Source: Providencia rustigianii DSM 4541 (GTDB taxonomy: Bacteria > Pseudomonadota > Gammaproteobacteria > Enterobacterales > Enterobacteriaceae). Taken from it: DNA of 64,000 bases. Below, piece by piece: positions 1 through 64,000 of the stretch (position 1 is its first letter; every line of letters starts with the position of its first letter). The notes beneath the pieces are model-generated. The model was not told the DNA's origin. It was given only the letters and a program-made list of their open reading frames with translations, and did no database searches. The stretch lies in assembly GCF_000156395.1 (NCBI RefSeq), contig NZ_GG703817.1, forward strand, positions 767,395-831,394. Reading direction: 5' to 3'. The translations under genes were made by a program, and so were the position numbers.

Positions 1-253
1 AAAAACCAATGAATATAAAAATTCAAAGTCTGTATTTAAAAATAAAAGTAACAAAATAAAAAACGTTTTTAAGCAAATTACACATCAGTACCGTTAAACA
101 GTTTATAACATTTCTGAAATAGTACGATTTTCAATAGATTTATTACTCTATTCAAGATACCGCTATACCCAGAAATAGGTTTCCACACATTTTAGATATT
201 CGTTTTATGTGATTTAAGAAATTTAAAGTTTTATATTCTTGAAGGATTAGCCT

Positions 254-1687
254 ATGCAAAAAGATAAAATATGGAAGCTATTAGTTCTTATAGCCATTCC
301 AATAATTATAGCCTTAATACCGACGCCAGAGGGGTTACCCAGTATCGCGTGGTTATTATTTGGTTTATACCTTGCCGCTATTGTGGGTCTGGTACTCAAA
401 CCTTATTCTGAGCCCGTGATTTTATTAGCCACGATTGCAGCCAGTGCGGTTGTTATTGGTATCACAGGCACTAAAGATGTGAAAGCAGGTGAAGTACTCA
501 GCGGTTATGCTTCGGGGACCACATGGTTAGTCTTCGCCGCATTTACCTTGAGCGCCGCATTTGTGATCACCGGTTTGGGAAAACGCCTCTCTTATATCTT
601 GATTGGTAAATTGGGTGGAACAACATTAGGACTGGGCTATGTAACGGCGATCCTTGACCTGATTATTGCCCCTGCGACGCCATCTAATACGGCGCGAGCA
701 GGCGGAATTGTCTTCCCAATCATCAACAGTGTGGCGGTGGCACTCGGTTCAGATCCAGAAAAAAGCCCGCGTAAAGCCGGTCACTATTTGCTAGTGAACG
801 TGTATATGGTGACCAAAACCACCAGCTATATGTTCTTAACAGCCATGGCACCAAATGCACTGGCACTGGCAATGATGACCGATATTATGGGCATCCATTT
901 AAGTTGGGGTGGATGGGCATTGGCCGCAGCAGTGCCAGGTTTGATTATGTTAATCCTGACACCACTGATTATCTACAAGCTGTATCCACCTGAATTGAAA
1001 AAGGTGAATAACAAAGAGATCGCAGCAAAAGGGTTAGAAGACTTAGGTCCAATGACCATGCGCGAGAAACTGCTCAGTGTCATCTTTGTTCTCGCATTAT
1101 CAGGCTGGATATTTGCAGATAAAATCGGCGTTAGTGCATCAAGTGTTGCTATCGCAGTGATGGCATTGACCTTAATCCTCGGTGTAGTCACTTGGGATGA
1201 TGTTCTGAAAAACAAAGGTGGCTGGAACACGCTGATTTGGTACGGTGGTATTATCGGGATGTCCGGTGTACTGACCAAAGCGGGCTTCTTCAAGTGGTTA
1301 GCAGATGTAATGAGTGAGCACCTCTCCTTTGGCGACCAAGCGATGTTAGCGTTCTTTGTCATCATGTTTATCAGTGTTGCAATTCGCTATCTGTTTGCTT
1401 CCGGCGGTGCGTATGTGGCAGCGATGGTCCCTGTATTTGCGACTGTCGGAATGGTTGCAGGTGCGCCACCAATGCTGTTAGCGCTGGGTCTGCTATTCTC
1501 CAACGCCTACGGCGGCAGCTTAACCCACTACGGAGGCGCGGCAGCTCCAATCGTCTTTGGTGCAGGTTATAACGATATTCGTTCTTGGTGGATCATTGGT
1601 GGGATTGTGGCGTTCTTAAGTTTGTTAGTCCACATGACTATCGGTCTAGGTTGGTGGGAAATCCTGATCAACATGGGTCTCATTTAA
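254..1687 (+). CDS. ybhI: DASS-family (SLC13) anion transporter, YbhI-like
   Basis: This is a 477-residue polytopic inner-membrane protein of the divalent anion:Na+ symporter family, which moves di- or tricarboxylates. The family signature SNTARAGG sits near residue 145, a second substrate-site region lies around FASGGAYVAAM near residue 380, and hydrophobic segments run the whole length. Length and sequence closely resemble E. coli YbhI as I recall it. The next gene is a PrpF-family isomerase, as in E. coli ybhI-ybhH, which supports the assignment. A GAAGGA ribosome binding site precedes the ATG. The substrate is not established; the neighbour suggests an unsaturated tricarboxylate or a related acid. 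Confidence 0.85.
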   Translation: MQKDKIWKLLVLIAIPIIIALIPTPEGLPSIAWLLFGLYLAAIVGLVLKPYSEPVILLATIAASAVVIGITGTKDVKAGEVLSGYASGTTWLVFAAFTLSAAFVITGLGKRLSYILIGKLGGTTLGLGYVTAILDLIIAPATPSNTARAGGIVFPIINSVAVALGSDPEKSPRKAGHYLLVNVYMVTKTTSYMFLTAMAPNALALAMMTDIMGIHLSWGGWALAAAVPGLIMLILTPLIIYKLYPPELKKVNNKEIAAKGLEDLGPMTMREKLLSVIFVLALSGWIFADKIGVSASSVAIAVMALTLILGVVTWDDVLKNKGGWNTLIWYGGIIGMSGVLTKAGFFKWLADVMSEHLSFGDQAMLAFFVIMFISVAIRYLFASGGAYVAAMVPVFATVGMVAGAPPMLLALGLLFSNAYGGSLTHYGGAAAPIVFGAGYNDIRSWWIIGGIVAFLSLLVHMTIGLGWWEILINMGLI

Positions 1688-1712
1688 TCCCCCAGCTTGT
1701 CTTAGTTAATCG

Positions 1713-1744
1713 ATGGAGCCCATGAAAATGGCGCTCCATTTTTT
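1713..1744 (+). terminator. Intrinsic terminator between ybhI-like and ybhH-like genes
   Basis: Arms ATGGAGC (1713-1719) and GCTCCAT (1733-1739) are followed by a T-run to 1744. It sits between two genes expected to act together, so it may terminate only part of the transcripts, or the downstream gene may have its own promoter. Confidence 0.7.
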
Positions 1745-1774
1745 AACCTTATCGATATTCAAATAGGAATCAAG

Positions 1775-2830
1775 ATGAAACAGATCCCTTGTGTATTAAT
1801 GCGCGGTGGTACTTCAAAAGGTGTATTTTTATTAGCTGACGATCTCCCAACGAATATTCAACAACGTGACGAACTCATTTTAGGTATCATGGGCTCCGGT
1901 CACCCCTTACAGATTGATGGTATTGGCGGCGGCAGCCCTCAAACCAGCAAAGTTGCGATTATCAGCCCATCCACGCATCCCGATGCTGATGTTGACTATT
2001 TATTTGCCCAAGTATCGATAACTGAACCAATTGTGGATACCGCGCCAAACTGTGGCAATATTCTGTGTGCCGTCGGCCCGTTTTCACTGGAAAAAGGATT
2101 AGTTCCCATCACTGGCGACGTCACCACGGTTCGCATTCGCAACGTCAATACCAATACGTTTATCAATGCCACCATCCAAACCCCTAATGGGAAAGTGCAG
2201 TACGAAGGTAATACCACCATTGCCAGTGTTCCCGGTCATGCCGCCCCCGTCGCGCTAACGTTTTTAAATGCGAGCGGAACTAAAACAGGAAAATTATTAC
2301 CGACCGGTAATGTGATCGATGTGATTGATGGCGTTGAGGTCACTTGTCTTGATATGGCTACGCCAGTTGTGCTGATTGATGCTTCTCAGCTCAACAAAAC
2401 TGGCTATGAAACGGCTGACCAATTAGAGCATGATTTAGAATTTATGCAGCGACTAGAAACTATTCGACTGTTAGCGGGTGAAGCCATAGGGCTCGGCGAT
2501 GTGACCCACAAAGTGATCCCTAAACCGATTTTAGTCTCCCCAGCACTTCATGGGGGCACGATTAATGTACGTTATTTTATGCCTCATAAATGCCATGGCG
2601 CTTTAGCCGTGACGGGCGCAATTGCCATTGCTACAGGCGCAATATTACCGGGAACGGTGATTGAACCTTACCTTCACGGTGCTGTGGATATGCAGAAAAT
2701 TGCAATTGAGCATTTGAGCGGCAAATTTGAGGTTGCGCTACATAATCAAACCAATGCGCCTGAAGGGCTACAAGCGTCAATTATTCGTACCGCTAGAAAA
2801 TTATTTGAAGGAAATGTCTTTGTGCCTTGA
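1775..2830 (+). CDS. ybhH: PrpF-family isomerase (YbhH / 4-oxalomesaconate tautomerase-like)
   Basis: This 351-residue cytoplasmic protein belongs to the PrpF / diaminopimelate-epimerase-fold family. Members shift double bonds in aconitate-like acids (PrpF) or tautomerise 4-oxalomesaconate (GalD). The N-terminal MRGGTSKG block, the DGIGGGSPQTSK block near residue 48 and the PNCGN cysteine motif near residue 91 are typical. Length matches E. coli YbhH (350 aa). It lies downstream of the YbhI-like transporter, which suggests uptake and isomerisation of one substrate. The exact substrate cannot be read from sequence. Confidence 0.8.
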   Translation: MKQIPCVLMRGGTSKGVFLLADDLPTNIQQRDELILGIMGSGHPLQIDGIGGGSPQTSKVAIISPSTHPDADVDYLFAQVSITEPIVDTAPNCGNILCAVGPFSLEKGLVPITGDVTTVRIRNVNTNTFINATIQTPNGKVQYEGNTTIASVPGHAAPVALTFLNASGTKTGKLLPTGNVIDVIDGVEVTCLDMATPVVLIDASQLNKTGYETADQLEHDLEFMQRLETIRLLAGEAIGLGDVTHKVIPKPILVSPALHGGTINVRYFMPHKCHGALAVTGAIAIATGAILPGTVIEPYLHGAVDMQKIAIEHLSGKFEVALHNQTNAPEGLQASIIRTARKLFEGNVFVP

Positions 2831-2839
2831 TGGCAAGAA

Positions 2840-2872
2840 ACATTCCTGCCTCAAACATTGAGGCAGGAATGT
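2840..2872. terminator. Perfect 15-bp hairpin between convergent genes
   Basis: Arms 2840-2854 and 2858-2872 are perfectly complementary with a 3-nt loop. It lies between the stop of the ybhH-like gene and the stop of the convergent kinase gene. Neither side has a strong T-tract, so it could be a bidirectional transcription barrier or a protective 3' hairpin. Confidence 0.6.
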
Positions 2873-2877
2873 GGGGC

Positions 2878-3999
2878 TTATTTCAAAAATTCGCCGTTAA
2901 TAAAATAGGAAACCTGATGAGCTTCATCGGGGGTCGGTATTTCCAGTTTCCTCGACATTCTTTCCAGCACATTATCAGGTACTACATGTTTACGCTGGCG
3001 ATTTTGTTGCTGCCACTGTTTGCAAGGAACCTCGAGATAAATCAGATGGATTTTCGCTTGGTAACGAGCAAATAAGCTGATCAAGCTTTCTCGCAAAGAA
3101 CCATTCAGTGAAGTCGCATTCCAGATGAAATTTTGCTTATTTCGTAGGTACACTTTTGCCTGTTCTTTGGCTTGCTGCGCCACCCAACCTTGGGCATTAC
3201 GATCCGCTGGGTCAATGTTATGCTCACGGCGAATATTGTCGAGGCTCACCACTGCCGTCTGCGGGTAGAATCGTTGGATAAAGTGATCTTTCCCCATTCC
3301 CGGTAAACCACACAACATAATGACCTCGCTACCGTCCTCATCAAAAGGCTGGTAATCCGGTGTTCCACGCTGAGTATGGAAATAGTGAAAACGTCCTGCC
3401 AGTGAAGCAAACTGTTTCGGTTGGTTCCAACATTCATGTTCACGACAAAATAGCTCAAACAGCTCAATTCGTGTGAGTAAATCCGTTTGATCTTCACAAA
3501 CCCGCCCAAGTGCATCGGCGTTCGCCAGCATGCATAACAGAGACATATCCACCCGCAGCGAGGCGGCATATAACGCACGCTCAGGATCTGGCTTTTCCAT
3601 TAACCATAAGGGTAAACCGTGAAAACGGACTAATGCCGCAATTTGCTCGCGAATAGCAAACGGCGTGTCCACACTGCGAAATAGAATATTTCGGGCAGAA
3701 AGCTCCCCTTTTCTCGCGTGTCCGGGAGAGATAATTCGCCCCTCTTCTTCACGCGTGGTGCTGCGCTTTTCCACGTCATGAAGTAGTGCCGCAGTCCACA
3801 CAATCTGTTGTTGCTGCTCAGGTAGCCGCTGGTATTCCGGCAAGCCTTCTAATGCCGCCAGTACCATTTGGGTATGAATAGCCACATTGCCCTCAGCGTG
3901 ATGCCGAGAATCTTGTGGTACAGCGGCCATATCCCGTACAAATTCAAATTGCTTTTCCAACTGTGACCATTCGCGATTTTGCGTTAGTTGCCAATTCAT
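2878..3999 (-). CDS. HD-Pnk type RNA/DNA end-healing enzyme (HD phosphoesterase + polynucleotide 5'-kinase)
   Basis: This is a 373-residue fusion. The N-terminal half (about 30-200) is an HD-superfamily phosphohydrolase: HH at 33-34, H42, the HD pair H74-D75, H94 and H127 look like metal ligands. The C-terminal half (about 225-373) is a P-loop kinase with Walker A GLPGMGKD at 231-238 and a catalytic Asp candidate at D254 in SLDN. This architecture matches the described HD-Pnk enzymes (Runella slithyformis), which remove 2',3'-cyclic phosphate or 3'-phosphate with the HD domain and phosphorylate 5'-OH ends. Its ATG overlaps the stop of the upstream RNA ligase gene (ATGA), implying coupled translation and a shared healing-sealing job. 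The substrate RNA is unknown. Confidence 0.85.
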   Translation of the reverse strand: MNWQLTQNREWSQLEKQFEFVRDMAAVPQDSRHHAEGNVAIHTQMVLAALEGLPEYQRLPEQQQQIVWTAALLHDVEKRSTTREEEGRIISPGHARKGELSARNILFRSVDTPFAIREQIAALVRFHGLPLWLMEKPDPERALYAASLRVDMSLLCMLANADALGRVCEDQTDLLTRIELFELFCREHECWNQPKQFASLAGRFHYFHTQRGTPDYQPFDEDGSEVIMLCGLPGMGKDHFIQRFYPQTAVVSLDNIRREHNIDPADRNAQGWVAQQAKEQAKVYLRNKQNFIWNATSLNGSLRESLISLFARYQAKIHLIYLEVPCKQWQQQNRQRKHVVPDNVLERMSRKLEIPTPDEAHQVSYFINGEFLK

Positions 4000-4709
4000 C
4001 GGGCACCCCCTTGTCGTTCAAATGCCAGTAGCGCTCGCTGCCAATTTCGCTTCCAGTGAATGTCCGTTTTGACATGATTTTTACGCACATATTTGAAAAT
4101 ATGCTGCATAAAGTCATCCACATGAAAGCCTTGGCTATCTCGGGTCACGATGCCTTCCATACTGCACGCTTTTCCCGTATGGGTGTCCCGTGCAATGAAG
4201 TGGCTATCGGCAGATGCCGCGGTCATTAACGCGTCACGGTATTGTTGCGGTGATAGGGATTTATCAATCTCAAGATTAAGCTGTGGCACAGTGGGGAAAT
4301 CAAACAGAGAAGCATAAAATTTCACCTCTTCCCAGCTTAGCCAATAGTCTCCTTGCCTCACCGCAAACACATAAAAGTAATCTTCGATATGTTGATATTC
4401 AATCGAATGAACCGCATATAAATTTTCACCGAACAGTTCAATATCCCCAAGATCGTCTTTAATTAATTGCCAACGTTGACGAATCTGTTGAGTCCATGCG
4501 GATTGTGTTGGCGCGCCATGGGAACGAGCAAACACGCCGTAGCGGCTCAAGCAGTTATTTTCACCATCGAGTTTTTCGGTATGAACTAATTGTTCAATAT
4601 TTTGGATGTGCGCCCACCAATCGCTATTAATACGATCGTCGCTGGTGGTGCCCGGGGAGAACGGATAGTGATACGTTCTACCATACTTCCTTGATTGCAT
4701 ATTCATCAT
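3996..4709 (-). CDS. RNA ligase (ATP-dependent, nucleotidyltransferase fold)
   Basis: This protein (237 aa from the ATG at 4709) has the covalent nucleotidyltransferase motifs. Motif I KLDG has the lysine nucleophile K46; motif IV is MEGIV; motif V contains FKYVRKNH near the C-terminus. That places it with T4 Rnl-type RNA ligases that seal 3'-OH/5'-phosphate ends. The reading frame also permits a GTG start at 4736, but the ATG at 4709 has AGAGA a few bases upstream, so it is preferred. It is the first gene of a two-gene operon with the HD-Pnk enzyme, which would supply exactly the ends it needs. It is not an RtcB-type ligase. Confidence 0.85.
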   Translation of the reverse strand: MMNMQSRKYGRTYHYPFSPGTTSDDRINSDWWAHIQNIEQLVHTEKLDGENNCLSRYGVFARSHGAPTQSAWTQQIRQRWQLIKDDLGDIELFGENLYAVHSIEYQHIEDYFYVFAVRQGDYWLSWEEVKFYASLFDFPTVPQLNLEIDKSLSPQQYRDALMTAASADSHFIARDTHTGKACSMEGIVTRDSQGFHVDDFMQHIFKYVRKNHVKTDIHWKRNWQRALLAFERQGGAR

Positions 4710-4738
4710 GCTTTCTCTACAGAAATAACAAAACACAA

Positions 4739-4758
4739 CAAATCTTGAGCAAGATTTG
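4739..4758. promoter_or_regulatory. Perfect 9-bp-arm palindrome upstream of the RNA-repair operon
   Basis: CAAATCTTG (4739-4747), two bases, then CAAGATTTG (4750-4758) form an exact inverted repeat about 30 bp before the RNA ligase ATG. It could be an operator or a leader hairpin. No regulator gene is adjacent. Confidence 0.45.
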
Positions 4759-5008
4759 CCTCTGTGAAAATTGAGAAATCAAGAGTTGGTATTACATATC
4801 TGTTCCGCGAGACGGCCTCATTAAAAAGTGTTTTTACTATAAAAACAATAAGAAATAATCAGTACGCGGGGATTCTAAACTAACAGTCAAGACAAAAGCC
4901 ACCGATATAGTCCTAATTATGTAAAAAAACATGTTCCACTTAGCAACTATTTTTATTCTCGATATTTCATTCAGTTTTAAAATTTTTAATTGTTTTTGAT
5001 TTTGACTT

Positions 5009-5292
5009 TTCAACTTCCAAACATTGGCTCTATGGATTTTGTGCTGTAGTAAGGCGACAAGTGTAGCTAATCCCTAGGAGCATACATAAGTATGTGACTA
5101 GGGTTAGCAAGCGCAGTTAACGCAGCTACAGTGCAAAAGACGACGAGCAGTTCAACTTCCACACATTGGCTCTATGGATTTTGTGCTGTAGTAAGGCGAC
5201 AAGTGCTGCTAATCCCTAGGAGCATACATAAGTATGTGACTAGGGTTAGTAAGCGCAGTTAACGCAGCTACAGTGCAAAAGACGACGAGCAG
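5009..5292. repeat. Tandem duplication of a 142-bp unit, each holding an ERIC element
   Basis: Two near-identical 142-bp units, 5009-5150 and 5151-5292, each contain a 17-bp flank (TTCAACTTCCA..CATT) followed by a 125-bp ERIC element (5026-5150 and 5168-5292). The ERIC core CCTAGGAGCATACATAAG and TATGTGACTAGGG is clear. Because the left flank is duplicated too, this is a local tandem duplication of flank plus ERIC and not two independent insertions. The second copy ends just before the stop codon of the citrate transporter gene. Confidence 0.9.
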
Positions 5293-5293
5293 A

Positions 5294-6610
5294 TCAATAA
5301 AGACCTAAAAGCCCCCCAATACCTAGAGTAAAAAAGCTAAATAGCCAAATCCACCCGAACGAATAACGCAAATGCCGTCCCATATCAATGCCCGCTAAGC
5401 CCATCGCCAACCATGCAGCCGGAGAAAATGGACTCACAAACGTCCCTGCGTTATTACCAATCGCCATCGCGTAGACCACTGCTGATGGGTCAATCCCTGC
5501 TGTTCCCGCAATTTGTTGAATAATTGGTAACAGTGCAAAATAATACGCATCAGTACTGGTGAAGATATCCATCGGTACACCGAGGATACCCACAAATATA
5601 TGAATTTTTGATACCCATTCTGTTGGCAGGATCGCAGTTAAATCAACAGCAATAGATTTCAACATTCCGCCGTCAGACAAAATACCAAGAAATGCTCCAG
5701 CAGCTAAAATAATCGCCACCATTCCTAATGCCTGTGGGGCATGCTGAGAAATCACTTTCATTTGGTCTTTCGGATTTGGGAAGTTAATCAGTAACGCTAA
5801 GGATAATGCAATCATAAAGACATAAGGGGCGGACAGCAGACCAAATGCCAAGCAAATAATGGAGATTAAGATCAATCCGCCATTAATCCACGGCTTCTTA
5901 GGTTTGTTAATCGTTTCAACGACATCGTCCATTTGTTCTTCTGCCGTCAGCAGTGAATCCATTTGGTATGGAGTCGTACCTTGTAATTCAGCAGCAGCAA
6001 TACGGCGTTTTTCACGCATTCCCATAATGACAGCAAACACCACTGCGCCGACCATACCAATTAATTGAACAGGAATGAGTCCTTGCCATAGTGTAGACGC
6101 ATCGATACCCGTCACCGCAGAAGCTCGACCTAAAGGGCCACCCCATGGAACCATATTCATAATCCCCATACTGGTACACATTAATAACAGCATCAGGTAG
6201 GGACTCATTCCCAATTGGCGGTATAACGGTAACAATGCAGGAATGATGATTAAGAAAGTCGCCGCGCCAGAGCCATCTAAGTGGACAACCCCCGCAATCA
6301 GGGTGGTCATAATGCAGACCACAATCACGTTACCGCGTGTCATTTTGACCATTGCGCGGATCAGTGGATCAAAAATATGTAAATCTTTCATCAAGCTAAA
6401 GAATAAAATAGCGAACAAAAACATGGCCGCAACTTTAGAGACTTTATGAATCCCGCTTTCAAAGAACACAGAAATTTCAGCGATTGAATACCCTGCTAGC
6501 AAGGCTCCAATAAAAGGGATACAGGACATTGCAATAATCGGGCTTGCTTTCCCCATCATCAATAAAGTGACTATCGATACGATGATTAAAATACCAATAA
6601 TTGTTAACAC
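5294..6610 (-). CDS. CitMHS-family citrate:cation symporter
   Basis: This 438-residue polytopic inner-membrane protein matches the CitM/CitH citrate-metal transporter family in length and in conserved blocks. These include HLDGSGAATFLIIIP near residue 110, VPWGGPLGRA near 155, and the C-terminal NNAGTFVSPFSPAAWLA. Family members import citrate complexed with divalent metals in exchange for or with protons. It is monocistronic, divergent from the OYE-type oxidoreductase gene, with a long AT-rich region between. No adjacent two-component system is seen. Confidence 0.85.
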   Translation of the reverse strand: MLTIIGILIIVSIVTLLMMGKASPIIAMSCIPFIGALLAGYSIAEISVFFESGIHKVSKVAAMFLFAILFFSLMKDLHIFDPLIRAMVKMTRGNVIVVCIMTTLIAGVVHLDGSGAATFLIIIPALLPLYRQLGMSPYLMLLLMCTSMGIMNMVPWGGPLGRASAVTGIDASTLWQGLIPVQLIGMVGAVVFAVIMGMREKRRIAAAELQGTTPYQMDSLLTAEEQMDDVVETINKPKKPWINGGLILISIICLAFGLLSAPYVFMIALSLALLINFPNPKDQMKVISQHAPQALGMVAIILAAGAFLGILSDGGMLKSIAVDLTAILPTEWVSKIHIFVGILGVPMDIFTSTDAYYFALLPIIQQIAGTAGIDPSAVVYAMAIGNNAGTFVSPFSPAAWLAMGLAGIDMGRHLRYSFGWIWLFSFFTLGIGGLLGLY

Positions 6611-7193
6611 ATTTATCTTCCTTCTTAGAATTATATTTTTTGCAGGTGAAAATACTCAGTAAAATAATTTCATTAAACTTTTAAATTATTAATAGTATTA
6701 AAGTATCAATTTATTAAACTGGTTATCGGTAACTTATTGCTTATATAAACCCCGCTATTTTCTTGCAAGTTAAAATTTGTTTTTTTGCGGTGATAAATGT
6801 GATTTTAAATTTACTAAAACCATTTTTAATATAAAAAATCAGGTAAAGATTCTATTAGCACCATTAAAACCATTAATGGGAATTAACGTTTTTTATTGTT
6901 GAAATAAATAATCTTCTGGGCTAAACCACTGGTCTTTACGCGGTTATCGTACGGTATAAAACCATGATTGAGCTCATTGATAGAATCGAAAATAATCAAT
7001 GTGGTCATGTTCAAGCAGAAATTTATACTTTTTGTCTTTTTTTTCAAATATTTCTCTATTGTGGTGCTTTTTTATCTCATAGCGTGTGAAAAAATATCTA
7101 TTGGATATACGTAATTCCCGCTTTATCACAAGAAAAATAGATGCAATCTTTTATACTGTGAACATAATTTTCATAATGTATAAGGAATAAATA
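6611..7193. other. Divergent intergenic region, 583 bp
   Basis: This AT-rich region lies between the divergent citrate transporter and OYE genes. I see no ORF, RNA gene or convincing named operator. It should contain both promoters. TAAGGAATAAATAATG provides the ribosome binding site of the downstream gene. Confidence 0.5.
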
Positions 7194-8285
7194 ATGAGTC
7201 ATTTGTTTTCTCCTGCAACAATCGGTTCCGTACATTTAAACAACCGCATTATTATCCCTCCGATGTGCCAATACTCTGCTAATGATGGCGTGGTGAGCCC
7301 ATGGCATCATGCCCATTATATGAATCTTGCCTTATCTGGGGCTGCCTTAGTCATTGTTGAAGCAAGCGCGGTCACTCCATCAGGTCGTATCACCTATAAG
7401 GATTTAGGGATCTGGAACGAAAGCCAGATGCAAGCATTTAAGAAAATGTTGGCAGAGATTAGACCGTTTGCGAATGCACGCTTTGGTATCCAAATCGCCC
7501 ATGCGGGTAGGAAAGCCGCTTGTGATTTACCTTGGCTAGGCGGTAATAATTTACCCGCTAACCATGAACATGGCTGGCAAACAGTTGCCCCCTCCGCACA
7601 ACCCTTTGCTGATAGCTTCCCGCCAAAAGCATTAACGAAAGATGAGATCCTTGAGATTAAGCGGCAGTTTGTGGATGCAGCCAAACGAGCAGAACAAGCG
7701 GGTTTTGATGTCATTGAAATTCATGCAGCGCACGGCTATTTACTCCATTCTTTCTTGTCCCCTAACTCAAACCTTCGCCAAGATGAATATGGTGGCAGCT
7801 TTGCTAACCGCTCTCGCTTATTAGTAGAAACGTTTAAGGAAATTCGTGAAGCGGTTAGCCCAGAGATCGCGGTAGGTGTCAGAATATCTGCAACAGATTG
7901 GATTGAAGGCGGATGGGATTTAACGGAGTCCATTGAGTTAACACAAATTCTCGAGGAACTGGGCAGCAGCTATATCCACGTTTCTTCTGGTGGATTATCC
8001 GATAAACAGCAAATCCCAGTGGGTCCCAACTATCAAGTTCCATTAGCTCAAGAAATTCATAACCAAACTCAGCTCCCTGTGATTGCCGTTGGCTTAATTA
8101 CGGAACCGCTGCAAGCAGAGGCAATTTTAGCCACGGGACAGGCTGATTTCATTGCTATCGGTCGAGGGATCCTTTATGAACCTCGTTGGCCATGGCGTGC
8201 TGCCAGTGTATTGAATGAACAAATTTCGGTCGCACCACAATATTTGCGCTGTGCTCCACATCAGTTCAAACATTTGTTTAAATAA
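7194..8285 (+). CDS. NADH:flavin oxidoreductase, Old Yellow Enzyme family (YqjM/NamA/XenA-like)
   Basis: This 363-residue FMN-dependent ene-reductase reduces activated C=C bonds or nitro groups using NAD(P)H. Thermophilic-like/YqjM-type markers are present: C25 and Y27 in PPMCQYSA, the HAAH pair H177/H180 that binds the substrate carbonyl, and the FMN-phosphate-binding IAIGRGILYEPRWPWRA near residue 325. It is cytoplasmic with no signal peptide. It appears monocistronic, ending at a strong terminator. The physiological substrate is unknown. Confidence 0.9.
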   Translation: MSHLFSPATIGSVHLNNRIIIPPMCQYSANDGVVSPWHHAHYMNLALSGAALVIVEASAVTPSGRITYKDLGIWNESQMQAFKKMLAEIRPFANARFGIQIAHAGRKAACDLPWLGGNNLPANHEHGWQTVAPSAQPFADSFPPKALTKDEILEIKRQFVDAAKRAEQAGFDVIEIHAAHGYLLHSFLSPNSNLRQDEYGGSFANRSRLLVETFKEIREAVSPEIAVGVRISATDWIEGGWDLTESIELTQILEELGSSYIHVSSGGLSDKQQIPVGPNYQVPLAQEIHNQTQLPVIAVGLITEPLQAEAILATGQADFIAIGRGILYEPRWPWRAASVLNEQISVAPQYLRCAPHQFKHLFK

Positions 8286-8336
8286 AAAATAAAGCCTCGA
8301 CATTACAGAAATATTTGTCAATTAAGCTTTGAGAGT

Positions 8337-8368
8337 GGTCGTAGCGCATAGCGTTACGGCCTTTTTAT
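8337..8368 (+). terminator. Intrinsic terminator after OYE gene
   Basis: GGTCGTAGCGC pairs with GCGTTACGGCC (two G-U wobbles) around a 3-nt loop, then TTTTTATTT. Strong. Confidence 0.8.
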
Positions 8369-8752
8369 TTATCCTCTGTAAATAATATTTTTCGGTAATA
8401 CAAAACCCAATCAATTGATATTTAATATTATTTAAATTTTATTATCCTTAAAAAACTCTTATCTCACCCATTAAATATCAATAACACTCAATTGGGCTTT
8501 TCATTCTAACAATAGCCCAAATTCATTATGACTATTAGCAATGATTGGTTAATCATTATCGAATCTATCTAAATATTAAATATCGATATAATTATTTATA
8601 TTTCATATTAATACGAGATAAAACATAAGAGAAATATCTTTTAGTGTGTATATATTATATTTATTACTCGTAATTAGACTAAACTTAATCATGGTGCATT
8701 TACTCGTATTGAGTGTTAAATGCGCAGTTCTAGTTCAACTAGGAGGTAGCTC
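8369..8752. other. AT-rich intergenic region, no gene seen
   Basis: About 380 bp of very AT-rich sequence upstream of the small secreted protein. It presumably holds that gene's promoter. No RNA gene or repeat was recognised. Confidence 0.4.
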
Positions 8753-9055
8753 ATGAAACGTTTATCCTTACTTGTAACTATGATTATTGTACTCATTTCT
8801 GGTTTATCTTTTGCTAATGCTGCCACAAACTATATAGGTGGCGGTACGATTACATTTGTTGGTTATATCGTTGAACCACAATGTAAAGTTCAAGTGTCCA
8901 ATACCGAACGAGTTAACTTTGAGTGCTATCGTAATGGTAAAAATCTCACGAAAACAAGCTCGTTAAAAGAGGCAAAAAAACTTAGCTTAAGTTATGTAAA
9001 AGTAAAATATAGCCAATACAAAAATAAGCCAATGTTAAATATTACTTATAATTAA
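8753..9055 (+). CDS. Small secreted protein resembling a shortened fimbrial subunit
   Basis: This is a 100-residue protein with a clear Sec signal peptide (MKRLSLLV... cleaved after ANA near residue 23). The mature start GGGTITFVGYIVEPQCKV has the look of the first strand of type 1 pilins (GxIxFxGxIVxxxC). The two cysteines are only about 14 residues apart and the rest of the pilin fold is missing, so it is not a complete pilin. A strong AGGAGG site precedes the ATG, and a perfect terminator follows. It lies beside a fimbrial operon on the opposite strand. The function is unknown: a truncated pilin or a small periplasmic protein. Confidence 0.7.
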   Translation: MKRLSLLVTMIIVLISGLSFANAATNYIGGGTITFVGYIVEPQCKVQVSNTERVNFECYRNGKNLTKTSSLKEAKKLSLSYVKVKYSQYKNKPMLNITYN

Positions 9056-9079
9056 AATCATATTATCAATGTGAAAATG

Positions 9080-9121
9080 CGAAAGGGTTAGCCAAACTTT
9101 GGCTAACCCTTTCGGTTTTAT
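9080..9121 (+). terminator. Perfect long-stem terminator
   Basis: Arms CGAAAGGGTTAGCCAAA (9080-9096) and its exact complement (9098-9114) are followed by GTTTTATT. It terminates the small secreted protein gene. Confidence 0.85.
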
Positions 9122-9218
9122 TATAAGTATATCAGCTCCCAGCAGCTAATTCGCTTGTCACCTAACTACCTTTAAACTATTCAAAGTTATATGAAATCTA
9201 TACCAATAAAATAAAAAA

Positions 9219-10427
9219 TTAATTTTTATTTAGCATAAATGTCACTTTAGATCGAACAACCCCCGGAGCGATAGGCTCATTACCGTATGGGACAATCCGA
9301 GCAGATAGATTAACATCGACTGAAGATGTTGGTCCCCCTGACGCTGGAATCGGTAATGACTGCCAATTATTCACGCTCGAAATAACACCGCCGGTTGCAG
9401 GAAGATTCAACAGTGGTATTTTACTCTGAGCTGAATTCAAAATTTCAATAGCAACGCCCTTTGCTGTTGAGCCCATATTAGGGTCAAGTAATAATACATC
9501 AGTTACATTTTTACTTATATTTTCCATTCCAGGGGCAAGACCATATTGAATCCCCGTAGAGCCTGAGTCACATTTTACCGTAACAGAAAAATTAACTGGA
9601 GATGAAGGTAATGCATTTTGAGAATGTGTTCCTAATGATACGTTTGCATCATTCCTTTCTACATTACATGAGTTAATTGCAGTGGTACTCACGCCACGTA
9701 GCCCAACCCTGAAAAATGATCCAATGGTATGAGGCTCTCCATTTCCACCATTCGAAACCATAGTATTATTAACACCAGGGCCTCTAAAAAATATAAATCC
9801 TTTAAGCTGCTGAGGTATTACTGGATTAAAATTACTTGCGGTCACAGCTATACCAGAACGGATTTGACTATTCGTAAAACCAGAAAAATGTTTTCCTTTT
9901 ATTATAATAAAGTTGGAATTCGTTGGGTCAACCTCATATGCCATTCTTTTTGTCCAATTCGGCTCATTACCAAATGCATTCCCCACATTAATACCGTTTC
10001 CTAAAAAGAATTCATAATCCACACCGGAAACAGGAGTTCGAGGAGAAACCGCACCCACGACCCAAATTGCCCAATAGGTAATTCCATTTACTATTTGAGC
10101 AGAAGCCAGATGTGCATTATCTGCTCTAAATAAATAATAACCTTCAAAAATTTGGTTAGCATCAGCAGCATTACAACGAAATAATACCGTTTCTGGATTC
10201 AGTCCGTTAGAGATAGACAGTTGTGTCCCAGATATATAAGAAAGACTTAATGGCGTTCCTTTTGGTTGAAATTGTAATCCATAGATAGCGATTGGATCAA
10301 TAGGCCCAAGGTAAGTGACAGGGGCACGGTTAATTCCAGTACCAACAACAGAACATAGTGCATTAGCTAAGAATGATGAAAACATCAAACTTAGAAATAT
10401 AGCTAGTTTGATTTTATGATTAATCAA
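9219..10427 (-). CDS. Fimbrial tip adhesin / minor fimbrial subunit
   Basis: This is the last gene of the chaperone-usher operon. I place the start at TTG 10427: GAGGAA lies 6 bp upstream, and translation then gives a clean signal peptide (INHKIKLAIFLSLMF... cleaved after LANA). The longer frame to 10553 would overlap the usher and lacks this. The 402-residue product is two-domain: an N-terminal receptor-binding-like region, then a C-terminal pilin-like domain beginning near NSCNVERND and ending in strands typical of donor-strand-complemented subunits. The usher stop TGA overlaps the ribosome binding site. The ligand is unknown. Confidence 0.75.
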   Translation of the reverse strand: MINHKIKLAIFLSLMFSSFLANALCSVVGTGINRAPVTYLGPIDPIAIYGLQFQPKGTPLSLSYISGTQLSISNGLNPETVLFRCNAADANQIFEGYYLFRADNAHLASAQIVNGITYWAIWVVGAVSPRTPVSGVDYEFFLGNGINVGNAFGNEPNWTKRMAYEVDPTNSNFIIIKGKHFSGFTNSQIRSGIAVTASNFNPVIPQQLKGFIFFRGPGVNNTMVSNGGNGEPHTIGSFFRVGLRGVSTTAINSCNVERNDANVSLGTHSQNALPSSPVNFSVTVKCDSGSTGIQYGLAPGMENISKNVTDVLLLDPNMGSTAKGVAIEILNSAQSKIPLLNLPATGGVISSVNNWQSLPIPASGGPTSSVDVNLSARIVPYGNEPIAPGVVRSKVTFMLNKN

Positions 10428-10437
10428 AATTAATTCC

Positions 10438-12906
10438 TCAGTAAAAATAACACGTGGATTCTGAGATCGTATTGTTGTTAGTAAAATTATAATTAAACTT
10501 ACAACGTTGATTATTTTCATCACCCCATTTAACAAAAACAGTACCGGCTTCAAGCTGTGATATAAAATGAACTAATCCACCTTGACCAACCAAGCCAATC
10601 TTATTATTACTTTCATCATAAATATCCGCACCAAATGGAACTGACTTTTTATCTTGTAGCATAATACGGTAGGTAATATTATTTCCTTTCTCTGTTTTAA
10701 ATTTCACTAATACTGCAGAGCCAGCATAAGGAGCGACCTTAACCATATTATTAGCAATTTCAATATCTGAATTCATATTTTCAGAATCTAGATAAAGAGT
10801 ATTATATTGATAAGGCATAAGTGAAGGAACAACTGCCTGACCATTTTTATTAAGAATAATATTATTCCAAGATGAAACTGAAGCACCCTCTGCTTTATCG
10901 GCTTCAATAATCGCAAACGTGTCACTTAAGTAACGAGAAGGAATAATACCTCCTTCATAAATAACCAAAGCGCCATTTGCTCCAGCTGAAAGTGATTTAA
11001 AATCTCTCCCTTGAGAATAACCCCCATTAACAGAAGCCGATGAAAAATCTTTTTGAATATTTCCTGAGAAGCTACTTCTTGATTGCCCAATGTCACTGGC
11101 GGTTGCGTTCCAAGATATAGAATTATCTTCCCCAAAAGAGCTACTGATACTGGTATTATTTGCCCATCGATTATCATTGTCAGAACGCGTAATGGAACTA
11201 CTCATTACAGTATTTTGCTCTGGATACCATAATGAGAATGGAACTGACACATTAAACATATAATTATTGTCGCCATTTTGCTCACCATTACGGTACATTT
11301 TTATATAAGTAAAGCTATATCCAATACCTTTAAAACTATTCATATAACCCGATTGCAATTGCTTGGTATCAGGTAAATTATCGCGCCAAGTTTGTAATGA
11401 CCCACTCGCATAAATCGTACCATAATCAGCTAAATTTTGATTGATGGTTAAAGTATATTGAGAACGCCTTGGATTAATTGAATCCCCGTTAAATAAATAA
11501 TTATCACGGTAAGAACTTGCCTCATATAAATTTAAATAATTTTGCGACTCATAACGATATCCAGCTAGTGCAATATTAGTTCCTGTGGCATTAATGTCTT
11601 TATTCCACGTTACCCTTGCTCGAGTACCACTATAGGTTTTATCATTATTAAGCTCAGCTTTAGAACTTGCCATATCAAAACTAAATGCACCAATATCAGT
11701 ATTTACCGCAAAACCTAATAACCCTGACTGATATTTATTTGAATATTGCAATCCCACAAAAGGTGTTACGATATTACTCAATCCATATTGCAATGTGGAT
11801 TGAACAAAAAAATCTGAAGAGACATTATCTCCCCGAACTTTACCGCTCACAATACTGTAATCAATTTGTCCCGGTCGTAATAAACCAGGTATCGTTGCAA
11901 ATGGTACAATAAATGAAGAAACACTACCGCTTGCTTCAGTGACCTCAACCGTTAAATCACCACCATACCCTGTTGCATAAAGATCATTAATAACAAATTC
12001 ACCCGGTGAAACGTTAGTTTCATAAATAACAAAACCATTTTGTATCACCCGCACCCGCGCATTACTGTTTGCAACACCACGTACAGTTGGTGCAAACCCT
12101 TGCATAGATTGGGGACGCATACGATTATCAGTCGCTAACTCTGCACCAGTATAAGAAAAACTGTCGAAAAGATTCCCATTCGTAAACGATTGACCAAGTG
12201 TTAATTCACTTTCAATTTGAGGAATCGCTCTTTGAACATAAGTTCGAATGCTTTCATGCTCAAATTTATTATCTTGATTATATTGTAAGTTAGATTGATG
12301 ACGAAAACGAAATAGCCCAAGATTAAGTCCAGTAGATATATTTCCATAAGCTGAATGAGTATTTTCACCATGACTACGACTACTATATCCATTAAGATAG
12401 TAATTCATAAAAAATGCTGGAATGCCTTCATTCAGAGCATTAATTGGTACCGATCCCCTAGCATAATGCTCTACCATTATTTGAGGAATTAAAATATCCA
12501 ATCTTAATATATCTTGCTTTAAACTAATATCTACATCTTTTGATAAAGTATATAGATTTTCACATTCCCCACCAGATGTAATTAAACTCAAATACTCAGG
12601 TTTAATATTAAAACTAGCCACATCATCTTTTGTTAAACAAGGAACGACCTTTCCTTTATCATTTTTATAAAATTTTACTTCTCTATTGTAGATAAATTCA
12701 TTATTTAAATACAAGTCTACAAACCAGTTACCTGGTGTAACTTGATCTTCACTTAAATTATCTATTGATATATCTTTAGCATTGCCGAGTAAAAAGCCTT
12801 CATTATAAGAGTATTTTTTTTCATTTTGATTTTCTTCAACAGCGAATGATACTCTAGAATATGCTAACGATAAAGAAATGAGTATAAAAACCAATTTTAT
12901 TTTCAT
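10438..12906 (-). CDS. Fimbrial outer-membrane usher protein
   Basis: This 822-residue FimD/PapC-family usher is exported (signal peptide to about residue 22). It has the N-terminal chaperone-docking domain (YNEGFLLGNAKD, NxxVPGNWFVDLYLN), the 24-strand barrel, the plug region (RPQSMQGFAPTVRGVA) and C-terminal domains ending in a Cys-containing segment. It assembles and secretes the pilus encoded by its neighbours. It sits between chaperone and adhesin genes with short spacings of about 10-15 bp, in the usual order. Confidence 0.93.
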   Translation of the reverse strand: MKIKLVFILISLSLAYSRVSFAVEENQNEKKYSYNEGFLLGNAKDISIDNLSEDQVTPGNWFVDLYLNNEFIYNREVKFYKNDKGKVVPCLTKDDVASFNIKPEYLSLITSGGECENLYTLSKDVDISLKQDILRLDILIPQIMVEHYARGSVPINALNEGIPAFFMNYYLNGYSSRSHGENTHSAYGNISTGLNLGLFRFRHQSNLQYNQDNKFEHESIRTYVQRAIPQIESELTLGQSFTNGNLFDSFSYTGAELATDNRMRPQSMQGFAPTVRGVANSNARVRVIQNGFVIYETNVSPGEFVINDLYATGYGGDLTVEVTEASGSVSSFIVPFATIPGLLRPGQIDYSIVSGKVRGDNVSSDFFVQSTLQYGLSNIVTPFVGLQYSNKYQSGLLGFAVNTDIGAFSFDMASSKAELNNDKTYSGTRARVTWNKDINATGTNIALAGYRYESQNYLNLYEASSYRDNYLFNGDSINPRRSQYTLTINQNLADYGTIYASGSLQTWRDNLPDTKQLQSGYMNSFKGIGYSFTYIKMYRNGEQNGDNNYMFNVSVPFSLWYPEQNTVMSSSITRSDNDNRWANNTSISSSFGEDNSISWNATASDIGQSRSSFSGNIQKDFSSASVNGGYSQGRDFKSLSAGANGALVIYEGGIIPSRYLSDTFAIIEADKAEGASVSSWNNIILNKNGQAVVPSLMPYQYNTLYLDSENMNSDIEIANNMVKVAPYAGSAVLVKFKTEKGNNITYRIMLQDKKSVPFGADIYDESNNKIGLVGQGGLVHFISQLEAGTVFVKWGDENNQRCKFNYNFTNNNTISESTCYFY

Positions 12907-12920
12907 AGTAATACCATTTA

Positions 12921-13670
12921 TTATAGATTTGATTCAAATGAATCTAAACCACCATAATCATTAATTATTGAGTAGTTGATTTTCTTGGCATTAATAAAAT
13001 CATTTGGTATTGCAGTACCATTATCTCGCATCAAGTAAATCTCAGAGAATGGTGCAACCATATTTTCTACTAAGTCTAACTTTTTATTGCCTAATGAAAG
13101 TTCTACATTCTGGAAAGTAATATACCAGGGAGAGTTATTTTTAACTAAAACCTCATTCCCCTTATTTGTTCTCTTTATTGAGAAAGACAATTTTTCATTT
13201 ATTTGAGATGGCATTTTAATACCAATTGGTCTATACAATAATTTTATTCTTGAACGAATTGCAATTTGCATAGTGTTTTTATCCAAAGATACGGAGTCTT
13301 CACTCTCTGGTGGTATTTCCAATACATTTAAATAAAAAATAGATTCTTTATCTTTAGGTAAATTACTACCCAAATAGGTTATTCTTAAATTCTGACCAGA
13401 ATCTGGAGACATTTTAAATATAGGAGGAGTGATAGAAAATGGTGTTTTAATATTTTCAGGAAGCTCACTTGGGTCACCATTATCTAACCAAACCTGAACT
13501 AATGCTGGCCATTTATTTTCATTAACCAACTGCACTGTTTTACTTTTTGAACTCTCATTGTAGATAACACGAGTTCCATTAATAATAACGCTGGCATAAA
13601 GTGACGTTGATATCATAAACAATGATGTAAATAGAACTATTTTATTGATTATAGGTATCCGAGTTATCAT
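12921..13670 (-). CDS. Periplasmic fimbrial chaperone
   Basis: This 249-residue PapD-like chaperone has a signal peptide cleaved after LYA near residue 26. The G1-strand hallmark is present: GTRVIYNE contains the conserved Arg. So is the family block from PPIFKMSPDSGQNLRI to FYLNVLEIPP with the alternating hydrophobics used for donor-strand complementation. The F1-G1 loop is short (FGS type). It is required for folding the pilin and adhesin in the periplasm. Confidence 0.92.
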   Translation of the reverse strand: MITRIPIINKIVLFTSLFMISTSLYASVIINGTRVIYNESSKSKTVQLVNENKWPALVQVWLDNGDPSELPENIKTPFSITPPIFKMSPDSGQNLRITYLGSNLPKDKESIFYLNVLEIPPESEDSVSLDKNTMQIAIRSRIKLLYRPIGIKMPSQINEKLSFSIKRTNKGNEVLVKNNSPWYITFQNVELSLGNKKLDLVENMVAPFSEIYLMRDNGTAIPNDFINAKKINYSIINDYGGLDSFESNL

Positions 13671-13719
13671 AGTGACCTAACCTTGTATTTATAGCAGTAT
13701 TTGAATATTTTTATCGAAT

Positions 13720-13747
13720 CTGTCAGAGGAATTGCTCCCTCTGACAG
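13720..13747 (-). terminator. Hairpin between pilin and chaperone genes
   Basis: Perfect 10-bp arms CTGTCAGAGG / CCTCTGACAG with an 8-nt loop lie just after the pilin stop. There is no strong T-tract. In fimbrial operons such hairpins often attenuate or stabilise so that pilin mRNA exceeds usher mRNA; that role is inferred here. Confidence 0.6.
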
Positions 13748-13756
13748 TCTTACTTA

Positions 13757-14269
13757 TTATGGATACGTCAAGGTATAGTTAACTTGTGCAGTCACAAGAC
13801 CCGGAGCGGTAACTGCATCTTTTGCATAATAGAATGCTTGATATGCTAATGTCGCAGCACCACCAACAATCGGTTGTCTACCGACTGGTGCACCATTAAC
13901 CTTAGCCAAGTTACCTGCTTGGTCAGCCAAACCGATTTGTACGTTAGCTGGGGCAGTTGTTGGATTAAGATTACCAGTAACAGCATCTCCACTTGTTAAA
14001 CTTTCGAAGTTTGCTGCCACATCTACGCCGCTAGCGGTACAGTTAGCTAACTCAATGACAAATGAGGTATTTCCTGCTGTAGCACCAGCACTAGCAAGTG
14101 CTGTCGTTGATACTGTTGGCAGAGTAACGGTGAAATCACCGTTCGTACCAGTTATCACATCACACGTTGTTGCAGTAATTTCACCATTAAACGTAATTGT
14201 CCCATCTGCTGCCAATACGGAAGCTGAAACTGAAGACGCCATTAATAAAACTAAAAGAGATTTTTTCAT
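13757..14269 (-). CDS. Major fimbrial subunit (type 1-like pilin)
   Basis: This 170-residue pilin has a signal peptide cleaved after VLA (residue 20) and a mature N-terminus ADGTITFNGEI. The disulphide pair is C36 and C77, and the protein is Ala/Thr/Val-rich as usual, ending in the subunit-type VNYTLTYP. It is the first structural gene of the operon. It is the only pilin-sized subunit gene in the operon, so the fibre is probably a simple homopolymer capped by the adhesin. Confidence 0.92.
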   Translation of the reverse strand: MKKSLLVLLMASSVSASVLAADGTITFNGEITATTCDVITGTNGDFTVTLPTVSTTALASAGATAGNTSFVIELANCTASGVDVAANFESLTSGDAVTGNLNPTTAPANVQIGLADQAGNLAKVNGAPVGRQPIVGGAATLAYQAFYYAKDAVTAPGLVTAQVNYTLTYP

Positions 14270-14373
14270 ATTTGACCTTTGTAAGATAAAACAATTCCTA
14301 TCCTTTATTATTAAAATAAGGATGATTAACTACATAAAAGAAGATTAAGTCCCTTTAATACTACTATCCTGAA

Positions 14374-14649
14374 TTAGATAACTACTGTATTTGCAACAAA
14401 TATACTTTTATCGTAGATGGTCTTATCATAATCCGATAATAAGACTACGATGCTCACATTAAATGCATTCGCAAATTTAGCTAATGATTCAACATCAATT
14501 CTATTTACTCCCCGTTCATATCGAGAGATTTGTTGCTGACTGATTCCTGTTACTTTTCCTAAAGCATCACCGCTCCAACCATTTTGTAGTCTGAGTGATT
14601 TAATTCTTTGACCTATTGACAATGAGTATTTATATCTTTCATTTTCCAT
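14374..14649 (-). CDS. MrpJ-like XRE-family fimbrial/motility regulator
   Basis: This 91-residue protein has a single helix-turn-helix (about residues 10-65: IGQRIKSLRLQNGWSG, SQQQISRYERGVNRI). Size and sequence type fit the MrpJ family, which in Proteus sits in fimbrial operons and represses flagellar genes while fimbriae are made. Here it is about 100 bp upstream of the pilin gene, on the same strand. The functional link to the flagellar locus 13 kb away is an inference from the family. Confidence 0.75.
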   Translation of the reverse strand: MENERYKYSLSIGQRIKSLRLQNGWSGDALGKVTGISQQQISRYERGVNRIDVESLAKFANAFNVSIVVLLSDYDKTIYDKSIFVANTVVI

Positions 14650-15863
14650 ATTGGGTACCTCTGAACTTATTATTCATACTTTGAATCAGAACAGTTCATG
14701 TTCAATATATTACGCACCTAGTATTTAAAAACAAATAAGCCCACTCATTCGCGAGTAGGAAAAACATTTAATTATATTGAGCGCACAATCAATAAGAATA
14801 AAAAAACAATTTCAATAAAAACATAATGTTATTAATGGCAAGTAAGATAGAATTAACCGCTAAATATGTAAATCATATAGTGATAAAGAAGATTATAAAA
14901 CTGACTTAGATTGAAAAATCGACATTAACACCAAAAAAAATCATTTTATACTTTAATATATATTATTTAATCTACATTTTTAGACTACCACTATTGAAAT
15001 AAATATATCGAGTGATATTTTATAAAAACAATTCAGTCAAAAAATAACAATCATTTTTCGTCAAACAATATAAATAAAAAAATTAAATTAAACCTATAAG
15101 GTGTAAAAACAATAAATATAAAAACAAAAATATACAAATATTGTTTTGATATACAATGATTCATCTGAAAACTTATTTAACACCGATAATAAAAAATCTA
15201 TTTTGGATGATTATTTTGTGACGCCTTAAAGGTCAATTATCATTTAACCATTAAAAATAAAAGTTTAAAAAACAACATTTAACCTTAATTATTACTTTAA
15301 TATTTACAATAATAATTACATTCGTTCTAAGTTTAAGCTTTCATTTATCTAAAAATAAATTATTAATATTAAATCAATAATTAAATTGTCACTTTTAATT
15401 TTAAATTAATATAGTCTTTTGGGTTGTTTTTCTTTTAAATCAATTTAATAAATAGAAGAGTCAACATTATCAGTTTAAATTTACTTTACTCTTTATTGTG
15501 AATATAACTCAACAAATGCAGCTTATCCTATCCGCGGTGTCAGTAAATATCAGCATCTTACTTCATCAGTTGTGCTACAGGAGCCGTCTGATAATTGCTC
15601 GTCAGTGATCATTCAACTCTGTGCCATCAGCGTAAATTTGTTCCAGCCCAGCAGGGCTATTTTCTAATCCGAGCAAGTTTGTTTTCTCTAAAATGGTTTT
15701 TATAACATAGGAACTAAAATATCGGTGTAGCTAACCTACTGACTGAGAACACAAAAGGAATAACTAATAGAAGAATATCGATATGGGAAAGGAGAGCAAA
15801 AAAGCGAGGTGTATTTATCTGAAGCCTAGTTTTGAATTATCTCAAGAATCTGGCTATGTAGCA
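14650..15863. other. Gene-poor, very AT-rich region (about 1.2 kb)
   Basis: There is no long ORF on either strand. Positions 14700-15480 are extremely AT-rich and presumably hold the fimbrial regulatory region. I see no recombinase gene or obvious invertible inverted repeats. The higher-GC stretch 15520-15730 looks like a gene remnant and is listed separately. Confidence 0.5.
15602..15730 (-). pseudogene. Possible C-terminal gene remnant (42 codons)
   Basis: In an otherwise non-coding AT-rich stretch, this frame encodes a plausible protein C-terminus (GLENSPAGLEQIYADGTELN then stop). Base composition is more balanced than its surroundings, there is no start codon, and the upstream frame is closed. 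It is probably the tail of a decayed or excised gene. I do not recognise the family. Confidence 0.3.
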
Positions 15864-15896
15864 TAAAAAAATCCGTAATCGTAGTAGATTACGGAT
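15864..15896 (-). terminator. Intrinsic terminator downstream of small lipoprotein gene
   Basis: ATCCGTAATC / GATTACGGAT (10 bp, 6-nt loop) is followed on the minus strand by a T7 run. Confidence 0.8.
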
Positions 15897-15977
15897 CTTA
15901 CACAGCGACCAAATTAGTCAATAACGCTTAACTGTTCAGAAGTGCTGTGCTTAGTTTTATTTCATAAGCGTATTCAA

Positions 15978-16298
15978 TTAACGTGCGCTCGTTGCACACT
16001 CTTGAACAAATCCAATCATCGTTTGTTGGAATTCAGGCGCTGCACTTGCTGATTTTTGTAATTCACCATCTAAACGTTTGAATTCTGCTAAACCATATTT
16101 TTCAATTGTTTTATCATATGCACAACCACAAATTGCACTGACTGCTTTAGTGGTTTCTGCATCTGAATCGCCAGATGCCTTGGTACAAGTATTCACGAAG
16201 TTAGTTTTATATTCAGCAATTTCAGACTTTTCATCCGAACATGCAGACACTAATGCCATAACACCAGCCATACCTAATACTAATGCGATTTTTTTCAT
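15978..16298 (-). CDS. Small lipoprotein of unknown function
   Basis: This is a 106-residue protein with a lipoprotein signal peptide and lipobox LVSAC (Cys at residue 20). The mature part is acidic and helical with further cysteines (NTCTKAS, CGCAYDK, QECATS), possibly two disulphides. It appears monocistronic, with a terminator 80 bp downstream. No functional family was recognised. Confidence 0.8.
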   Translation of the reverse strand: MKKIALVLGMAGVMALVSACSDEKSEIAEYKTNFVNTCTKASGDSDAETTKAVSAICGCAYDKTIEKYGLAEFKRLDGELQKSASAAPEFQQTMIGFVQECATSAR

Positions 16299-16507
16299 TT
16301 TAGACCTACTATCCCTTTCTAATATTTCAATCGATGGACTTCTTAATATTGATTAATCTTTCAATCATAGCCGCTTTAAGATGAAAAATCCTCAATCATT
16401 TCCTGACATTATTATTTAGAACTTCACAATACCTTATATTTTTTAGGTCGATGTTTTATTTTTTTCATCTCTAAGAAATATAATTTCATTGATAATCCAA
16501 AGACGAT

Positions 16508-16536
16508 AAAAAACCGGAGTTTTATTCCGGTTTTTG
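16508..16536 (-). terminator. Intrinsic terminator after DASS transporter gene
   Basis: AAAAACCGGA / TCCGGTTTTT with a 7-nt AT loop; T-tracts occur on both strands. It serves the minus-strand transporter. Confidence 0.75.
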
Positions 16537-16570
16537 ATTGATGCTGATATTCAATGGCTAACTAAACTCA

Positions 16571-18055
16571 TTACCAGTAACCAAGGAATTTCCACCAAAT
16601 ACTCCCTAAGCTGATCCAGATAATTAAGTTCACGACACTCATCACAAAGCCCGCTTTCCACCATTCACCCAATGTGGCATATCCGGACCCAAAGATAATA
16701 GGCGCGGTTCCTGTCCCATAGTGAGTTAATGACATCATTAAGGAAGAAGAGAATGCTAGGGTAAGTCCCAGCAGCATTGGCGGAGCACCAAGAGCCAAGC
16801 CAGCGGCAAAGAATGCGGCAAACATTGCGGTAATATGCGCGGTTGTACTAGCAAAGAAATAGTGGGAATAAACGTATATTAATACCAGAATTAAGGTTCC
16901 CCAGACCCAACTAATACCCATGCTGTCGATGGAGCTACCGACGGTGAGTGACATCCACTTGATTAAACCTAATTTACCCAAGAAGCTCGCCATCATCACC
17001 AGCGCCGAGAACCAAACAACCGTATCCCATGCGCCTTTATTCTTCAGAATATCATCCCAGTTAACCACTCCCGTTGCGAGCAACACACTTAAACCGATAA
17101 ACGCAGCAGTAGTCGCATTTACACTGAAAGTCGGTCCAAATAACATTTCGGGAACCCCTGCCCACATCACCAGCAAGAGTGCAAACACACCAAGGGTAAT
17201 TTTTTCCGGCAACGAAATCGGGCCTAATTGTTGTAAGCGCTCCTTCGCGAAATTAGGTGCATCAGGCGTAGACGTGATTTCAGGTTTATACATAAAATAG
17301 ATTACTAAAGGCATCAGGATCAGAGACACTATTGCCGGAACAAACGCGGCAACCGCCCACATTCCCCAGCTCAGTTCATTTCCTTTACCCGCCTCACTCA
17401 CAATTAGACTAACAATCAATGGGTTTGGCGCCGTCGCAGTAATAAACATCGCAGACGTGATTGGGTTAATATTGTAGTTAACCAAAGAAAGGTAGCGTCC
17501 AATTTTTCCTGCGGTTCCATCTTCGGCTTTAGAGCCGAAGCTATCCGCGATTGAGCGCATAATCGGGTGAATAATTCCGCCACCTCGAGCCGTATTACTT
17601 GGCGTAACAGGCGCTAAAATAGTTTCGGCAATCGCCAAAGAGTAAGCAATCCCCAACGTTTTTTTACCAAACAGGGAAATAACATAATAACCGATACGCG
17701 CACCTAATCCGGTTTTATTTAAACTCATTGATACCATAATGGAGATACCAATCAACCAGATAAGGTCATTGGAAAAACCACTTAATGCATCAGCAATAGC
17801 CCCTTTTGTTGATTCTGGGTTAGTGACCCCAGTAACCGCTACCAAGGAAATCGCGACAATTGATACCCCACCAATTGGTAGAGCTTTACCTATGATTGCA
17901 GCTATGGTTCCGACAAATAATGCTAATAAATGCCAAGCATTTGGATTAACACCTTCAGGAACAGGAATAATGAACCAAATAATTAATGCTATGGCGACTG
18001 CGATTAATGTGGGTATCGGTTTTAACGGGGTCAGTTTATTCATAAGGGTATCCAT
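16571..18055 (-). CDS. DASS-family (SLC13) dicarboxylate/anion transporter
   Basis: This 494-residue polytopic inner-membrane protein contains the DASS signature SNTARGGGIIHP near residue 155 and the second motif FASTTAHITAMF near residue 400. It belongs to the same superfamily as the transporter at 254-1687 but is clearly divergent from it. Likely substrates are C4-dicarboxylates or citrate-like anions. It is monocistronic, with a terminator downstream. An alternative start is Met5; the first Met is kept. Confidence 0.85.
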   Translation of the reverse strand: MDTLMNKLTPLKPIPTLIAVAIALIIWFIIPVPEGVNPNAWHLLALFVGTIAAIIGKALPIGGVSIVAISLVAVTGVTNPESTKGAIADALSGFSNDLIWLIGISIMVSMSLNKTGLGARIGYYVISLFGKKTLGIAYSLAIAETILAPVTPSNTARGGGIIHPIMRSIADSFGSKAEDGTAGKIGRYLSLVNYNINPITSAMFITATAPNPLIVSLIVSEAGKGNELSWGMWAVAAFVPAIVSLILMPLVIYFMYKPEITSTPDAPNFAKERLQQLGPISLPEKITLGVFALLLVMWAGVPEMLFGPTFSVNATTAAFIGLSVLLATGVVNWDDILKNKGAWDTVVWFSALVMMASFLGKLGLIKWMSLTVGSSIDSMGISWVWGTLILVLIYVYSHYFFASTTAHITAMFAAFFAAGLALGAPPMLLGLTLAFSSSLMMSLTHYGTGTAPIIFGSGYATLGEWWKAGFVMSVVNLIIWISLGSIWWKFLGYW

Positions 18056-18444
18056 ACAAGTTTTAAGATGGAATGACAGAGAAAATGCAATAATATATTT
18101 TTATCTTTAGCTCGATGTTAGCAAATTATCATTATAAAAACTTGATCGTTATCATTTCGTTACTTATTTTTGCTGTATAATCAGTAAATTATGTAAACAT
18201 TTTATGATTTTAAATTACAATTGCTCATCGACTTGCGCATAATAAAAAAAGCAAGCCACACTAAAAACCAGTCATTATTTCACCTAACCACGCCACTTTC
18301 TCATCCATCAGATAAAAGCGAATAAATATTAATACTATTTTTAAAATCTCTATCAATATACAAAATTTCCGCTAAAAATTATATTTACTTATCTAAAACT
18401 GAATGCTGAATCGAATTAATAACAATTAGTTGAATATAGCAAGA
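18056..18444. other. AT-rich intergenic region
   Basis: This 390-bp stretch upstream of the minus-strand DASS gene presumably holds its promoter. No RNA gene or repeat was recognised. Confidence 0.4.
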
Positions 18445-18671
18445 ATGCCCCTTGTAACTGGAGACTATTTAGTTTATTTGAAGCGCTATTATATTACTGG
18501 TATGTTTACTTACGAAACACATTTGCTCACCAAACGGGCAATTGTAAAGCAATGGTTAAAAAAACATTGCAGTTAGGTGAATTAGTTTCTGAGGATGATA
18601 ATGGTGAAAATAATAATCAGCCATATATTAATATCACTATTTCCTATTTTAACCCTTGTCCATTAAGTTAA
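18445..18671 (+). pseudogene. Small ORF split at an A7 run (frameshifted gene or programmed -1 frameshift)
   Basis: A 43-codon frame starts at ATG 18445 and ends at 18576. A second frame is open from 18552 to 18671 (39 codons). Both are well-behaved protein-like sequences. Joining them at the A7 run (18558-18564, codons TTA AAA AAA) by a -1 shift gives one 75-residue polypeptide ending SYFNPCPLS. The A AAA AAA heptamer is in the right phase for slippage. A one-base deletion making a pseudogene is equally possible. Family not recognised. Confidence 0.4.
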
Positions 18672-18728
18672 TCTAAAATATGTATGGCAGTTTATCGAAA
18701 TAAGACTATCACTCTAAAGGAAATTAAA

Positions 18729-19076
18729 ATGACACTTAATGACACTCATTATAAAAACCCTCAGCAACCCTGTATTGTTCTCTGTACAACCAACACCCAT
18801 GATAGCGCAATTAAAATTACCCAACATCTGTTAAATAATCGCCTTGCTGCCTGTGTTTCGTTATTACCCCAAGTAACATCCGTTTATCTATGGAAAGGAG
18901 CGGTGACTGAAGATAATGAAATTTTACTGCTAATCAAAAGTACCATCGCCAACCAACAAGCCCTATTTGACGCCATCAGAGAGATCCATCCTTATGAAAC
19001 ACCAGAATTAATTTGCTTAGATCCTAGCCAAGTAGAGGATAATTATTTGCAATGGTTAGTAAACTCGGTTCGTTAA
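18729..19076 (+). CDS. cutA: CutA-like divalent-cation tolerance protein
   Basis: This 115-residue ferredoxin-like trimeric CutA1 family protein has the hallmarks RLAACVSLLPQVTSVYLWKG and REIHPYETPELICL. I use ATG 18729, preceded by AAAGGA, and not the in-frame ATG at 18684 that adds 15 unconserved residues. CutA is linked to copper/divalent cation tolerance in E. coli, though its molecular role is unsettled. It is single-gene here; in E. coli cutA adjoins dsbD, which is not the case here. Confidence 0.9.
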   Translation: MTLNDTHYKNPQQPCIVLCTTNTHDSAIKITQHLLNNRLAACVSLLPQVTSVYLWKGAVTEDNEILLLIKSTIANQQALFDAIREIHPYETPELICLDPSQVEDNYLQWLVNSVR

Positions 19077-19211
19077 CAGGAAAGATTTACACATTAAATA
19101 AGCTTTATTTCAATATAGCATAAAGTGAAAATCACGAATTTTCGATTGTTTGGTCGAGTTTGTTACGTTAATGTCTAGTGGTATATAGATATTCTCGCTT
19201 AATATTTATTT

Positions 19212-19237
19212 TCCTCCATAATTTGGAGGATTTTTTT
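19212..19237 (+). terminator. Intrinsic terminator downstream of cutA
   Basis: TCCTCCA / TGGAGGA with a 5-nt loop then T7. It is 135 bp after the cutA stop, so it may serve cutA or an unseen small transcript. Confidence 0.8.
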
Positions 19238-19436
19238 ATACAAATATCCATATCCATATTAAATAATGAAATACCTAATTTATAGGTAAAATACCAATGA
19301 CATGTATCAATTTTAATTAAATATAAAGAATAATAAGGCATTAGATATTATTTCACATACATATCTTGCTTAATCAGAGTTAAATATTATATTTAAATAC
19401 ATAATGTAAATTAATATAAAATTTAATGGTGTATTC

Positions 19437-19778
19437 ATGACTAAATTCAAACAGATTACCCAAGACCTTCTCTTGAATATAGACGAGCTTGCTAAAAATA
19501 TTCCTGATGTTATCAATCAATTTTCAAGGCTACAGATAGCAAGTACAAATGATGGAGCATTAGATAAAAAAACCAAGGAATTGATTGCAGTAGGGATTGC
19601 TGTTGCAAATCGCTGTGATGGTTGTATAGGTTTTCATACAAAAACATTGGTCGATTTAGGTGTTACAAAGCAAGAGCTAACCGAAGCTCTTGGTGTCGCT
19701 ATTTTGATGGGGGGAGGCCCCTCTGTAATGTATGCCACTGAAACATTACGTGCCTATAATGAGTTTATAGATAAATAA
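19437..19778 (+). CDS. Carboxymuconolactone decarboxylase-family (AhpD-like) protein
   Basis: This 113-residue all-helical protein has the AhpD-type redox motif C60-x-x-C63 with H67 (CDGCIGFH). Members act as alkylhydroperoxidase-like or gamma-carboxymuconolactone decarboxylase-like enzymes. The CxxC argues for a peroxidase-like or thiol redox role over ring decarboxylation. It stands alone, convergent with betA. The ATG follows an AT-rich leader with a weak ribosome binding site. Confidence 0.85.
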   Translation: MTKFKQITQDLLLNIDELAKNIPDVINQFSRLQIASTNDGALDKKTKELIAVGIAVANRCDGCIGFHTKTLVDLGVTKQELTEALGVAILMGGGPSVMYATETLRAYNEFIDK

Positions 19779-19800
19779 TTTCATTAAATCTATTATTAAC

Positions 19801-19825
19801 CAAGAGAGGGATATCCCCCCTCTTG
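19801..19825. terminator. Hairpin between CMD-family gene and betA (convergent)
   Basis: CAAGAGAGGG / CCCCCTCTTG with one mismatch, followed by CTCTTT on the plus strand. Confidence 0.5.
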
Positions 19826-19859
19826 CTCTTTAGACTTCACAAAGTTGTTATCATTTAAT

Positions 19860-21512
19860 CTATTGATGGCTTGCTTGATAATACGGTGCTTTACTTGCAG
19901 GTAACGGCGTTCGCCCTCGAATTTTATCTGCCATTTTTTCGGCGATCATAATCGTGGTTGCATTTAAGTTCCCTGTAATAATCTGCGGCATCACCGAGGC
20001 ATCAATGACTCGAAGATTTTCAACTCCATGCACACGCCCTGCGCCATCAACTACCGCCATTTCATCCAATCCCATCTTACAAGTACCACAAGGATGAAAA
20101 GCAGTTTCAGCATGTTCCCGCACGAACGTATCGATCTGCTCATCCGTTATGACCTGATTACCGGGGCTAATTTCTTCGCCGCGATAGGGCGCTAATGCAG
20201 GTTGCGCCATAATTTCTCGCGTGATCCGAATGGCTGCTCGAAATTCTTCCCAATCCTGCTCACAGGACATGTAATTAAAAACAATGCTGGGATGCTGACG
20301 AGGATCGAGAGATTTGATTCGTACACGTCCACGGCTCGGTGAGCGCATTGACCCTACATGTGCTTGGAAACCATGTTGGTTAACCGCATTGCTACCATTG
20401 TAATTAATTGCCACTGGTAAGAAATGAAATTGAATATTGGGCCACGCAAATTTTTCACTGCTACGAATAAAGCCGCCGGCTTCAAATTGGTTACTTGAGC
20501 CAATTCCCGTTCCCTTAAAAAGCCATTCAGCCCCAATTTTAGGTTGGTTAAACCATTTTAATGCTGGATACAGTGAAACAGGCTGCTTGCACTCATATTG
20601 TAAATACATTTCTAAATGATCTTGAAGGTTTTCACCCACCCCTTCCAAGATATGTACTGGTAAAATATTAAACTCTTTTAGGATGGCTTCAGGACCGATA
20701 CCTGAGCGTTGCAAAATCTGTGGAGAAGCAATCGCACCAGCGCAAAGCAGCACCTCTTTACGCGCGGTGGCATGGGTAGGTTGTTGACTCTTTCCACGAT
20801 AATATTTTACGCCCACCGCTTTTTTGCCATCAAATTCGATAATATCGGTAGTCGCATGGGTCACAATGATTAAATTACGCCGAGAACGTGCTTGATCTAA
20901 GTAACCTCGGGCGGTACTGGCTCGGCGTCCATGGGGAGTAACCGTGCGGTCCATTGGACCAAATCCCTCTTGCTGATAACCATTCAAATCATCAGTTCGG
21001 GGATATCCCGCTTGAACACCCGCCTCCACCATCGCGTGGAAAAGTACGTTATTTTTGGGTTTAGGCGTCGTCACGCTTACTGGGCCTTGGTCACCATGAT
21101 AAGCATTGCCCCCAATATCTCGAGTTTCCGCCTTACGAAAATAAGGCAGACAATGACGGTAGTGCCAATCCTCTAAACCGGGCGCTTTTGCCCATTCATC
21201 AAAGTCCATGGCATTTCCACGGATATAACACATACCATTAATTAATGAAGAACCACCTAGCCCTTTACCTCGCCCACATTCCATGCGACGGTTATTCATA
21301 TAGGGTTCAGGATCAGTTTCGTATGCCCAATTATAGCGACGTCCTTGTAACGGGTAAGCCAATGCCGCTGGCATTTGTGTGCGAAAATCGAACCGGTGAT
21401 CCGGTCCTCCTGCTTCAAGGAGCAGCACAGTAACATCAGAATCTTCTGTCAGGCGGGTAGCTAGAACGTTACCGGCTGAACCAGCACCGATAATAATGTA
21501 GTCATAGACCAT
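19860..21512 (-). CDS. betA: Choline dehydrogenase
   Basis: This 550-residue GMC-family FAD oxidoreductase, membrane-associated, oxidises choline to betaine aldehyde in glycine-betaine synthesis. It shows the FAD-binding GAGSAG near residues 9-14, the GMC signature [14 protein letters not shown] near 85, and the C-terminal His-containing HPCGTCKMG and [12 protein letters not shown]. The start is ATG 21512, with GAGGAG upstream; the frame's upstream extension to 21536 is unconserved. It is the last gene of betIBA. Confidence 0.95.
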
Positions 21513-21549
21513 TGTTATCTCCTCTGTTTCAGTCAAAGTTAAAAGATGA

Positions 21550-23028
21550 TTAGAAAACGGACGTAAATTCTCCTAGTTCAATTTGAATGGATTTTATTTG
21601 TGTATAATTTTGCAACGTGACCAACCCATTTTCACGGCCTACACCAGAGTGTTTATAGCCGCCAACAGGCATTTGTGCTGGAGATTCCCCCCACGTATTG
21701 ACCCAACAAATTCCAGCTTCTAACTGATGAATAACACGATGGGCGCGGGTTAAATCTTGAGTCACGATTCCCGCTGCTAACCCATAGACACTGTGGTTAG
21801 CGCGCTCGATTACCTCATCTTCACTGTGGTAGCTTAAAATACTCATAACAGGCCCAAAAATTTCTTCTTGAGTAATTTGCATTTCATCAAGACAGTCCGT
21901 AAATACGGTCGGTGCCACATACGCCCCGTGAGCAAATTCACCGTCCATCAGACGCTCACCACCGCACAGTAACCTCGCGCCTTGAGCCTTGCCAATTTCG
22001 ATGTAACGCAACACATTTTCCATATGAGAGAAACTCACTAATGGACCAAAGTTCGTCTGCATATCGAGTGGGGAACCGACTTTAATGCGAGCAACACGCT
22101 CAGCAATTTTGGTTTCGAATATGGCCTTTAATGCCTCTGGTACAAATACACGTGTCCCATTCGTGCATACCTGCCCGGAACTATAAAAGTTTGCCATCAT
22201 GGCGATATCGGCGGCTTTGTCTAAGTCAGCATCGTCAAAAATAATTAACGGGGATTTGCCGCCTAGCTCCATGGTGACTTCTTTTAAGCTAGAGGTTGAA
22301 GCATTCGCCATCACTTTTTTTCCTGTCGCGATACCCCCAGTAAAAGAGATTTTAGCAATATCAGGATGCTCCGTGAGCCATTGCCCCACTTCACTACCTA
22401 GCCCAGTGACCACATTAAATACCCCAGCAGGCAGCCCAGCTTCAGTATAAATTTCCGCCAGCTTCAATGCGGTTAATGAGGTCATTTCACTCGGTTTAAA
22501 CACCATGGCATTTCCCGCAGCCAATGCAGGGGCAGATTTCCATAAGGCAATTTGGATAGGATAGTTCCATGCACCAATACCGGCAACGACACCGAGAGGC
22601 TCACGGCGGGTATACACGAATGAAGTATCACGTAGTGGAATTTGTTGCCCTTCTAAGGCAGGGATCAGCCCCGCATAATATTCCAAAACATCCGCCCCTG
22701 TGACAATATCCACAAAGCAGGTTTCAGATAACGGCTTGCCTGTATCGAGGGTTTCTAAATGGGCTAATTCGTCATTGCGTTCACGCAGAATATCCACGGC
22801 ACGACGTAAAATGCGGGAGCGCTCTACTGCCGTCATGGATGCCCAAATTTTTTGTCCCTGTTTTGCACTTTCCACCGCCCAGTCAATGTCTTCTCTGGAA
22901 GCCGATTGCAGATGAGCAATCAACTCTCCATTAGCTGGGTTTATCGCTTCAAACTGCCCACACTCTGGCTGTGAACTGTCCACGTAGCCCCCATGGATAT
23001 AGAGCTTGTGAATGGGTGGATTCTGCAT
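21550..23028 (-). CDS. betB: Betaine aldehyde dehydrogenase
   Basis: This 492-residue NAD(P)-dependent aldehyde dehydrogenase converts betaine aldehyde to glycine betaine. It has the catalytic Glu in MELGGKSP near residue 252 and the catalytic Cys in GQVCTNGTR near residue 286. The cofactor-binding GFTGG-type loop reads [10 protein letters not shown]. An AGGAGA site precedes the ATG. It lies between betI and betA with 20-40 bp gaps. Confidence 0.95.
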
Positions 23029-23049
23029 AATTTCTCCTATGAATTGCTA

Positions 23050-23652
23050 TTAGGTGGTCTTGTCCCCTGCTCGATTAAGTTGCATATCGATATACTCGTT
23101 GGTAATGCTCAACGCTTCTTCAACCGGAAAAACCTCTCGACTCAATGCACTGCGTAACCATAAGCCATCAATCAATGCGGCCAAACCTTTGGCTGCACGT
23201 CGGGCATCTGATTTATTCAATACACGCCCAAACTCATAGCTGAGATTGGAATATAAGCGGCGATCATTGACATGTTGTAAACGATTCAAATTAGGCTGAT
23301 GCATACTGCTAGCCCAGAAGGCTAACCATGTTTTCATCGCAGCGTCACTGATTTGTATCGGATCAAAATTACCTTCAACAATCGCTTGAATACGGCGTTT
23401 TGGATCCTCACCCGTCAGCATTCTTAGGCGCATAGCGATACCAAATCCCAACTGGTATTGAATATGACGCATAGTCGCTTCCAATAAACCATTTTTGTCA
23501 CGAAAGTAATGGCTGATGATTCCAGTAGAAACACCGGCTTTGCGTGCGATTAACACAAAACTGGCTTCCTGCATTCCTACTTCGTTAATGACCGCTAAAG
23601 TGGCTTGGATTAACTGCTGTTTACGTATCGATTGTATTCCAATTTTTGGCAT
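23050..23652 (-). CDS. betI: TetR-family repressor of choline genes
   Basis: This 200-residue BetI repressor has an N-terminal TetR helix-turn-helix ([24 protein letters not shown]) and a ligand domain that senses choline. The start is taken at the [11 protein letters not shown] methionine, which aligns with known BetI N-termini; 11 extra codons upstream to 23685 are unlikely. It is the first gene of betIBA and divergent from betT, so it probably controls both. Confidence 0.93.
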
Positions 23653-23703
23653 GGCATGGGGACCTAAAAAAACCACTGAACCCATTTATTAAACGTTTTT
23701 TTA

Positions 23704-23717
23704 ATTGAATGTTCAAT
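23704..23717. promoter_or_regulatory. Candidate BetI operator in betI-betT divergent region
   Basis: ATTGAA TG TTCAAT is a perfect palindrome in the 200-bp divergent region, in the size range of TetR-family operators and similar to reported BetI sites. Confidence 0.6.
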
Positions 23718-23861
23718 CAATATTAACTATTGTTTATAACAATAAATTCACAAACACATCGAGGAGATACCCGTGAAATTTTAAATCTTCGCTAATAATT
23801 CAATACGTTAGAGAAGAAATAAACTTTAAATTTTCATATGGATAAAATTGTGGAACTGCCA

Positions 23862-25904
23862 ATGACAAATTCAAAAAGTCCCAAGAATGAGCAGAAAGAC
23901 AAACTTAATTCTGTTGTTTTTTTTACCTCCGCCGCGCTAATTTTAGCGTTTTCTTTTTTTACCATCCTAATGACTGATACCGCGAATCAGTGGATTGTGA
24001 CTGCGCTAGGATGGGTCTCTAAAACCTTTGGTTGGTACTATTTATTAGCCGCCACTTTATACATCGTATTCGTGATTTTTATCGCCACGTCACGCTTTGG
24101 AAATATCAAGCTAGGGCCTGAGCAATCCAAACCAGAATTCAGCATGCTCAGTTGGTCTGCCATGTTATTCGCCGCAGGGATTGGTATTGATTTAATGTTT
24201 TTCTCCGTTGCGGAACCCGTAACTCAATATATGCTACCGCCAACTGGTGAAGGTGAAACCCTTGAAGCGGCTCGTCAGTCGATGGTGTGGACACTGTTTC
24301 ACTATGGACTAACGGGCTGGTCAATGTATGCCTTGATGGGCATTGCACTGGGCTATTTTAGTTATCGTTATAATCTGCCACTCACCATTCGCTCAGCGTT
24401 GTATCCCATTTTTGGTAATCGGATTAATGGACCCATTGGTCATACCGTGGATATTGCCGCCGTATTAGGCACCATTTTTGGTATCGCCACGACGTTGGGA
24501 ATTGGTGTGGTGCAACTCAATTATGGGTTAAAAGTTCTGTTCGACTTTCCTCAAGGACTCACGGTTCAGGGAGGCTTGATTTTCCTCTCGGTAGTGATGG
24601 CTGTGATTTCAGCTACCTCTGGCGTGAATAAAGGCATCCGTATTTTGTCTGAATTGAATGTATTACTGGCGCTAGGATTGATTTTATTTATCTTATTTGT
24701 CGGCGATACCGAATTCCTACTTAATGCCTTAGTGCTGAATGTTGGGGATTATATTAATCGTTTTATGGGGATGACCCTGAACAGCTTTGCATTTGATCGC
24801 CCCACAGATTGGATGAATAGCTGGACACTGTTTTTCTGGGCGTGGTGGGTGGCATGGTCACCGTTTGTTGGGTTATTTTTGGCTCGAATATCCCGAGGTC
24901 GCACCATTCGCCAGTTTGTGATTGGTACACTGATTATTCCTTTCGTATTCACTTTGCTGTGGCTGTCTATTTTCGGAAACAGCGCGTTATATGAAATTAT
25001 TCACGGCAATAAAGCATTAGCGCAAACTGTATTAGAAGCACCTGAAAAAGGATTTTATTCCCTATTAGCGTTATATCCCGGTTTTGGATTCACAGCTTCG
25101 GTCGCCACAATTACTGGGCTACTTTTCTATGTCACTTCAGCGGATTCAGGCTCGCTGGTGCTGGGGAATTTCACCTCAAAACTGAGCGATATAAACAGTG
25201 ATTCACCTAATTGGCTGCGGGTTTTCTGGTCGGTTGCCATCGGTTTATTGACTCTAGGAATGTTAATGACTGATGGGGTTTCTGCCCTGCAAAATACCAC
25301 GGTGATTATGGGGCTACCCTTTAGCTTTGTGATTTTCTTTGTGATGGCGGGGTTATATAAGTCGCTGAGATTTGAGGATTTCCGTCGTGTTAGTGCGATT
25401 AATACCAACGCACCAGCTCCGCTGTATGGTAATGAGCCGATTAAATGGAAACAGCGCTTAGGTCGGGTGATGAATTTCCCCGGAACAACCTATACGCGGC
25501 GAATGTTGGATTTAGTGTGTATTCCTGCCATGCAAGATGTTGCCAAAGAGTTAGAGCTACGCGGTGCACAGGTGGAATTTACTATTCATCCACTTCCTGA
25601 AGACGAGCGACTTAATCATTTAGAGTTAGTGGTCGATCTGGCTGAGGAGCAGAGTTTTATCTATCAAATTTGGCCACGTCGTTACACTGTTCCAAGCTTC
25701 ACTTACCGTGCGCGCTCGGGTAAATCTCATTATTACCGACTTGAAACCTATCTATGGGAAGGCACCCAAGCCAATGACTTAATGGATTACACCAAAGAGC
25801 AGGTGATCAGCGATATTCTCGACCAGTATGAAAAGCATTTGAATTTTATTCATTTAAGTCGTGAAGCACCGGGAGCGACTCTGACGTTCCCTGAAGGCGC
25901 ATAA
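23862..25904 (+). CDS. betT: High-affinity choline transporter (BCCT family)
   Basis: This roughly 680-residue BCCT transporter imports choline with protons for conversion to glycine betaine. It has 12 membrane segments, the BCCT tryptophan-rich block (TLFFWAWWVAWSPFVGLFLARISRGR) near residue 320, and the long cytoplasmic C-terminal extension typical of BetT. I start at ATG 23862 because it aligns with E. coli BetT; the ATG at 23838 (8 residues earlier) is possible, and neither has a strong ribosome binding site. Divergent from betIBA. Confidence 0.95.
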   Translation: MTNSKSPKNEQKDKLNSVVFFTSAALILAFSFFTILMTDTANQWIVTALGWVSKTFGWYYLLAATLYIVFVIFIATSRFGNIKLGPEQSKPEFSMLSWSAMLFAAGIGIDLMFFSVAEPVTQYMLPPTGEGETLEAARQSMVWTLFHYGLTGWSMYALMGIALGYFSYRYNLPLTIRSALYPIFGNRINGPIGHTVDIAAVLGTIFGIATTLGIGVVQLNYGLKVLFDFPQGLTVQGGLIFLSVVMAVISATSGVNKGIRILSELNVLLALGLILFILFVGDTEFLLNALVLNVGDYINRFMGMTLNSFAFDRPTDWMNSWTLFFWAWWVAWSPFVGLFLARISRGRTIRQFVIGTLIIPFVFTLLWLSIFGNSALYEIIHGNKALAQTVLEAPEKGFYSLLALYPGFGFTASVATITGLLFYVTSADSGSLVLGNFTSKLSDINSDSPNWLRVFWSVAIGLLTLGMLMTDGVSALQNTTVIMGLPFSFVIFFVMAGLYKSLRFEDFRRVSAINTNAPAPLYGNEPIKWKQRLGRVMNFPGTTYTRRMLDLVCIPAMQDVAKELELRGAQVEFTIHPLPEDERLNHLELVVDLAEEQSFIYQIWPRRYTVPSFTYRARSGKSHYYRLETYLWEGTQANDLMDYTKEQVISDILDQYEKHLNFIHLSREAPGATLTFPEGA

Positions 25905-25914
25905 TTTAATTCGT

Positions 25915-25948
25915 ACAAAAAAATCAGGCGCTCAATGAGCGCCCTGAT
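25915..25948 (-). terminator. Intrinsic terminator of the small lipoprotein gene
   Basis: ATCAGGGCGCTCA pairs with TGAGCGCCTGAT (one bulge); the minus strand then reads T7. It lies between convergent betT and the lipoprotein gene. Confidence 0.75.
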
Positions 25949-25969
25949 ATCGACTAATTTCAATATTAC

Positions 25970-26329
25970 TTATTCATTTTTGAGCTGTTGCTCTAGCATG
26001 GAGCGAATTTCTTTTGGGTCATTCATCCACGATAAATGCCCCGGGCACCCTGCTGCTGTAGGGTTAATATCACAAGGACGGATTTGATTAAAAATCGATT
26101 TTTGCTCTTCATCCCGCTGTTCTAATAAATATTGATAACTTTGATCTTTCTGTGCAATTTTCAATTTGGGGTCAAATTTAAATTTTTGTTCTTCTTGCAG
26201 TGTGTCGATGCCTTGGTAGTTTTCATTATATAGGCGATCAGCGGGTGACTTTTCTTTAAATGACAAGTCCGTGGTACAACCGAAAGAAGAAAAACCAAGA
26301 AAAAATACAAAAATAACCTTTTTAAACAT
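25970..26329 (-). CDS. Small lipoprotein of unknown function
   Basis: From ATG 26329 the product is 119 residues, with a lipoprotein signal (FKKVIFVFFLGFSSFGC, Cys at 18). The mature part is charged and helical, with two further Cys flanking a Pro-rich stretch (RPCDINPTAAGCPGH). The frame extends upstream to 26389 but those residues would bury the signal. No family recognised. Confidence 0.75.
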   Translation of the reverse strand: MFKKVIFVFFLGFSSFGCTTDLSFKEKSPADRLYNENYQGIDTLQEEQKFKFDPKLKIAQKDQSYQYLLEQRDEEQKSIFNQIRPCDINPTAAGCPGHLSWMNDPKEIRSMLEQQLKNE

Positions 26330-26697
26330 ATGGATACCTATCACGAAATATAATGCTGCATTATATTCCCCTAGAACCCATCGGCACATAATATCTATTT
26401 TTAATTTTATGTTACTTTATTTTTCAATTGGTTACATTTAACTAATTATAAAATCAATTGATTGAATTGCTACAGTCACCATAGTGACTATTTATACAAA
26501 ATCATGTTCACTATTTAAATAACAAAATTCGTCAAAATAAACGTCATTGTGGCTATCTAATTTCAACAAAATAACCATGGAAATAGTTTGATGAACAACT
26601 CCCTTATTTCCTCCTATAAAAACACAGCGAAAAACAGGCAATTTTCTCAATTTCGAGCTAAACCTATATAAGCGATGTTTATTTTAGAGGGAATGTG
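26330..26697. other. Divergent intergenic region
   Basis: About 370 AT-rich bases between the divergent lipoprotein and acetyltransferase genes. Promoters are presumably here; no repeat or RNA gene seen. Confidence 0.4.
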
Positions 26698-27138
26698 ATG
26701 GAGACGGCGAACAGTCAGATTATCTATAAAGTGAATCACTCCATTTCTGTGGATGATTTTCTAAATTTGATCAACCAATCTCCGCTGGATACGCTGGTTC
26801 CTTCGGATAATTTGGCACTGCTAGATTCGATGTTAAATAATGCAGATTTGTTGATTAGTGCATGGGTGGATGAGCAATTAGTGGGATTTGCCCGTGGGAT
26901 CACGGATTTTAGTTTTTGCTGCTATATCTCTGAAATTGCGGTAGATACTGAGTATCTTCACCAAGGTGTTGGCAAGCATTTATTGCGCCTGACCGCTGAA
27001 GAACTCCCCCCAGAGTGCCAGATTATTTTTCGCTCCACCCCCGACTCACAAAACACCTACCCCAAGCTAGGCTTTACTCCCATCCCCCATATTTGGCATA
27101 TTTCCGCCAAGCAGTTTATCGAAAAAGTAAAAAGCTAG
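26698..27138 (+). CDS. GNAT-family N-acetyltransferase
   Basis: This 146-residue protein has the GNAT core: a conserved strand with VGFARGITD, then EIAVDTEYLHQGVGKHLLR, where QGVGKHL is the acetyl-CoA pyrophosphate-binding loop (near residue 95), and a C-terminal YPKLGF segment. The substrate is unknown. The start is ATG 26698, with GAGGG upstream, in preference to GTG 26695. It sits just left of the fliA end, separated by ERIC repeats. Confidence 0.85.
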   Translation: METANSQIIYKVNHSISVDDFLNLINQSPLDTLVPSDNLALLDSMLNNADLLISAWVDEQLVGFARGITDFSFCCYISEIAVDTEYLHQGVGKHLLRLTAEELPPECQIIFRSTPDSQNTYPKLGFTPIPHIWHISAKQFIEKVKS

Positions 27139-27202
27139 TTTTTAAAGTGTTCAACTTCATTGTGTCATTTCATTATTGCGTCACTTCATTTATTTTTTGT
27201 TT

Positions 27203-27290
27203 TTTAATTTTTCTTTTAACCTTACCCAAGCATAGCTCTAAATAATTCGCGTTGTGGCAAGGCGGCGAATACGCTAATTCCAAGGAACGC
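27203..27290. repeat. Truncated ERIC copy with its flank
   Basis: TAGCTCTAAATAATTCG at 27233 begins an ERIC that degenerates after about 40 bp. The preceding flank (TTTTTCTTTTAACCTTACCCAA region) recurs before the full ERIC at 27343, so flank plus ERIC start is a direct repeat of about 55 bp. Confidence 0.7.
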
Positions 27291-27342
27291 AAAGTTAAAA
27301 CTTAGATAATTTTGAATTTTTCTTTTTGGCCTTACCCAACCA

Positions 27343-27467
27343 TAGCTCTAAATAATTCGAATCACGGCTAGGCGGCAAGCGAAGATATCCCGATGAGCAT
27401 ACATAAGTATGTGATTCGGGTAGCTGAGAGCAGCCAACAACGCTGTGGTTCGAAGTATGACGAGCTA
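27343..27467. repeat. ERIC element at the fliA 3' end
   Basis: This is a 125-bp ERIC bounded by TAGCTC and GAGCTA, with core CCGATGAGCATACATAAG and TATGTGATTCGGG. Its last three bases (CTA, minus strand TAG) are the fliA stop codon. Confidence 0.9.
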
Positions 27468-28181
27468 CGATTTCAACTTAGAGCGCAACCGCTTAATAGC
27501 CTGGCTGTGTAATTGACTGACCCTCGACTCCCCCACCTCCAAAACCGCCCCAATCTCTTTCAAGTTCAGTTCTTCTTGGTAATACAGCGTCAACACCAGC
27601 ATTTCGCGTTCTGGTAGTTGCTCTATCGCCCCCATGATTTGGTCACGCAAACTCGATTCCATCAATAAACTCAGTGGGTTGCCCCCATCGTCTTCATCCA
27701 TTGACGGCTCGCAGCTTTCCCCATGGATCTCATGCCATTCATCGTAGGAAAACAGTTGGCTGTTATTGGTATCGAGGAGCACTTGACGGTATTCCGACAA
27801 CTCAATATCTAATGACTGAGCAATCTCTGGCTCGCTAGCACTGCGTCCAAGTTTTTGCTCAAGTTCACCAATGGCTTTGGTCATTTCACGAGCTTGACGG
27901 CGCACGCTACGGGGAACCCAGTCGCGACTGCGTAATTCGTCCAGCATGGAGCCGCGAATACGCTGTACGGCATAAGTCGCAAAAGAGGCACCTAATGAAG
28001 CATCGAAACGTTCTAATGCATGAAGTAAACCGATGCCACCCGCTTGGATTAGGTCATCGATATCTACACTGGCAGGAAGTCGGACTTGCAGTTTCAGGGC
28101 TTCATGGCGTATTAGAGGGTAATAACGCTCCCATAGGCTATTTTTATTAATGACACCTTCGGCAGTATATAAATCACTCAC
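27465..28181 (-). CDS. fliA: Flagellar sigma factor sigma-28
   Basis: This roughly 238-residue sigma-70-family group 3 factor directs class III flagellar genes. It shows region 2 (DIDDLIQAGGIGLLHALERFD, TYAVQRIRGSMLDELR), region 3 (RSRDWVPRSVRRQAREM) and region 4 (LPEREMLVLTLYYQEELNLKEIGAVL). I start at GTG 28181 because it aligns with the enterobacterial SLYTAEG start; a GTG at 28193 is also in frame. fliZ, which follows fliA in E. coli, is absent here: an ERIC element and a GNAT gene follow instead. Confidence 0.95.
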   Translation of the reverse strand: MSDLYTAEGVINKNSLWERYYPLIRHEALKLQVRLPASVDIDDLIQAGGIGLLHALERFDASLGASFATYAVQRIRGSMLDELRSRDWVPRSVRRQAREMTKAIGELEQKLGRSASEPEIAQSLDIELSEYRQVLLDTNNSQLFSYDEWHEIHGESCEPSMDEDDGGNPLSLLMESSLRDQIMGAIEQLPEREMLVLTLYYQEELNLKEIGAVLEVGESRVSQLHSQAIKRLRSKLKS

Positions 28182-28352
28182 AACCTGAATCACCCTTCAA
28201 GTTTTAACTAAAGGTAGTCATTATCTGTGTTACGCGTAATTTCAATCCGCAGAGTAAGACACTAAATTAGCCGTTATTCTCTTTATCCTAAATAAAATTA
28301 ATGAATGCGTGCATTTTTTAATTTTTTGCCCTTGACCTTAACAATACCAAAG

Positions 28353-28478
28353 CACGCCCTAAATAATTCGTGTTGCAGCTAGGCGACGAAGGAGATTATC
28401 CCGATGAGCGTACATTGGTACGTGATTCGGGTGAGCGACTGAAGTCAACGACGTTGCAGCGCGAAGAATGACGGGCAT
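28353..28478. repeat. ERIC element between fliA and fliC
   Basis: About 125 bp, from CCCTAAATAATTCGTG to GAATGACGGGC, with core CCCGATGAGCGTACATTGG and TACGTGATTCGGG. It lies between the fliC terminator and the fliA promoter region. Confidence 0.88.
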
Positions 28479-28479
28479 G

Positions 28480-28501
28480 AAAAAGGCCAGCAATGCTGGC
28501 C
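28480..28501 (-). terminator. Intrinsic terminator of fliC
   Basis: GGCCAGC / GCTGGCC with a 3-nt loop followed by T5 on the minus strand, 25 bp after the flagellin stop. Confidence 0.85.
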
Positions 28502-28525
28502 TTCAATAAACTATAAAAATCTAAA

Positions 28526-29632
28526 TTAACGTAACAGGCTTAAAACACCCTGCGGAACCTGGTTAGCTTGCGCCAACACAGCAGTACCCGCTTGTTGCAG
28601 AATCTGACCACGGCTCATGTTAGAAACTTCTGTCGCGAAGTCAGCATCTTGGATACGGCTACGTGCTGCGCTCAGGTTGTTAACAGAGTTGTTCAGGTTG
28701 TTGATAGTAGATTGGAAACGGTTTTGAATCGCACCTAATTTAGAACGGCTTTCATCAACAGTGTTGATAGCTTTGTCTAAAGTTGCCAGAGCGTCGTCTT
28801 TAACTTCTAATCCAGCAGGCATATCTTTGCCTGCACTTGGAGTAAACTCTTTAGCTCCAGCTTTTAAGTTAACTTGAGTTGCTGTTGTACCATCAACTTC
28901 AAAGTCTGAATTAGATACTAAATAGTCTTTACCACCTTCAGAAGCGATATATTTACCTGCAACAGCCACACCATCAACAGTATACTCTTTAACTGTTAAA
29001 CCAGTTTTATAAGTCGTACCACCTGTAACGCCTACTTTATCAGCAGTAACATCTGCTGTACCTTTAGCAGTAACACCTTTAATACCAGCTGGAGTTGCTT
29101 CAAACAGTTTATCGCTAGAAACACCTAAAGTGTCGTTATCTGTTTTATCTAAGCTGAATTTGATAACTTCTTTATCGTTAGTACCCACTTGGATACTCAT
29201 TTCAGTTTTTTCGCCGCTCAGAACTTTAACACCGTTAAACTGAGTTTGTTCTGAGATACGGTTGATTTCAGCTAAACGCTCAGTGACTTCGTTTTGGATT
29301 GAACTAATATCTGAATTAGAGTTAGAACCATTTTTTGCTTGAACAGTCAGCTCACGAATGCGTTGTAAGTTATCGTTGATTTCGTTCAACGCGCCTTCAG
29401 TTGTTTGCGCGATAGAAATACCGTCGTTTGCGTTACGTGAAGCTTGGCTTAAACCTTTGATGTTTGCTGTGAAACGGTTAGCAATTGCTTGACCCGCTGC
29501 ATCATCTTTTGCGCTGTTGATACGTGAACCAGAAGATAAACGCTCAATTGCTGAACCTAATACGCCTTGTGAACGGTTTAAGTTGTTCTGAGTAGTCAGA
29601 GAAAGAATGTTAGTATTAATGACTTGTGCCAT
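28526..29632 (-). CDS. fliC: Flagellin
   Basis: This 368-residue filament subunit is exported by the flagellar type III apparatus. The conserved N-terminal D0/D1 (MAQVINTNILSLTTQNNLNRSQ..., RLSSGSRINSAKDDAAGQAIANRF) and C-terminal D0 (QAGTAVLAQANQVPQGVLSLL) are intact. The variable middle (about 170-275) is short, so the exposed domain is small compared with E. coli. It is the only flagellin gene in the window. Ribosome binding site AGGA; transcribed from a sigma-28 promoter 190 bp upstream, across an ERIC element. Confidence 0.97.
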   Translation of the reverse strand: MAQVINTNILSLTTQNNLNRSQGVLGSAIERLSSGSRINSAKDDAAGQAIANRFTANIKGLSQASRNANDGISIAQTTEGALNEINDNLQRIRELTVQAKNGSNSNSDISSIQNEVTERLAEINRISEQTQFNGVKVLSGEKTEMSIQVGTNDKEVIKFSLDKTDNDTLGVSSDKLFEATPAGIKGVTAKGTADVTADKVGVTGGTTYKTGLTVKEYTVDGVAVAGKYIASEGGKDYLVSNSDFEVDGTTATQVNLKAGAKEFTPSAGKDMPAGLEVKDDALATLDKAINTVDESRSKLGAIQNRFQSTINNLNNSVNNLSAARSRIQDADFATEVSNMSRGQILQQAGTAVLAQANQVPQGVLSLLR

Positions 29633-29668
29633 GATGTATTCCTATTTTTTGTATGTTACACAGTGTTA

Positions 29669-29793
29669 ATACTCTAAATAATTCGGGCTGTATCTAGGCG
29701 GCTAGCGAAGGTATCCCTAGGAGCATACTGAAGTATGTGACTAGGGTGACTGAGTGCAGCCAACACCGATACAGCGTGAAGTATGACGAGTAT
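29669..29793. repeat. ERIC element inside the fliC 5' untranslated region
   Basis: A 125-bp ERIC bounded by ATACTC and GAGTAT, core CCCTAGGAGCATACTGAAG / TATGTGACTAGGG. It lies between the sigma-28 promoter (29824-29850) and the fliC start codon, so it should be transcribed as a long hairpin in the flagellin leader. Confidence 0.92.
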
Positions 29794-29823
29794 TCTGTTA
29801 AATAATTTTTGTCAGCAAATACA

Positions 29824-29850
29824 TTATCGGCGGCACCCAAAACCCCTTTA
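29824..29850 (-). promoter_or_regulatory. Sigma-28 promoter of fliC
   Basis: On the minus strand: TAAAGGGG, 11 bases, GCCGATAA. The -10 is a perfect match and the spacing is exact. Confidence 0.8.
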
Positions 29851-30032
29851 GCCATTTTTATGAAAATTTTTTATAAACATCAACGAAAGTGCATGGGAAT
29901 CCGTTTTTTTACGGATTAAATTTTTATAAAATTCTTCACATATGAATTATTTTGCAATCATTTTGATTCAATAAGCATAATTACCTGCTTTTTACGGTTT
30001 AACTCCCGCCATCATTATTTATCAGAATGATC

Positions 30033-30059
30033 TAATATTTTTCCCCAATCCGCCGATAA
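30033..30059 (+). promoter_or_regulatory. Sigma-28 promoter of fliDST
   Basis: TAATATTT, 11 bases, GCCGATAA; perfect -10 and 6/8 at -35. It lies 48 bp before fliD. Confidence 0.8.
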
Positions 30060-30106
30060 GGAACTACATAAGGTTTTATTTTTAGGGTTTATATTCAGGA
30101 GAGATC

Positions 30107-31543
30107 ATGGCAGGTATATCTACACTCGGCATCGGGGCTAATTTAGATTTAAACGTACAGATGGATCAATTAGAGGCAATGGAAAGACGCCGTCTAGATC
30201 CATTAACCCAGCAAAAAGCCAGTTATGATGCGCAAATTAGTGCATTTGGTAAGATGCAATCTTCATTGGAAAAACTCAAAAAAGCGGCGGAAGATCTTAA
30301 AAAGTACGAAGATATTAGTACCACTAAAGTTAATGGTGAATATAAATCATTTGATGTCAAAACTGATGGTAAAGCCATTGCTGGCGTTCATGATGTAACT
30401 GTTACACAACTTGCTAAAGCACAAACGGTTGCGACCAAAGGCCACAGTGACAATAAAGAGTTACTCGGTAATAGTGCCAAAGAGCGCACTATAACGATAA
30501 CTCAGCCTTCACAAAAAGAAGACAAAGATAAAATTGTCATCAAACTTGATGCTGGAAGTACCTCATTAATTGAGATTGCCGATGCGATCAATAAAACTGA
30601 TAAAGGCGTTTCTGCCTCGGTTATTAAAGACAAAGATAACCAATACCATTTAGTAGTGACCTCTAAAAAAGCCGGAACCGATAGCCGTATAAGCATTAAT
30701 GTTGAGGGTGATGATCAGCTAGCTAAAGTTTTAAATGTAGAATCAGTGATTGATGACAAGGGTAATGTCACCATCAAAGATAAAGATACCAGCGGTATGG
30801 AGCAAAAAGTCCCACCACAAAATGCTGAACTGATCATTGATGGTTTTGAATTAGAATCACAAACTAACGAAGCTAAAGATCTGTTTCCGGGTCTCACCTT
30901 ATCCCTGAAAAAAGAGAGTGAAGAAGGAAAAGCAGACCATTTAATTATCTCTGAAGATATCGAACCGGCTAAGGTCAAAATCAAAGCGTGGGTTGATGCC
31001 TATAATGAATTCCAAAATCTCGCGAAAGAGTTAACCAAATATACACCAAATAAAAATGGAACTACTCCAGATAAAACTAATGGCCCATTAATTGGAGATT
31101 CAACCTTACGCGTAATACAAAGTACTTTACGTACCCATGTTCGCAGCCCACAAAATAGTGGTGAATTGAACCTATTAAACAAAATGGGTATCAAGCAAAA
31201 GCTTGATGGCACGTTAGAAATTGATAACAAGAAACTTGATGCCGCGCTAAAAGATAACCCATCCAGCGTCAAAACTTTCTTTGCTGGTGATGGAAAAGAA
31301 ACGGGTTTTGCCACAGAAAACTTTAAATTTTTAAAAGAGACCTTAGATACGAAAGAAGGTACGTTGCATAACGCCACCGATGGTGTTCAACGTAAAAAGA
31401 AAAGCCTCGATAAACGTATTGAACAAACCAATAAACAAATTGAAAACACCATGGATATGCATCGTCGACAGTTCCAAAATCTCGACAAGATGATGAGTTC
31501 ACTTAACAGCACCACTAATTCATTAGGCAGACTTTTAGGTTAA
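30107..31543 (+). CDS. fliD: Flagellar cap (hook-associated protein 2)
   Basis: This 478-residue filament cap protein helps flagellin polymerise at the tip. The N-terminal FliD domain (STLGIGANLDLNVQMDQLEAMERRRLDPL) and the C-terminal FliD domain with a coiled coil (VQRKKKSLDKRIEQTNKQIENTM) are present. A GGAGAG site precedes the ATG. It is first in the fliDST operon, under a sigma-28 promoter. Confidence 0.95.
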   Translation: MAGISTLGIGANLDLNVQMDQLEAMERRRLDPLTQQKASYDAQISAFGKMQSSLEKLKKAAEDLKKYEDISTTKVNGEYKSFDVKTDGKAIAGVHDVTVTQLAKAQTVATKGHSDNKELLGNSAKERTITITQPSQKEDKDKIVIKLDAGSTSLIEIADAINKTDKGVSASVIKDKDNQYHLVVTSKKAGTDSRISINVEGDDQLAKVLNVESVIDDKGNVTIKDKDTSGMEQKVPPQNAELIIDGFELESQTNEAKDLFPGLTLSLKKESEEGKADHLIISEDIEPAKVKIKAWVDAYNEFQNLAKELTKYTPNKNGTTPDKTNGPLIGDSTLRVIQSTLRTHVRSPQNSGELNLLNKMGIKQKLDGTLEIDNKKLDAALKDNPSSVKTFFAGDGKETGFATENFKFLKETLDTKEGTLHNATDGVQRKKKSLDKRIEQTNKQIENTMDMHRRQFQNLDKMMSSLNSTTNSLGRLLG

Positions 31544-31548
31544 ACATA

Positions 31549-31947
31549 ATGTATCAACGTAAAGCCAACCAAGCCTATCAGCAGGTCAATTTGGAGAGTG
31601 AAATCACCAATGCGACCCCGTATCAACTGATCCAAATCCTGTTCAAAGGGGCATTAAGTGCCCTTAAGCGGGGAGAGATTTTTATGGAGCAGGGAAATGT
31701 GGCTGAAAAAGGTAAAGAAATCTCAAAAGCGATCGACATCATTGACACAGGCTTAAAACAATCGCTAAATTATGAGGCAGGTGGCGAGCTTGCTGAAAAT
31801 TTAGCAAGTTTGTATGAATATATGACGATGCAGTTGCTTCGCGCCAATTTAGAAAACAACGTGGCTTATGTCCAAGAAGTTTATCAATTACTCTCCGATA
31901 TCGCCTCTGCGTGGCAACAAATCGGTGCAAATGTGGATGAAAGATAA
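31549..31947 (+). CDS. fliS: Flagellin chaperone FliS
   Basis: This 132-residue helical export chaperone binds the flagellin C-terminus. The family start YQVNLESEITNATPYQLIQILFKGAL and the later LEQ/LSDIASAWQQI region are present. It is 5 bp after fliD. Confidence 0.95.
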   Translation: MYQRKANQAYQQVNLESEITNATPYQLIQILFKGALSALKRGEIFMEQGNVAEKGKEISKAIDIIDTGLKQSLNYEAGGELAENLASLYEYMTMQLLRANLENNVAYVQEVYQLLSDIASAWQQIGANVDER

Positions 31948-32326
31948 CCAGGTGGACAATAAAAATCCTCTCTATTTACTTGAAGTATATCGCAATGTCT
32001 TAATTTTAAGTGAAAATTTAGTTGCCCTCGCTAAATCCGGGGAATGGGAGACGCTGATCTCCCGCGAAACAGACTATGTCCTTGCCGTTGAAAATCTCAC
32101 TGCATTGACTCATGATTTCGAGCAGCACCAACCCATTACTGAAGACTTTATTCAGTTACTACACCAGATCATTGAAAATGAAAGAATAACAAAAGAATAC
32201 TTACAAAATCATTTGAATTTTTTAAGTAAAGAAATGAAACATCTTGACCAACAAAAGGTATTAAATAATAGTTACGGCCAGTTCGATGAACCCGACACTC
32301 CACGGGTTATTAAGCCCCTTGAGTAG
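31931..32326 (+). CDS. fliT: Flagellar export chaperone / FlhDC regulator FliT
   Basis: From ATG 31931 the product is 131 residues, all-helical. FliT binds FliD and, in Salmonella, inhibits FlhDC. The conserved body starts around PLYLLEVYRNVLILSENLVALA. ATG 31931 and ATG 31937 both overlap the fliS end; which is used cannot be decided. The longer frame to 31868 is internal to fliS and unlikely. Confidence 0.85.
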   Translation: MWMKDNQVDNKNPLYLLEVYRNVLILSENLVALAKSGEWETLISRETDYVLAVENLTALTHDFEQHQPITEDFIQLLHQIIENERITKEYLQNHLNFLSKEMKHLDQQKVLNNSYGQFDEPDTPRVIKPLE

Positions 32327-32332
32327 GATTTA

Positions 32333-32360
32333 AAGTGTCAGGAAATCTAACCTGACGCTT
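32333..32360. terminator. Hairpin after fliT, no U-tract
   Basis: AAGTGTCAGG / CCTGACGCTT with an 8-nt loop, 10 bp after the fliT stop. There is no T-run, so termination is uncertain. Confidence 0.4.
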
Positions 32361-32469
32361 ATCTGAGTATGATAAAAAGAATGGGTTTAATACTTACTGT
32401 CAGTTAGCTCCCCGAATCACAGTTAATGCGTCTCGGGAAGCCTTCAAAGTAGATAGGATTAACCTGAGC

Positions 32470-32976
32470 TTACTGCTGTTTTAATCGCTGCTGCTTCTTC
32501 AATTTTTTCAGTAACATATTGCGTTTCAACGTCGATAAATGGTCGATAAAAACTTTACCATTCAAGTGGTCAATTTCATGTTGCATCACAATCGCTAAAA
32601 ACTCATCGCTATCAACAATAAACTCATTGCCATCACGGTCAAATGCTTTGACTTTAACGCGTTGAAAACGGGGTACATCTGCATAAACATCAGGCACAGA
32701 CAGACAGCCTTCTTGATAGCTTGTCTCCCCTTCACTCTCAATGATTTCCGGATTAATAAAAACCATTGGCTGATTACGCTCTTCAGAAATATCAATCACC
32801 ATAATGGCTTTGGTTTCTGCGATCTGCGGCGCCGCCAGACCAATACCAGTGTCAGTGCTGTACATGGTTTCGATTAAATCATCGATTAATGTTTGTACTG
32901 CGGCGAAATCCGTGACTGGCGCGCATTTAATACGCAATCTTTCATCTGGAATTTCAATAATTTCTCTTACTGCCAT
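32470..32976 (-). CDS. def: Peptide deformylase
   Basis: This 168-residue Fe2+/Zn2+ peptide deformylase removes the formyl group from nascent proteins. All three motifs are intact: GIGLAAPQ (44-51), EGCLS (89-93, metal Cys91) and HEIDH (133-137). It stands alone between fliT and an exported protein, not beside fmt as the housekeeping def does in enterics. It is therefore likely a second copy, with possible relevance to deformylase-inhibitor tolerance. Confidence 0.92.
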   Translation of the reverse strand: MAVREIIEIPDERLRIKCAPVTDFAAVQTLIDDLIETMYSTDTGIGLAAPQIAETKAIMVIDISEERNQPMVFINPEIIESEGETSYQEGCLSVPDVYADVPRFQRVKVKAFDRDGNEFIVDSDEFLAIVMQHEIDHLNGKVFIDHLSTLKRNMLLKKLKKQQRLKQQ

Positions 32977-33524
32977 CTCTAAAATCCTGTTAATTCAATT
33001 ACTTTTATTCAAGCCTCTGTGAATTAGTATCGCTCTTTTTTTACACAGAAAAGATGCAAAAAATGGCAAAGTCGCTTGAATATGAAAAATTCACAGAAAA
33101 ATAACATGATATTGTGAAAAATACATCAGAAATCATCAGAAAAATCACTGATGAGCGGGGTTTATGGAGGATTTATGAAATTAAATCCATCTAAATAGGA
33201 TTGGCTATCTTAGATAGTGATTGTTACTCAACTTAATACAATTAGATTTATTGCAAAATATAAAACTAAAATTACCCTTAAATGTAGTATGAAAATAGAT
33301 TTATTTTTCTTTATCGCTAGATAGAAATGTTACATTAAAATTACATTTGCTTTTATTATATTTATTGAACTTCAATACGTTTTTTATCATACACAAACAC
33401 ACAGAAACTGACTTTTTTAATAATTAGTCATAATTATTAACTTTGCTTTTTCTACCATTTCATTGAAGATGAGAATCTACTTAATTGTTATCTCATATCT
33501 CTAATTTTAATAAATGGGGTTCTT
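32977..33524. other. AT-rich intergenic region, 548 bp
   Basis: Divergent region between def and a DUF4822-like gene. I see no ORF, RNA gene or repeat. Promoters are presumably here. Confidence 0.4.
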
Positions 33525-34007
33525 ATGAAATTAAAACCGATTATTGCTGCCCTGATCGTCATGTCGACGACTACTGCATTTACCGCACACGCGAATTCTA
33601 CGGCACCTGTTGAAAAATCAGCGATAAGTGCAAAGAAAAATAATGCTTATGAAGACATTATGATCAACAAAGTTTGGGTGACAACTGAAGCCGTAGATCA
33701 AGATAAAAAAGGGGTAGAAGCGACAAACAGTCAAGTCGCAAACTTCTTCGGGTTAGCTGAATATTACCCGGATGGTACATTTAAAATGCTAACCCTTGAA
33801 GGCGCACCTAAAATGCAAGGTGATTGGTCATTTAGTGAAGATGGTAAAAACCGTTCACTGACAGCAAAAAATGATAAGGGCGAAGTACTATTCACTCGTG
33901 TTGTTGAAAACGTGACTGTAACGCCAGAAGAATATACTTATCGCATCTACCCATCTCAGGATGATAAAACAAAGTATTTTGATATCGTGCATAAAGTGAA
34001 AAAATAA
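33525..34007 (+). CDS. Exported DUF4822-like protein
   Basis: This 160-residue protein has a signal peptide cleaved after AHA near residue 23. The mature beta-rich domain includes a WVTTEAVDQDKKGVEA..NSQVANFFGLAEYYPDGTF block that I associate with DUF4822. There is no cysteine. It is probably periplasmic. Function unknown. Ribosome binding site: GGGG 8 bp upstream of ATG. Confidence 0.75.
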   Translation: MKLKPIIAALIVMSTTTAFTAHANSTAPVEKSAISAKKNNAYEDIMINKVWVTTEAVDQDKKGVEATNSQVANFFGLAEYYPDGTFKMLTLEGAPKMQGDWSFSEDGKNRSLTAKNDKGEVLFTRVVENVTVTPEEYTYRIYPSQDDKTKYFDIVHKVKK

Positions 34008-34015
34008 TTCCCCCC

Positions 34016-34057
34016 TAGATGGATATTTATACCTGTTGGAATTTAAATATCCATCTA
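34016..34057. other. Perfect 14-bp hairpin after DUF4822-like gene
   Basis: TAGATGGATATTTA (34016-34029) and its exact complement (34044-34057) with a 14-nt loop lie 9 bp after the stop codon. There is no U-tract, so it may be a 3'-end stabiliser or inefficient terminator. Confidence 0.5.
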
Positions 34058-34314
34058 AAAATATAATCATAATTTAAATAAAAATCACACCATTGAAATA
34101 ATAATAAAAATAGCCCACGCATAGAAATATTTATATTCCTCGAATCAATCCTATTGTATCAATAAGAATCAAACACGGTTTTTCCGAGTTGATTAAAACA
34201 AAAAACGGATTTTACCTAGCAAAATATTTTTTTTATTATTCGCTCTCCGCTTATAAATAGAGATTGATATTAATTATCTCTATATATTTTTTCACGTTAT
34301 ATGGAAATTTCGTT

Positions 34315-35448
34315 ATGAAAAATAAAATATTATTATGTAATCTCAGCACAATCATCCTTACCTCTTTATTCTCTCAATCATTCGCTAGCAATGACTACAA
34401 TATGAAAATCAATGCTCCTTATGATTATCCTGAACATAGGCATGAAGATAACAGTTATAATATTAAAATGGATGATAATGCTATATCATTAAATGATGAC
34501 ACTGTAAACAAAAACACCCCAATCAATATAAGTACAATTCTTGATGATGCTATTACACTATTTATTGTTCAACCCCATTTACAAGAATTAGATAATAAAG
34601 AAGTTAATACCACATATACCGATAACACCCCTAACTTTCTTAATACTGATGATGAATCATGGGCTTTCATACACTCAATGCAAAGAATGATAGATGTAAA
34701 TAAAGACCATACTAATAAAAATAAACAGTATATTGATAATATTAAAACCTCTGTAGAAGACTTAACTAATGACATTAACTCTAATAAGAGTAAACATGAG
34801 AAAAATGAAAATGATATTAATGAATTAATAGATTCCATATCAAAATTAACGCAAAACACTAAAGATAGTGAAAATAGAAGTCAAAGATATGCAGATAGAG
34901 AGATAGCTGATTACGAAGAATATACAAAAGAAGCCATTGAAATTTCGTATAGAAAAAATCATGATGAGATAGAAAAATTGAATACCGCTATCTTAGAGTT
35001 AAATACAGAAATAAAAAATACTGATGAATTAACTAGTCTATCAATCGATGAAGCAGAAAAAAATAGCAAAGCCCACGCTGATTTAATTTTGCGTAACCAA
35101 CAAATGCTCAACATTGAGCGTTTTGATAAAATCGACAAGCAAAATAATCTCCATACTCGACAATTTAAGCAAATAAACACTAAATTCGACCATCTGGAAA
35201 GTAAAATCAATCAAACTGCTCGTGATGCGAATGCAGGTATTGCAGCTGTCGCAGCCATGACCAATATTCCATATACCTCAGGAACCCGTTTTAGTGCTGG
35301 TTTGGGTATGGGTAATTTTAAAAATGGAAAAGCCATTGCCGCCGGAGCACAATATCAGGTAAAACAAAATCTGAATCTGCGTAGTTCAATTTCATGGAAT
35401 AACTCCGATAGCGCGGTTATTGGCGCTGGTGTCGCCTACGGCTGGTAA
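34315..35448 (+). CDS. Trimeric autotransporter-like (YadA-anchor) surface protein
   Basis: This 377-residue protein has a signal peptide (KNKILLCNLSTIILTSL.. cleaved after SFA). A low-complexity Asp/Asn-rich stretch follows, then a long coiled-coil stalk (about 110-290, heptad-like with many Lys/Glu/Asn). It ends in a YadA-type anchor: DANAGIAAVAAM near 307, then four strands finishing GAGVAYGW. There is no head domain of the YadA or Hia kind. It probably forms a short fibre on the surface. The start is ATG 34315, preceded by GGAA; the frame to 34264 is longer. Confidence 0.8.
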   Translation: MKNKILLCNLSTIILTSLFSQSFASNDYNMKINAPYDYPEHRHEDNSYNIKMDDNAISLNDDTVNKNTPINISTILDDAITLFIVQPHLQELDNKEVNTTYTDNTPNFLNTDDESWAFIHSMQRMIDVNKDHTNKNKQYIDNIKTSVEDLTNDINSNKSKHEKNENDINELIDSISKLTQNTKDSENRSQRYADREIADYEEYTKEAIEISYRKNHDEIEKLNTAILELNTEIKNTDELTSLSIDEAEKNSKAHADLILRNQQMLNIERFDKIDKQNNLHTRQFKQINTKFDHLESKINQTARDANAGIAAVAAMTNIPYTSGTRFSAGLGMGNFKNGKAIAAGAQYQVKQNLNLRSSISWNNSDSAVIGAGVAYGW

Positions 35449-35483
35449 TCTCTAGCTAACCGATATCTTTTTTTGCCATAGTC

Positions 35484-35518
35484 ATTAGCATCGATGCAAG
35501 TCGGTGCTAATTTATTTA
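35484..35518 (+). terminator. Intrinsic terminator after autotransporter gene
   Basis: ATTAGCATCGA pairs with TCGGTGCTAAT (one G-U) around a 6-nt loop, then TTTATTT. Confidence 0.75.
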
Positions 35519-35718
35519 ACGTTCAATTATCAATACCTCATATTCTTTATCTTTATTTTAAATAAATCTAATTTATGCAATTAATAGCACAATTAGTTCA
35601 TTATATATGGATCCCTACCCTTTAATTATTCATCATATAATTGCAACCATTTCAGTGACTCTATACAATGCTCAGCTTTCCAAAATCTGTTGGCATAATT
35701 TTTTATTAAGTGATTACT

Positions 35719-36174
35719 GTGAAACTACTTTTTTCTCTTTCATTAACCACTGCGATTCTATCTGGTGTCTGGGCGTGGGTCGCCGACCTATTCGGTTTAA
35801 TTAGCTGGGCGGGCTTCTTAGGCTGTACGGCATACTTTGCCTACCCAAAAGAAGGCGTCAAAGGATTATTGGTTACTTTATTTACTGCTCTTAGCGGTGT
35901 TGTATGGGGTTTAGCAATTATTCATAGCGATAAACTCACCCATGACCTTCCTAATTTTGCTGGCTATTTGGTGACTACCATCGTTGCTTTTGTGATGTGT
36001 TTTCAAGCGCAGAAGTCTTGGCTGGCTTATATTCCGGGAACCTTTATTGGTGCCTGTGCGACCTTTGCCGCTCAAGGGAACTGGCAACTGACCATCCCGT
36101 CGCTGATTGTGGGTGTATTATTTGGTTATGCCATGAAGCAAAGTGGTCTTTGGTTAGTAAAAAAATTGGGATGA
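35719..36174 (+). CDS. ycdZ: DUF1097 inner-membrane protein, YcdZ-like
   Basis: From GTG 35719 this is a 151-residue membrane protein with about 5 transmembrane helices. It shares with E. coli YcdZ long conserved stretches: LLSWAGFLGCTAYFAYP near the N-terminus, and PGTFIGACATFAAQG and LFGYAMKQSGLWL near the C-terminus. Function unknown. An earlier in-frame GTG at 35710 is possible. Confidence 0.85.
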   Translation: MKLLFSLSLTTAILSGVWAWVADLFGLISWAGFLGCTAYFAYPKEGVKGLLVTLFTALSGVVWGLAIIHSDKLTHDLPNFAGYLVTTIVAFVMCFQAQKSWLAYIPGTFIGACATFAAQGNWQLTIPSLIVGVLFGYAMKQSGLWLVKKLG

Positions 36175-36231
36175 CATTAGCCTCATTTTATATCACCAAT
36201 TTTTCAAATAGATAACTCACTGCTTGCAGAA

Positions 36232-36260
36232 AGCCCTAAAAAATAGGGCTAAATATTTTT
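36232..36260. terminator. Bidirectional terminator between ycdZ-like and ABM genes
   Basis: AGCCCTA / TAGGGCT with a 5-nt A-loop; a T-rich tract follows on the plus strand (AAATATTTTTT). Confidence 0.65.
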
Positions 36261-36282
36261 TATATTGTCTGGAACGATAAAA

Positions 36283-36570
36283 TCAAAATGCACTATCCAT
36301 AAACACAAATTTTGGTTCGGCTCGTATATATTGGTTAATCATAGGAACTAACCGTTGAAAATGCTCTGATGCACAATGTGTCTCTAATGCATCTCTATCC
36401 GGCCACTCTTCAATAAAGATAAAATGTCCCGGTTCCTTTTCATCCACATACAGGTCATATGAAATACACAGTGGCTCTTTTTTTGTGGCTTCCACTAACT
36501 CTTTATAAAAAGGGAGAACAATATCTATTGCTTCTGGTTTGATAAAATCTTCCGCGATTACTTTTAACAT
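36283..36570 (-). CDS. ABM-domain (antibiotic biosynthesis monooxygenase-like) protein
   Basis: This is a 95-residue single-domain dimeric alpha-beta barrel protein of the ABM/YgiN type (LKVIAEDFIKPE..., EPLCISYDLYVDEKEPGHFIFIEEWPDRDALETH). Members include quinol monooxygenases. Start ATG 36570 with AAAGGA upstream; the 11 codons to 36603 are discarded. Substrate unknown. Confidence 0.8.
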   Translation of the reverse strand: MLKVIAEDFIKPEAIDIVLPFYKELVEATKKEPLCISYDLYVDEKEPGHFIFIEEWPDRDALETHCASEHFQRLVPMINQYIRAEPKFVFMDSAF

Positions 36571-36749
36571 TGAATTTCCTTTTATATTTAATGTGTTAGC
36601 CATTTAATTTCATAAAGTAATTTTTATAACGTAATTCCTGAGCCTCTGCATGTTACAACGTTAACCTACCCTTGTCTTATCTAATTATGAAAATACACTC
36701 ACTAAAAAATAGGAAAATCAAACATTCTAACTATAATAAGAAATTATTT

Positions 36750-37109
36750 TTATTTATAAGATATTGAAGCCCCTGCAACTTTATTTAACTCACAACGTGT
36801 TATTTTAATATTAGAATTTGATAAGTATGCCGTGTTCATCAGTTGAAACATTGATTTACCATAATCATTTCCAACTGATTCTAATATTGAAATTTCATCC
36901 GTAATTCCTTGATCATTACGTAAAGTTATTGTGAAAAATGCCCTTTTATTATCTACATCTTGATTACCTAATGTTATCGTAGCAATTCTTTTTTCCATAT
37001 TAAGGTATGCAGTACAGTTATCTTTAAATGCTTTATTTATTTTAATTTCATTAGCCATTGAAAAATCTGAAGAAAACATACAAATCAATAAAATTAATTT
37101 AACTTTCAT
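36750..37109 (-). CDS. Small secreted protein of unknown function
   Basis: This 119-residue protein has a signal peptide cleaved after SMA (residue 19). The mature ~100 aa contains two Cys (DNCTAYLN, ITRCELN) and a C-terminal YGKSMFQLMNTAYLSNSNIKI segment. That segment loosely recalls the helix of small secreted B-subunit-like or pilin-like proteins; the resemblance is too weak to name. It is the third gene of an AT-rich cluster, 10 bp after a paralogous-type gene. Confidence 0.6.
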   Translation of the reverse strand: MKVKLILLICMFSSDFSMANEIKINKAFKDNCTAYLNMEKRIATITLGNQDVDNKRAFFTITLRNDQGITDEISILESVGNDYGKSMFQLMNTAYLSNSNIKITRCELNKVAGASISYK

Positions 37110-37119
37110 TATTAACTCT

Positions 37120-37533
37120 CTATTTAATAAAATTATTCATCAAATGTTTAACACAACCTGTTGAGTAAGAAAAAATAGTATGAACAGATAGATCAGGCAG
37201 GATAGCAATATAAACAAAACCATCATCATCAGAATTTAGATTACAAAGAAAAAAATCATTAGTTTTATATTTATATCCTGATGCAGTTTCTATCTCCACA
37301 GCCCAGTAATCAAAGTGGGATAGAAACCCCGTCTCATAGGGAAAAGAATGTCCTAGTTTAGTCGTGTTCATTTTTTTTAGATCACTGAAGTCGGCCGTGA
37401 TATGCAACATAGTATGAGGATAGTCTGTAGTATGCGTAACAGTAACAAATTTAAGATCTTGTAAAGAGCAATTCATAACATAGAAGTACCCAGTATGATT
37501 AGATGAAAATGTTTTTTCTGTTATATTTCTCAT
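37120..37533 (-). CDS. Unknown beta-rich protein, paralogue of the next gene
   Basis: This 137-residue protein has no signal peptide. It shares with the adjacent 37558-37965 product a pattern: an early YFYVMNCS-like strand, a central DYWAVEIETASG, an FFLCN segment followed by DDGFVYIAI, and a final S-x-GC. The spacings match, so the two are probably tandem duplicates. I do not recognise the family. AT-rich codon use unlike the flagellar genes around it. Confidence 0.6.
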   Translation of the reverse strand: MRNITEKTFSSNHTGYFYVMNCSLQDLKFVTVTHTTDYPHTMLHITADFSDLKKMNTTKLGHSFPYETGFLSHFDYWAVEIETASGYKYKTNDFFLCNLNSDDDGFVYIAILPDLSVHTIFSYSTGCVKHLMNNFIK

Positions 37534-37557
37534 TCTACCTCAGCTTTCTTTAAAAGA

Positions 37558-37965
37558 TTAATTATAACAACCTCCTGAGTTCGAGAACCTTATATATAAT
37601 TTGAAATTTTTAACTATATTAATAATAACTACACCATTATCCCAATATCGAATATTACAGGCTTGTTTTCTATGAGATATGGCTTTCCCAGTTGATATTC
37701 TAAAGTCAACATCCCAATAATCCGTATCACTCCATGCCATTATGCTATATATAAATTCACATCCAGAACCAGCCATTTCCAAATGCTCTAATTTATCAAT
37801 TTTTTGAGTTGTTTTCTCTCCTTTATCTCCGGAATAATAACTAACAACAATAGAGTTTATTGTTTCACCACTACTATTTAATATAAAAAATGAACCGTTC
37901 TTAAGTACACTTTCATATTCACTATTTTGACTGATATTTTTGAAAATATTATTTTCATTATCCAT
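37558..37965 (-). CDS. Unknown beta-rich protein, first of the paralogous pair
   Basis: This 135-residue protein has no signal peptide. The shared core reads SFFILNSSG, DTDYWDVDFRISTG, QACNIRYWDNGVVIIN, SNSGGC. It is upstream of its paralogue, 24 bp apart, then the secreted protein; the three look like one operon. A role as effector, toxin or sensor cannot be inferred from sequence alone. High AT suggests recent acquisition. Confidence 0.6.
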   Translation of the reverse strand: MDNENNIFKNISQNSEYESVLKNGSFFILNSSGETINSIVVSYYSGDKGEKTTQKIDKLEHLEMAGSGCEFIYSIMAWSDTDYWDVDFRISTGKAISHRKQACNIRYWDNGVVIINIVKNFKLYIRFSNSGGCYN

Positions 37966-38133
37966 AACAACCTCACTATGATTAAAAACAATAAATAATT
38001 ATTATTGTCTTTTATCTATCTAATCAAAGTTTAGTGAAAGGCGGTTATTCTTAAAAATAGCAAAGGATGATAATAATAAATTATCCGTGATAGTGGTTAG
38101 TAAATTAACACGTTGATATAGATTAAGAATCAT

Positions 38134-38157
38134 AAAAAACGCAGGAGATACCTGCGT
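38134..38157 (-). terminator. Intrinsic terminator of fliE
   Basis: ACGCAGG / CCTGCGT with a 5-nt loop, then T6 on the minus strand. Confidence 0.8.
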
Positions 38158-38191
38158 ATAGAATCAATAATATTGAGATTAAAAATACCAA

Positions 38192-38503
38192 TCATACCGG
38201 CATTGACATGATCTCTTGATAAGCCGCTACTAATTTATTTCTTACCTGAATTCCCATTTGTAGACTTAAACTGGCTTTCTGCATGTCGACCATCACATCA
38301 TTCAATGATAAATCTGGCTTACCCATAGTGAAATCTTGCACATTTTGGGTTGATTTAGTACGGACTTCATTGATTTGATTAACGGAAGCGACTAAATGAT
38401 CAGCAAAACCCACAGGATCGATAACAGGCTTGGCATGGTTTGTCGCTTGAGTCGCAACCACATTTAATTGGGATACAACCCCTTCAATGGCTTGAATAGT
38501 CAT
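38192..38503 (-). CDS. fliE: Flagellar hook-basal body protein FliE
   Basis: This 103-residue adaptor links the MS ring and rod. C-terminal DVMVDMQKASLSLQMGIQVRNKLVAAYQEIMSMPV is conserved. Monocistronic, divergent from fliF as in enterics. Confidence 0.95.
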   Translation of the reverse strand: MTIQAIEGVVSQLNVVATQATNHAKPVIDPVGFADHLVASVNQINEVRTKSTQNVQDFTMGKPDLSLNDVMVDMQKASLSLQMGIQVRNKLVAAYQEIMSMPV

Positions 38504-38745
38504 CTTATTCTCGTGTATTGGTTGAGCAAAAATTTGCTGTCACTATTTTTAGTTTGCCTACCCTACCACACTGTTTTTTACTTGAAGCCGATAAATAACA
38601 CCAAAATTATAGGCTGATTCCGTCATTAGATTCCCCAAAGGCATTAAATAATAGCAGCGTGAAAAAATGAGGTTACGAAGAGGGAAATCAGATTGTTTCA
38701 CCAAACGTACATTCATCCGTTTAGTTTGCTTAGCAGGGAATATTT
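38504..38745. promoter_or_regulatory. Divergent fliE / fliF class II promoter region
   Basis: Two FlhDC-like half-sites are suggested: AAGCCGATAAATAACA at 38585 and AAAGGCATTAAATAATAG at 38637. The first contains GCCGATAA but has no sigma-28 -35 at 11 bp, so class II control is more likely. Confidence 0.35.
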
Positions 38746-40440
38746 ATGAGTACCGCATCTAAAGATACGGGGGAGGCCAAAAAAGGTTTTGCCTCTATGA
38801 TCGAAAGTATCAAAGCCAACCCCAAAATACCGTTAATTATTGCCGGTGCTGCTGCGATAGCCATTATTGTCGCCCTACTTCTTTGGTTTCGCAGCCCTGA
38901 CTATCGAGTCCTGCTGAGTAACCTTAGCGCAAAAGATGGTGGTGATATCGTGGGTCAGCTGACTCAGATGAACGTCCCTTATCAAATTGCAGATAATGGC
39001 AGCGCCATCCTCGTCCCTGCGGATAAGGTTCATGAATTACGCTTAAAACTGGCGCAATCGGGTTTACCTAAAGGGGGAAATACCGGATTTGAGTTGCTAG
39101 ATAAGGAGCAATTCGGGATCAGCCAATTTAGCGAGCAAATTAACTACCAGCGTGCATTAGAAGGCGAATTATCGCGAACTATCGAATCACTCAGCCCTGT
39201 TCAAAGTGCTCGAGTGCATTTGGCCATTCCCAAACCAACACTGTTTGTTCGTGAGCAAAAACTTCCAACGGCCTCCGTTACTGTGGGGTTATTACCGGGA
39301 AGAGTTCTCGATGAAGGTCAAATTAGTGCCATCGTGCATATGGTATCGAGCAGCGTCACTGGCTTAACGGCAGCAAACGTCATTATCGTTGACCAAACAG
39401 GTCGTTTACTGACTAACAATGATAATAGCCAGCAGTCGGCCAATAGCGCACAGATAAAAATGACCAAAGAGATGGAAACCCATCTTAAAGAACGTATTGA
39501 AGACATTCTTTCTCCACTGGTTGGGCGTGCAAATATCCATGCTCAGGTCACCGCTCAGATGGACTTTTCGAAAGTAGAACAAACCTCCGAAGAATATAAA
39601 CCGAACCAAACACCGGATGCTGCCGCAATCCGCTCTCGCCAAAACAGCGAAAGCATGCAAAACAGCAATGGAGGTCCTGGGGGCGTACCGGGAGCATTAT
39701 CCAACCAGCCAGTCAGTGCACCTAGCGCACCAATCGAGGCTGAAAATAAAGATAATACTGGGAAAAACAACCAAAACACGACAACAACGCGTAATGGTAC
39801 CCTGAACTCACAACGGGATGAGACGACCAATTACGAAGTTGATCGCAAAATCAGTCATACCCAGCGTCAAATTGGTGTGGTAGACCGACTTTCTGTTGCT
39901 GTTATTGTTAACTACCAAGCTCAGGAGGGTGAGAAAGGCGTAGAAATGAAGCCATTACCACCTGAAATGATCAAGCAAATTGATGCATTAACCCGTGAAG
40001 CGATGGGCTATTCCACACAACGTGGCGACTCCCTCAATATCACTAACTCATTATTTACTAGCGATGCCCCAGCAATTGAAGAAACGTCATTACTGAACAG
40101 TCCTCAATTTGTTAGCCAAGCATTGGATTACGGCAAAATTATTCTTATCGCTATTATTGCGTGGTTCATGTGGCGCTTTGGTATCAAACCTCAATGGGTG
40201 AAATATCGTAAAGCGCAGCAAGCCCAAGCCGATGCTGAAACCTTTATCGCTACACAATCGACAACGCCGTTCGTCGTTGAAGAAGAAATTAATGAAGATA
40301 TGGACGAAAAAACCCGTCGCCGTCTGACTCGTCAACGTGTAAGTGCTGAAATTCAAAGTCAGCGTATCCGTGAAATGGCAGAGAAAGATCCGCAAGTCGT
40401 GGCAATGGTTATCCGTCAGTGGTTAGGAAAATCCCAATGA
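38746..40440 (+). CDS. fliF: Flagellar MS-ring protein
   Basis: This 564-residue protein has two transmembrane segments (about 28-48 and 464-484) and periplasmic ring-building motifs (the [17 protein letters not shown] block, [14 protein letters not shown]). A C-terminal cytoplasmic FliG-binding tail ends near [14 protein letters not shown]. First gene of fliFGHIJK. Confidence 0.97.
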
Positions 40441-41429
40441 GTTTAAGTGGAACAGAGAAAAGCGCCGTTATGTTAATGACTCTCGGCGAAGATCAGGCTG
40501 CGGAAGTGTTCAAGCACCTGAACCCAAAAGAAGTCCAGCAGCTGAGTATGGCCGTGTCCAACATGCGCCAAATCTCCAATAATGAGCTTGCTGAAGTGTT
40601 GACTGAGTTTGAAGAATCGGCAATTCAGTTTGCCGCTCTCAACATCAATACCAATGATTATCTGCGTTCTGTCTTGGTGAAAGCGCTTGGTGAAGAGCGA
40701 GCAGCCAGCCTATTAGAAGACATTTTCGAGAAGCAAGAGACAACCTCGGGCATCGAAAGCCTCAACTATATGGAACCACAAACTGTTGCCGATATTATCC
40801 GTGATGAGCATCCACAAATTATCGCCACCATTTTGGTTCACTTAAAACGCAACTTAGCTGCTGATGTCTTAGAACTGTTCGAAGAGCGTCAACGTAACGA
40901 TATTATGCTACGTATTGCCACCTTTGGCGGTGTTCAGCCAGCCGCATTAGCGGAATTGACTGAAGTACTGAACAATCTTCTGGACGGTCAAAACCTCAAG
41001 CGCAGCAAAATGGGTGGCGTAAGAACCGCGGCAGAAATTATCAACTTGATGAAAAATCAGCAAGAAGAAAGCGTTATCGATGCAATGCGTGATTACGACG
41101 GTGAACTTGCACAGAAAATTATCGACGAAATGTTCCTGTTCGAAAATCTTATCGAGGTGGACAACCGCAGCATTCAACGCATCCTGCAAGACGTATCGAC
41201 CGACTCGTTGGTTATTGCCCTCAAAGGCAGCAATCAAGCACTGCGCGACCATTTCCTCAACAACATGGCAGCCCGTGCAGCAGAAATCGTCCGCGACGAT
41301 TTGGAATCCCGCGCACCAGTACGTATGTCACAAGTGGAAACCGAGCAGAAGGCCATTCTGATGGTTGTTCGCCGCTTAATCGAGAAAGGCGAAATCGCCA
41401 TCGGTGGTGGAGACGACGTCTATGTCTAA
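40437..41429 (+). CDS. fliG: Flagellar motor switch protein FliG
   Basis: This 330-residue rotor/switch protein has the torque-generating C-terminal domain with charged residues ([21 protein letters not shown]) and the middle [13 protein letters not shown] motif. Start ATG overlaps the fliF stop (ATGA). Confidence 0.97.
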
Positions 41430-42153
41430 TTCGTCTAAAAAACATCTGCAATGGCAACCGTGGCAGCTACGGGAACTTAATCAGTGGGATTTAAATTCTT
41501 CAGCCATCCCATCATTAAGTGATGCCCCTGAGCCAACTGCCCCCAAAGTGCCTTGTTTAGAGCCTAAAGAGGTACTTGAGCAGATCAATTTGCTGGATAA
41601 CATCAAAGAAGATGCCCAAAAAACCGGATTCCAGCAAGGTTTCGATAAAGGACAAAAAGACGGATATCAAGCCGGTTTTACGGAAGGGCTACGTGCAGGG
41701 GAGCAGCAAGGTCATGATCAAGCCCTTGCCCTGCAACAACCCGCTATTGAAACATGGCAGAAATTATTGTCTGAGTTTCATTATTCCCTCGATACTTTTG
41801 ATACCGTGGTCACCACTAAATTACTGCAAATAGCCCTTTCTGCGGCGAAGCAAGTATTGGGGCAATCTACGGTATGTGATGGTACTGCACTGCTGGAAGA
41901 AATCAGTCGTTTACTTCAGCAGAAGCCGATTTTTGCCAGCCAACCTGAATTGCATGTTAACCCTAACCACGTGGCATTAATTGAGCAACATTTAGGTTCA
42001 CTGCTGGATCTGAACGGCTGGCGTTTAGTCGCCGATCCGACGCTACATATCGGCGGATGTCGCGTCGTGGCAGAAGACGGGGAAATTGATATGACGGTGG
42101 CCACGCGTTGGCAAGAATTATGCCGTCTGTATGCACCGGAGAGCTTGTCATGA
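41422..42153 (+). CDS. fliH: Flagellar export regulator FliH
   Basis: This 243-residue negative regulator of the FliI ATPase has a GxxxG-rich helix ([21 protein letters not shown]) and a C-terminal domain ending [15 protein letters not shown]. Start ATG 41422 overlaps fliG by 8 bp. Confidence 0.93.
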
Positions 42154-43514
42154 CCGCCAGACTCGGTCGCTGGATGGCATCCCTTGATGACCTAGAGTCA
42201 CGTATGAAAGGGGTTCCCATGGTACGCCGCTACGGGCGTCTGACCAAAATCACCGGATTAGTCATGGAAGCCGAAGGCATCAAAATGCCTTTAGGCGCCA
42301 CATGCTATATCGAGCGCAACATTAATGGCGGCAGCGATGAGGTTGTCTGCGAAGTTGTCGGCTTTAACGGCGCTCGAATGTTACTGATGCCGCTATCAGA
42401 CCTTGAAGGGATTTCGCCTGGCGCTCGCGTTTATGCTCAATCTACTGGGGATGATGGGCAAACCAGTCGCCTGCTACCTATCGGTAATGAATTACTGGGT
42501 CGCGTATTGGATGCTCAAGGAACCCCCCTCGATGGAAAGGGTCCCTTGGAAACCAAAGCTCGAGCACCATTGATTACCCCACCAATTAACCCATTAGAAC
42601 GGACACCTATTCATAGTGTGCTTGATGTCGGTGTACGCGCCATAAACTCACTATTAACCGTTGGTCGCGGTCAACGCATGGGATTATTTGCAGGTTCAGG
42701 CGTCGGAAAAAGTGTCCTACTCGGTATGATGGCGCGCTTTACCCAAGCTGACATTATTGTGGTTGGGTTAATCGGTGAGCGTGGACGCGAAGTTAAAGAT
42801 TTTATCGAGAATATCTTGGGTGCTGACGGCTTGAGACGCGCCGTCGTGGTCGCCGCACCCGCCGATGTTTCTCCCTTACTGCGGATGCAAGGTGCCTCTT
42901 ACGCTACCCGTATCGCAGAATATTTTCGAGACCAAGGGAAAAGTGTCCTGCTGATTATGGATTCTCTCACTCGCTACAGTATGGCACAGCGTGAGATCGC
43001 GCTTGCCGTGGGTGAGCCACCAGCAACCAAAGGTTATCCACCTTCCGTTTTTGCGAAATTACCCGCGCTTGTTGAACGAGCAGGTAACGGAAAAAACGGA
43101 GGATCAATTACCGCATTTTATACCGTATTGACTGAAGGGGATGACCAGCAAGACCCCATCGCGGATTCTGCTCGTGCTATTTTGGATGGACACATTGTTC
43201 TGTCTCGATCTCTTGCTGAATCCGGTCACTACCCTGCGATTGATATTGAAGCCTCAATTAGCCGAGCAATGACTGACCTGATCGCTAAAGAACACTATCG
43301 CAAAATTCAACGATTTAAGCAGTTAACATCCAGTTACCAGCGTAACCGCGACCTAATCAATGTCGGCGCCTACGCCATGGGCAGCGATCCTATGTTGGAT
43401 ACTGCCATTCAGTATTACCCACGCATGTCGAAATTCTTACAACAAGATATTGATGAACGTTGTGATTATCAAACAGCTTGTGAGCAACTGGATCATGTTG
43501 TTCCAAATGAATAA
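42150..43514 (+). CDS. fliI: Flagellum-specific ATP synthase FliI
   Basis: This 454-residue export ATPase has Walker [10 protein letters not shown] near residue 182 and Walker [22 protein letters not shown] overlap with fliH. The start is after the ORF's first Met because the preceding residues lie within fliH. Confidence 0.97.
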
Positions 43515-43525
43515 CGAGGGGTGCG

Positions 43526-43969
43526 ATGTCCAATAGCCATGCATTAACGACATTATTGAGTTTAGCGGAAGACGCTTCTGAAGAGGCGGCTAAGGTCCTT
43601 GCTCAGGTGCGCCAAACACACACTCAAATGTCAGAGCAGTTAAATATGTTGGAAAACTATCAATCCGAATATCGGCAAAAGTTAAACCAAACACTGCACA
43701 GTGGTATGGACTCGGATAAATGGCAGAATTATCAACAATTTCTTGTCACCCTAGAACTCACTATTGAGCAGCAGCAACAACAGCTCAGTATGTGGAAACA
43801 ACGTGTCGATGATGCTAACCGTCATTGGCAAGAAAAACAGCAACGCGTCAATGCGTTCGATACCTTAATTCAACGCGCCGAACATACTCAAAACCAACGT
43901 CAAAATCGCTTAGAACAAAAACAGATGGACGAATTTGCTCAACGCGCGACTTTACGGAGATCCCAATAA
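43526..43969 (+). CDS. fliJ: Flagellar export protein FliJ
   Basis: This 147-residue coiled-coil chaperone (Gln/Glu-rich throughout) between fliI and fliK works with the FliHI ATPase complex. Homology is weak by eye but size, composition and position are clear. Confidence 0.85.
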   Translation: MSNSHALTTLLSLAEDASEEAAKVLAQVRQTHTQMSEQLNMLENYQSEYRQKLNQTLHSGMDSDKWQNYQQFLVTLELTIEQQQQQLSMWKQRVDDANRHWQEKQQRVNAFDTLIQRAEHTQNQRQNRLEQKQMDEFAQRATLRRSQ

Positions 43970-45352
43970 ATGGACGTCAATGCCAATCTGTTGCCAGTTA
44001 CCCCGACAAATAGCACCAAAACGGCCAATGAGCCGCAACGTGATAGTCAGATTGATGAAACTCAAGCACCCGCGGTGCCTTTTCAAGCGATTCTTGAGAA
44101 CCAACAGCCACCAGCAAAGAGCACAGAAAATGACACGCCTCCGAAAACTGCGACTGATGAAGCTACGCTGAATCAACAAATCAGTGAACAGAAACAGGCT
44201 GAAATTACTGAACCGACGCCTGATAAGCCCGCTATTGGTAACGAAAAAGCAGAACATGCGCTGGCACAATTGAATTTTAGCCGTGATTTACGCGGTGATA
44301 GTGTCCAAACACCATTACAGCCTGAATTATTAACCGGTAAACTCACCGATGAAAAAGCGTTAGTCGACCAGCTAAAACAAATCACTAATGAGCGGATTCA
44401 AACCGCAGCCAATCCTCAAGCGGCACCAGAAAAACCCTCGACCACGCCATTTACTCAGTCATTGCAACAGATTAGTGATGTGGCACGAAATGCAGCCCCA
44501 TTTGATGAAAAAGCGCTCGTAGGCTCCCAACTACAATTAGCAGGGGAAGAGCAAGACCCAACTCTGGGTCTAATGATGAAAAAAGAGGTCGGCGAACGTC
44601 GTGATCAATCGTTATTTGCGCTCGATAATCAGCGAGTGATCCCCACGAAAGATTTTGCTCAGGACTTTATGCCACTGAGTAAAAAATCGTTGAATACAGA
44701 TTCCATTTCCCAGTGGGTCAATACCAATACAGAAAACAGCCAAAATTTGCAAAATAATGCCAAAGGCGCTTTTGCACTTCAAGCTGAAACAGGGGCATTC
44801 ACGACGTCGGCAAACTCTGCTACACCACACGTCGCAGGTATTATGCCAACTCAAGCCACTGCGCAGGCCGCGACCATTTCAGCACCGCTGGCCACACCAA
44901 CAATGCATCTCCCAAGCCCATTAGGTAGCGAAGCATGGCAGCAGCAACTTAGCCAGCACATGCTATTTTTCTCTCGCCAAGGGGTTTCCCAAGCACAAAT
45001 TCGTTTACATCCCGAAGAGCTTGGTTCCTTGAATGTGCATTTGCGTATTGAGGATAACCAAGCCGTAATGCATTTTGTGTCTCCACATAGCCATGTACGG
45101 GCTGCAATGGAAAGCATGATGCCAATTCTACGTAACGCACTGCAAGAAAGTGGGATTCATTTAGCTCAAGGTTCTGTTGGGCAAGAGAATACCAGCAGTC
45201 AATCCGGTGCAGAACAACAATCCAATCAGCGAGATGGCCAGCCACATTCGACGCATCCATCCGTCGGAGTCGTGGGGATTAGTGAGGCAAATACAAGTAC
45301 AAGCCACACCAAGTTACCGACTCGACAAGGTGGCATTAATACCTTTGCATAA
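43970..45352 (+). CDS. fliK: Flagellar hook-length control protein
   Basis: This 460-residue protein has a disordered Gln/Thr-rich N-terminal two-thirds and the conserved C-terminal substrate-switch domain (about 325-410: AQIRLHPEELGSLNVHLRIEDN). Immediately follows fliJ. Confidence 0.93.
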   Translation: MDVNANLLPVTPTNSTKTANEPQRDSQIDETQAPAVPFQAILENQQPPAKSTENDTPPKTATDEATLNQQISEQKQAEITEPTPDKPAIGNEKAEHALAQLNFSRDLRGDSVQTPLQPELLTGKLTDEKALVDQLKQITNERIQTAANPQAAPEKPSTTPFTQSLQQISDVARNAAPFDEKALVGSQLQLAGEEQDPTLGLMMKKEVGERRDQSLFALDNQRVIPTKDFAQDFMPLSKKSLNTDSISQWVNTNTENSQNLQNNAKGAFALQAETGAFTTSANSATPHVAGIMPTQATAQAATISAPLATPTMHLPSPLGSEAWQQQLSQHMLFFSRQGVSQAQIRLHPEELGSLNVHLRIEDNQAVMHFVSPHSHVRAAMESMMPILRNALQESGIHLAQGSVGQENTSSQSGAEQQSNQRDGQPHSTHPSVGVVGISEANTSTSHTKLPTRQGGINTFA

Positions 45353-45391
45353 TGTCTTTCTGTAAGGCCTTTGCATAATAAATATGCGAAT

Positions 45392-45433
45392 GGCGGTAAT
45401 TTTAGTTCTAAAGCGTCGAGTTACCGCCTTTTT
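45392..45433 (+). terminator. Intrinsic terminator between fliK and fliL
   Basis: GGCGGTAA / TTACCGCC (21-nt loop) followed by TTTTT. It separates fliFGHIJK from fliLMNOPQR, as two operons. Confidence 0.7.
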
Positions 45434-45539
45434 GCTTCGTTTTTCACTCCTTTAAATCATCCCAATCTAGGGATAATGCTAGAGATCATAAAGTATAAAA
45501 CCCGTATGGGTTTGGCATCTAAAACAGGAATTCAGCCAC

Positions 45540-46022
45540 ATGTCGTCTTCACGCAATGAATCTAAACGTTCGAATAAAGGGTTAATTTTACTATTTGCCC
45601 TCATAGCCTTAGCCGGTGCGGGTTTTGGCGGTTATAGCTGGTGGACGACACAGCAACAGGCACAATCTGTAGATGGAGACGAAAAACGTCCAAATATGCC
45701 TCAACCTATTTTTATGGAATTAGAGCCATTTACCGTTAATCTTCCAGGATTAAATAATGCACCCGATCGCGTGCTCTACATCCACGTCACATTACGCCTT
45801 GCGAATGAAAAATCTCGCAAACAGCTTCACGAATATTTGCCAGAAGTTCGCAGTCGCCTCTTGTTATTGCTGTCCGAACAGCAATCTAAAAATATGGGCA
45901 CCCACGAAGGTAAGCTGCAACTGATGAAGGATATTAAAGGGACATTAACCCCTACCCTGATCCCGGGGGATACCGATCAGGATATTTCTGACGTGTTATT
46001 TACTACTTTTATTCTGCGGTAA
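45540..46022 (+). CDS. fliL: Flagellar basal-body-associated protein FliL
   Basis: This 160-residue protein has one N-terminal membrane anchor (about 15-35) and a periplasmic domain near the stator. First of fliLMNOPQR. Confidence 0.93.
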   Translation: MSSSRNESKRSNKGLILLFALIALAGAGFGGYSWWTTQQQAQSVDGDEKRPNMPQPIFMELEPFTVNLPGLNNAPDRVLYIHVTLRLANEKSRKQLHEYLPEVRSRLLLLLSEQQSKNMGTHEGKLQLMKDIKGTLTPTLIPGDTDQDISDVLFTTFILR

Positions 46023-46027
46023 TACCC

Positions 46028-47035
46028 ATGAGCGATAATATTTTATCTCAGGCTGAAATTGATGCGCTGCTTAATGATGATGCGCCATCAACCGATCAGC
46101 CGCTACCTGAAAACCAAGGCAAAGATAATGTTCGCCCATACAACCCGAATACCCAACGCCGGGTTTTTCGGGAACGTATGCAGTCCTTGGAAATCATTAA
46201 TGAGCGTTTTGCCCGTCAGTTCCGGATGGGGTTATTTAATATGTTACGCCGTAGTCCAGATATTACGGTTGGTGCAATTAAAGTTGAGCCTTATCATGAA
46301 TTTGCACGTAACTTACCGGTTCCAACTAACCTCAATTTGATCCATATGCCACCTTTGCGTGGTACAGCGCTGTTCACTTTTGAACCCGCGCTGGTGTATA
46401 TCGCCGTGGATAACCTGTTTGGGGGAGATGGACGCTTTCCTGTTCGCTCTGAAGGCAAAGAATTCACCAATACCGAACAACGTATTATCAATCGTATGCT
46501 GAAACTCGCACTTAACGCCTATCGCGATGCTTGGCGTCCAATTGCTGATGTTGAAGTGGAGTATGTGCGTTCCGAAATTCAGGTGAAGTTCACCAATATC
46601 ACCACATCTCCCAACGATATTGTGGTAACTACCCCATTCTTGGTGGAAATCGGCAATACCGTTGGTGAATTCAGTATCTGTATTCCAATCGCCATGATTG
46701 AGCCGTTGCGTGAACGTTTAATCAACCCACCGACGGAGCAAGGACATCAAGAAAACGAAGCTTGGGTCACTAACTTAGTCACTCAAGTAAAACGTTCAGA
46801 ATTAGAACTGGTTGCTAATCTGGTTGAGATCCCGCTGCGCATCTCTAGCTTGCTGCAACTACAAAAAGGGGATGTACTCCCTATTGATAAGCCAGACAGA
46901 CTGATCGTCAATGTTGACGGTGTCCCGGTATTAACCAGTCAATACGGCACCCAAAACGGTCAATATGCACTGCGTGTAGAACATTTGATTAACCCTGTTT
47001 TAAACACTCTAGATGAGGAAAGTACCAATGAGTGA
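46028..47035 (+). CDS. fliM: Flagellar motor switch protein FliM
   Basis: This 335-residue protein has the N-terminal CheY-binding LSQAEIDALLN motif, a central domain and a C-terminal FliN-like domain. Confidence 0.97.
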   Translation: MSDNILSQAEIDALLNDDAPSTDQPLPENQGKDNVRPYNPNTQRRVFRERMQSLEIINERFARQFRMGLFNMLRRSPDITVGAIKVEPYHEFARNLPVPTNLNLIHMPPLRGTALFTFEPALVYIAVDNLFGGDGRFPVRSEGKEFTNTEQRIINRMLKLALNAYRDAWRPIADVEVEYVRSEIQVKFTNITTSPNDIVVTTPFLVEIGNTVGEFSICIPIAMIEPLRERLINPPTEQGHQENEAWVTNLVTQVKRSELELVANLVEIPLRISSLLQLQKGDVLPIDKPDRLIVNVDGVPVLTSQYGTQNGQYALRVEHLINPVLNTLDEESTNE

Positions 47036-47444
47036 GGCGAAAAATTCTCTTGATGCATCAACCAACCACAACGATGAAGACTTGTGGGCTGAGGCGCTGG
47101 AACAACAAAAACAAGCGGAATCCGCCTCTGCTGGTATGCAGAATTTCGAAAATGTTGACGGACAGAATCCATTAAATCAATTTTCTGATGTTGACTTAAT
47201 TATGGATATCCCTGTTCGCCTATCAGTGGAACTGGGACGCACCAAAATGACCATTAAAAAATTACTCAGCCTATCTCAAGGTTCCGTGGTTTCGTTAGAT
47301 GGCTTAGCGGGTGAACCTCTCGATATTCTGATCAACGGCTATTTAATTGCACAAGGTGAAGTCGTGGTCGTATCTGATAATTACGGTATTCGTATTACTG
47401 ACATTATCACGCCATCTGAACGTATGCGCCGTTTGAGTCGCTAA
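47028..47444 (+). CDS. fliN: Flagellar motor switch protein FliN
   Basis: This 138-residue protein has the C-terminal SpoA domain (IPVRLSVELGRTKMTIKKLL, EPLDILINGYLIAQGEVVVV). ATG 47028 has GAGGAA upstream and overlaps the fliM end. Confidence 0.96.
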   Translation: MSEAKNSLDASTNHNDEDLWAEALEQQKQAESASAGMQNFENVDGQNPLNQFSDVDLIMDIPVRLSVELGRTKMTIKKLLSLSQGSVVSLDGLAGEPLDILINGYLIAQGEVVVVSDNYGIRITDIITPSERMRRLSR

Positions 47445-47445
47445 A

Positions 47446-47922
47446 ATGACCAATGTGACAGCGATAGAACCCCAAGTTCAACCCACAGTCATTGACACGG
47501 TGCCAACCCAAAAACCGTTTTTGGCAAGCACTGTGTCCCATGACAACGCTTCTGCTCCTGCCATCAATAACAATGATAGTTTGGCGCAAATTTCAGGGGC
47601 GCTAAGCGCCATTATTTTGCTGATCTTAGTCGGTGCGTGGCTGGTTAAAAAGTTTGGATTTGGGCGTAATACATTCACAAAGCAACAACTGGTGAATGTA
47701 AAAGGTCGCTGTACGATTGGGGGAAAAGAACGAATTGTTGTGGTTGAAGTAAACAACGAATACTTGGTTTTAGGGGTAACTGCACAGTCGGTGAACTTAT
47801 TACACCAGTATCCCGCACCACAAGAAAACCCACTGAATTTTACCCAAGAACCGTTAACGTTTCAGTCGATATTCAAGAAAAAACAAGATGCCGCCAACCA
47901 AGCGGCCTTAGAAAAACAGTAA
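47446..47922 (+). CDS. fliO: Flagellar biosynthesis protein FliO
   Basis: This 158-residue protein with a single transmembrane segment (about 45-67) and a cytoplasmic tail supports FliP ring assembly. Confidence 0.9.
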   Translation: MTNVTAIEPQVQPTVIDTVPTQKPFLASTVSHDNASAPAINNNDSLAQISGALSAIILLILVGAWLVKKFGFGRNTFTKQQLVNVKGRCTIGGKERIVVVEVNNEYLVLGVTAQSVNLLHQYPAPQENPLNFTQEPLTFQSIFKKKQDAANQAALEKQ

Positions 47923-47934
47923 CCGGAAGCGCCC

Positions 47935-48678
47935 ATGTTACCTTTAAAATCCGTTGCCGCTATCAGCGCTCTGTTACTTGCTCTACCTCAATCAGCTTCA
48001 GCGGCACTGCCTGCGGTGATCAGCCATTCTCTGACTGATGGTGGGCAATCTTGGTCATTACCGGTCCAAACTTTACTGTTTTTGACCTTACTTGGCTTTA
48101 TCCCCGCCATGCTCCTCATGATGACCAGCTTTACGCGGATTATCATCGTGCTCGGTTTGTTACGTAATGCCCTTGGAACCCCTTCAGCACCACCAAACCA
48201 AGTTCTATTGGGATTAGCGCTATTTCTCACTTTTTTCGTTATGTCTCCCGTTGCAGACCAAGTTTATCGTGAAGCTTATCAACCTTTTAGTGAAGATAAA
48301 ATTAGCCTAGAAACGGCATTAGAAAAAGGCACCGCGCCACTGCGTACGTTTATGCTAGGGCAAACTCGGGAATCGGATCTTGCGCTCTTTGCACGTATCG
48401 CCAAAGTTGGTGAAATTCAAGAAGCCAAAGATGTACCAATGCGTATTTTAGTTCCTGCGTTTATTACTAGTGAACTGAAAACCGCGTTCCAAATTGGTTT
48501 TACTATCTTTATTCCGTTCTTGATCATTGACTTAGTGGTTGCCAGTGTTCTGATGGCTCTGGGGATGATGATGGTACCCCCAGCAACGGTTTCATTACCC
48601 TTCAAGTTAATGTTATTTGTCTTGGTTGATGGTTGGCAATTATTGCTGGGCTCTCTGTCTCAAAGCTTTTTTAATTAG
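47935..48678 (+). CDS. fliP: Flagellar export-gate protein FliP
   Basis: This 247-residue protein has a cleavable signal peptide (through ASAA) and the FliP signatures ([44 protein letters not shown]). Confidence 0.97.
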
Positions 48679-48686
48679 GAACGATT

Positions 48687-48956
48687 ATGACACCTGAATC
48701 GGTAATGGCGATGGGTACAGAAGCGATGAAAATCGCTTTAATGTTGGCAGCACCTTTATTACTGGCCGCACTGGCCGCGGGTTTGATTATTAGCCTGTTG
48801 CAAGCTGCAACCCAAGTCAATGAGATGACGCTGTCCTTTATTCCTAAAATTTTATCCGTTATCTCCACGATTATTATTGCTGGTCCATGGATGCTTAACT
48901 TACTTACCGACTATATGCGCCAGTTATTCAGTAACCTGCCGTTTATTATTGGCTAG
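48687..48956 (+). CDS. fliQ: Flagellar export-gate protein FliQ
   Basis: This 89-residue protein has two transmembrane helices and the family pattern LLQAATQVNEMTLSFIPKIL. Confidence 0.97.
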   Translation: MTPESVMAMGTEAMKIALMLAAPLLLAALAAGLIISLLQAATQVNEMTLSFIPKILSVISTIIIAGPWMLNLLTDYMRQLFSNLPFIIG

Positions 48957-48958
48957 CA

Positions 48959-49738
48959 ATGTTAACCATCACCAGTGAAACCTTAACGCTATGGCTGAGC
49001 CAAGGTTTTTATCCGTTTATACGCCTGTTAGCTTTATTCGGTACAGCGCCGTTTTTCAATGAAAAGCAATCTATCACCAAGGCTCGTATTGCCCTCGCCT
49101 TTTTTATCGTTCTGATTATTTCACCGCAGCTTCCCGTGGTGAATATCCCACTATTTTCAGCTATGGGTTTGTGGGTTATTGTGCAGCAAGTGGTGATTGG
49201 CACTGCGATGGGGTTAACGATGCAGATGGCATTTGCTGCGGTGCGTCATGCTGGGGAAGTGATTGGTTTACAGATGGGATTATCATTCGCTACGTTCTTT
49301 GACCCGACCGGTGGCCCGAATATGCCCATTTTAGGGCGTATATTTAACTTGATTACCCTACTATTGTTTCTATCTTTCGATGGGCATTTGTGGCTAATTT
49401 ACATTTTAACCAACTCATTTGAACTCATCCCTATTCAAACTACACCGCTCAACCGAGATGGCTTTTGGATATTTTTGCAATTCGCTAATACCATTTTTAT
49501 TAATGGCTTAATGCTCGCTCTGCCATTTATTACACTGTTTTTGATTCTCAACCTTGCCCTCGGTATTCTTAACCGTATGACGCCGCAATTATCGGTTTTT
49601 GTGGTGGGATTCCCGCTCACACTCACCATCGGTATTAGCATGTTGGGACTGATTATTTCCATTCTTCCTCGCTATACCGAACGCTTGATCCATCAAGCGT
49701 TTGAGCAATTGTCGCTGATGTTTAATTTGTGGGTTTAA
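48959..49738 (+). CDS. fliR: Flagellar export-gate protein FliR
   Basis: This 259-residue polytopic protein ends the fliLMNOPQR operon, 2 bp after fliQ. Conserved GEVIGLQMGLSFATFFDPTG is present. Confidence 0.96.
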   Translation: MLTITSETLTLWLSQGFYPFIRLLALFGTAPFFNEKQSITKARIALAFFIVLIISPQLPVVNIPLFSAMGLWVIVQQVVIGTAMGLTMQMAFAAVRHAGEVIGLQMGLSFATFFDPTGGPNMPILGRIFNLITLLLFLSFDGHLWLIYILTNSFELIPIQTTPLNRDGFWIFLQFANTIFINGLMLALPFITLFLILNLALGILNRMTPQLSVFVVGFPLTLTIGISMLGLIISILPRYTERLIHQAFEQLSLMFNLWV

Positions 49739-50058
49739 GTGGGTTTGGTAATTCTGCCATTCTGACGATTAAGATCACTTAATCTTAATTTCATAATGTA
49801 TGACCCTTTCCCGTTAATTGTTCCAGTATATTATTTTAATCAACATATAAATTTAATATTAAATCTATTGAATACTTCATCTTAAATATTACATTAAATT
49901 GCGAAGAGCCTCGTAAACCTAAGAAATATATATTCTACCGAGTTGTCCCCTTCTAAAAACTCATTATTAATAGTCTAAGAAAAATAATTACCGTTACCCA
50001 CATAGTAATATTAATCAGAAAAAACTCACGTTGACAATTAGGAAACAAGAGGGGCATA
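49739..50058. other. Intergenic region between fliR and higB
   Basis: AT-rich, 320 bp. A weak AT hairpin (ATTAAGAT / ATCTTAAT, 49768-49789) could end the fli operon. AGAGGGG near 50050 serves higB. Confidence 0.4.
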
Positions 50059-50364
50059 ATGCACGTAATCTCAAGGGAACCCTTTGTCTATGCATCGGAA
50101 AGAAATCCTAAGCATGCCAAAGCATTATTAGATGTTTATAAAACACTAAAACAAGGATCGTACTCATCACCTGATGAGCTAAAAAATATTTTCCCAAGCT
50201 TAGATAGAATGAAGTACCGCGAAAAGTGGTGGGTTATTGATGTCGGTGGTAATGCTTTAAGGATTTTATTTTTTGCTGATTTTAAAAAAAGTAAAATTTT
50301 CATAAAACATATATCTACACACGCTGAATATAATAAGCTAATGAATTATTATCGGAGAACATAA
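50059..50364 (+). CDS. higB: HigB-type mRNA interferase toxin
   Basis: This 101-residue RelE-fold toxin cleaves mRNA at ribosomes. Matches the E. coli HigB (YgjN) pattern: FPSLDRMKYREKWWVIDVGGNALRILF. It precedes its antitoxin by 3 bp, the toxin-first order of higBA. Confidence 0.88.
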   Translation: MHVISREPFVYASERNPKHAKALLDVYKTLKQGSYSSPDELKNIFPSLDRMKYREKWWVIDVGGNALRILFFADFKKSKIFIKHISTHAEYNKLMNYYRRT

Positions 50365-50367
50365 AAT

Positions 50368-50784
50368 ATGATTTTTAGTGAAGCCATTCAAACTGCTAAT
50401 CATTTAATTCATCTCATTCCTATTCTCGGCAAAAATCACTCTCGCCGCGACTATGAAGATGCCATTAAATTAGTCGAGTATCTGGTGGAATATGATCCTG
50501 ATAATCCGCTGGTCGAAATTTTATGTGAAAAAATTGATCACTATGAAGACAATGCCCCCGAATTTGCAGATTTTAATCGCAAATTAAAGCAGTGTGATGA
50601 CGCTGTTGCGGTGTTACGTACATTGATGGATCAGTACAATCTAAATACCACTGATTTTGCTAATGAAATAGGCTCTCGCTCTTACGTTAGCCGCATTTTA
50701 AACGGTGAACGCAACTTATCTCTTGAGCATATGAAAAAGCTGGCAGAGCGATTTAAACTCCCCGTGACGATATTTATTAAATAA
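50368..50784 (+). CDS. higA: HigA-type antitoxin
   Basis: This 138-residue XRE-type antitoxin has a C-terminal helix-turn-helix (VSRILNGERNLSLEHMKKLAERFKLP). N-terminal acidic PENPL-like DNPLVEILCEKI region as in E. coli HigA (YgjM). It should bind and neutralise HigB and repress the operon. Confidence 0.88.
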   Translation: MIFSEAIQTANHLIHLIPILGKNHSRRDYEDAIKLVEYLVEYDPDNPLVEILCEKIDHYEDNAPEFADFNRKLKQCDDAVAVLRTLMDQYNLNTTDFANEIGSRSYVSRILNGERNLSLEHMKKLAERFKLPVTIFIK

Positions 50785-50903
50785 AAATTTAAGCGGCCTA
50801 TACAGCAATGGGCGATTTAAAATATCAGGGATAAACAAGCCATAACAATCAAATAGGAAAGTAAAATCAACAACGCAGAAAATAGAAAAAATAAGCGAGA
50901 AAC

Positions 50904-50942
50904 CCGCACCCTAGTTTACATACCACTGCTCATAAGGTGCGG
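50904..50942 (-). terminator. Hairpin downstream of flgL
   Basis: CCGCACC / GGTGCGG arms with a 25-nt loop lie just downstream of the flgL stop; only a partial T-tract follows on the minus strand. Confidence 0.5.
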
Positions 50943-50952
50943 TAAAAATCAA

Positions 50953-51888
50953 TTAACGTCCGCCAAATAATGACATGCTGTTAAGATCTTTGAAAATATC
51001 TTGAGAAGCTTGGAACATGGCTTTCTCTTTATAATAATCCGTGGTGGTTCCCGTCCAGTTAGTCTCTAGCAGCTCACTTTTACGAGCTTCATTCTGGATA
51101 GTGCGGGTATTGGCTAGAAAATCTAATTTATCAATTTCCTGTAACTGCAAGCCTTGCTTGGCTTCAATATTGGAAATTTGATCCAACGCCGCTTTAATAC
51201 CACGGTTAGCTTCATCCATTCCCGCTTGAGCAGCATCTAAATCTGATTGCGGTGCATCCTGTTGAGGAATAGATAACGCTTTAATTCCCACGTTTAGCGC
51301 TTTGAAAACATTGACCATACCTGCGCCATCAGTTTCAAATACCTGAGCTCCCGTAAAATAGGTGGTCATCTCACGGTCACTAGCAACATTTTGCATGATT
51401 GGCTTGTCACCACCTTTATACAAAACCTCACCATTCGTATCGATTTCAAAAGGGGCTTTGTCAGATTTAAACCCTGCAAAAATATAACGTCCGTTACCAT
51501 CCGTGGTATTACCCAGCCCAACTAACTGCTCTTTCAAACCTGTTAATTGTTCCGCCAATGAAGTGCGGTCTTTATCACTCAACGCACCTTGGTTAGAAGC
51601 TTGGATAATCGTAGTATCAATTTGAGTGGTGACTTCCGTCATCTGACTCAAAATGCTCATTTGTAGTGTCATACCCGTTTTTGCAAAACCACGGCTTGTC
51701 ACATATTGCTGGTTACGACTTTCAGATTGGTTAATTCGCACAGCTTGGGATGATGCTTGCGGGTCATCCGATGGCTTGTTAACACGCTTACCTGACGCTA
51801 ATTGACTGCCCGCATCCATCCATCGAGATTGCGCACCGTTCATATCTTGTAAGCGTTGATGGAAAATCATATTGGTACTTAAACGCAT
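50953..51888 (-). CDS. flgL: Flagellar hook-filament junction protein FlgL (HAP3)
   Basis: This 311-residue flagellin-like protein has an N-terminal STNMIFHQRLQDMNGAQSRWM and an SGKRVNKPSDDP motif. It is encoded just after flgK. Confidence 0.95.
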   Translation of the reverse strand: MRLSTNMIFHQRLQDMNGAQSRWMDAGSQLASGKRVNKPSDDPQASSQAVRINQSESRNQQYVTSRGFAKTGMTLQMSILSQMTEVTTQIDTTIIQASNQGALSDKDRTSLAEQLTGLKEQLVGLGNTTDGNGRYIFAGFKSDKAPFEIDTNGEVLYKGGDKPIMQNVASDREMTTYFTGAQVFETDGAGMVNVFKALNVGIKALSIPQQDAPQSDLDAAQAGMDEANRGIKAALDQISNIEAKQGLQLQEIDKLDFLANTRTIQNEARKSELLETNWTGTTTDYYKEKAMFQASQDIFKDLNSMSLFGGR

Positions 51889-51936
51889 CGCTTAAATCCT
51901 TATTAAATTATTCTGAAACCCTGTGAGTTCAATGAA

Positions 51937-53580
51937 TTAGAACGCACGCATCAACGCATTAAACAGATCGTCCACCGTTTTCAATACCTGTGCATTGGCA
52001 TTAAAAAATTGTTGAATTTTTTGCATCTGAATGCTTTCTTCATTCATGTTAACGCCAGAAATTTCTTGCTCTTGGCGGTAGAAACTTTCTGTCATTTTAT
52101 TCTGGGTTTCAGAATCAATTTGCGCCTGTTTAGTACGACTACCGACATCATTAATTAACGTGGCATAGAAATCGGAGAACGTAGAACCTCCATCCACCAC
52201 TTTTTGATCTTGTAATTTAACCAATTCTTTGATGTTTTCGTTATCGCCTGGGCCACCATCTTTACTTCCAGCACCTGCAAATCCAGAGGCTTCCGTCACC
52301 AACGTTTCCATATTGTTGATTACGCCGTTCATCGGCTTCACCACAAAGGTATCACCCGCAGCGGGGGTATTTGTCGTCATCTTGAGCTCTAAGCCTTCGA
52401 ATTTCAACGTGTCTGCGGTGGATGATGGATCAACAGTAATTTTCACCCCGTCAGGTAAACGGGTGACATTCCAGTTGGTTCCGTCATAACGCATTTCATA
52501 GTTATTACCGGTGACTTTAGAAACATCGCTGTAGCTTAAGTCAAAGTCCGTTTTGCCTGTGTTATGGGTGTTACTAACAACGGTACCTTTACCTAAAGCA
52601 AAAAAATCTTTTCCAGTATTCCCATTGGAATCAAAACCTTTGCTATGAATTTCATTAAATTTCGTTGCAAAAACTAAGGCCAATTTATTGATTTTTTGAT
52701 AGGCAGGGTCGATAACTTCTTGGCGAGAGCGCAGTACACCGCTCAGCTCTCCGCCTTTAAACGCTTCATCAGGAATTTCACGGACTTGACCGTTTGATCC
52801 CACAAACCCAATGCTAAAGCGGCTGTCATCTTTAGAAGAAGGAACGGCTTCAAGGCGATTCGCTTTTTCACCTGTCACCAGCGGTAATCCGTTAGCAAAC
52901 GTCACATTGTAGTTGCCGTTTTGCTCAATAACTTTCACGCCAATCACTGAGTTAACTTCATTGACAAGGCGGTCACGCACATCCAGCAAGTCATTAGGCT
53001 CTGAGCCACTCACTGAACGGATACGGGCGATTTGTTGGTTTAATCCAGCGATTTTATCCGCATAGATATTGATATCTTTCACCTTATTTTCGATTTGGTG
53101 ATTAATATCGCGTTCCATTTCTTGTAATCGTCTATCTGCTTCTTTGAATTGAGATACCAGCGCATTCGATTGACCTAAGAAAACATCAATCAAGGTTTTG
53201 TCGCTAGCATCACTGCTTGCAGTATCCAGTGCAGTGAAGAAGCTTCCGATACTACTCGATAGGTCTTCAACATCATTAGTCAGCAAGTCATCGACTTTAT
53301 TACAGTTTTTCACGTAAGCTTCGTAATCGCCACTACGAGCCCGTGATTGGCTGTATTGCGCATTGACGAATTCATCAAACTCACGGCGAACATGGCTGAA
53401 ATAAGTGCCGTTACCAAAATAACCATTAGGTGTCATCGTACCGGGATTCTCCCCGAACACAGCACTTTGGCGGTGATAGTAACCTACACCAGCGTTAGCT
53501 AAGTTATTAGAAATAACACTTAACCCACCCTGCGCAGCATTCACACCACTTAGCGCGTTATTCATTACATTGTTCAGCAT
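51937..53580 (-). CDS. flgK: Flagellar hook-associated protein FlgK (HAP1)
   Basis: This 547-residue protein joins hook to filament. N-terminal [22 protein letters not shown] and C-terminal GVNMNEESIQMQKIQQFFNANAQVL rod/hook-type helices are intact. A sigma-28 promoter lies 85 bp upstream. Confidence 0.96.
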   Translation of the reverse strand: MLNNVMNNALSGVNAAQGGLSVISNNLANAGVGYYHRQSAVFGENPGTMTPNGYFGNGTYFSHVRREFDEFVNAQYSQSRARSGDYEAYVKNCNKVDDLLTNDVEDLSSSIGSFFTALDTASSDASDKTLIDVFLGQSNALVSQFKEADRRLQEMERDINHQIENKVKDINIYADKIAGLNQQIARIRSVSGSEPNDLLDVRDRLVNEVNSVIGVKVIEQNGNYNVTFANGLPLVTGEKANRLEAVPSSKDDSRFSIGFVGSNGQVREIPDEAFKGGELSGVLRSRQEVIDPAYQKINKLALVFATKFNEIHSKGFDSNGNTGKDFFALGKGTVVSNTHNTGKTDFDLSYSDVSKVTGNNYEMRYDGTNWNVTRLPDGVKITVDPSSTADTLKFEGLELKMTTNTPAAGDTFVVKPMNGVINNMETLVTEASGFAGAGSKDGGPGDNENIKELVKLQDQKVVDGGSTFSDFYATLINDVGSRTKQAQIDSETQNKMTESFYRQEQEISGVNMNEESIQMQKIQQFFNANAQVLKTVDDLFNALMRAF

Positions 53581-53664
53581 AAGCTTTTCCTATTCTTGGG
53601 ACTGAGCGCTTTGATTGGCTGACTCAATCTCAGCGCTAGTCACTCAAAATTTTCACTTATTCAG

Positions 53665-53691
53665 TTATCGGAAAGTTGGCGTAAATATTTA
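53665..53691 (-). promoter_or_regulatory. Sigma-28 promoter of flgKL
   Basis: On the minus strand: TAAATATT, 11 bases, TCCGATAA (7/8 at -10, 6/8 at -35). Confidence 0.65.
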
Positions 53692-53718
53692 GCGCAAACT
53701 TTGATTTATTAAGACTTT

Positions 53719-54696
53719 TTAGAAGATATCTTTTAAGTCGATGTTATAAGCCTGAATAGCTTTCACAGTGGCATTATTGACAGTTGAATCCGAGCCACGT
53801 ATTTGACTAATCAAGGTAATTAACTTGTCAGAGTAACCAGGGTCAGTTGCATAACCTGCTTGGTGCAATCGACGAGCTGCAATTTCAGGGGTTGGCGCAT
53901 GTTTAACCTCTTTATAACGAGGATTTTGAGTTAATAACCCGATATAGTCTGAAATAGCTTCTTCATAGGAGCCATAAACACGGAAATCATCGCGCATTTT
54001 GATACTTTCGCCATTGATGACCTCCGTGGTCATGATATTAGTGACCGGACCTTTCCAGCTCTTACCCGCTTTAATACCAAACAAGTTGTGACTGCTTTTG
54101 CCTTCCGCTGTTAAAATTTCACGTTTTCCCCAACCGCTTTCTAATGCGGCTTGAGCGAGGATTAAAAAGTGAGAAATGCCACTTTTTTCACTGGCATTCT
54201 TAGCTGGCTCCAATAAGCGATTAATAAAATTGCTGCTATTGAGTGATAACGATTTAATTTTCTGGAATGGTGCTGCCAGAGCATCACCCATTGGTGCAAA
54301 ACGGCGCATCATCTGTTCCATGGCGAACGGCGGTAATGATTGAAGCTCCTGCTCATTCAATGGCATAAATGCACTTTGGGTCGGCAAATTAGAGGATTGG
54401 TCACGAGTCAATTGCTGATACATCATTTCGCCAAAACCGAGTCCTTTCTGGGAAAGGTCTTGGGCAATTTGCTGGTCATACATGCTGGTCATCAAGCGAG
54501 TTTGATCATTAGAAAGCATGCCGTCTTGCGGTAATGCTGAACGCATGCTTTTTAACATCATTTGCACAAAAGTCGCTTCGAGTTGCTGCGTCACTTGACG
54601 CAGCCCCTGTTCTGGCGATTTATTTAACTCACCTTTTAAGCCCGTTAACGACTGGACATCATACGCAGCTCCTTGTAATAACTGCATATCGCTCAT
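53719..54696 (-). CDS. flgJ: Flagellar rod cap / peptidoglycan hydrolase FlgJ
   Basis: This 325-residue bifunctional protein has an N-terminal rod-capping domain and a C-terminal GH73-type muramidase domain (LILAQAALESGWGKREI, SSHNLFGIKAG). Its ATG overlaps the flgI stop by one base (TAATG), which fixes the start at 54696, not the longer frame to 54726. Confidence 0.95.
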   Translation of the reverse strand: MSDMQLLQGAAYDVQSLTGLKGELNKSPEQGLRQVTQQLEATFVQMMLKSMRSALPQDGMLSNDQTRLMTSMYDQQIAQDLSQKGLGFGEMMYQQLTRDQSSNLPTQSAFMPLNEQELQSLPPFAMEQMMRRFAPMGDALAAPFQKIKSLSLNSSNFINRLLEPAKNASEKSGISHFLILAQAALESGWGKREILTAEGKSSHNLFGIKAGKSWKGPVTNIMTTEVINGESIKMRDDFRVYGSYEEAISDYIGLLTQNPRYKEVKHAPTPEIAARRLHQAGYATDPGYSDKLITLISQIRGSDSTVNNATVKAIQAYNIDLKDIF

Positions 54697-55811
54697 TAGA
54701 TGATCTCCAATTTCGCACGTAAGCAACCTGCACTTTCCATGGCTTGCAAAATGGACATTAAATCTGTTGGTGTTGCGCCTAGCGTATTGAGAGCTTGGAT
54801 AACTTGGTTTAGCTGTACGCTCGCATTGACTTTTTGCAATGCGCCACCTTGTTCTCGCATGCCCACATTGGTATTACGCGTGACAACGGTCTGTCCACCC
54901 GCAAATGGAGTATCCGGCTGATTCACTTGAGTTTGTCTTTCGACTGTTACCGCCAAACTGCCGTGAGCAACGGCACAACTTTCGAGTGTCACACTACGGT
55001 TAATCACCACAGAGCCGGTCCGTGAATTCAGGATCACTTTCGCTTCCGTCATTGGTGTACGAACATTGAGCTCTTGAACTCGCGAAAGAAAACGCACTTG
55101 CTCACTGTTATTTGCAGGCACTAAAAGTTGAACCGTCCGCGAATCTAGCGCTCTGGCCGTTCCCATTCCACCCATCCGGTTAATTGCATCGGTAATATCT
55201 TGCGCTAAGGCAAAGCTATCTTCATTCAGCTGTAAATTGATCGCGCCACTTTGTCCAAAACTGCTGGGTAACTCACGCTCAATCGTTGCTCCATCCGTAA
55301 TTCGCCCACCATTGAGTTGGTTGACTTTAATGCTACTACCGCCAGCACTGGCTCCTGCACCACCAACCAAAACGTTACCTTGAGCCATGGCATAGATTTG
55401 CCCATCCACCCCTTTTAATGGGGTCATTAATAGCGTTCCACCACGTAAACTTTTGGCGTTACCCATGGAAGAAACTACGATATCTACCGACTGCCCTGAA
55501 CGACCAAACGGCGGCATTTTAGCGGTAACCATTACCGCCGCGACGTTTTTTAGCTGCATATTGGTGCCCGGAGGAACCGTGATCCCCATTTGGGAAAGCA
55601 TATTGTTCAAGCTTTGAGTGGTGAATGGGGTTTGCATAGTTTGGTCCCCTGTACCATCCAGCCCTACCACTAGACCATAACCAATTAATGGGTTATCTCT
55701 TACCCCTTGGACAGTGGTGAGATCTTTAACGCGCTCACTATAAGCGGGAGCAACAAATAGGCTCCCTAACAGGCAACATAGTGAAAATAGAACGAACACT
55801 TTATTTTTCAT
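54696..55811 (-). CDS. flgI: Flagellar P-ring protein
   Basis: This 371-residue periplasmic protein has a signal peptide ([14 protein letters not shown]). Family start [21 protein letters not shown]. The start is ATG 55811, with GAGAAG upstream; the frame runs to 55886 without conservation. Confidence 0.96.
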
Positions 55812-55846
55812 GGATTCTTCTCGGCTACTTGATGGCGAATGTTCAT

Positions 55847-56578
55847 TTAGTAAGGGGAAACATTTAAGAAAAAGCGTTGTAACCACCCCATTGTTTGGGA
55901 TTCGTTGATGTAGCCATCACCAACATATTCAATACGCGCATCAGCCACTTGAGTTGAACTCACGTTATTGTCTGCACCAATAGTTCGTGGATTAACAACC
56001 CCAGAAAAACGAATAGATTCGGTTCCCTGATTAATCGCGATACGTTTTTCACCAACAACATGTAAATTGCCATTGGCTAATAATTGGTCAACCGTCACCG
56101 TGATAGTGCCTTTAAAAGTATTATTCGCGTTTGCGCCACCTTTACCGGTAAAGTCGCTGTTACCTTTCACATCAATCTCGGTATTGCTGCCGCCTAACCA
56201 ACCCTGCATGAACCCAGGAAGGATCGCCGCGAGGAAACCTGTTTTTCCGCTACGATTTGCATTCGCTGATGAATTTTTGCTCGCGCTCACGTTCTCTTGC
56301 AGATTGATAGTCAAAATATCCCCAACGTTACGAGGTCGTCTATCTTCAAATAGCGGTTGGTAACCATAATAGGCAGGCTGTGCACTCTGAAAAATCGCGC
56401 CATTTGGCGCAGGTGCAGTCGGTGCAGTTGGCGTAGCCGTGGTTTGAGAATCCACGAGAGGACGAGGTTTAATATGGGCGCAACCGCTGATAATAACGAT
56501 GGCGGCCAAGCATACCACTCTCGAAATCTGTAAAACTGTTTTACGCTGTTTAGGAACAATGCCGTTTTCAATCATCAT
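55847..56578 (-). CDS. flgH: Flagellar L-ring lipoprotein
   Basis: This 243-residue outer-membrane lipoprotein has lipobox-type VIISGC. Conserved [17 protein letters not shown] and [16 protein letters not shown]. Start ATG 56578, with AAGAG upstream, is preferred over the Met at 56611. Confidence 0.95.
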
Positions 56579-56657
56579 GCGACTCTTTTGCTGCGAAATA
56601 CCTTTTGTCATTACTAGGGGCAGTTCACTCGCTAATGACGCGAACTGCCATCCTCAC

Positions 56658-57440
56658 TTACAGTTGGGTCAGACGCTGGAGCATTTGATCCGATGCCGAG
56701 ACCGCTTTACTGTTAATTTCGTAAGCGCGTTGAGTTTGGATCATATTTACCAATTCTTCTGCCACGTTCACGTTTGAAGTCTCTAACATGCCTTGATACA
56801 GCAAACCCGCCCCGTTAGTCCCCGGAGCACTTTCTTTTGGCGCCCCTGAGCTTGCGGTTTCCATGTACAGGTTTTCACCCATACTTTCTAAACCCGCATC
56901 ATTGATAAACGTGGTTAAGGTAATTTGACCAATTTGCTGAGGCTGGTTATCACCGTATACCGTGACAGAAACGGTACCATCACGCGCAATACTTAGGCTG
57001 TTCGCATTTTCAGGGATCATAATCGCAGGAACGACTTGATAGCCACTTGACGTCACTAATTGACCATCTTGGTTAGGCTGCAATGCACCATCACGAGTAT
57101 AGGCATCAGTACCATCTGGCATCTGAACATGCAGAAAGCCTTGTCCCTTGATGGCGATATCGGTTGTGGTACCTGTTTTGTTTAAATTACCTTGGCTGTG
57201 GATACGCATTGTTGCTACTGGACGCGCACCCGTACCCATTTGTAAACCTGAAGGTAATGAAGTTTGATCTGAACTCATCGCACCCGGCTGGCGGATGTTT
57301 TGATAAAGTAAATCTTCAAAAACAGCACGTTGACGTTTAAAACCGTTAGTGCTGACGTTTGCCAAGTTGTTGGAAATGACGTCAAGGTTTGTTTGTTGGG
57401 CATCAAGCCCTGTTTTTGCAATCCATAAAGAACGGATCAT
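56658..57440 (-). CDS. flgG: Flagellar distal rod protein FlgG
   Basis: This 260-residue protein has the rod-hook N-terminus ([22 protein letters not shown]) and C-terminal [19 protein letters not shown]. Confidence 0.97.
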
Positions 57441-57459
57441 AGTAATTCCTTACTAACAA

Positions 57460-58221
57460 TTAGCTGACAGTGAGTAGTTGATTAGCACGCTGTGCATTTT
57501 CATCCGCGCTATGGATCACTTTCATTTGCATTTCAAAATGTCGAGCATTCGCAATCATTGACACCATGGCTTCAGCTGCATTGACATTACTGCCTTCAAT
57601 AACACCTGACGTCACAATGGCTCGGCCACTTTGTTGCAAGCCATTACCGTTTGCCGCTTGTGCCTGCGCCGATAAATGGAATAATCCATCTTCACCACGA
57701 ATCAGCTCATTCGGCTGTGCTTCAACGACTTTTAATCGACCAATCTGCCCTAGCATCGTCGGTGGGTCTGTGGCTAATAGCGCCGTGATCGTTCCATCAG
57801 CCCCAATAGTCAGATCGGCATTCGGTGGAACATCAATAGGACCACCATCACCTTGCAGAAGATTCCCACCAATCATTAATTCACCATCAGGGGATACTTG
57901 AATGTTCCCGTTACGGGTATACGCCTCTGAGCCATCTGCTAATGCGACCGCCAAAAAGTGTTTATCATTCAATGCCACGTCCGTGGCTTTTCCTGTGTAA
58001 TTCAGTGGTCCTTGGCTCATATCCGCACCGGGCGTTGAAGCCACTACCATCGTCCGAGTCTGCTCGCTATCCCCATGAATAGGCACTGCACGCATCGCAG
58101 AAAGTTGAGCTTTAAAACCCGCCGTGGAAACGTTGGCAATGTTATTAGAAACAATCCCTTGATTTTCAAGCGCATGACGCGCCCCGCCCATTGCGGTATA
58201 AATGACATGATCCATGGACAA
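57460..58221 (-). CDS. flgF: Flagellar proximal rod protein FlgF
   Basis: This 253-residue rod protein starts DHVIYTAMGGARHALENQGI. Length matches the family (251 in E. coli). 19 bp upstream of flgG. Confidence 0.95.
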   Translation of the reverse strand: MSMDHVIYTAMGGARHALENQGIVSNNIANVSTAGFKAQLSAMRAVPIHGDSEQTRTMVVASTPGADMSQGPLNYTGKATDVALNDKHFLAVALADGSEAYTRNGNIQVSPDGELMIGGNLLQGDGGPIDVPPNADLTIGADGTITALLATDPPTMLGQIGRLKVVEAQPNELIRGEDGLFHLSAQAQAANGNGLQQSGRAIVTSGVIEGSNVNAAEAMVSMIANARHFEMQMKVIHSADENAQRANQLLTVS

Positions 58222-58230
58222 CCTCTACCC

Positions 58231-59499
58231 TTAACGTAAGTTAACCAATGTTTGTAGCATTTGGTCTTGAGTCTTGATGGTTTGTGCGTTGGATTGATAG
58301 TTACGCTGCATCACGATCATGCTAATCAGCTCTTGGCTCATATCCACGTTTGAGGACTCTAATGCACCGCTAGTTAATTTACCGAACTGACCCACACCCG
58401 GTACGCCATCCATCGGGTTACCCGACGCATTTGAAGATGCCCAGACGTTACCCCCTTGGGAAACTAAACCATTTGGGTTAGCAAATGCAGATAAGGCGAT
58501 TTGACCAACAACACGTTTTTGTTGGTTAGAATAGTTAGCCACAACCAGACCGTTATCTTCGATCTTGAAGGTGGTGTATTCACCTGCGGGATAGCCATTA
58601 ACATCGATGGCACTGACTGAAGATTCACTGACTTTTTGTTGACGGGTTTTATTTAAGTCAATTTTCAGAACTCCATCATTTGCACCATTTAATCCTTTAT
58701 AATCAAAATCAAATATTGCATCTGTTGGTGCTTGTAAACGACCATTCCCATCAAAAACGAGTCTGTCATGAACTATTACTGGGTCAGCCGGATCTGTGGG
58801 TTCTTCCGTATTTATCAGCTGAGTAGCTTTCGTTTCATTTGCGTCTTTGGCGTACACTTTCCATTCATTATTTGCGCCTTTAACAAAATAAACAGAAATC
58901 TCATGAGTATTCCCTTGGCTATCATAGGAAGTCATCGTGGTACTAAAGTTATACGTCGCGATGTCATCTGGGTTGTTAACATCAAACGCTTTTTCTTTAA
59001 TTTTATCTTCTGAATTTAGGTTAATGGTTAACTTGGCTAATTCAGATTTTTTTGCATCCATCATATCCGTTGGGATATTCATGCCCGCAGGTACGCCACC
59101 ACTTTGAATTGACACATTGCCTTTAGCATCAACGCTAGCGGGATACCCCGTCACAACCATGCCTTGGTTATTCACTAAATTACCGCTTTTATCGCGCTGA
59201 AATTGCCCATCACGGCTATAAAAAACATCACCATTTTGGTCTTCAACACGGAAAAAACCGTTGCCCGAAATCGCTACATCGGTCGCTCTATCAGTTCGGG
59301 TAATAGGACCATCTTTAAAGTTTTGGGTAACCGCAGCAACGTTAACCCCTAACCCAACACCTGAGCCGGCAAACATATCAGCGAACGATGTCGTTGCCCC
59401 TTTAAAACCATTGGTTGCGGAGTTGGCAATATTGTTACCAATTGAATCTAGCCCCGCTGATGCTGCATTTAAGCCGCTAACTGCTTGTGAAAAAGACAT
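58231..59499 (-). CDS. flgE: Flagellar hook protein FlgE
   Basis: This 422-residue hook subunit has N-terminal AVSGLNAASAGLDSIGNNIANSATNG (conserved signature, shown split) and C-terminal QELISMIVMQRNYQSNAQTI. Confidence 0.96.
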   Translation of the reverse strand: MSFSQAVSGLNAASAGLDSIGNNIANSATNGFKGATTSFADMFAGSGVGLGVNVAAVTQNFKDGPITRTDRATDVAISGNGFFRVEDQNGDVFYSRDGQFQRDKSGNLVNNQGMVVTGYPASVDAKGNVSIQSGGVPAGMNIPTDMMDAKKSELAKLTINLNSEDKIKEKAFDVNNPDDIATYNFSTTMTSYDSQGNTHEISVYFVKGANNEWKVYAKDANETKATQLINTEEPTDPADPVIVHDRLVFDGNGRLQAPTDAIFDFDYKGLNGANDGVLKIDLNKTRQQKVSESSVSAIDVNGYPAGEYTTFKIEDNGLVVANYSNQQKRVVGQIALSAFANPNGLVSQGGNVWASSNASGNPMDGVPGVGQFGKLTSGALESSNVDMSQELISMIVMQRNYQSNAQTIKTQDQMLQTLVNLR

Positions 59500-59529
59500 A
59501 TTTTCTCCATAAATATTTGGGGAATAAAA

Positions 59530-60387
59530 TTAAGATGCGGGATACACTTTGAAGATGCTGCTTAGTGGCACACTTTGCCCTATGCCGACATCCAATAACG
59601 GTGCATCTGAGCCGGGTGTTACACCATTGACACGGGTATAGCCGAGTTTGGTGACCTCAATTTCAGACCCCATCCTGACGGCTTTCACATCAAAGAAATA
59701 TTTACCTTTCGGGTCAGCAACCAAATTGCCGTTGTTATCACGCCCATCCCATGCCATATCGTAAATATCGGGTTTAACTTCTGAGTCATAGCTAATGGTG
59801 CGGATAACTGTGCGGTTTTTGTCACGAATGGTAATTTCAACGGTATCGGCTAACTTCGGTAAGAAGAAACCAAATGGCGATGAAATATAATCGGTTTGTG
59901 GCTCTTCAGAGCCCTCATCACCTTCATTAGCCCCTAGATTACTGAGACCAAAATTCGATGGGCTGTTCGCGCTGATCACCTCATCTGGCAATGGATTTGC
60001 TGGTTTGGTCACGGTACTATTTTCACCGTTACTCTCTTTTTTCAGTGACGCTAAAATGATTTCATTACGCGGGATCAGGACCCCTTTTCCAACTAATTGC
60101 GTCGCCTGTAATGATTGTCCAGAACCAATTTGCTGAGAAATGCCACTCACGCTATCGCTCAACTTATTCATGCTCTCGAGGGTGGCTATTTGCGCTAATT
60201 GCCCCGTCAAATCGGCATTATCCATCGGTTTTGTGGGGTCTTGGTTTTGCATTTGCGTCACAATCATGGTTAGAAATGTGTCACGCATATCATCACTTTG
60301 ACTTTTCTTTGGTACATTACTTGCCACAGCCGCTGGGCCTGCAACAGAGTTATCCAAAGAATCATTCATTGAGGCAGAAATTCCCAT
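59530..60387 (-). CDS. flgD: Flagellar hook cap FlgD, with an internal insertion
   Basis: This 285-residue hook-capping protein is about 50 residues longer than the usual 231. Conserved N-terminal DTFLTMIVTQMQNQDPTKPMDN and C-terminal WDGRDNNGNLVADPKGKYF flank a Glu/Ser/Asn-rich insertion around residues 115-165. The frame is intact, so it is likely functional. Confidence 0.93.
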   Translation of the reverse strand: MGISASMNDSLDNSVAGPAAVASNVPKKSQSDDMRDTFLTMIVTQMQNQDPTKPMDNADLTGQLAQIATLESMNKLSDSVSGISQQIGSGQSLQATQLVGKGVLIPRNEIILASLKKESNGENSTVTKPANPLPDEVISANSPSNFGLSNLGANEGDEGSEEPQTDYISSPFGFFLPKLADTVEITIRDKNRTVIRTISYDSEVKPDIYDMAWDGRDNNGNLVADPKGKYFFDVKAVRMGSEIEVTKLGYTRVNGVTPGSDAPLLDVGIGQSVPLSSIFKVYPAS

Positions 60388-60399
60388 TTCGCGTCTCCG

Positions 60400-60804
60400 T
60401 TACTGACCTAGCGTTAAGGTTTTCTGTAGCAATGTTTTAGCGGTATTCATCACTTCTAAGTTAGCTTGATAGCTACGTGATGCCGATATGGTGTTGATCA
60501 TCTCACCAACCGTGTCGACATTCGGCATCTGGACATAACCTTTTTCATCAGCAAGAGGATGTCCCGGTTTATACTCCATGCGCGGTGGAGAAGGATCTTC
60601 AATCAGTTCACTGACTCGCACGCCCCCCACTTGATGACGACCTTGCGGAGCCATTTGGAAAACGACCTGTTTTGCACGGTAAGGTTGTCCATCGGGACCC
60701 GCCACACTTTCCGCGTTCGCCATGTTACTGGCACTCACGTTCAGGCGTTGAGATTGCGCAGTTAATGCGGAAGCGGAGATATCAAAAATACTCAATAGAG
60801 CCAT
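60400..60804 (-). CDS. flgC: Flagellar proximal rod protein FlgC
   Basis: This 134-residue protein has the rod N-terminus ([29 protein letters not shown]) and C-terminal [19 protein letters not shown]. Confidence 0.96.
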
Positions 60805-60809
60805 GACAA

Positions 60810-61223
60810 TTACCCTTGCTGTAGAACGGCCAACATACTTTTGACTTGGCTATTAATAAATGTAAGATCGGCTTGATATTTCAACGTGTTGTCAGCAAAT
60901 TGACTACGTTCTATATCCATATCAACGGTATTTCCGTCCATTGATGTTTGGTAAGGCACTCGGTATTTCAGATCCATTGCCGCAGGCTGCATATCATGCC
61001 CTTCAATGTGCCCTTTCGCCGTCACAGCCAGTGAAATTCCCTTACCTTTAACAACTCCTTTATCCATCGCTTGCTGCAATTGACGATTAAAATCGATGTC
61101 ACGAGCTTGATAGCCTGGGGTATCCGCGTTGGCGATGTTAGATGCCAAAACGGTCTGTCTTGCTTCTCTTATGGACAAAGCCCGCTGTTGAAAAGCAAAA
61201 GTGGCATCTAATTTATCAATCAT
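60810..61223 (-). CDS. flgB: Flagellar proximal rod protein FlgB
   Basis: This 137-residue rod protein is first in flgBCDEFGHIJ. Start ATG 61223 has GAGGG upstream; the longer frame uses a TTG at 61235 and is less likely. Confidence 0.95.
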
Positions 61224-61235
61224 GGTTACCCTCAA

Positions 61236-61454
61236 TGGATTTCAGTCAATTCCTAACTTTTTAATGAGTAAATTAGGAATTTTTTGGTTGCAGATTTCAT
61301 CAATACAAAAATTCGATGCTCATATTAGCTGGCAGATAAAAAATCTAATGGCGAGATAAAGGCAAAATTATTGACCTATTTGCCTCATTCATTATTGAGG
61401 ATGTCGGTAAACTTCAGCGGAATAAAAGTGAGATACTGAAAAGGAAATGGTGTA
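61236..61454. promoter_or_regulatory. Divergent flgA / flgB class II promoter region
   Basis: Two half-sites of FlhDC type are suggested by CTGGCAGATAAAAA (61329) and AATGGCGAGATAAAGG (61347). They are 4-6 bp apart as counted, so the assignment is tentative. Confidence 0.4.
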
Positions 61455-62123
61455 ATGAGACGTGTTTATTTAGTTAAATATATTTTATATATCAGTCTAT
61501 TAAATCTAATTCCTTTATCTGTTCAAGCTTCACTACCCCAAGATATTGACCAGTATTTTCGCCATGTTCACGGTAAACAAAATACTGTCTCCATTGAAAT
61601 AAAAACGCCGATAGATAAATGGCCAAAATGTGATAAGCCCCAAATTAGCCCACCAAGCGGGGGCAGAAATATGGGCAATGTCTCCTTACCCGTACAGTGC
61701 GACAAAAAAAAACAATATATTCAATTAGTCGTCAATGTGACCGGTCAATATTATGTGGCAACCCGTAATATCAATCGTGGTGAGACAATTGAATTTGTAG
61801 ATATCGGCACAAAAAAAGGGTTAATCCATCAATTACCGTCTGGAGCAGCAACAGAAAAAATAGCATTACGTGGAACCATTGCTCTACGTAATATTACTGC
61901 GGGACAAACATTAACCAACTCAATGGTAAGACGTCCTTGGGCAATCAAATCAGGTCAAACCGTACATGTGTTCGCGACTGGAAATAATTTTTCGGTGAAA
62001 TACGAAGGAAGAGCGATTAACAACGCTGTCATCGGCGAGAATATTCGAGTCCGGTTAATTAATGGGCAAGTTGTGAATGGTGAGGCTCAAGAAAATGGCA
62101 GTGTTCAGGTTGCATTGAATTAA
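61455..62123 (+). CDS. flgA: Flagellar P-ring assembly chaperone FlgA
   Basis: This 222-residue periplasmic protein has a signal peptide (LVKYILYISLLNLIPLSVQA). C-terminal SAF-like domain with YYVATRNINRGETIEF and IRVRLINGQVVNGEA. Divergent from flgB. Confidence 0.93.
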   Translation: MRRVYLVKYILYISLLNLIPLSVQASLPQDIDQYFRHVHGKQNTVSIEIKTPIDKWPKCDKPQISPPSGGRNMGNVSLPVQCDKKKQYIQLVVNVTGQYYVATRNINRGETIEFVDIGTKKGLIHQLPSGAATEKIALRGTIALRNITAGQTLTNSMVRRPWAIKSGQTVHVFATGNNFSVKYEGRAINNAVIGENIRVRLINGQVVNGEAQENGSVQVALN

Positions 62124-62266
62124 TTGAAAGCGAAATATAATCATTAACTTAGCGGATGATAATTTTCTGTTTTTCATGGGAATTGCAGGTATAATTTTTA
62201 CAATTCGTCCGACATAGTAAAAAATAAAAAAGTGGCATAGCGGCAACTTGAAATATAACGGAATAT

Positions 62267-62293
62267 TAAAGGTTCATTAATATCTGCCGATAA
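62267..62293 (+). promoter_or_regulatory. Sigma-28 promoter of flgMN
   Basis: TAAAGGTT, 11 bases, GCCGATAA; the best sigma-28 match in the window, 39 bp before flgM. Confidence 0.85.
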
Positions 62294-62332
62294 CTGACTA
62301 TATGAAAAATATCGGGAACAGGAAAAAACACT

Positions 62333-62635
62333 ATGGCTATTGAGCAAACATCTGCAATTTCTGCGCTGACTCAGGTTACGACTCGCGATCCACAAGATGC
62401 GACAGCCCCGATGCGCGATAAAAAAATTTCAGCTAATGAAGCAGTTAAAGAAAGTTCTTTCGCACCCAGCGAATTACAAAAGAAATTACTCCAGCCTCAA
62501 GCAACCGATATTGATACGGCAAAAGTCGAGAAGATCAAGCAAGCTATCAAAGACGGCACTTTAACGATGGATGCAGGTAAAATTGCTGATGGCATTTTGC
62601 GTGACGCCCATGAATGTATGCTTTCCATGAAATAA
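62333..62635 (+). CDS. flgM: Anti-sigma-28 factor FlgM
   Basis: This 100-residue FliA inhibitor is exported when the hook is complete. C-terminal FliA-binding helices are recognisable (VEKIKQAIKDGTLTMDAGKIADGI). Confidence 0.94.
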   Translation: MAIEQTSAISALTQVTTRDPQDATAPMRDKKISANEAVKESSFAPSELQKKLLQPQATDIDTAKVEKIKQAIKDGTLTMDAGKIADGILRDAHECMLSMK

Positions 62636-62646
62636 ATTGAATTACT

Positions 62647-63087
62647 ATGAACGACGAATTATTGCTATTACTAGAACAACAATTGGGTCATTTGCAATCA
62701 CTGGAAATTGTGATGAAAAATGAAGAGTTATTATTAGGTTATCATCGCGTTCCACCGTCACCTTTTCAGGAAACGACTGAGCAAAAACGCTTTTTGGTCG
62801 CCGCTATTAGTCACGGAGAAAATCACCGTTTGCAGCTAGAAGAGCAAGCGCAGATTGCAGCGCCTTACGATGACAACCTTGTACTGAGTAATATTTGGGA
62901 ATCGATTAAAGCCCTGACCACTTCATTAAAAGAGCTAAATTATCGTAATCACCAAATGCTACAACTGCATATTGAACTGAACTCACAGCGCCTTAATTTT
63001 GTGAAAAAACACAATAATCAATCCACATATGGTGCCGATGGTTTAGAGTCGAAACGCCCTGCATTAGGAAAGAAAATCTCGATTTAG
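62647..63087 (+). CDS. flgN: Flagellar export chaperone FlgN
   Basis: This 146-residue helical chaperone serves FlgK and FlgL. Last flagellar gene, 11 bp after flgM. Confidence 0.93.
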   Translation: MNDELLLLLEQQLGHLQSLEIVMKNEELLLGYHRVPPSPFQETTEQKRFLVAAISHGENHRLQLEEQAQIAAPYDDNLVLSNIWESIKALTTSLKELNYRNHQMLQLHIELNSQRLNFVKKHNNQSTYGADGLESKRPALGKKISI

Positions 63088-63124
63088 ATTTCTGACTATC
63101 TCCCTGTTATCTATCTCTATCTGG

Positions 63125-63445
63125 TTAAATAATCAGAGTCTTTTGCTCGATTAAATTTAGTAATCTCAACGCTGCGCCGTTGGGTTTGATTTCATCACGT
63201 TCCCACTTAGACACACTTTCTTTTGTCATATTTAATATAAGCGCTAAAGATGATTGAGAAATATTATTCTCTTCGCGAATACGTTTAATATCCTCACCCG
63301 TCATTGGCTTAAGAGCACTAAATTTCTCCTTTAACTCTCTCGCCTTAATTCTTGCTTCAATACGTCGAGAGGCAATATCATCAGTCACTCCAATCTTTTC
63401 CAATCCTTGAGCAAATTCAAGTAACTCTTTCATCGTATTAGACAT
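63125..63445 (-). CDS. XRE-family antitoxin (HigA/NadS-like)
   Basis: This 106-residue protein has a C-terminal helix-turn-helix (about 48-100: MTGEDIKRIREENNISQSSLALIL, TKESVSKWERDEIKP). It overlaps the preceding toxin gene by 8 bp. It should repress the pair. Confidence 0.82.
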   Translation of the reverse strand: MSNTMKELLEFAQGLEKIGVTDDIASRRIEARIKARELKEKFSALKPMTGEDIKRIREENNISQSSLALILNMTKESVSKWERDEIKPNGAALRLLNLIEQKTLII

Positions 63446-63824
63446 TTTCTACCTCAATTAAATAGCCAGTTTTAAGCATATGTGCAATTTTCATTGGATC
63501 AGAATTTAGTAATATTCGAGCAATATCTTTATAGGATTCAAGATCATCATCCTCAATTTCTTTTCTTCCTTTTGAGGCTAATCGTGATTTGGACCAACCA
63601 TCAGCAAAAAATAGATGAGAACCTTGTTTATAAAAAATAATCGTTCGTATTCCAGCTCTTTTCCCAAAGCCTTGAATAGCCAGACGCTTTTTAATCACAC
63701 CGCCACCCAAATCCGCTTCATAACAGCCGGATAAAACCTGCTTAGCCGCTAACAATACGTCAATTTCATCCAGTTCTAGCTTTTTTAGCTTACTCTTAAA
63801 AATCTTAGTTTTATAAATTGCCAT
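63438..63824 (-). CDS. RelE/HigB-type toxin (PF06296-like)
   Basis: This 128-residue toxin starts AIYKTKIFKSKLKKLELDE and has a GGVIKKRLAIQGFGKRAGIRTIIFYK core. Toxin is upstream, the XRE antitoxin downstream. Not closely related to the higBA pair at 50.1 kb. Confidence 0.82.
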   Translation of the reverse strand: MAIYKTKIFKSKLKKLELDEIDVLLAAKQVLSGCYEADLGGGVIKKRLAIQGFGKRAGIRTIIFYKQGSHLFFADGWSKSRLASKGRKEIEDDDLESYKDIARILLNSDPMKIAHMLKTGYLIEVENV

Positions 63825-63874
63825 CCTTAGCCCACCAATTAAACCATAGTAATCCTTACTACAGTTGGCATCAA

Positions 63875-63928
63875 TAAAAAACAGGCGAAAAACAAGATTT
63901 CATCAAGAAAACCCCATTAAATCGCCTG
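63875..63928 (-). terminator. Candidate long-loop terminator at right edge
   Basis: CAGGCGA / TCGCCTG arms (33-nt loop), then T6 on the minus strand. It would end a gene lying mostly outside the window to the right. Confidence 0.5.
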
Positions 63929-63957
63929 CTACCTGTCTGTATTAAACAATAAATTAA

Positions 63958-64000
63958 TCGGTTGTTTATGACCCGCTAATCATCGACGTCATTCTAATCT
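63958..64000 (-). CDS. Possible C-terminal end of a gene continuing beyond the window
   Basis: The minus strand is open from the window edge to a stop, encoding a tail reading IRMTSMISGS. It is followed by the candidate terminator. Too short to identify. Confidence 0.3.

What the first reader, a model, noticed from the sequence alone, without database searches (positions are those of the whole stretch)
2878..4758. Two-gene RNA-repair cassette: RNA ligase translationally coupled to an HD-Pnk end-healing enzyme
Seen: KLDG/EGIV/FKYVRK ligase motifs in one ORF, HD plus Walker A motifs in the next, joined by an ATGA overlap. Known: HD-Pnk enzymes heal 2',3'-cyclic-P and 5'-OH ends, and Rnl-type ligases seal the products. 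Inference: this is a complete healing-sealing operon that could repair tRNA or other RNA cut by ribotoxins, including anticodon nucleases or RelE/HigB-type toxins; two such toxins lie in the same window. A chromosomal cassette of this form in a Morganellaceae genome is not well described.
Basis: partly seen in the sequence, partly recalled or inferred. Interest (0 to 1): 0.8.

Follow-up and report, generated by a model that had tools for sequence, protein, structure and literature searches.

The report
RNA ligase and HD-Pnk repair pair
Two neighbouring bacterial genes very probably encode a kit that cleans and rejoins broken RNA ends; kits of this kind are already known, but this one tends to occur in genomes that also carry a system that rescues damaged ribosomes, which hints at what it repairs.

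Summary
On the minus strand an RNA-ligase-family gene (3996-4706, PF09414 E 3.4e-27) overlaps by ATGA an HD plus kinase gene (2878-3999). Catalytic residues are invariant in relatives; dN/dS is about 0.06. The pairing is real: 79 of 80 fetched ligase loci have HD-Pnk downstream, 77 directly; 17 of 17 genomes of the order with a full HD-Pnk have a PF09414 ligase within 326 nt. The kind is known: Deinococcus DRB0100/DRB0098 (PMC1997131) and, from recall, Runella HD-Pnk. It is also common: 22 of 24 genomes of the genus and 981 of 5426 E. coli. So: a new member of a known kind. What I add: in 10 of 80 loci (Serratia, Bacteroidales) it follows rtcB and prfH in one gene row, and PrfH is present in 14 of 17 HD-Pnk genomes against 15 of 278 others. 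I read it as an RNA-repair arm beside ribosome rescue after ribotoxin damage. DNA repair stays a serious rival. The two toxins in the window show no link to it.

The parts
3996..4706 (-). ATP-dependent RNA ligase family protein (236 aa, nucleotidyltransferase domain only; alternative GTG start at 4736)
   Evidence: PF09414 3.4e-27; motifs; fold
2878..3999 (-). HD-Pnk: N-terminal HD phosphohydrolase domain plus C-terminal P-loop polynucleotide kinase domain (373 aa)
3996..3999 (-). ATGA: stop of the ligase overlapping the start of HD-Pnk
   Evidence: 4-nt overlap in 17 of 20 loci of the genus sample
4707..4930 (-). leader and promoter region upstream of the ligase; a block near 4771-4821 is largely conserved in the 10 Providencia sequences aligned; a one-mismatch LexA-like match lies in it in the window

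Best explanation
The two genes make a self-contained RNA end-healing and sealing kit. HD-Pnk removes the 2',3'-cyclic, 2'- or 3'-phosphate from one end of a cut RNA (HD domain) and phosphorylates the 5'-OH of the other end (kinase domain). The ligase takes AMP from ATP on K45, passes it to the 5'-phosphate and joins the ends. The likely substrates are RNAs of the translation machinery cut by ribotoxins, and the kit complements RtcB2-PrfH: RtcB2 joins 3'-phosphate (or cyclic) to 5'-OH ends directly, while this pair handles ends that RtcB cannot use, for example after the cyclic phosphate was opened to a 2'-phosphate or removed. Shown here: gene identity, conserved residues, purifying selection, linkage, a shared gene row with rtcB-prfH in other bacteria, and statistical co-occurrence with prfH. 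Inferred: the chemistry (from characterised relatives, partly recalled), the substrate, and the division of labour with RtcB2.
Against: No biochemistry for this pair. DRB0100 (32% identical) did not seal DNA, alone or with its partners; RNA was not shown either in the passages seen. A 2018 paper, seen only as a reference title, reports that Deinococcus HD-Pnk helps survival of ionizing radiation and mitomycin C, which points to DNA. A LexA-like site with one mismatch lies upstream in the window itself. In 11 of the 14 genomes with both, prfH is not beside the pair. In the genus sample the two come apart: G306 and G309 lack a whole pair but keep prfH; G296 and G312 have the pair without prfH over the cut-off. 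Genomes of one genus are not independent; within g56 p is only 0.02. In named phage records 26 have a ligase relative but only one a full-length HD-Pnk. One solitary second HD-Pnk (G026) and one ligase without HD-Pnk (L106).
Confidence: 0.6

Rival explanations
1. The pair mainly heals and seals DNA breaks with dirty ends, as proposed for the Deinococcus DRB0100-DRB0098 operon.
For: Deinococcus operon strongly upregulated on irradiation; DRB0098 phosphorylates a DNA 5'-OH end (PMC1997131 passages); a 2018 title reports HD-Pnk abetting radiation and mitomycin C resistance (reference title only); a one-mismatch LexA-like site upstream in the window.
Against: The best fold matches of the ligase are RNA ligases (in Foldseek one entry named putative DNA ligase of Aquifex, 3qwu, stands among them at rank 12); DRB0100 did not join DNA; recurrent neighbours are RNA-repair genes; LexA-like sites across loci are not above chance (8 of 83 against 6.5 in shuffles).
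Confidence: 0.2
2. An RNA-repair kit aimed at cleaved tRNA (anticodon nucleases of phage defence or colicins), independent of RtcB2-PrfH; the two systems merely pile up in the same genomes because both answer RNA attack.
For: Phages carry the pair, as T4 carries Pnkp and Rnl1 (T4 recalled): 8 of 12 viral HD-Pnk loci have a ligase upstream (at least two of the 8 repeat another). In 62 of 80 loci no RtcB was found within the stretch held, and in 11 of 14 genomes prfH is elsewhere. RtcB2-PrfH did not protect against colicins E5 and D (PMC9223846 section 2.4), leaving that role open.
Against: Repeated gene rows with PrfH, a ribosome-acting release factor, in Serratia and Bacteroidales and PrfH within about 1.4 kb of the pair in G006, G012 and G037.
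Confidence: 0.3
3. The pair is a counter-measure to the HigB and RelE toxins in the same window.
For: Both toxins are present.
Against: They lie about 45 and 59 kb away next to their own HTH genes; in 9 of 9 named Providencia loci the pair sits between a CitMHS transporter and prpF/citT.
Confidence: 0.03
4. The ligase is a non-sealing adenylyltransferase (AMP-capping of RNA or protein), and HD-Pnk acts alone.
For: Only the nucleotidyltransferase domain is present; DRB0100 adenylylates but no joining was seen on DNA; the invariant N-terminal block is unplaced in the model (residues 1-24 under pLDDT 50).
Against: Conserved pairing with an end-healing enzyme in 17 of 17 genomes, with more than one ligase subfamily, argues for sealing of healed ends; the K205-x-V-R208 block is invariant.
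Confidence: 0.08

Closest known systems
Deinococcus radiodurans DRB0100-DRB0099-DRB0098 operon (PMC1997131; operon also in PMC11833690; passages seen)
   Same: Short ligase (210 aa) followed by HD-Pnk in one operon; ligase 32% and HD-Pnk 29% identical to ours.
   Different: A TIGR02452/PARG gene sits between them; ours has none. Studied as DNA repair.
Runella slithyformis HD-Pnk (recalled; paper not held)
   Same: HD phosphoesterase fused to 5' kinase; the family was said to be often next to an ATP-dependent ligase.
   Different: From recall only; no sequence was compared here.
RtcB2-PrfH operon (PMC9223846; abstract, passages and section 2.4 seen)
   Same: RNA-repair operon of sporadic spread answering a ribotoxin; in one gene row with our pair in Serratia and Bacteroidales.
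   Different: Other chemistry (GTP-dependent 3'-phosphate ligation) and a release factor; in the window's genome it lies on another contig.
Bacterial Pnkp1-Rnl-Hen1 complex (PMC4411300; abstract and passages seen)
   Same: Kinase/phosphatase and ATP ligase as separate proteins that repair ribotoxin-cut tRNA.
   Different: Its phosphatase is T4-Pnkp-like, not HD (recalled), and Hen1 is part of it; Hen1 was not searched for here.
Naegleria (Rnl5) and T4 Rnl2 RNA ligases
   Same: Best fold matches of the ligase.
   Different: Both have a second domain (recalled); our chain has room for the catalytic domain only.

Membership tests
HD-Pnk end-healing enzymes | N-terminal HD domain with H..HD..H..H..D plus C-terminal P-loop kinase in one chain | tested here: met
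   the HD hit is just below Pfam's cut-off, the kinase well above
HD-Pnk end-healing enzymes | 5' kinase and 2',3'-phosphoesterase activity | not testable with these tools
   needs protein; for DRB0098 the kinase was shown and the phosphatase left open
ATP-dependent RNA ligase (PF09414) | Nucleotidyltransferase motifs KxDG, III, EGIV, K-x-V-R and RNA_ligase profile above cut-off | tested here: met
   (96.1 against 27 bits)
ATP-dependent RNA ligase (PF09414) | Seals RNA 5'-phosphate to 3'-OH | not testable with these tools
   needs protein
Rnl5 or Rnl2 proper | Second domain beside the catalytic one (recalled) | tested here: not met
   236 aa chain; the PF09414 match covers 39-207 and fold alignments 1-218, leaving no room for a second domain
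Ligase-HD-Pnk operon (Deinococcus/Runella kind) | ATP ligase gene next to an HD-Pnk gene | tested here: met
RtcB2-PrfH operon | rtcB and prfH adjacent at the locus | tested here: not met
   the only RtcB gene found in the genome is on contig C34, with prfH next to it, not at the window's locus on C35

The most novel reading that the evidence does not exclude
The ligase-HD-Pnk pair is the second chemistry of the RtcB2-PrfH ribosome-rescue pathway: PrfH frees the ribosome with a cut decoding centre or cut tRNA, and two ligases with opposite end demands (RtcB2 for 3'-phosphate/5'-OH, the pair for the rest) make sure that the break is closed. The ligase lacks the usual second domain, so the kinase partner or the ribosome itself would supply substrate binding.
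Probability: 0.35. Interest if true: 0.7.

Novelty: new member of a known kind. Interest (0 to 1): 0.45.

Why it matters
The kind is known, yet what it repairs is unsettled: a DNA-repair role was proposed in Deinococcus, while the ligase fold and the neighbours found here point to RNA. The gene rows with rtcB-prfH and the shared presence with prfH give that question a cheap test in a laboratory E. coli. About 18% of complete E. coli genomes carry the pair (981 of 5426), so a model organism offers strains with and without it. E. coli ATCC 25922, used in the published RtcB2-PrfH colicin tests, carries a ligase annotated as frameshifted, so those tests say little about this pair.

Tried and rejected
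Rejected: a link to the window's toxins (distances). Rejected: frequent transfer between phyla as the reason for 60-66% identity to Bacteroidota; in both trees all 51 Enterobacterales rows form one clade (support 0.97 and 0.87), so one old acquisition fits better. The trees were rooted on one phage sequence, so their direction is weak. Mantel r 0.93 between the two trees (80 rows, 0 of 999 permutations) probably reflects shared descent for the most part. Not supported: sigma-54 control (8 of 83 loci, 6.0 in shuffles) and SOS control (8 of 83, 6.5), from 10 mononucleotide shuffles; the window is one of the eight with a one-mismatch LexA-like site. No known RNA family in the window (0 Rfam hits at gathering score). 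PDB sequence searches with the ligase gave no ligase, only hits that look like chance; the fold search was needed.

Literature: ten searches of the held library. The two papers most likely to have described the pair and its neighbours (10.1128/JB.00739-16, 10.1093/nar/gkw722) are not held, so I cannot say that the union with RtcB-PrfH is unpublished; only that these ten listings and the passages seen in PMC6514570, PMC1586002, PMC3710099 and PMC9223846 did not show it.

Rows dropped or limited: the ligase scan confirmed 296 stretches and kept the best 80; several of the 80 end close to the pair (for example L087, with 117 nt upstream), so neighbour counts are lower bounds. Of 24 of 295 genomes hit by HD-Pnk I counted the 17 with both domains matched and left out seven single-domain or partial hits (G023, G074, G162, G182, G185, G215, G265). 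TIGR03072 hits all 295 genomes through ordinary release factors; only the 29 over its cut-off were counted. L074 (ligase with a stop inside) was left out of the ligase alignment, and L074 and L106 out of the trees. dN/dS pairs with dS of 3 or more were dropped. PrfH in G177 is partial with a stop inside, and that in G017 has a stop; without G000 and G177 the association stays (12 of 15, p 1e-11).

Full report
What is there. On the minus strand, an RNA-ligase-family gene (3996-4706; 236 aa) is followed by, and overlaps by ATGA with, a gene for an HD domain fused to a P-loop kinase (2878-3999; 373 aa). Pfam gives RNA_ligase 3.4e-27 and AAA_33 6.8e-23; the HD hit (5e-4) is just under Pfam's cut-off. 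NCBIfam has no match for the ligase and only matches below cut-off for HD-Pnk. PHROGs has phage families for both: one ligase family named RNA ligase, another ligase family and the HD-Pnk family without a named function. PADLOC gives only a weak Cas3 hit to the HD part (0.022).

Real genes. K45, E184 and K205 are identical in 108 of 108 ligases, and nine HD and kinase residues in 105 of 105 HD-Pnks. In ten Providencia sequences, the window included, dN/dS is 0.060 for the ligase (38 of 45 pairs usable), 0.053 for HD-Pnk (9 of 45) and 0.067 for the neighbour prpF (40 of 45). In the genus sample the ligase is found in 22 of 24 genomes and HD-Pnk in 23 of 24; G306 lacks both, G309 keeps a fragment of HD-Pnk only, and G313 has both in broken frames. 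In 9 of 9 named Providencia loci the pair sits between the CitMHS transporter and prpF/citT.

Linkage. A genome scan with the ligase alone confirmed 296 stretches, of which the best 80 were kept. HD-Pnk lies downstream on the same strand in 79 of 80; in 77 directly, in two Dysgonomonas loci behind one extra ORF; L106 has none. In 295 genomes of the order, 17 have a full HD-Pnk and all 17 have a PF09414 match 86-326 nt away on the same contig (p 2e-22). In six of the 17 the ligase is close enough to be found with our protein. In the other eleven it is not; the six of these that I opened (L140-L145) hold a longer ligase of 278-308 aa. HD-Pnk thus keeps a ligase partner even when the ligase subfamily changes. 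G026 has a second HD-Pnk without one (L146).

Where else. The 80 loci come from Proteus, Xenorhabdus, Serratia, Pragia, Budvicia, Phytobacter, Kosakonia, Bacteroides, Dysgonomonas and others. E. coli: 981 of 5426 complete genomes, one place each, all chromosomal. In the three E. coli records opened the pair stands alone between emrB and luxS; emrAB-like neighbours recur in Kosakonia, Phytobacter and Superficieibacter. In ATCC 25922 the ligase is annotated as frameshifted. Among plasmid records 48 hold a ligase relative, 18 of them Deinococcus. Trees of both proteins put all 51 Enterobacterales rows in one clade.

Function from neighbours. RtcB lies within 8 kb upstream in 18 of 80 loci, and PrfH in 11 of 80, between RtcB and the ligase. 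All five Serratia loci and six Bacteroidales loci show rtcB-prfH-ligase, with HD-Pnk next in ten of the eleven (not L106); in L125 a KptA-like gene lies between prfH and the ligase (its L103 relative has Pfam E 2.7e-51). That the rows are operons is inferred from strand and spacing. The window's own genome has rtcB (377 aa) and prfH (205 aa) side by side on contig C34. Across 295 genomes PrfH passes its cut-off in 29: 14 of the 17 HD-Pnk genomes and 15 of the other 278 (p 1.4e-13; by genus 7 of 9 and 9 of 91, p 2e-5; within g56 p 0.02). It is close to the pair in three of the 14 (G006, G012, G037) and elsewhere in eleven. In the genus sample PrfH passes in 21 of 24, and there the two do not track each other. 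RtcB2-PrfH protects E. coli from colicin E3, which cuts 16S rRNA, and not from the tRNA-cutting colicins E5 and D (PMC9223846: abstract, passages and section 2.4).

Phages. An uncultured phage of 462 kb (LR756500) has the pair adjacent, the ligase with an N-terminal extension that looks HNH-like by eye (Pfam scored only the ligase part). In the named phage collection 26 records have a ligase relative but only one an HD-Pnk over 80% of its length. In IMG/VR 4 ligase loci and 12 HD-Pnk loci were found; 8 of the 12 have a ligase upstream within 4 kb. A survey says that jumbo phages carry RNA-repair ligases, some fused to HNH domains, against host RNase attack (PMC7824862 passages).

Known or new. 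The Deinococcus operon DRB0100-DRB0099-DRB0098 is the same kind: 32% and 29% identity, same order with a PARG-family gene between. There the ligase takes AMP but did not join DNA, and the kinase works on a DNA end (PMC1997131 abstract and passages). I recall that Runella HD-Pnk was shown to heal RNA and DNA ends and that its family is often next to a ligase; that paper is not held. So the window's pair is a new member of a known kind. What I have not seen described, within the searches listed, is the union and co-occurrence with RtcB-PrfH.

Verdict. RNA end repair is the best reading (0.6), with translation RNAs as the likely targets and RtcB2-PrfH as a companion. DNA repair (0.2) and tRNA repair unrelated to PrfH (0.3, overlapping with the first) remain open. 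Nothing ties the toxins in the window to the pair.

Noticed in passing
5009-5297: Two head-to-tail copies of a 142-bp unit (96% match) upstream of the ligase, reaching the end of the CitMHS gene; nature unknown.
   Followed up: partly
4740-5290: Three of four other Providencia loci printed (L049, L051, L055; not L057) have an ORF, VanW family in L049, between the CitMHS gene and the ligase; the window has none there, and the 142-bp repeats lie in that gap.
   Followed up: partly
50059-50784: HigB toxin gene followed by an HTH antitoxin-like gene.
   Followed up: yes
63125-63824: RelE-family (PF06296) toxin gene with an overlapping HTH partner, on the minus strand.
   Followed up: yes
L125 5236-11810: Dysgonomonas locus with rtcB, prfH, kptA, ligase, HD-Pnk and, further on, a DUF4291 gene on one strand: a large RNA-repair island.
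   Followed up: partly
L138 3974-7123: Phage contig: ligase, HNH protein, two more genes (one looks like a small nucleotidyltransferase by eye, no Pfam hit), then HD-Pnk.
   Followed up: partly
L139 3001-3698: E. coli ATCC 25922 ligase annotated as frameshifted while the HD-Pnk gene is not.
   Followed up: no
L146 6012-7175: A second HD-Pnk copy (G026) without a ligase hit beside it.
   Followed up: no
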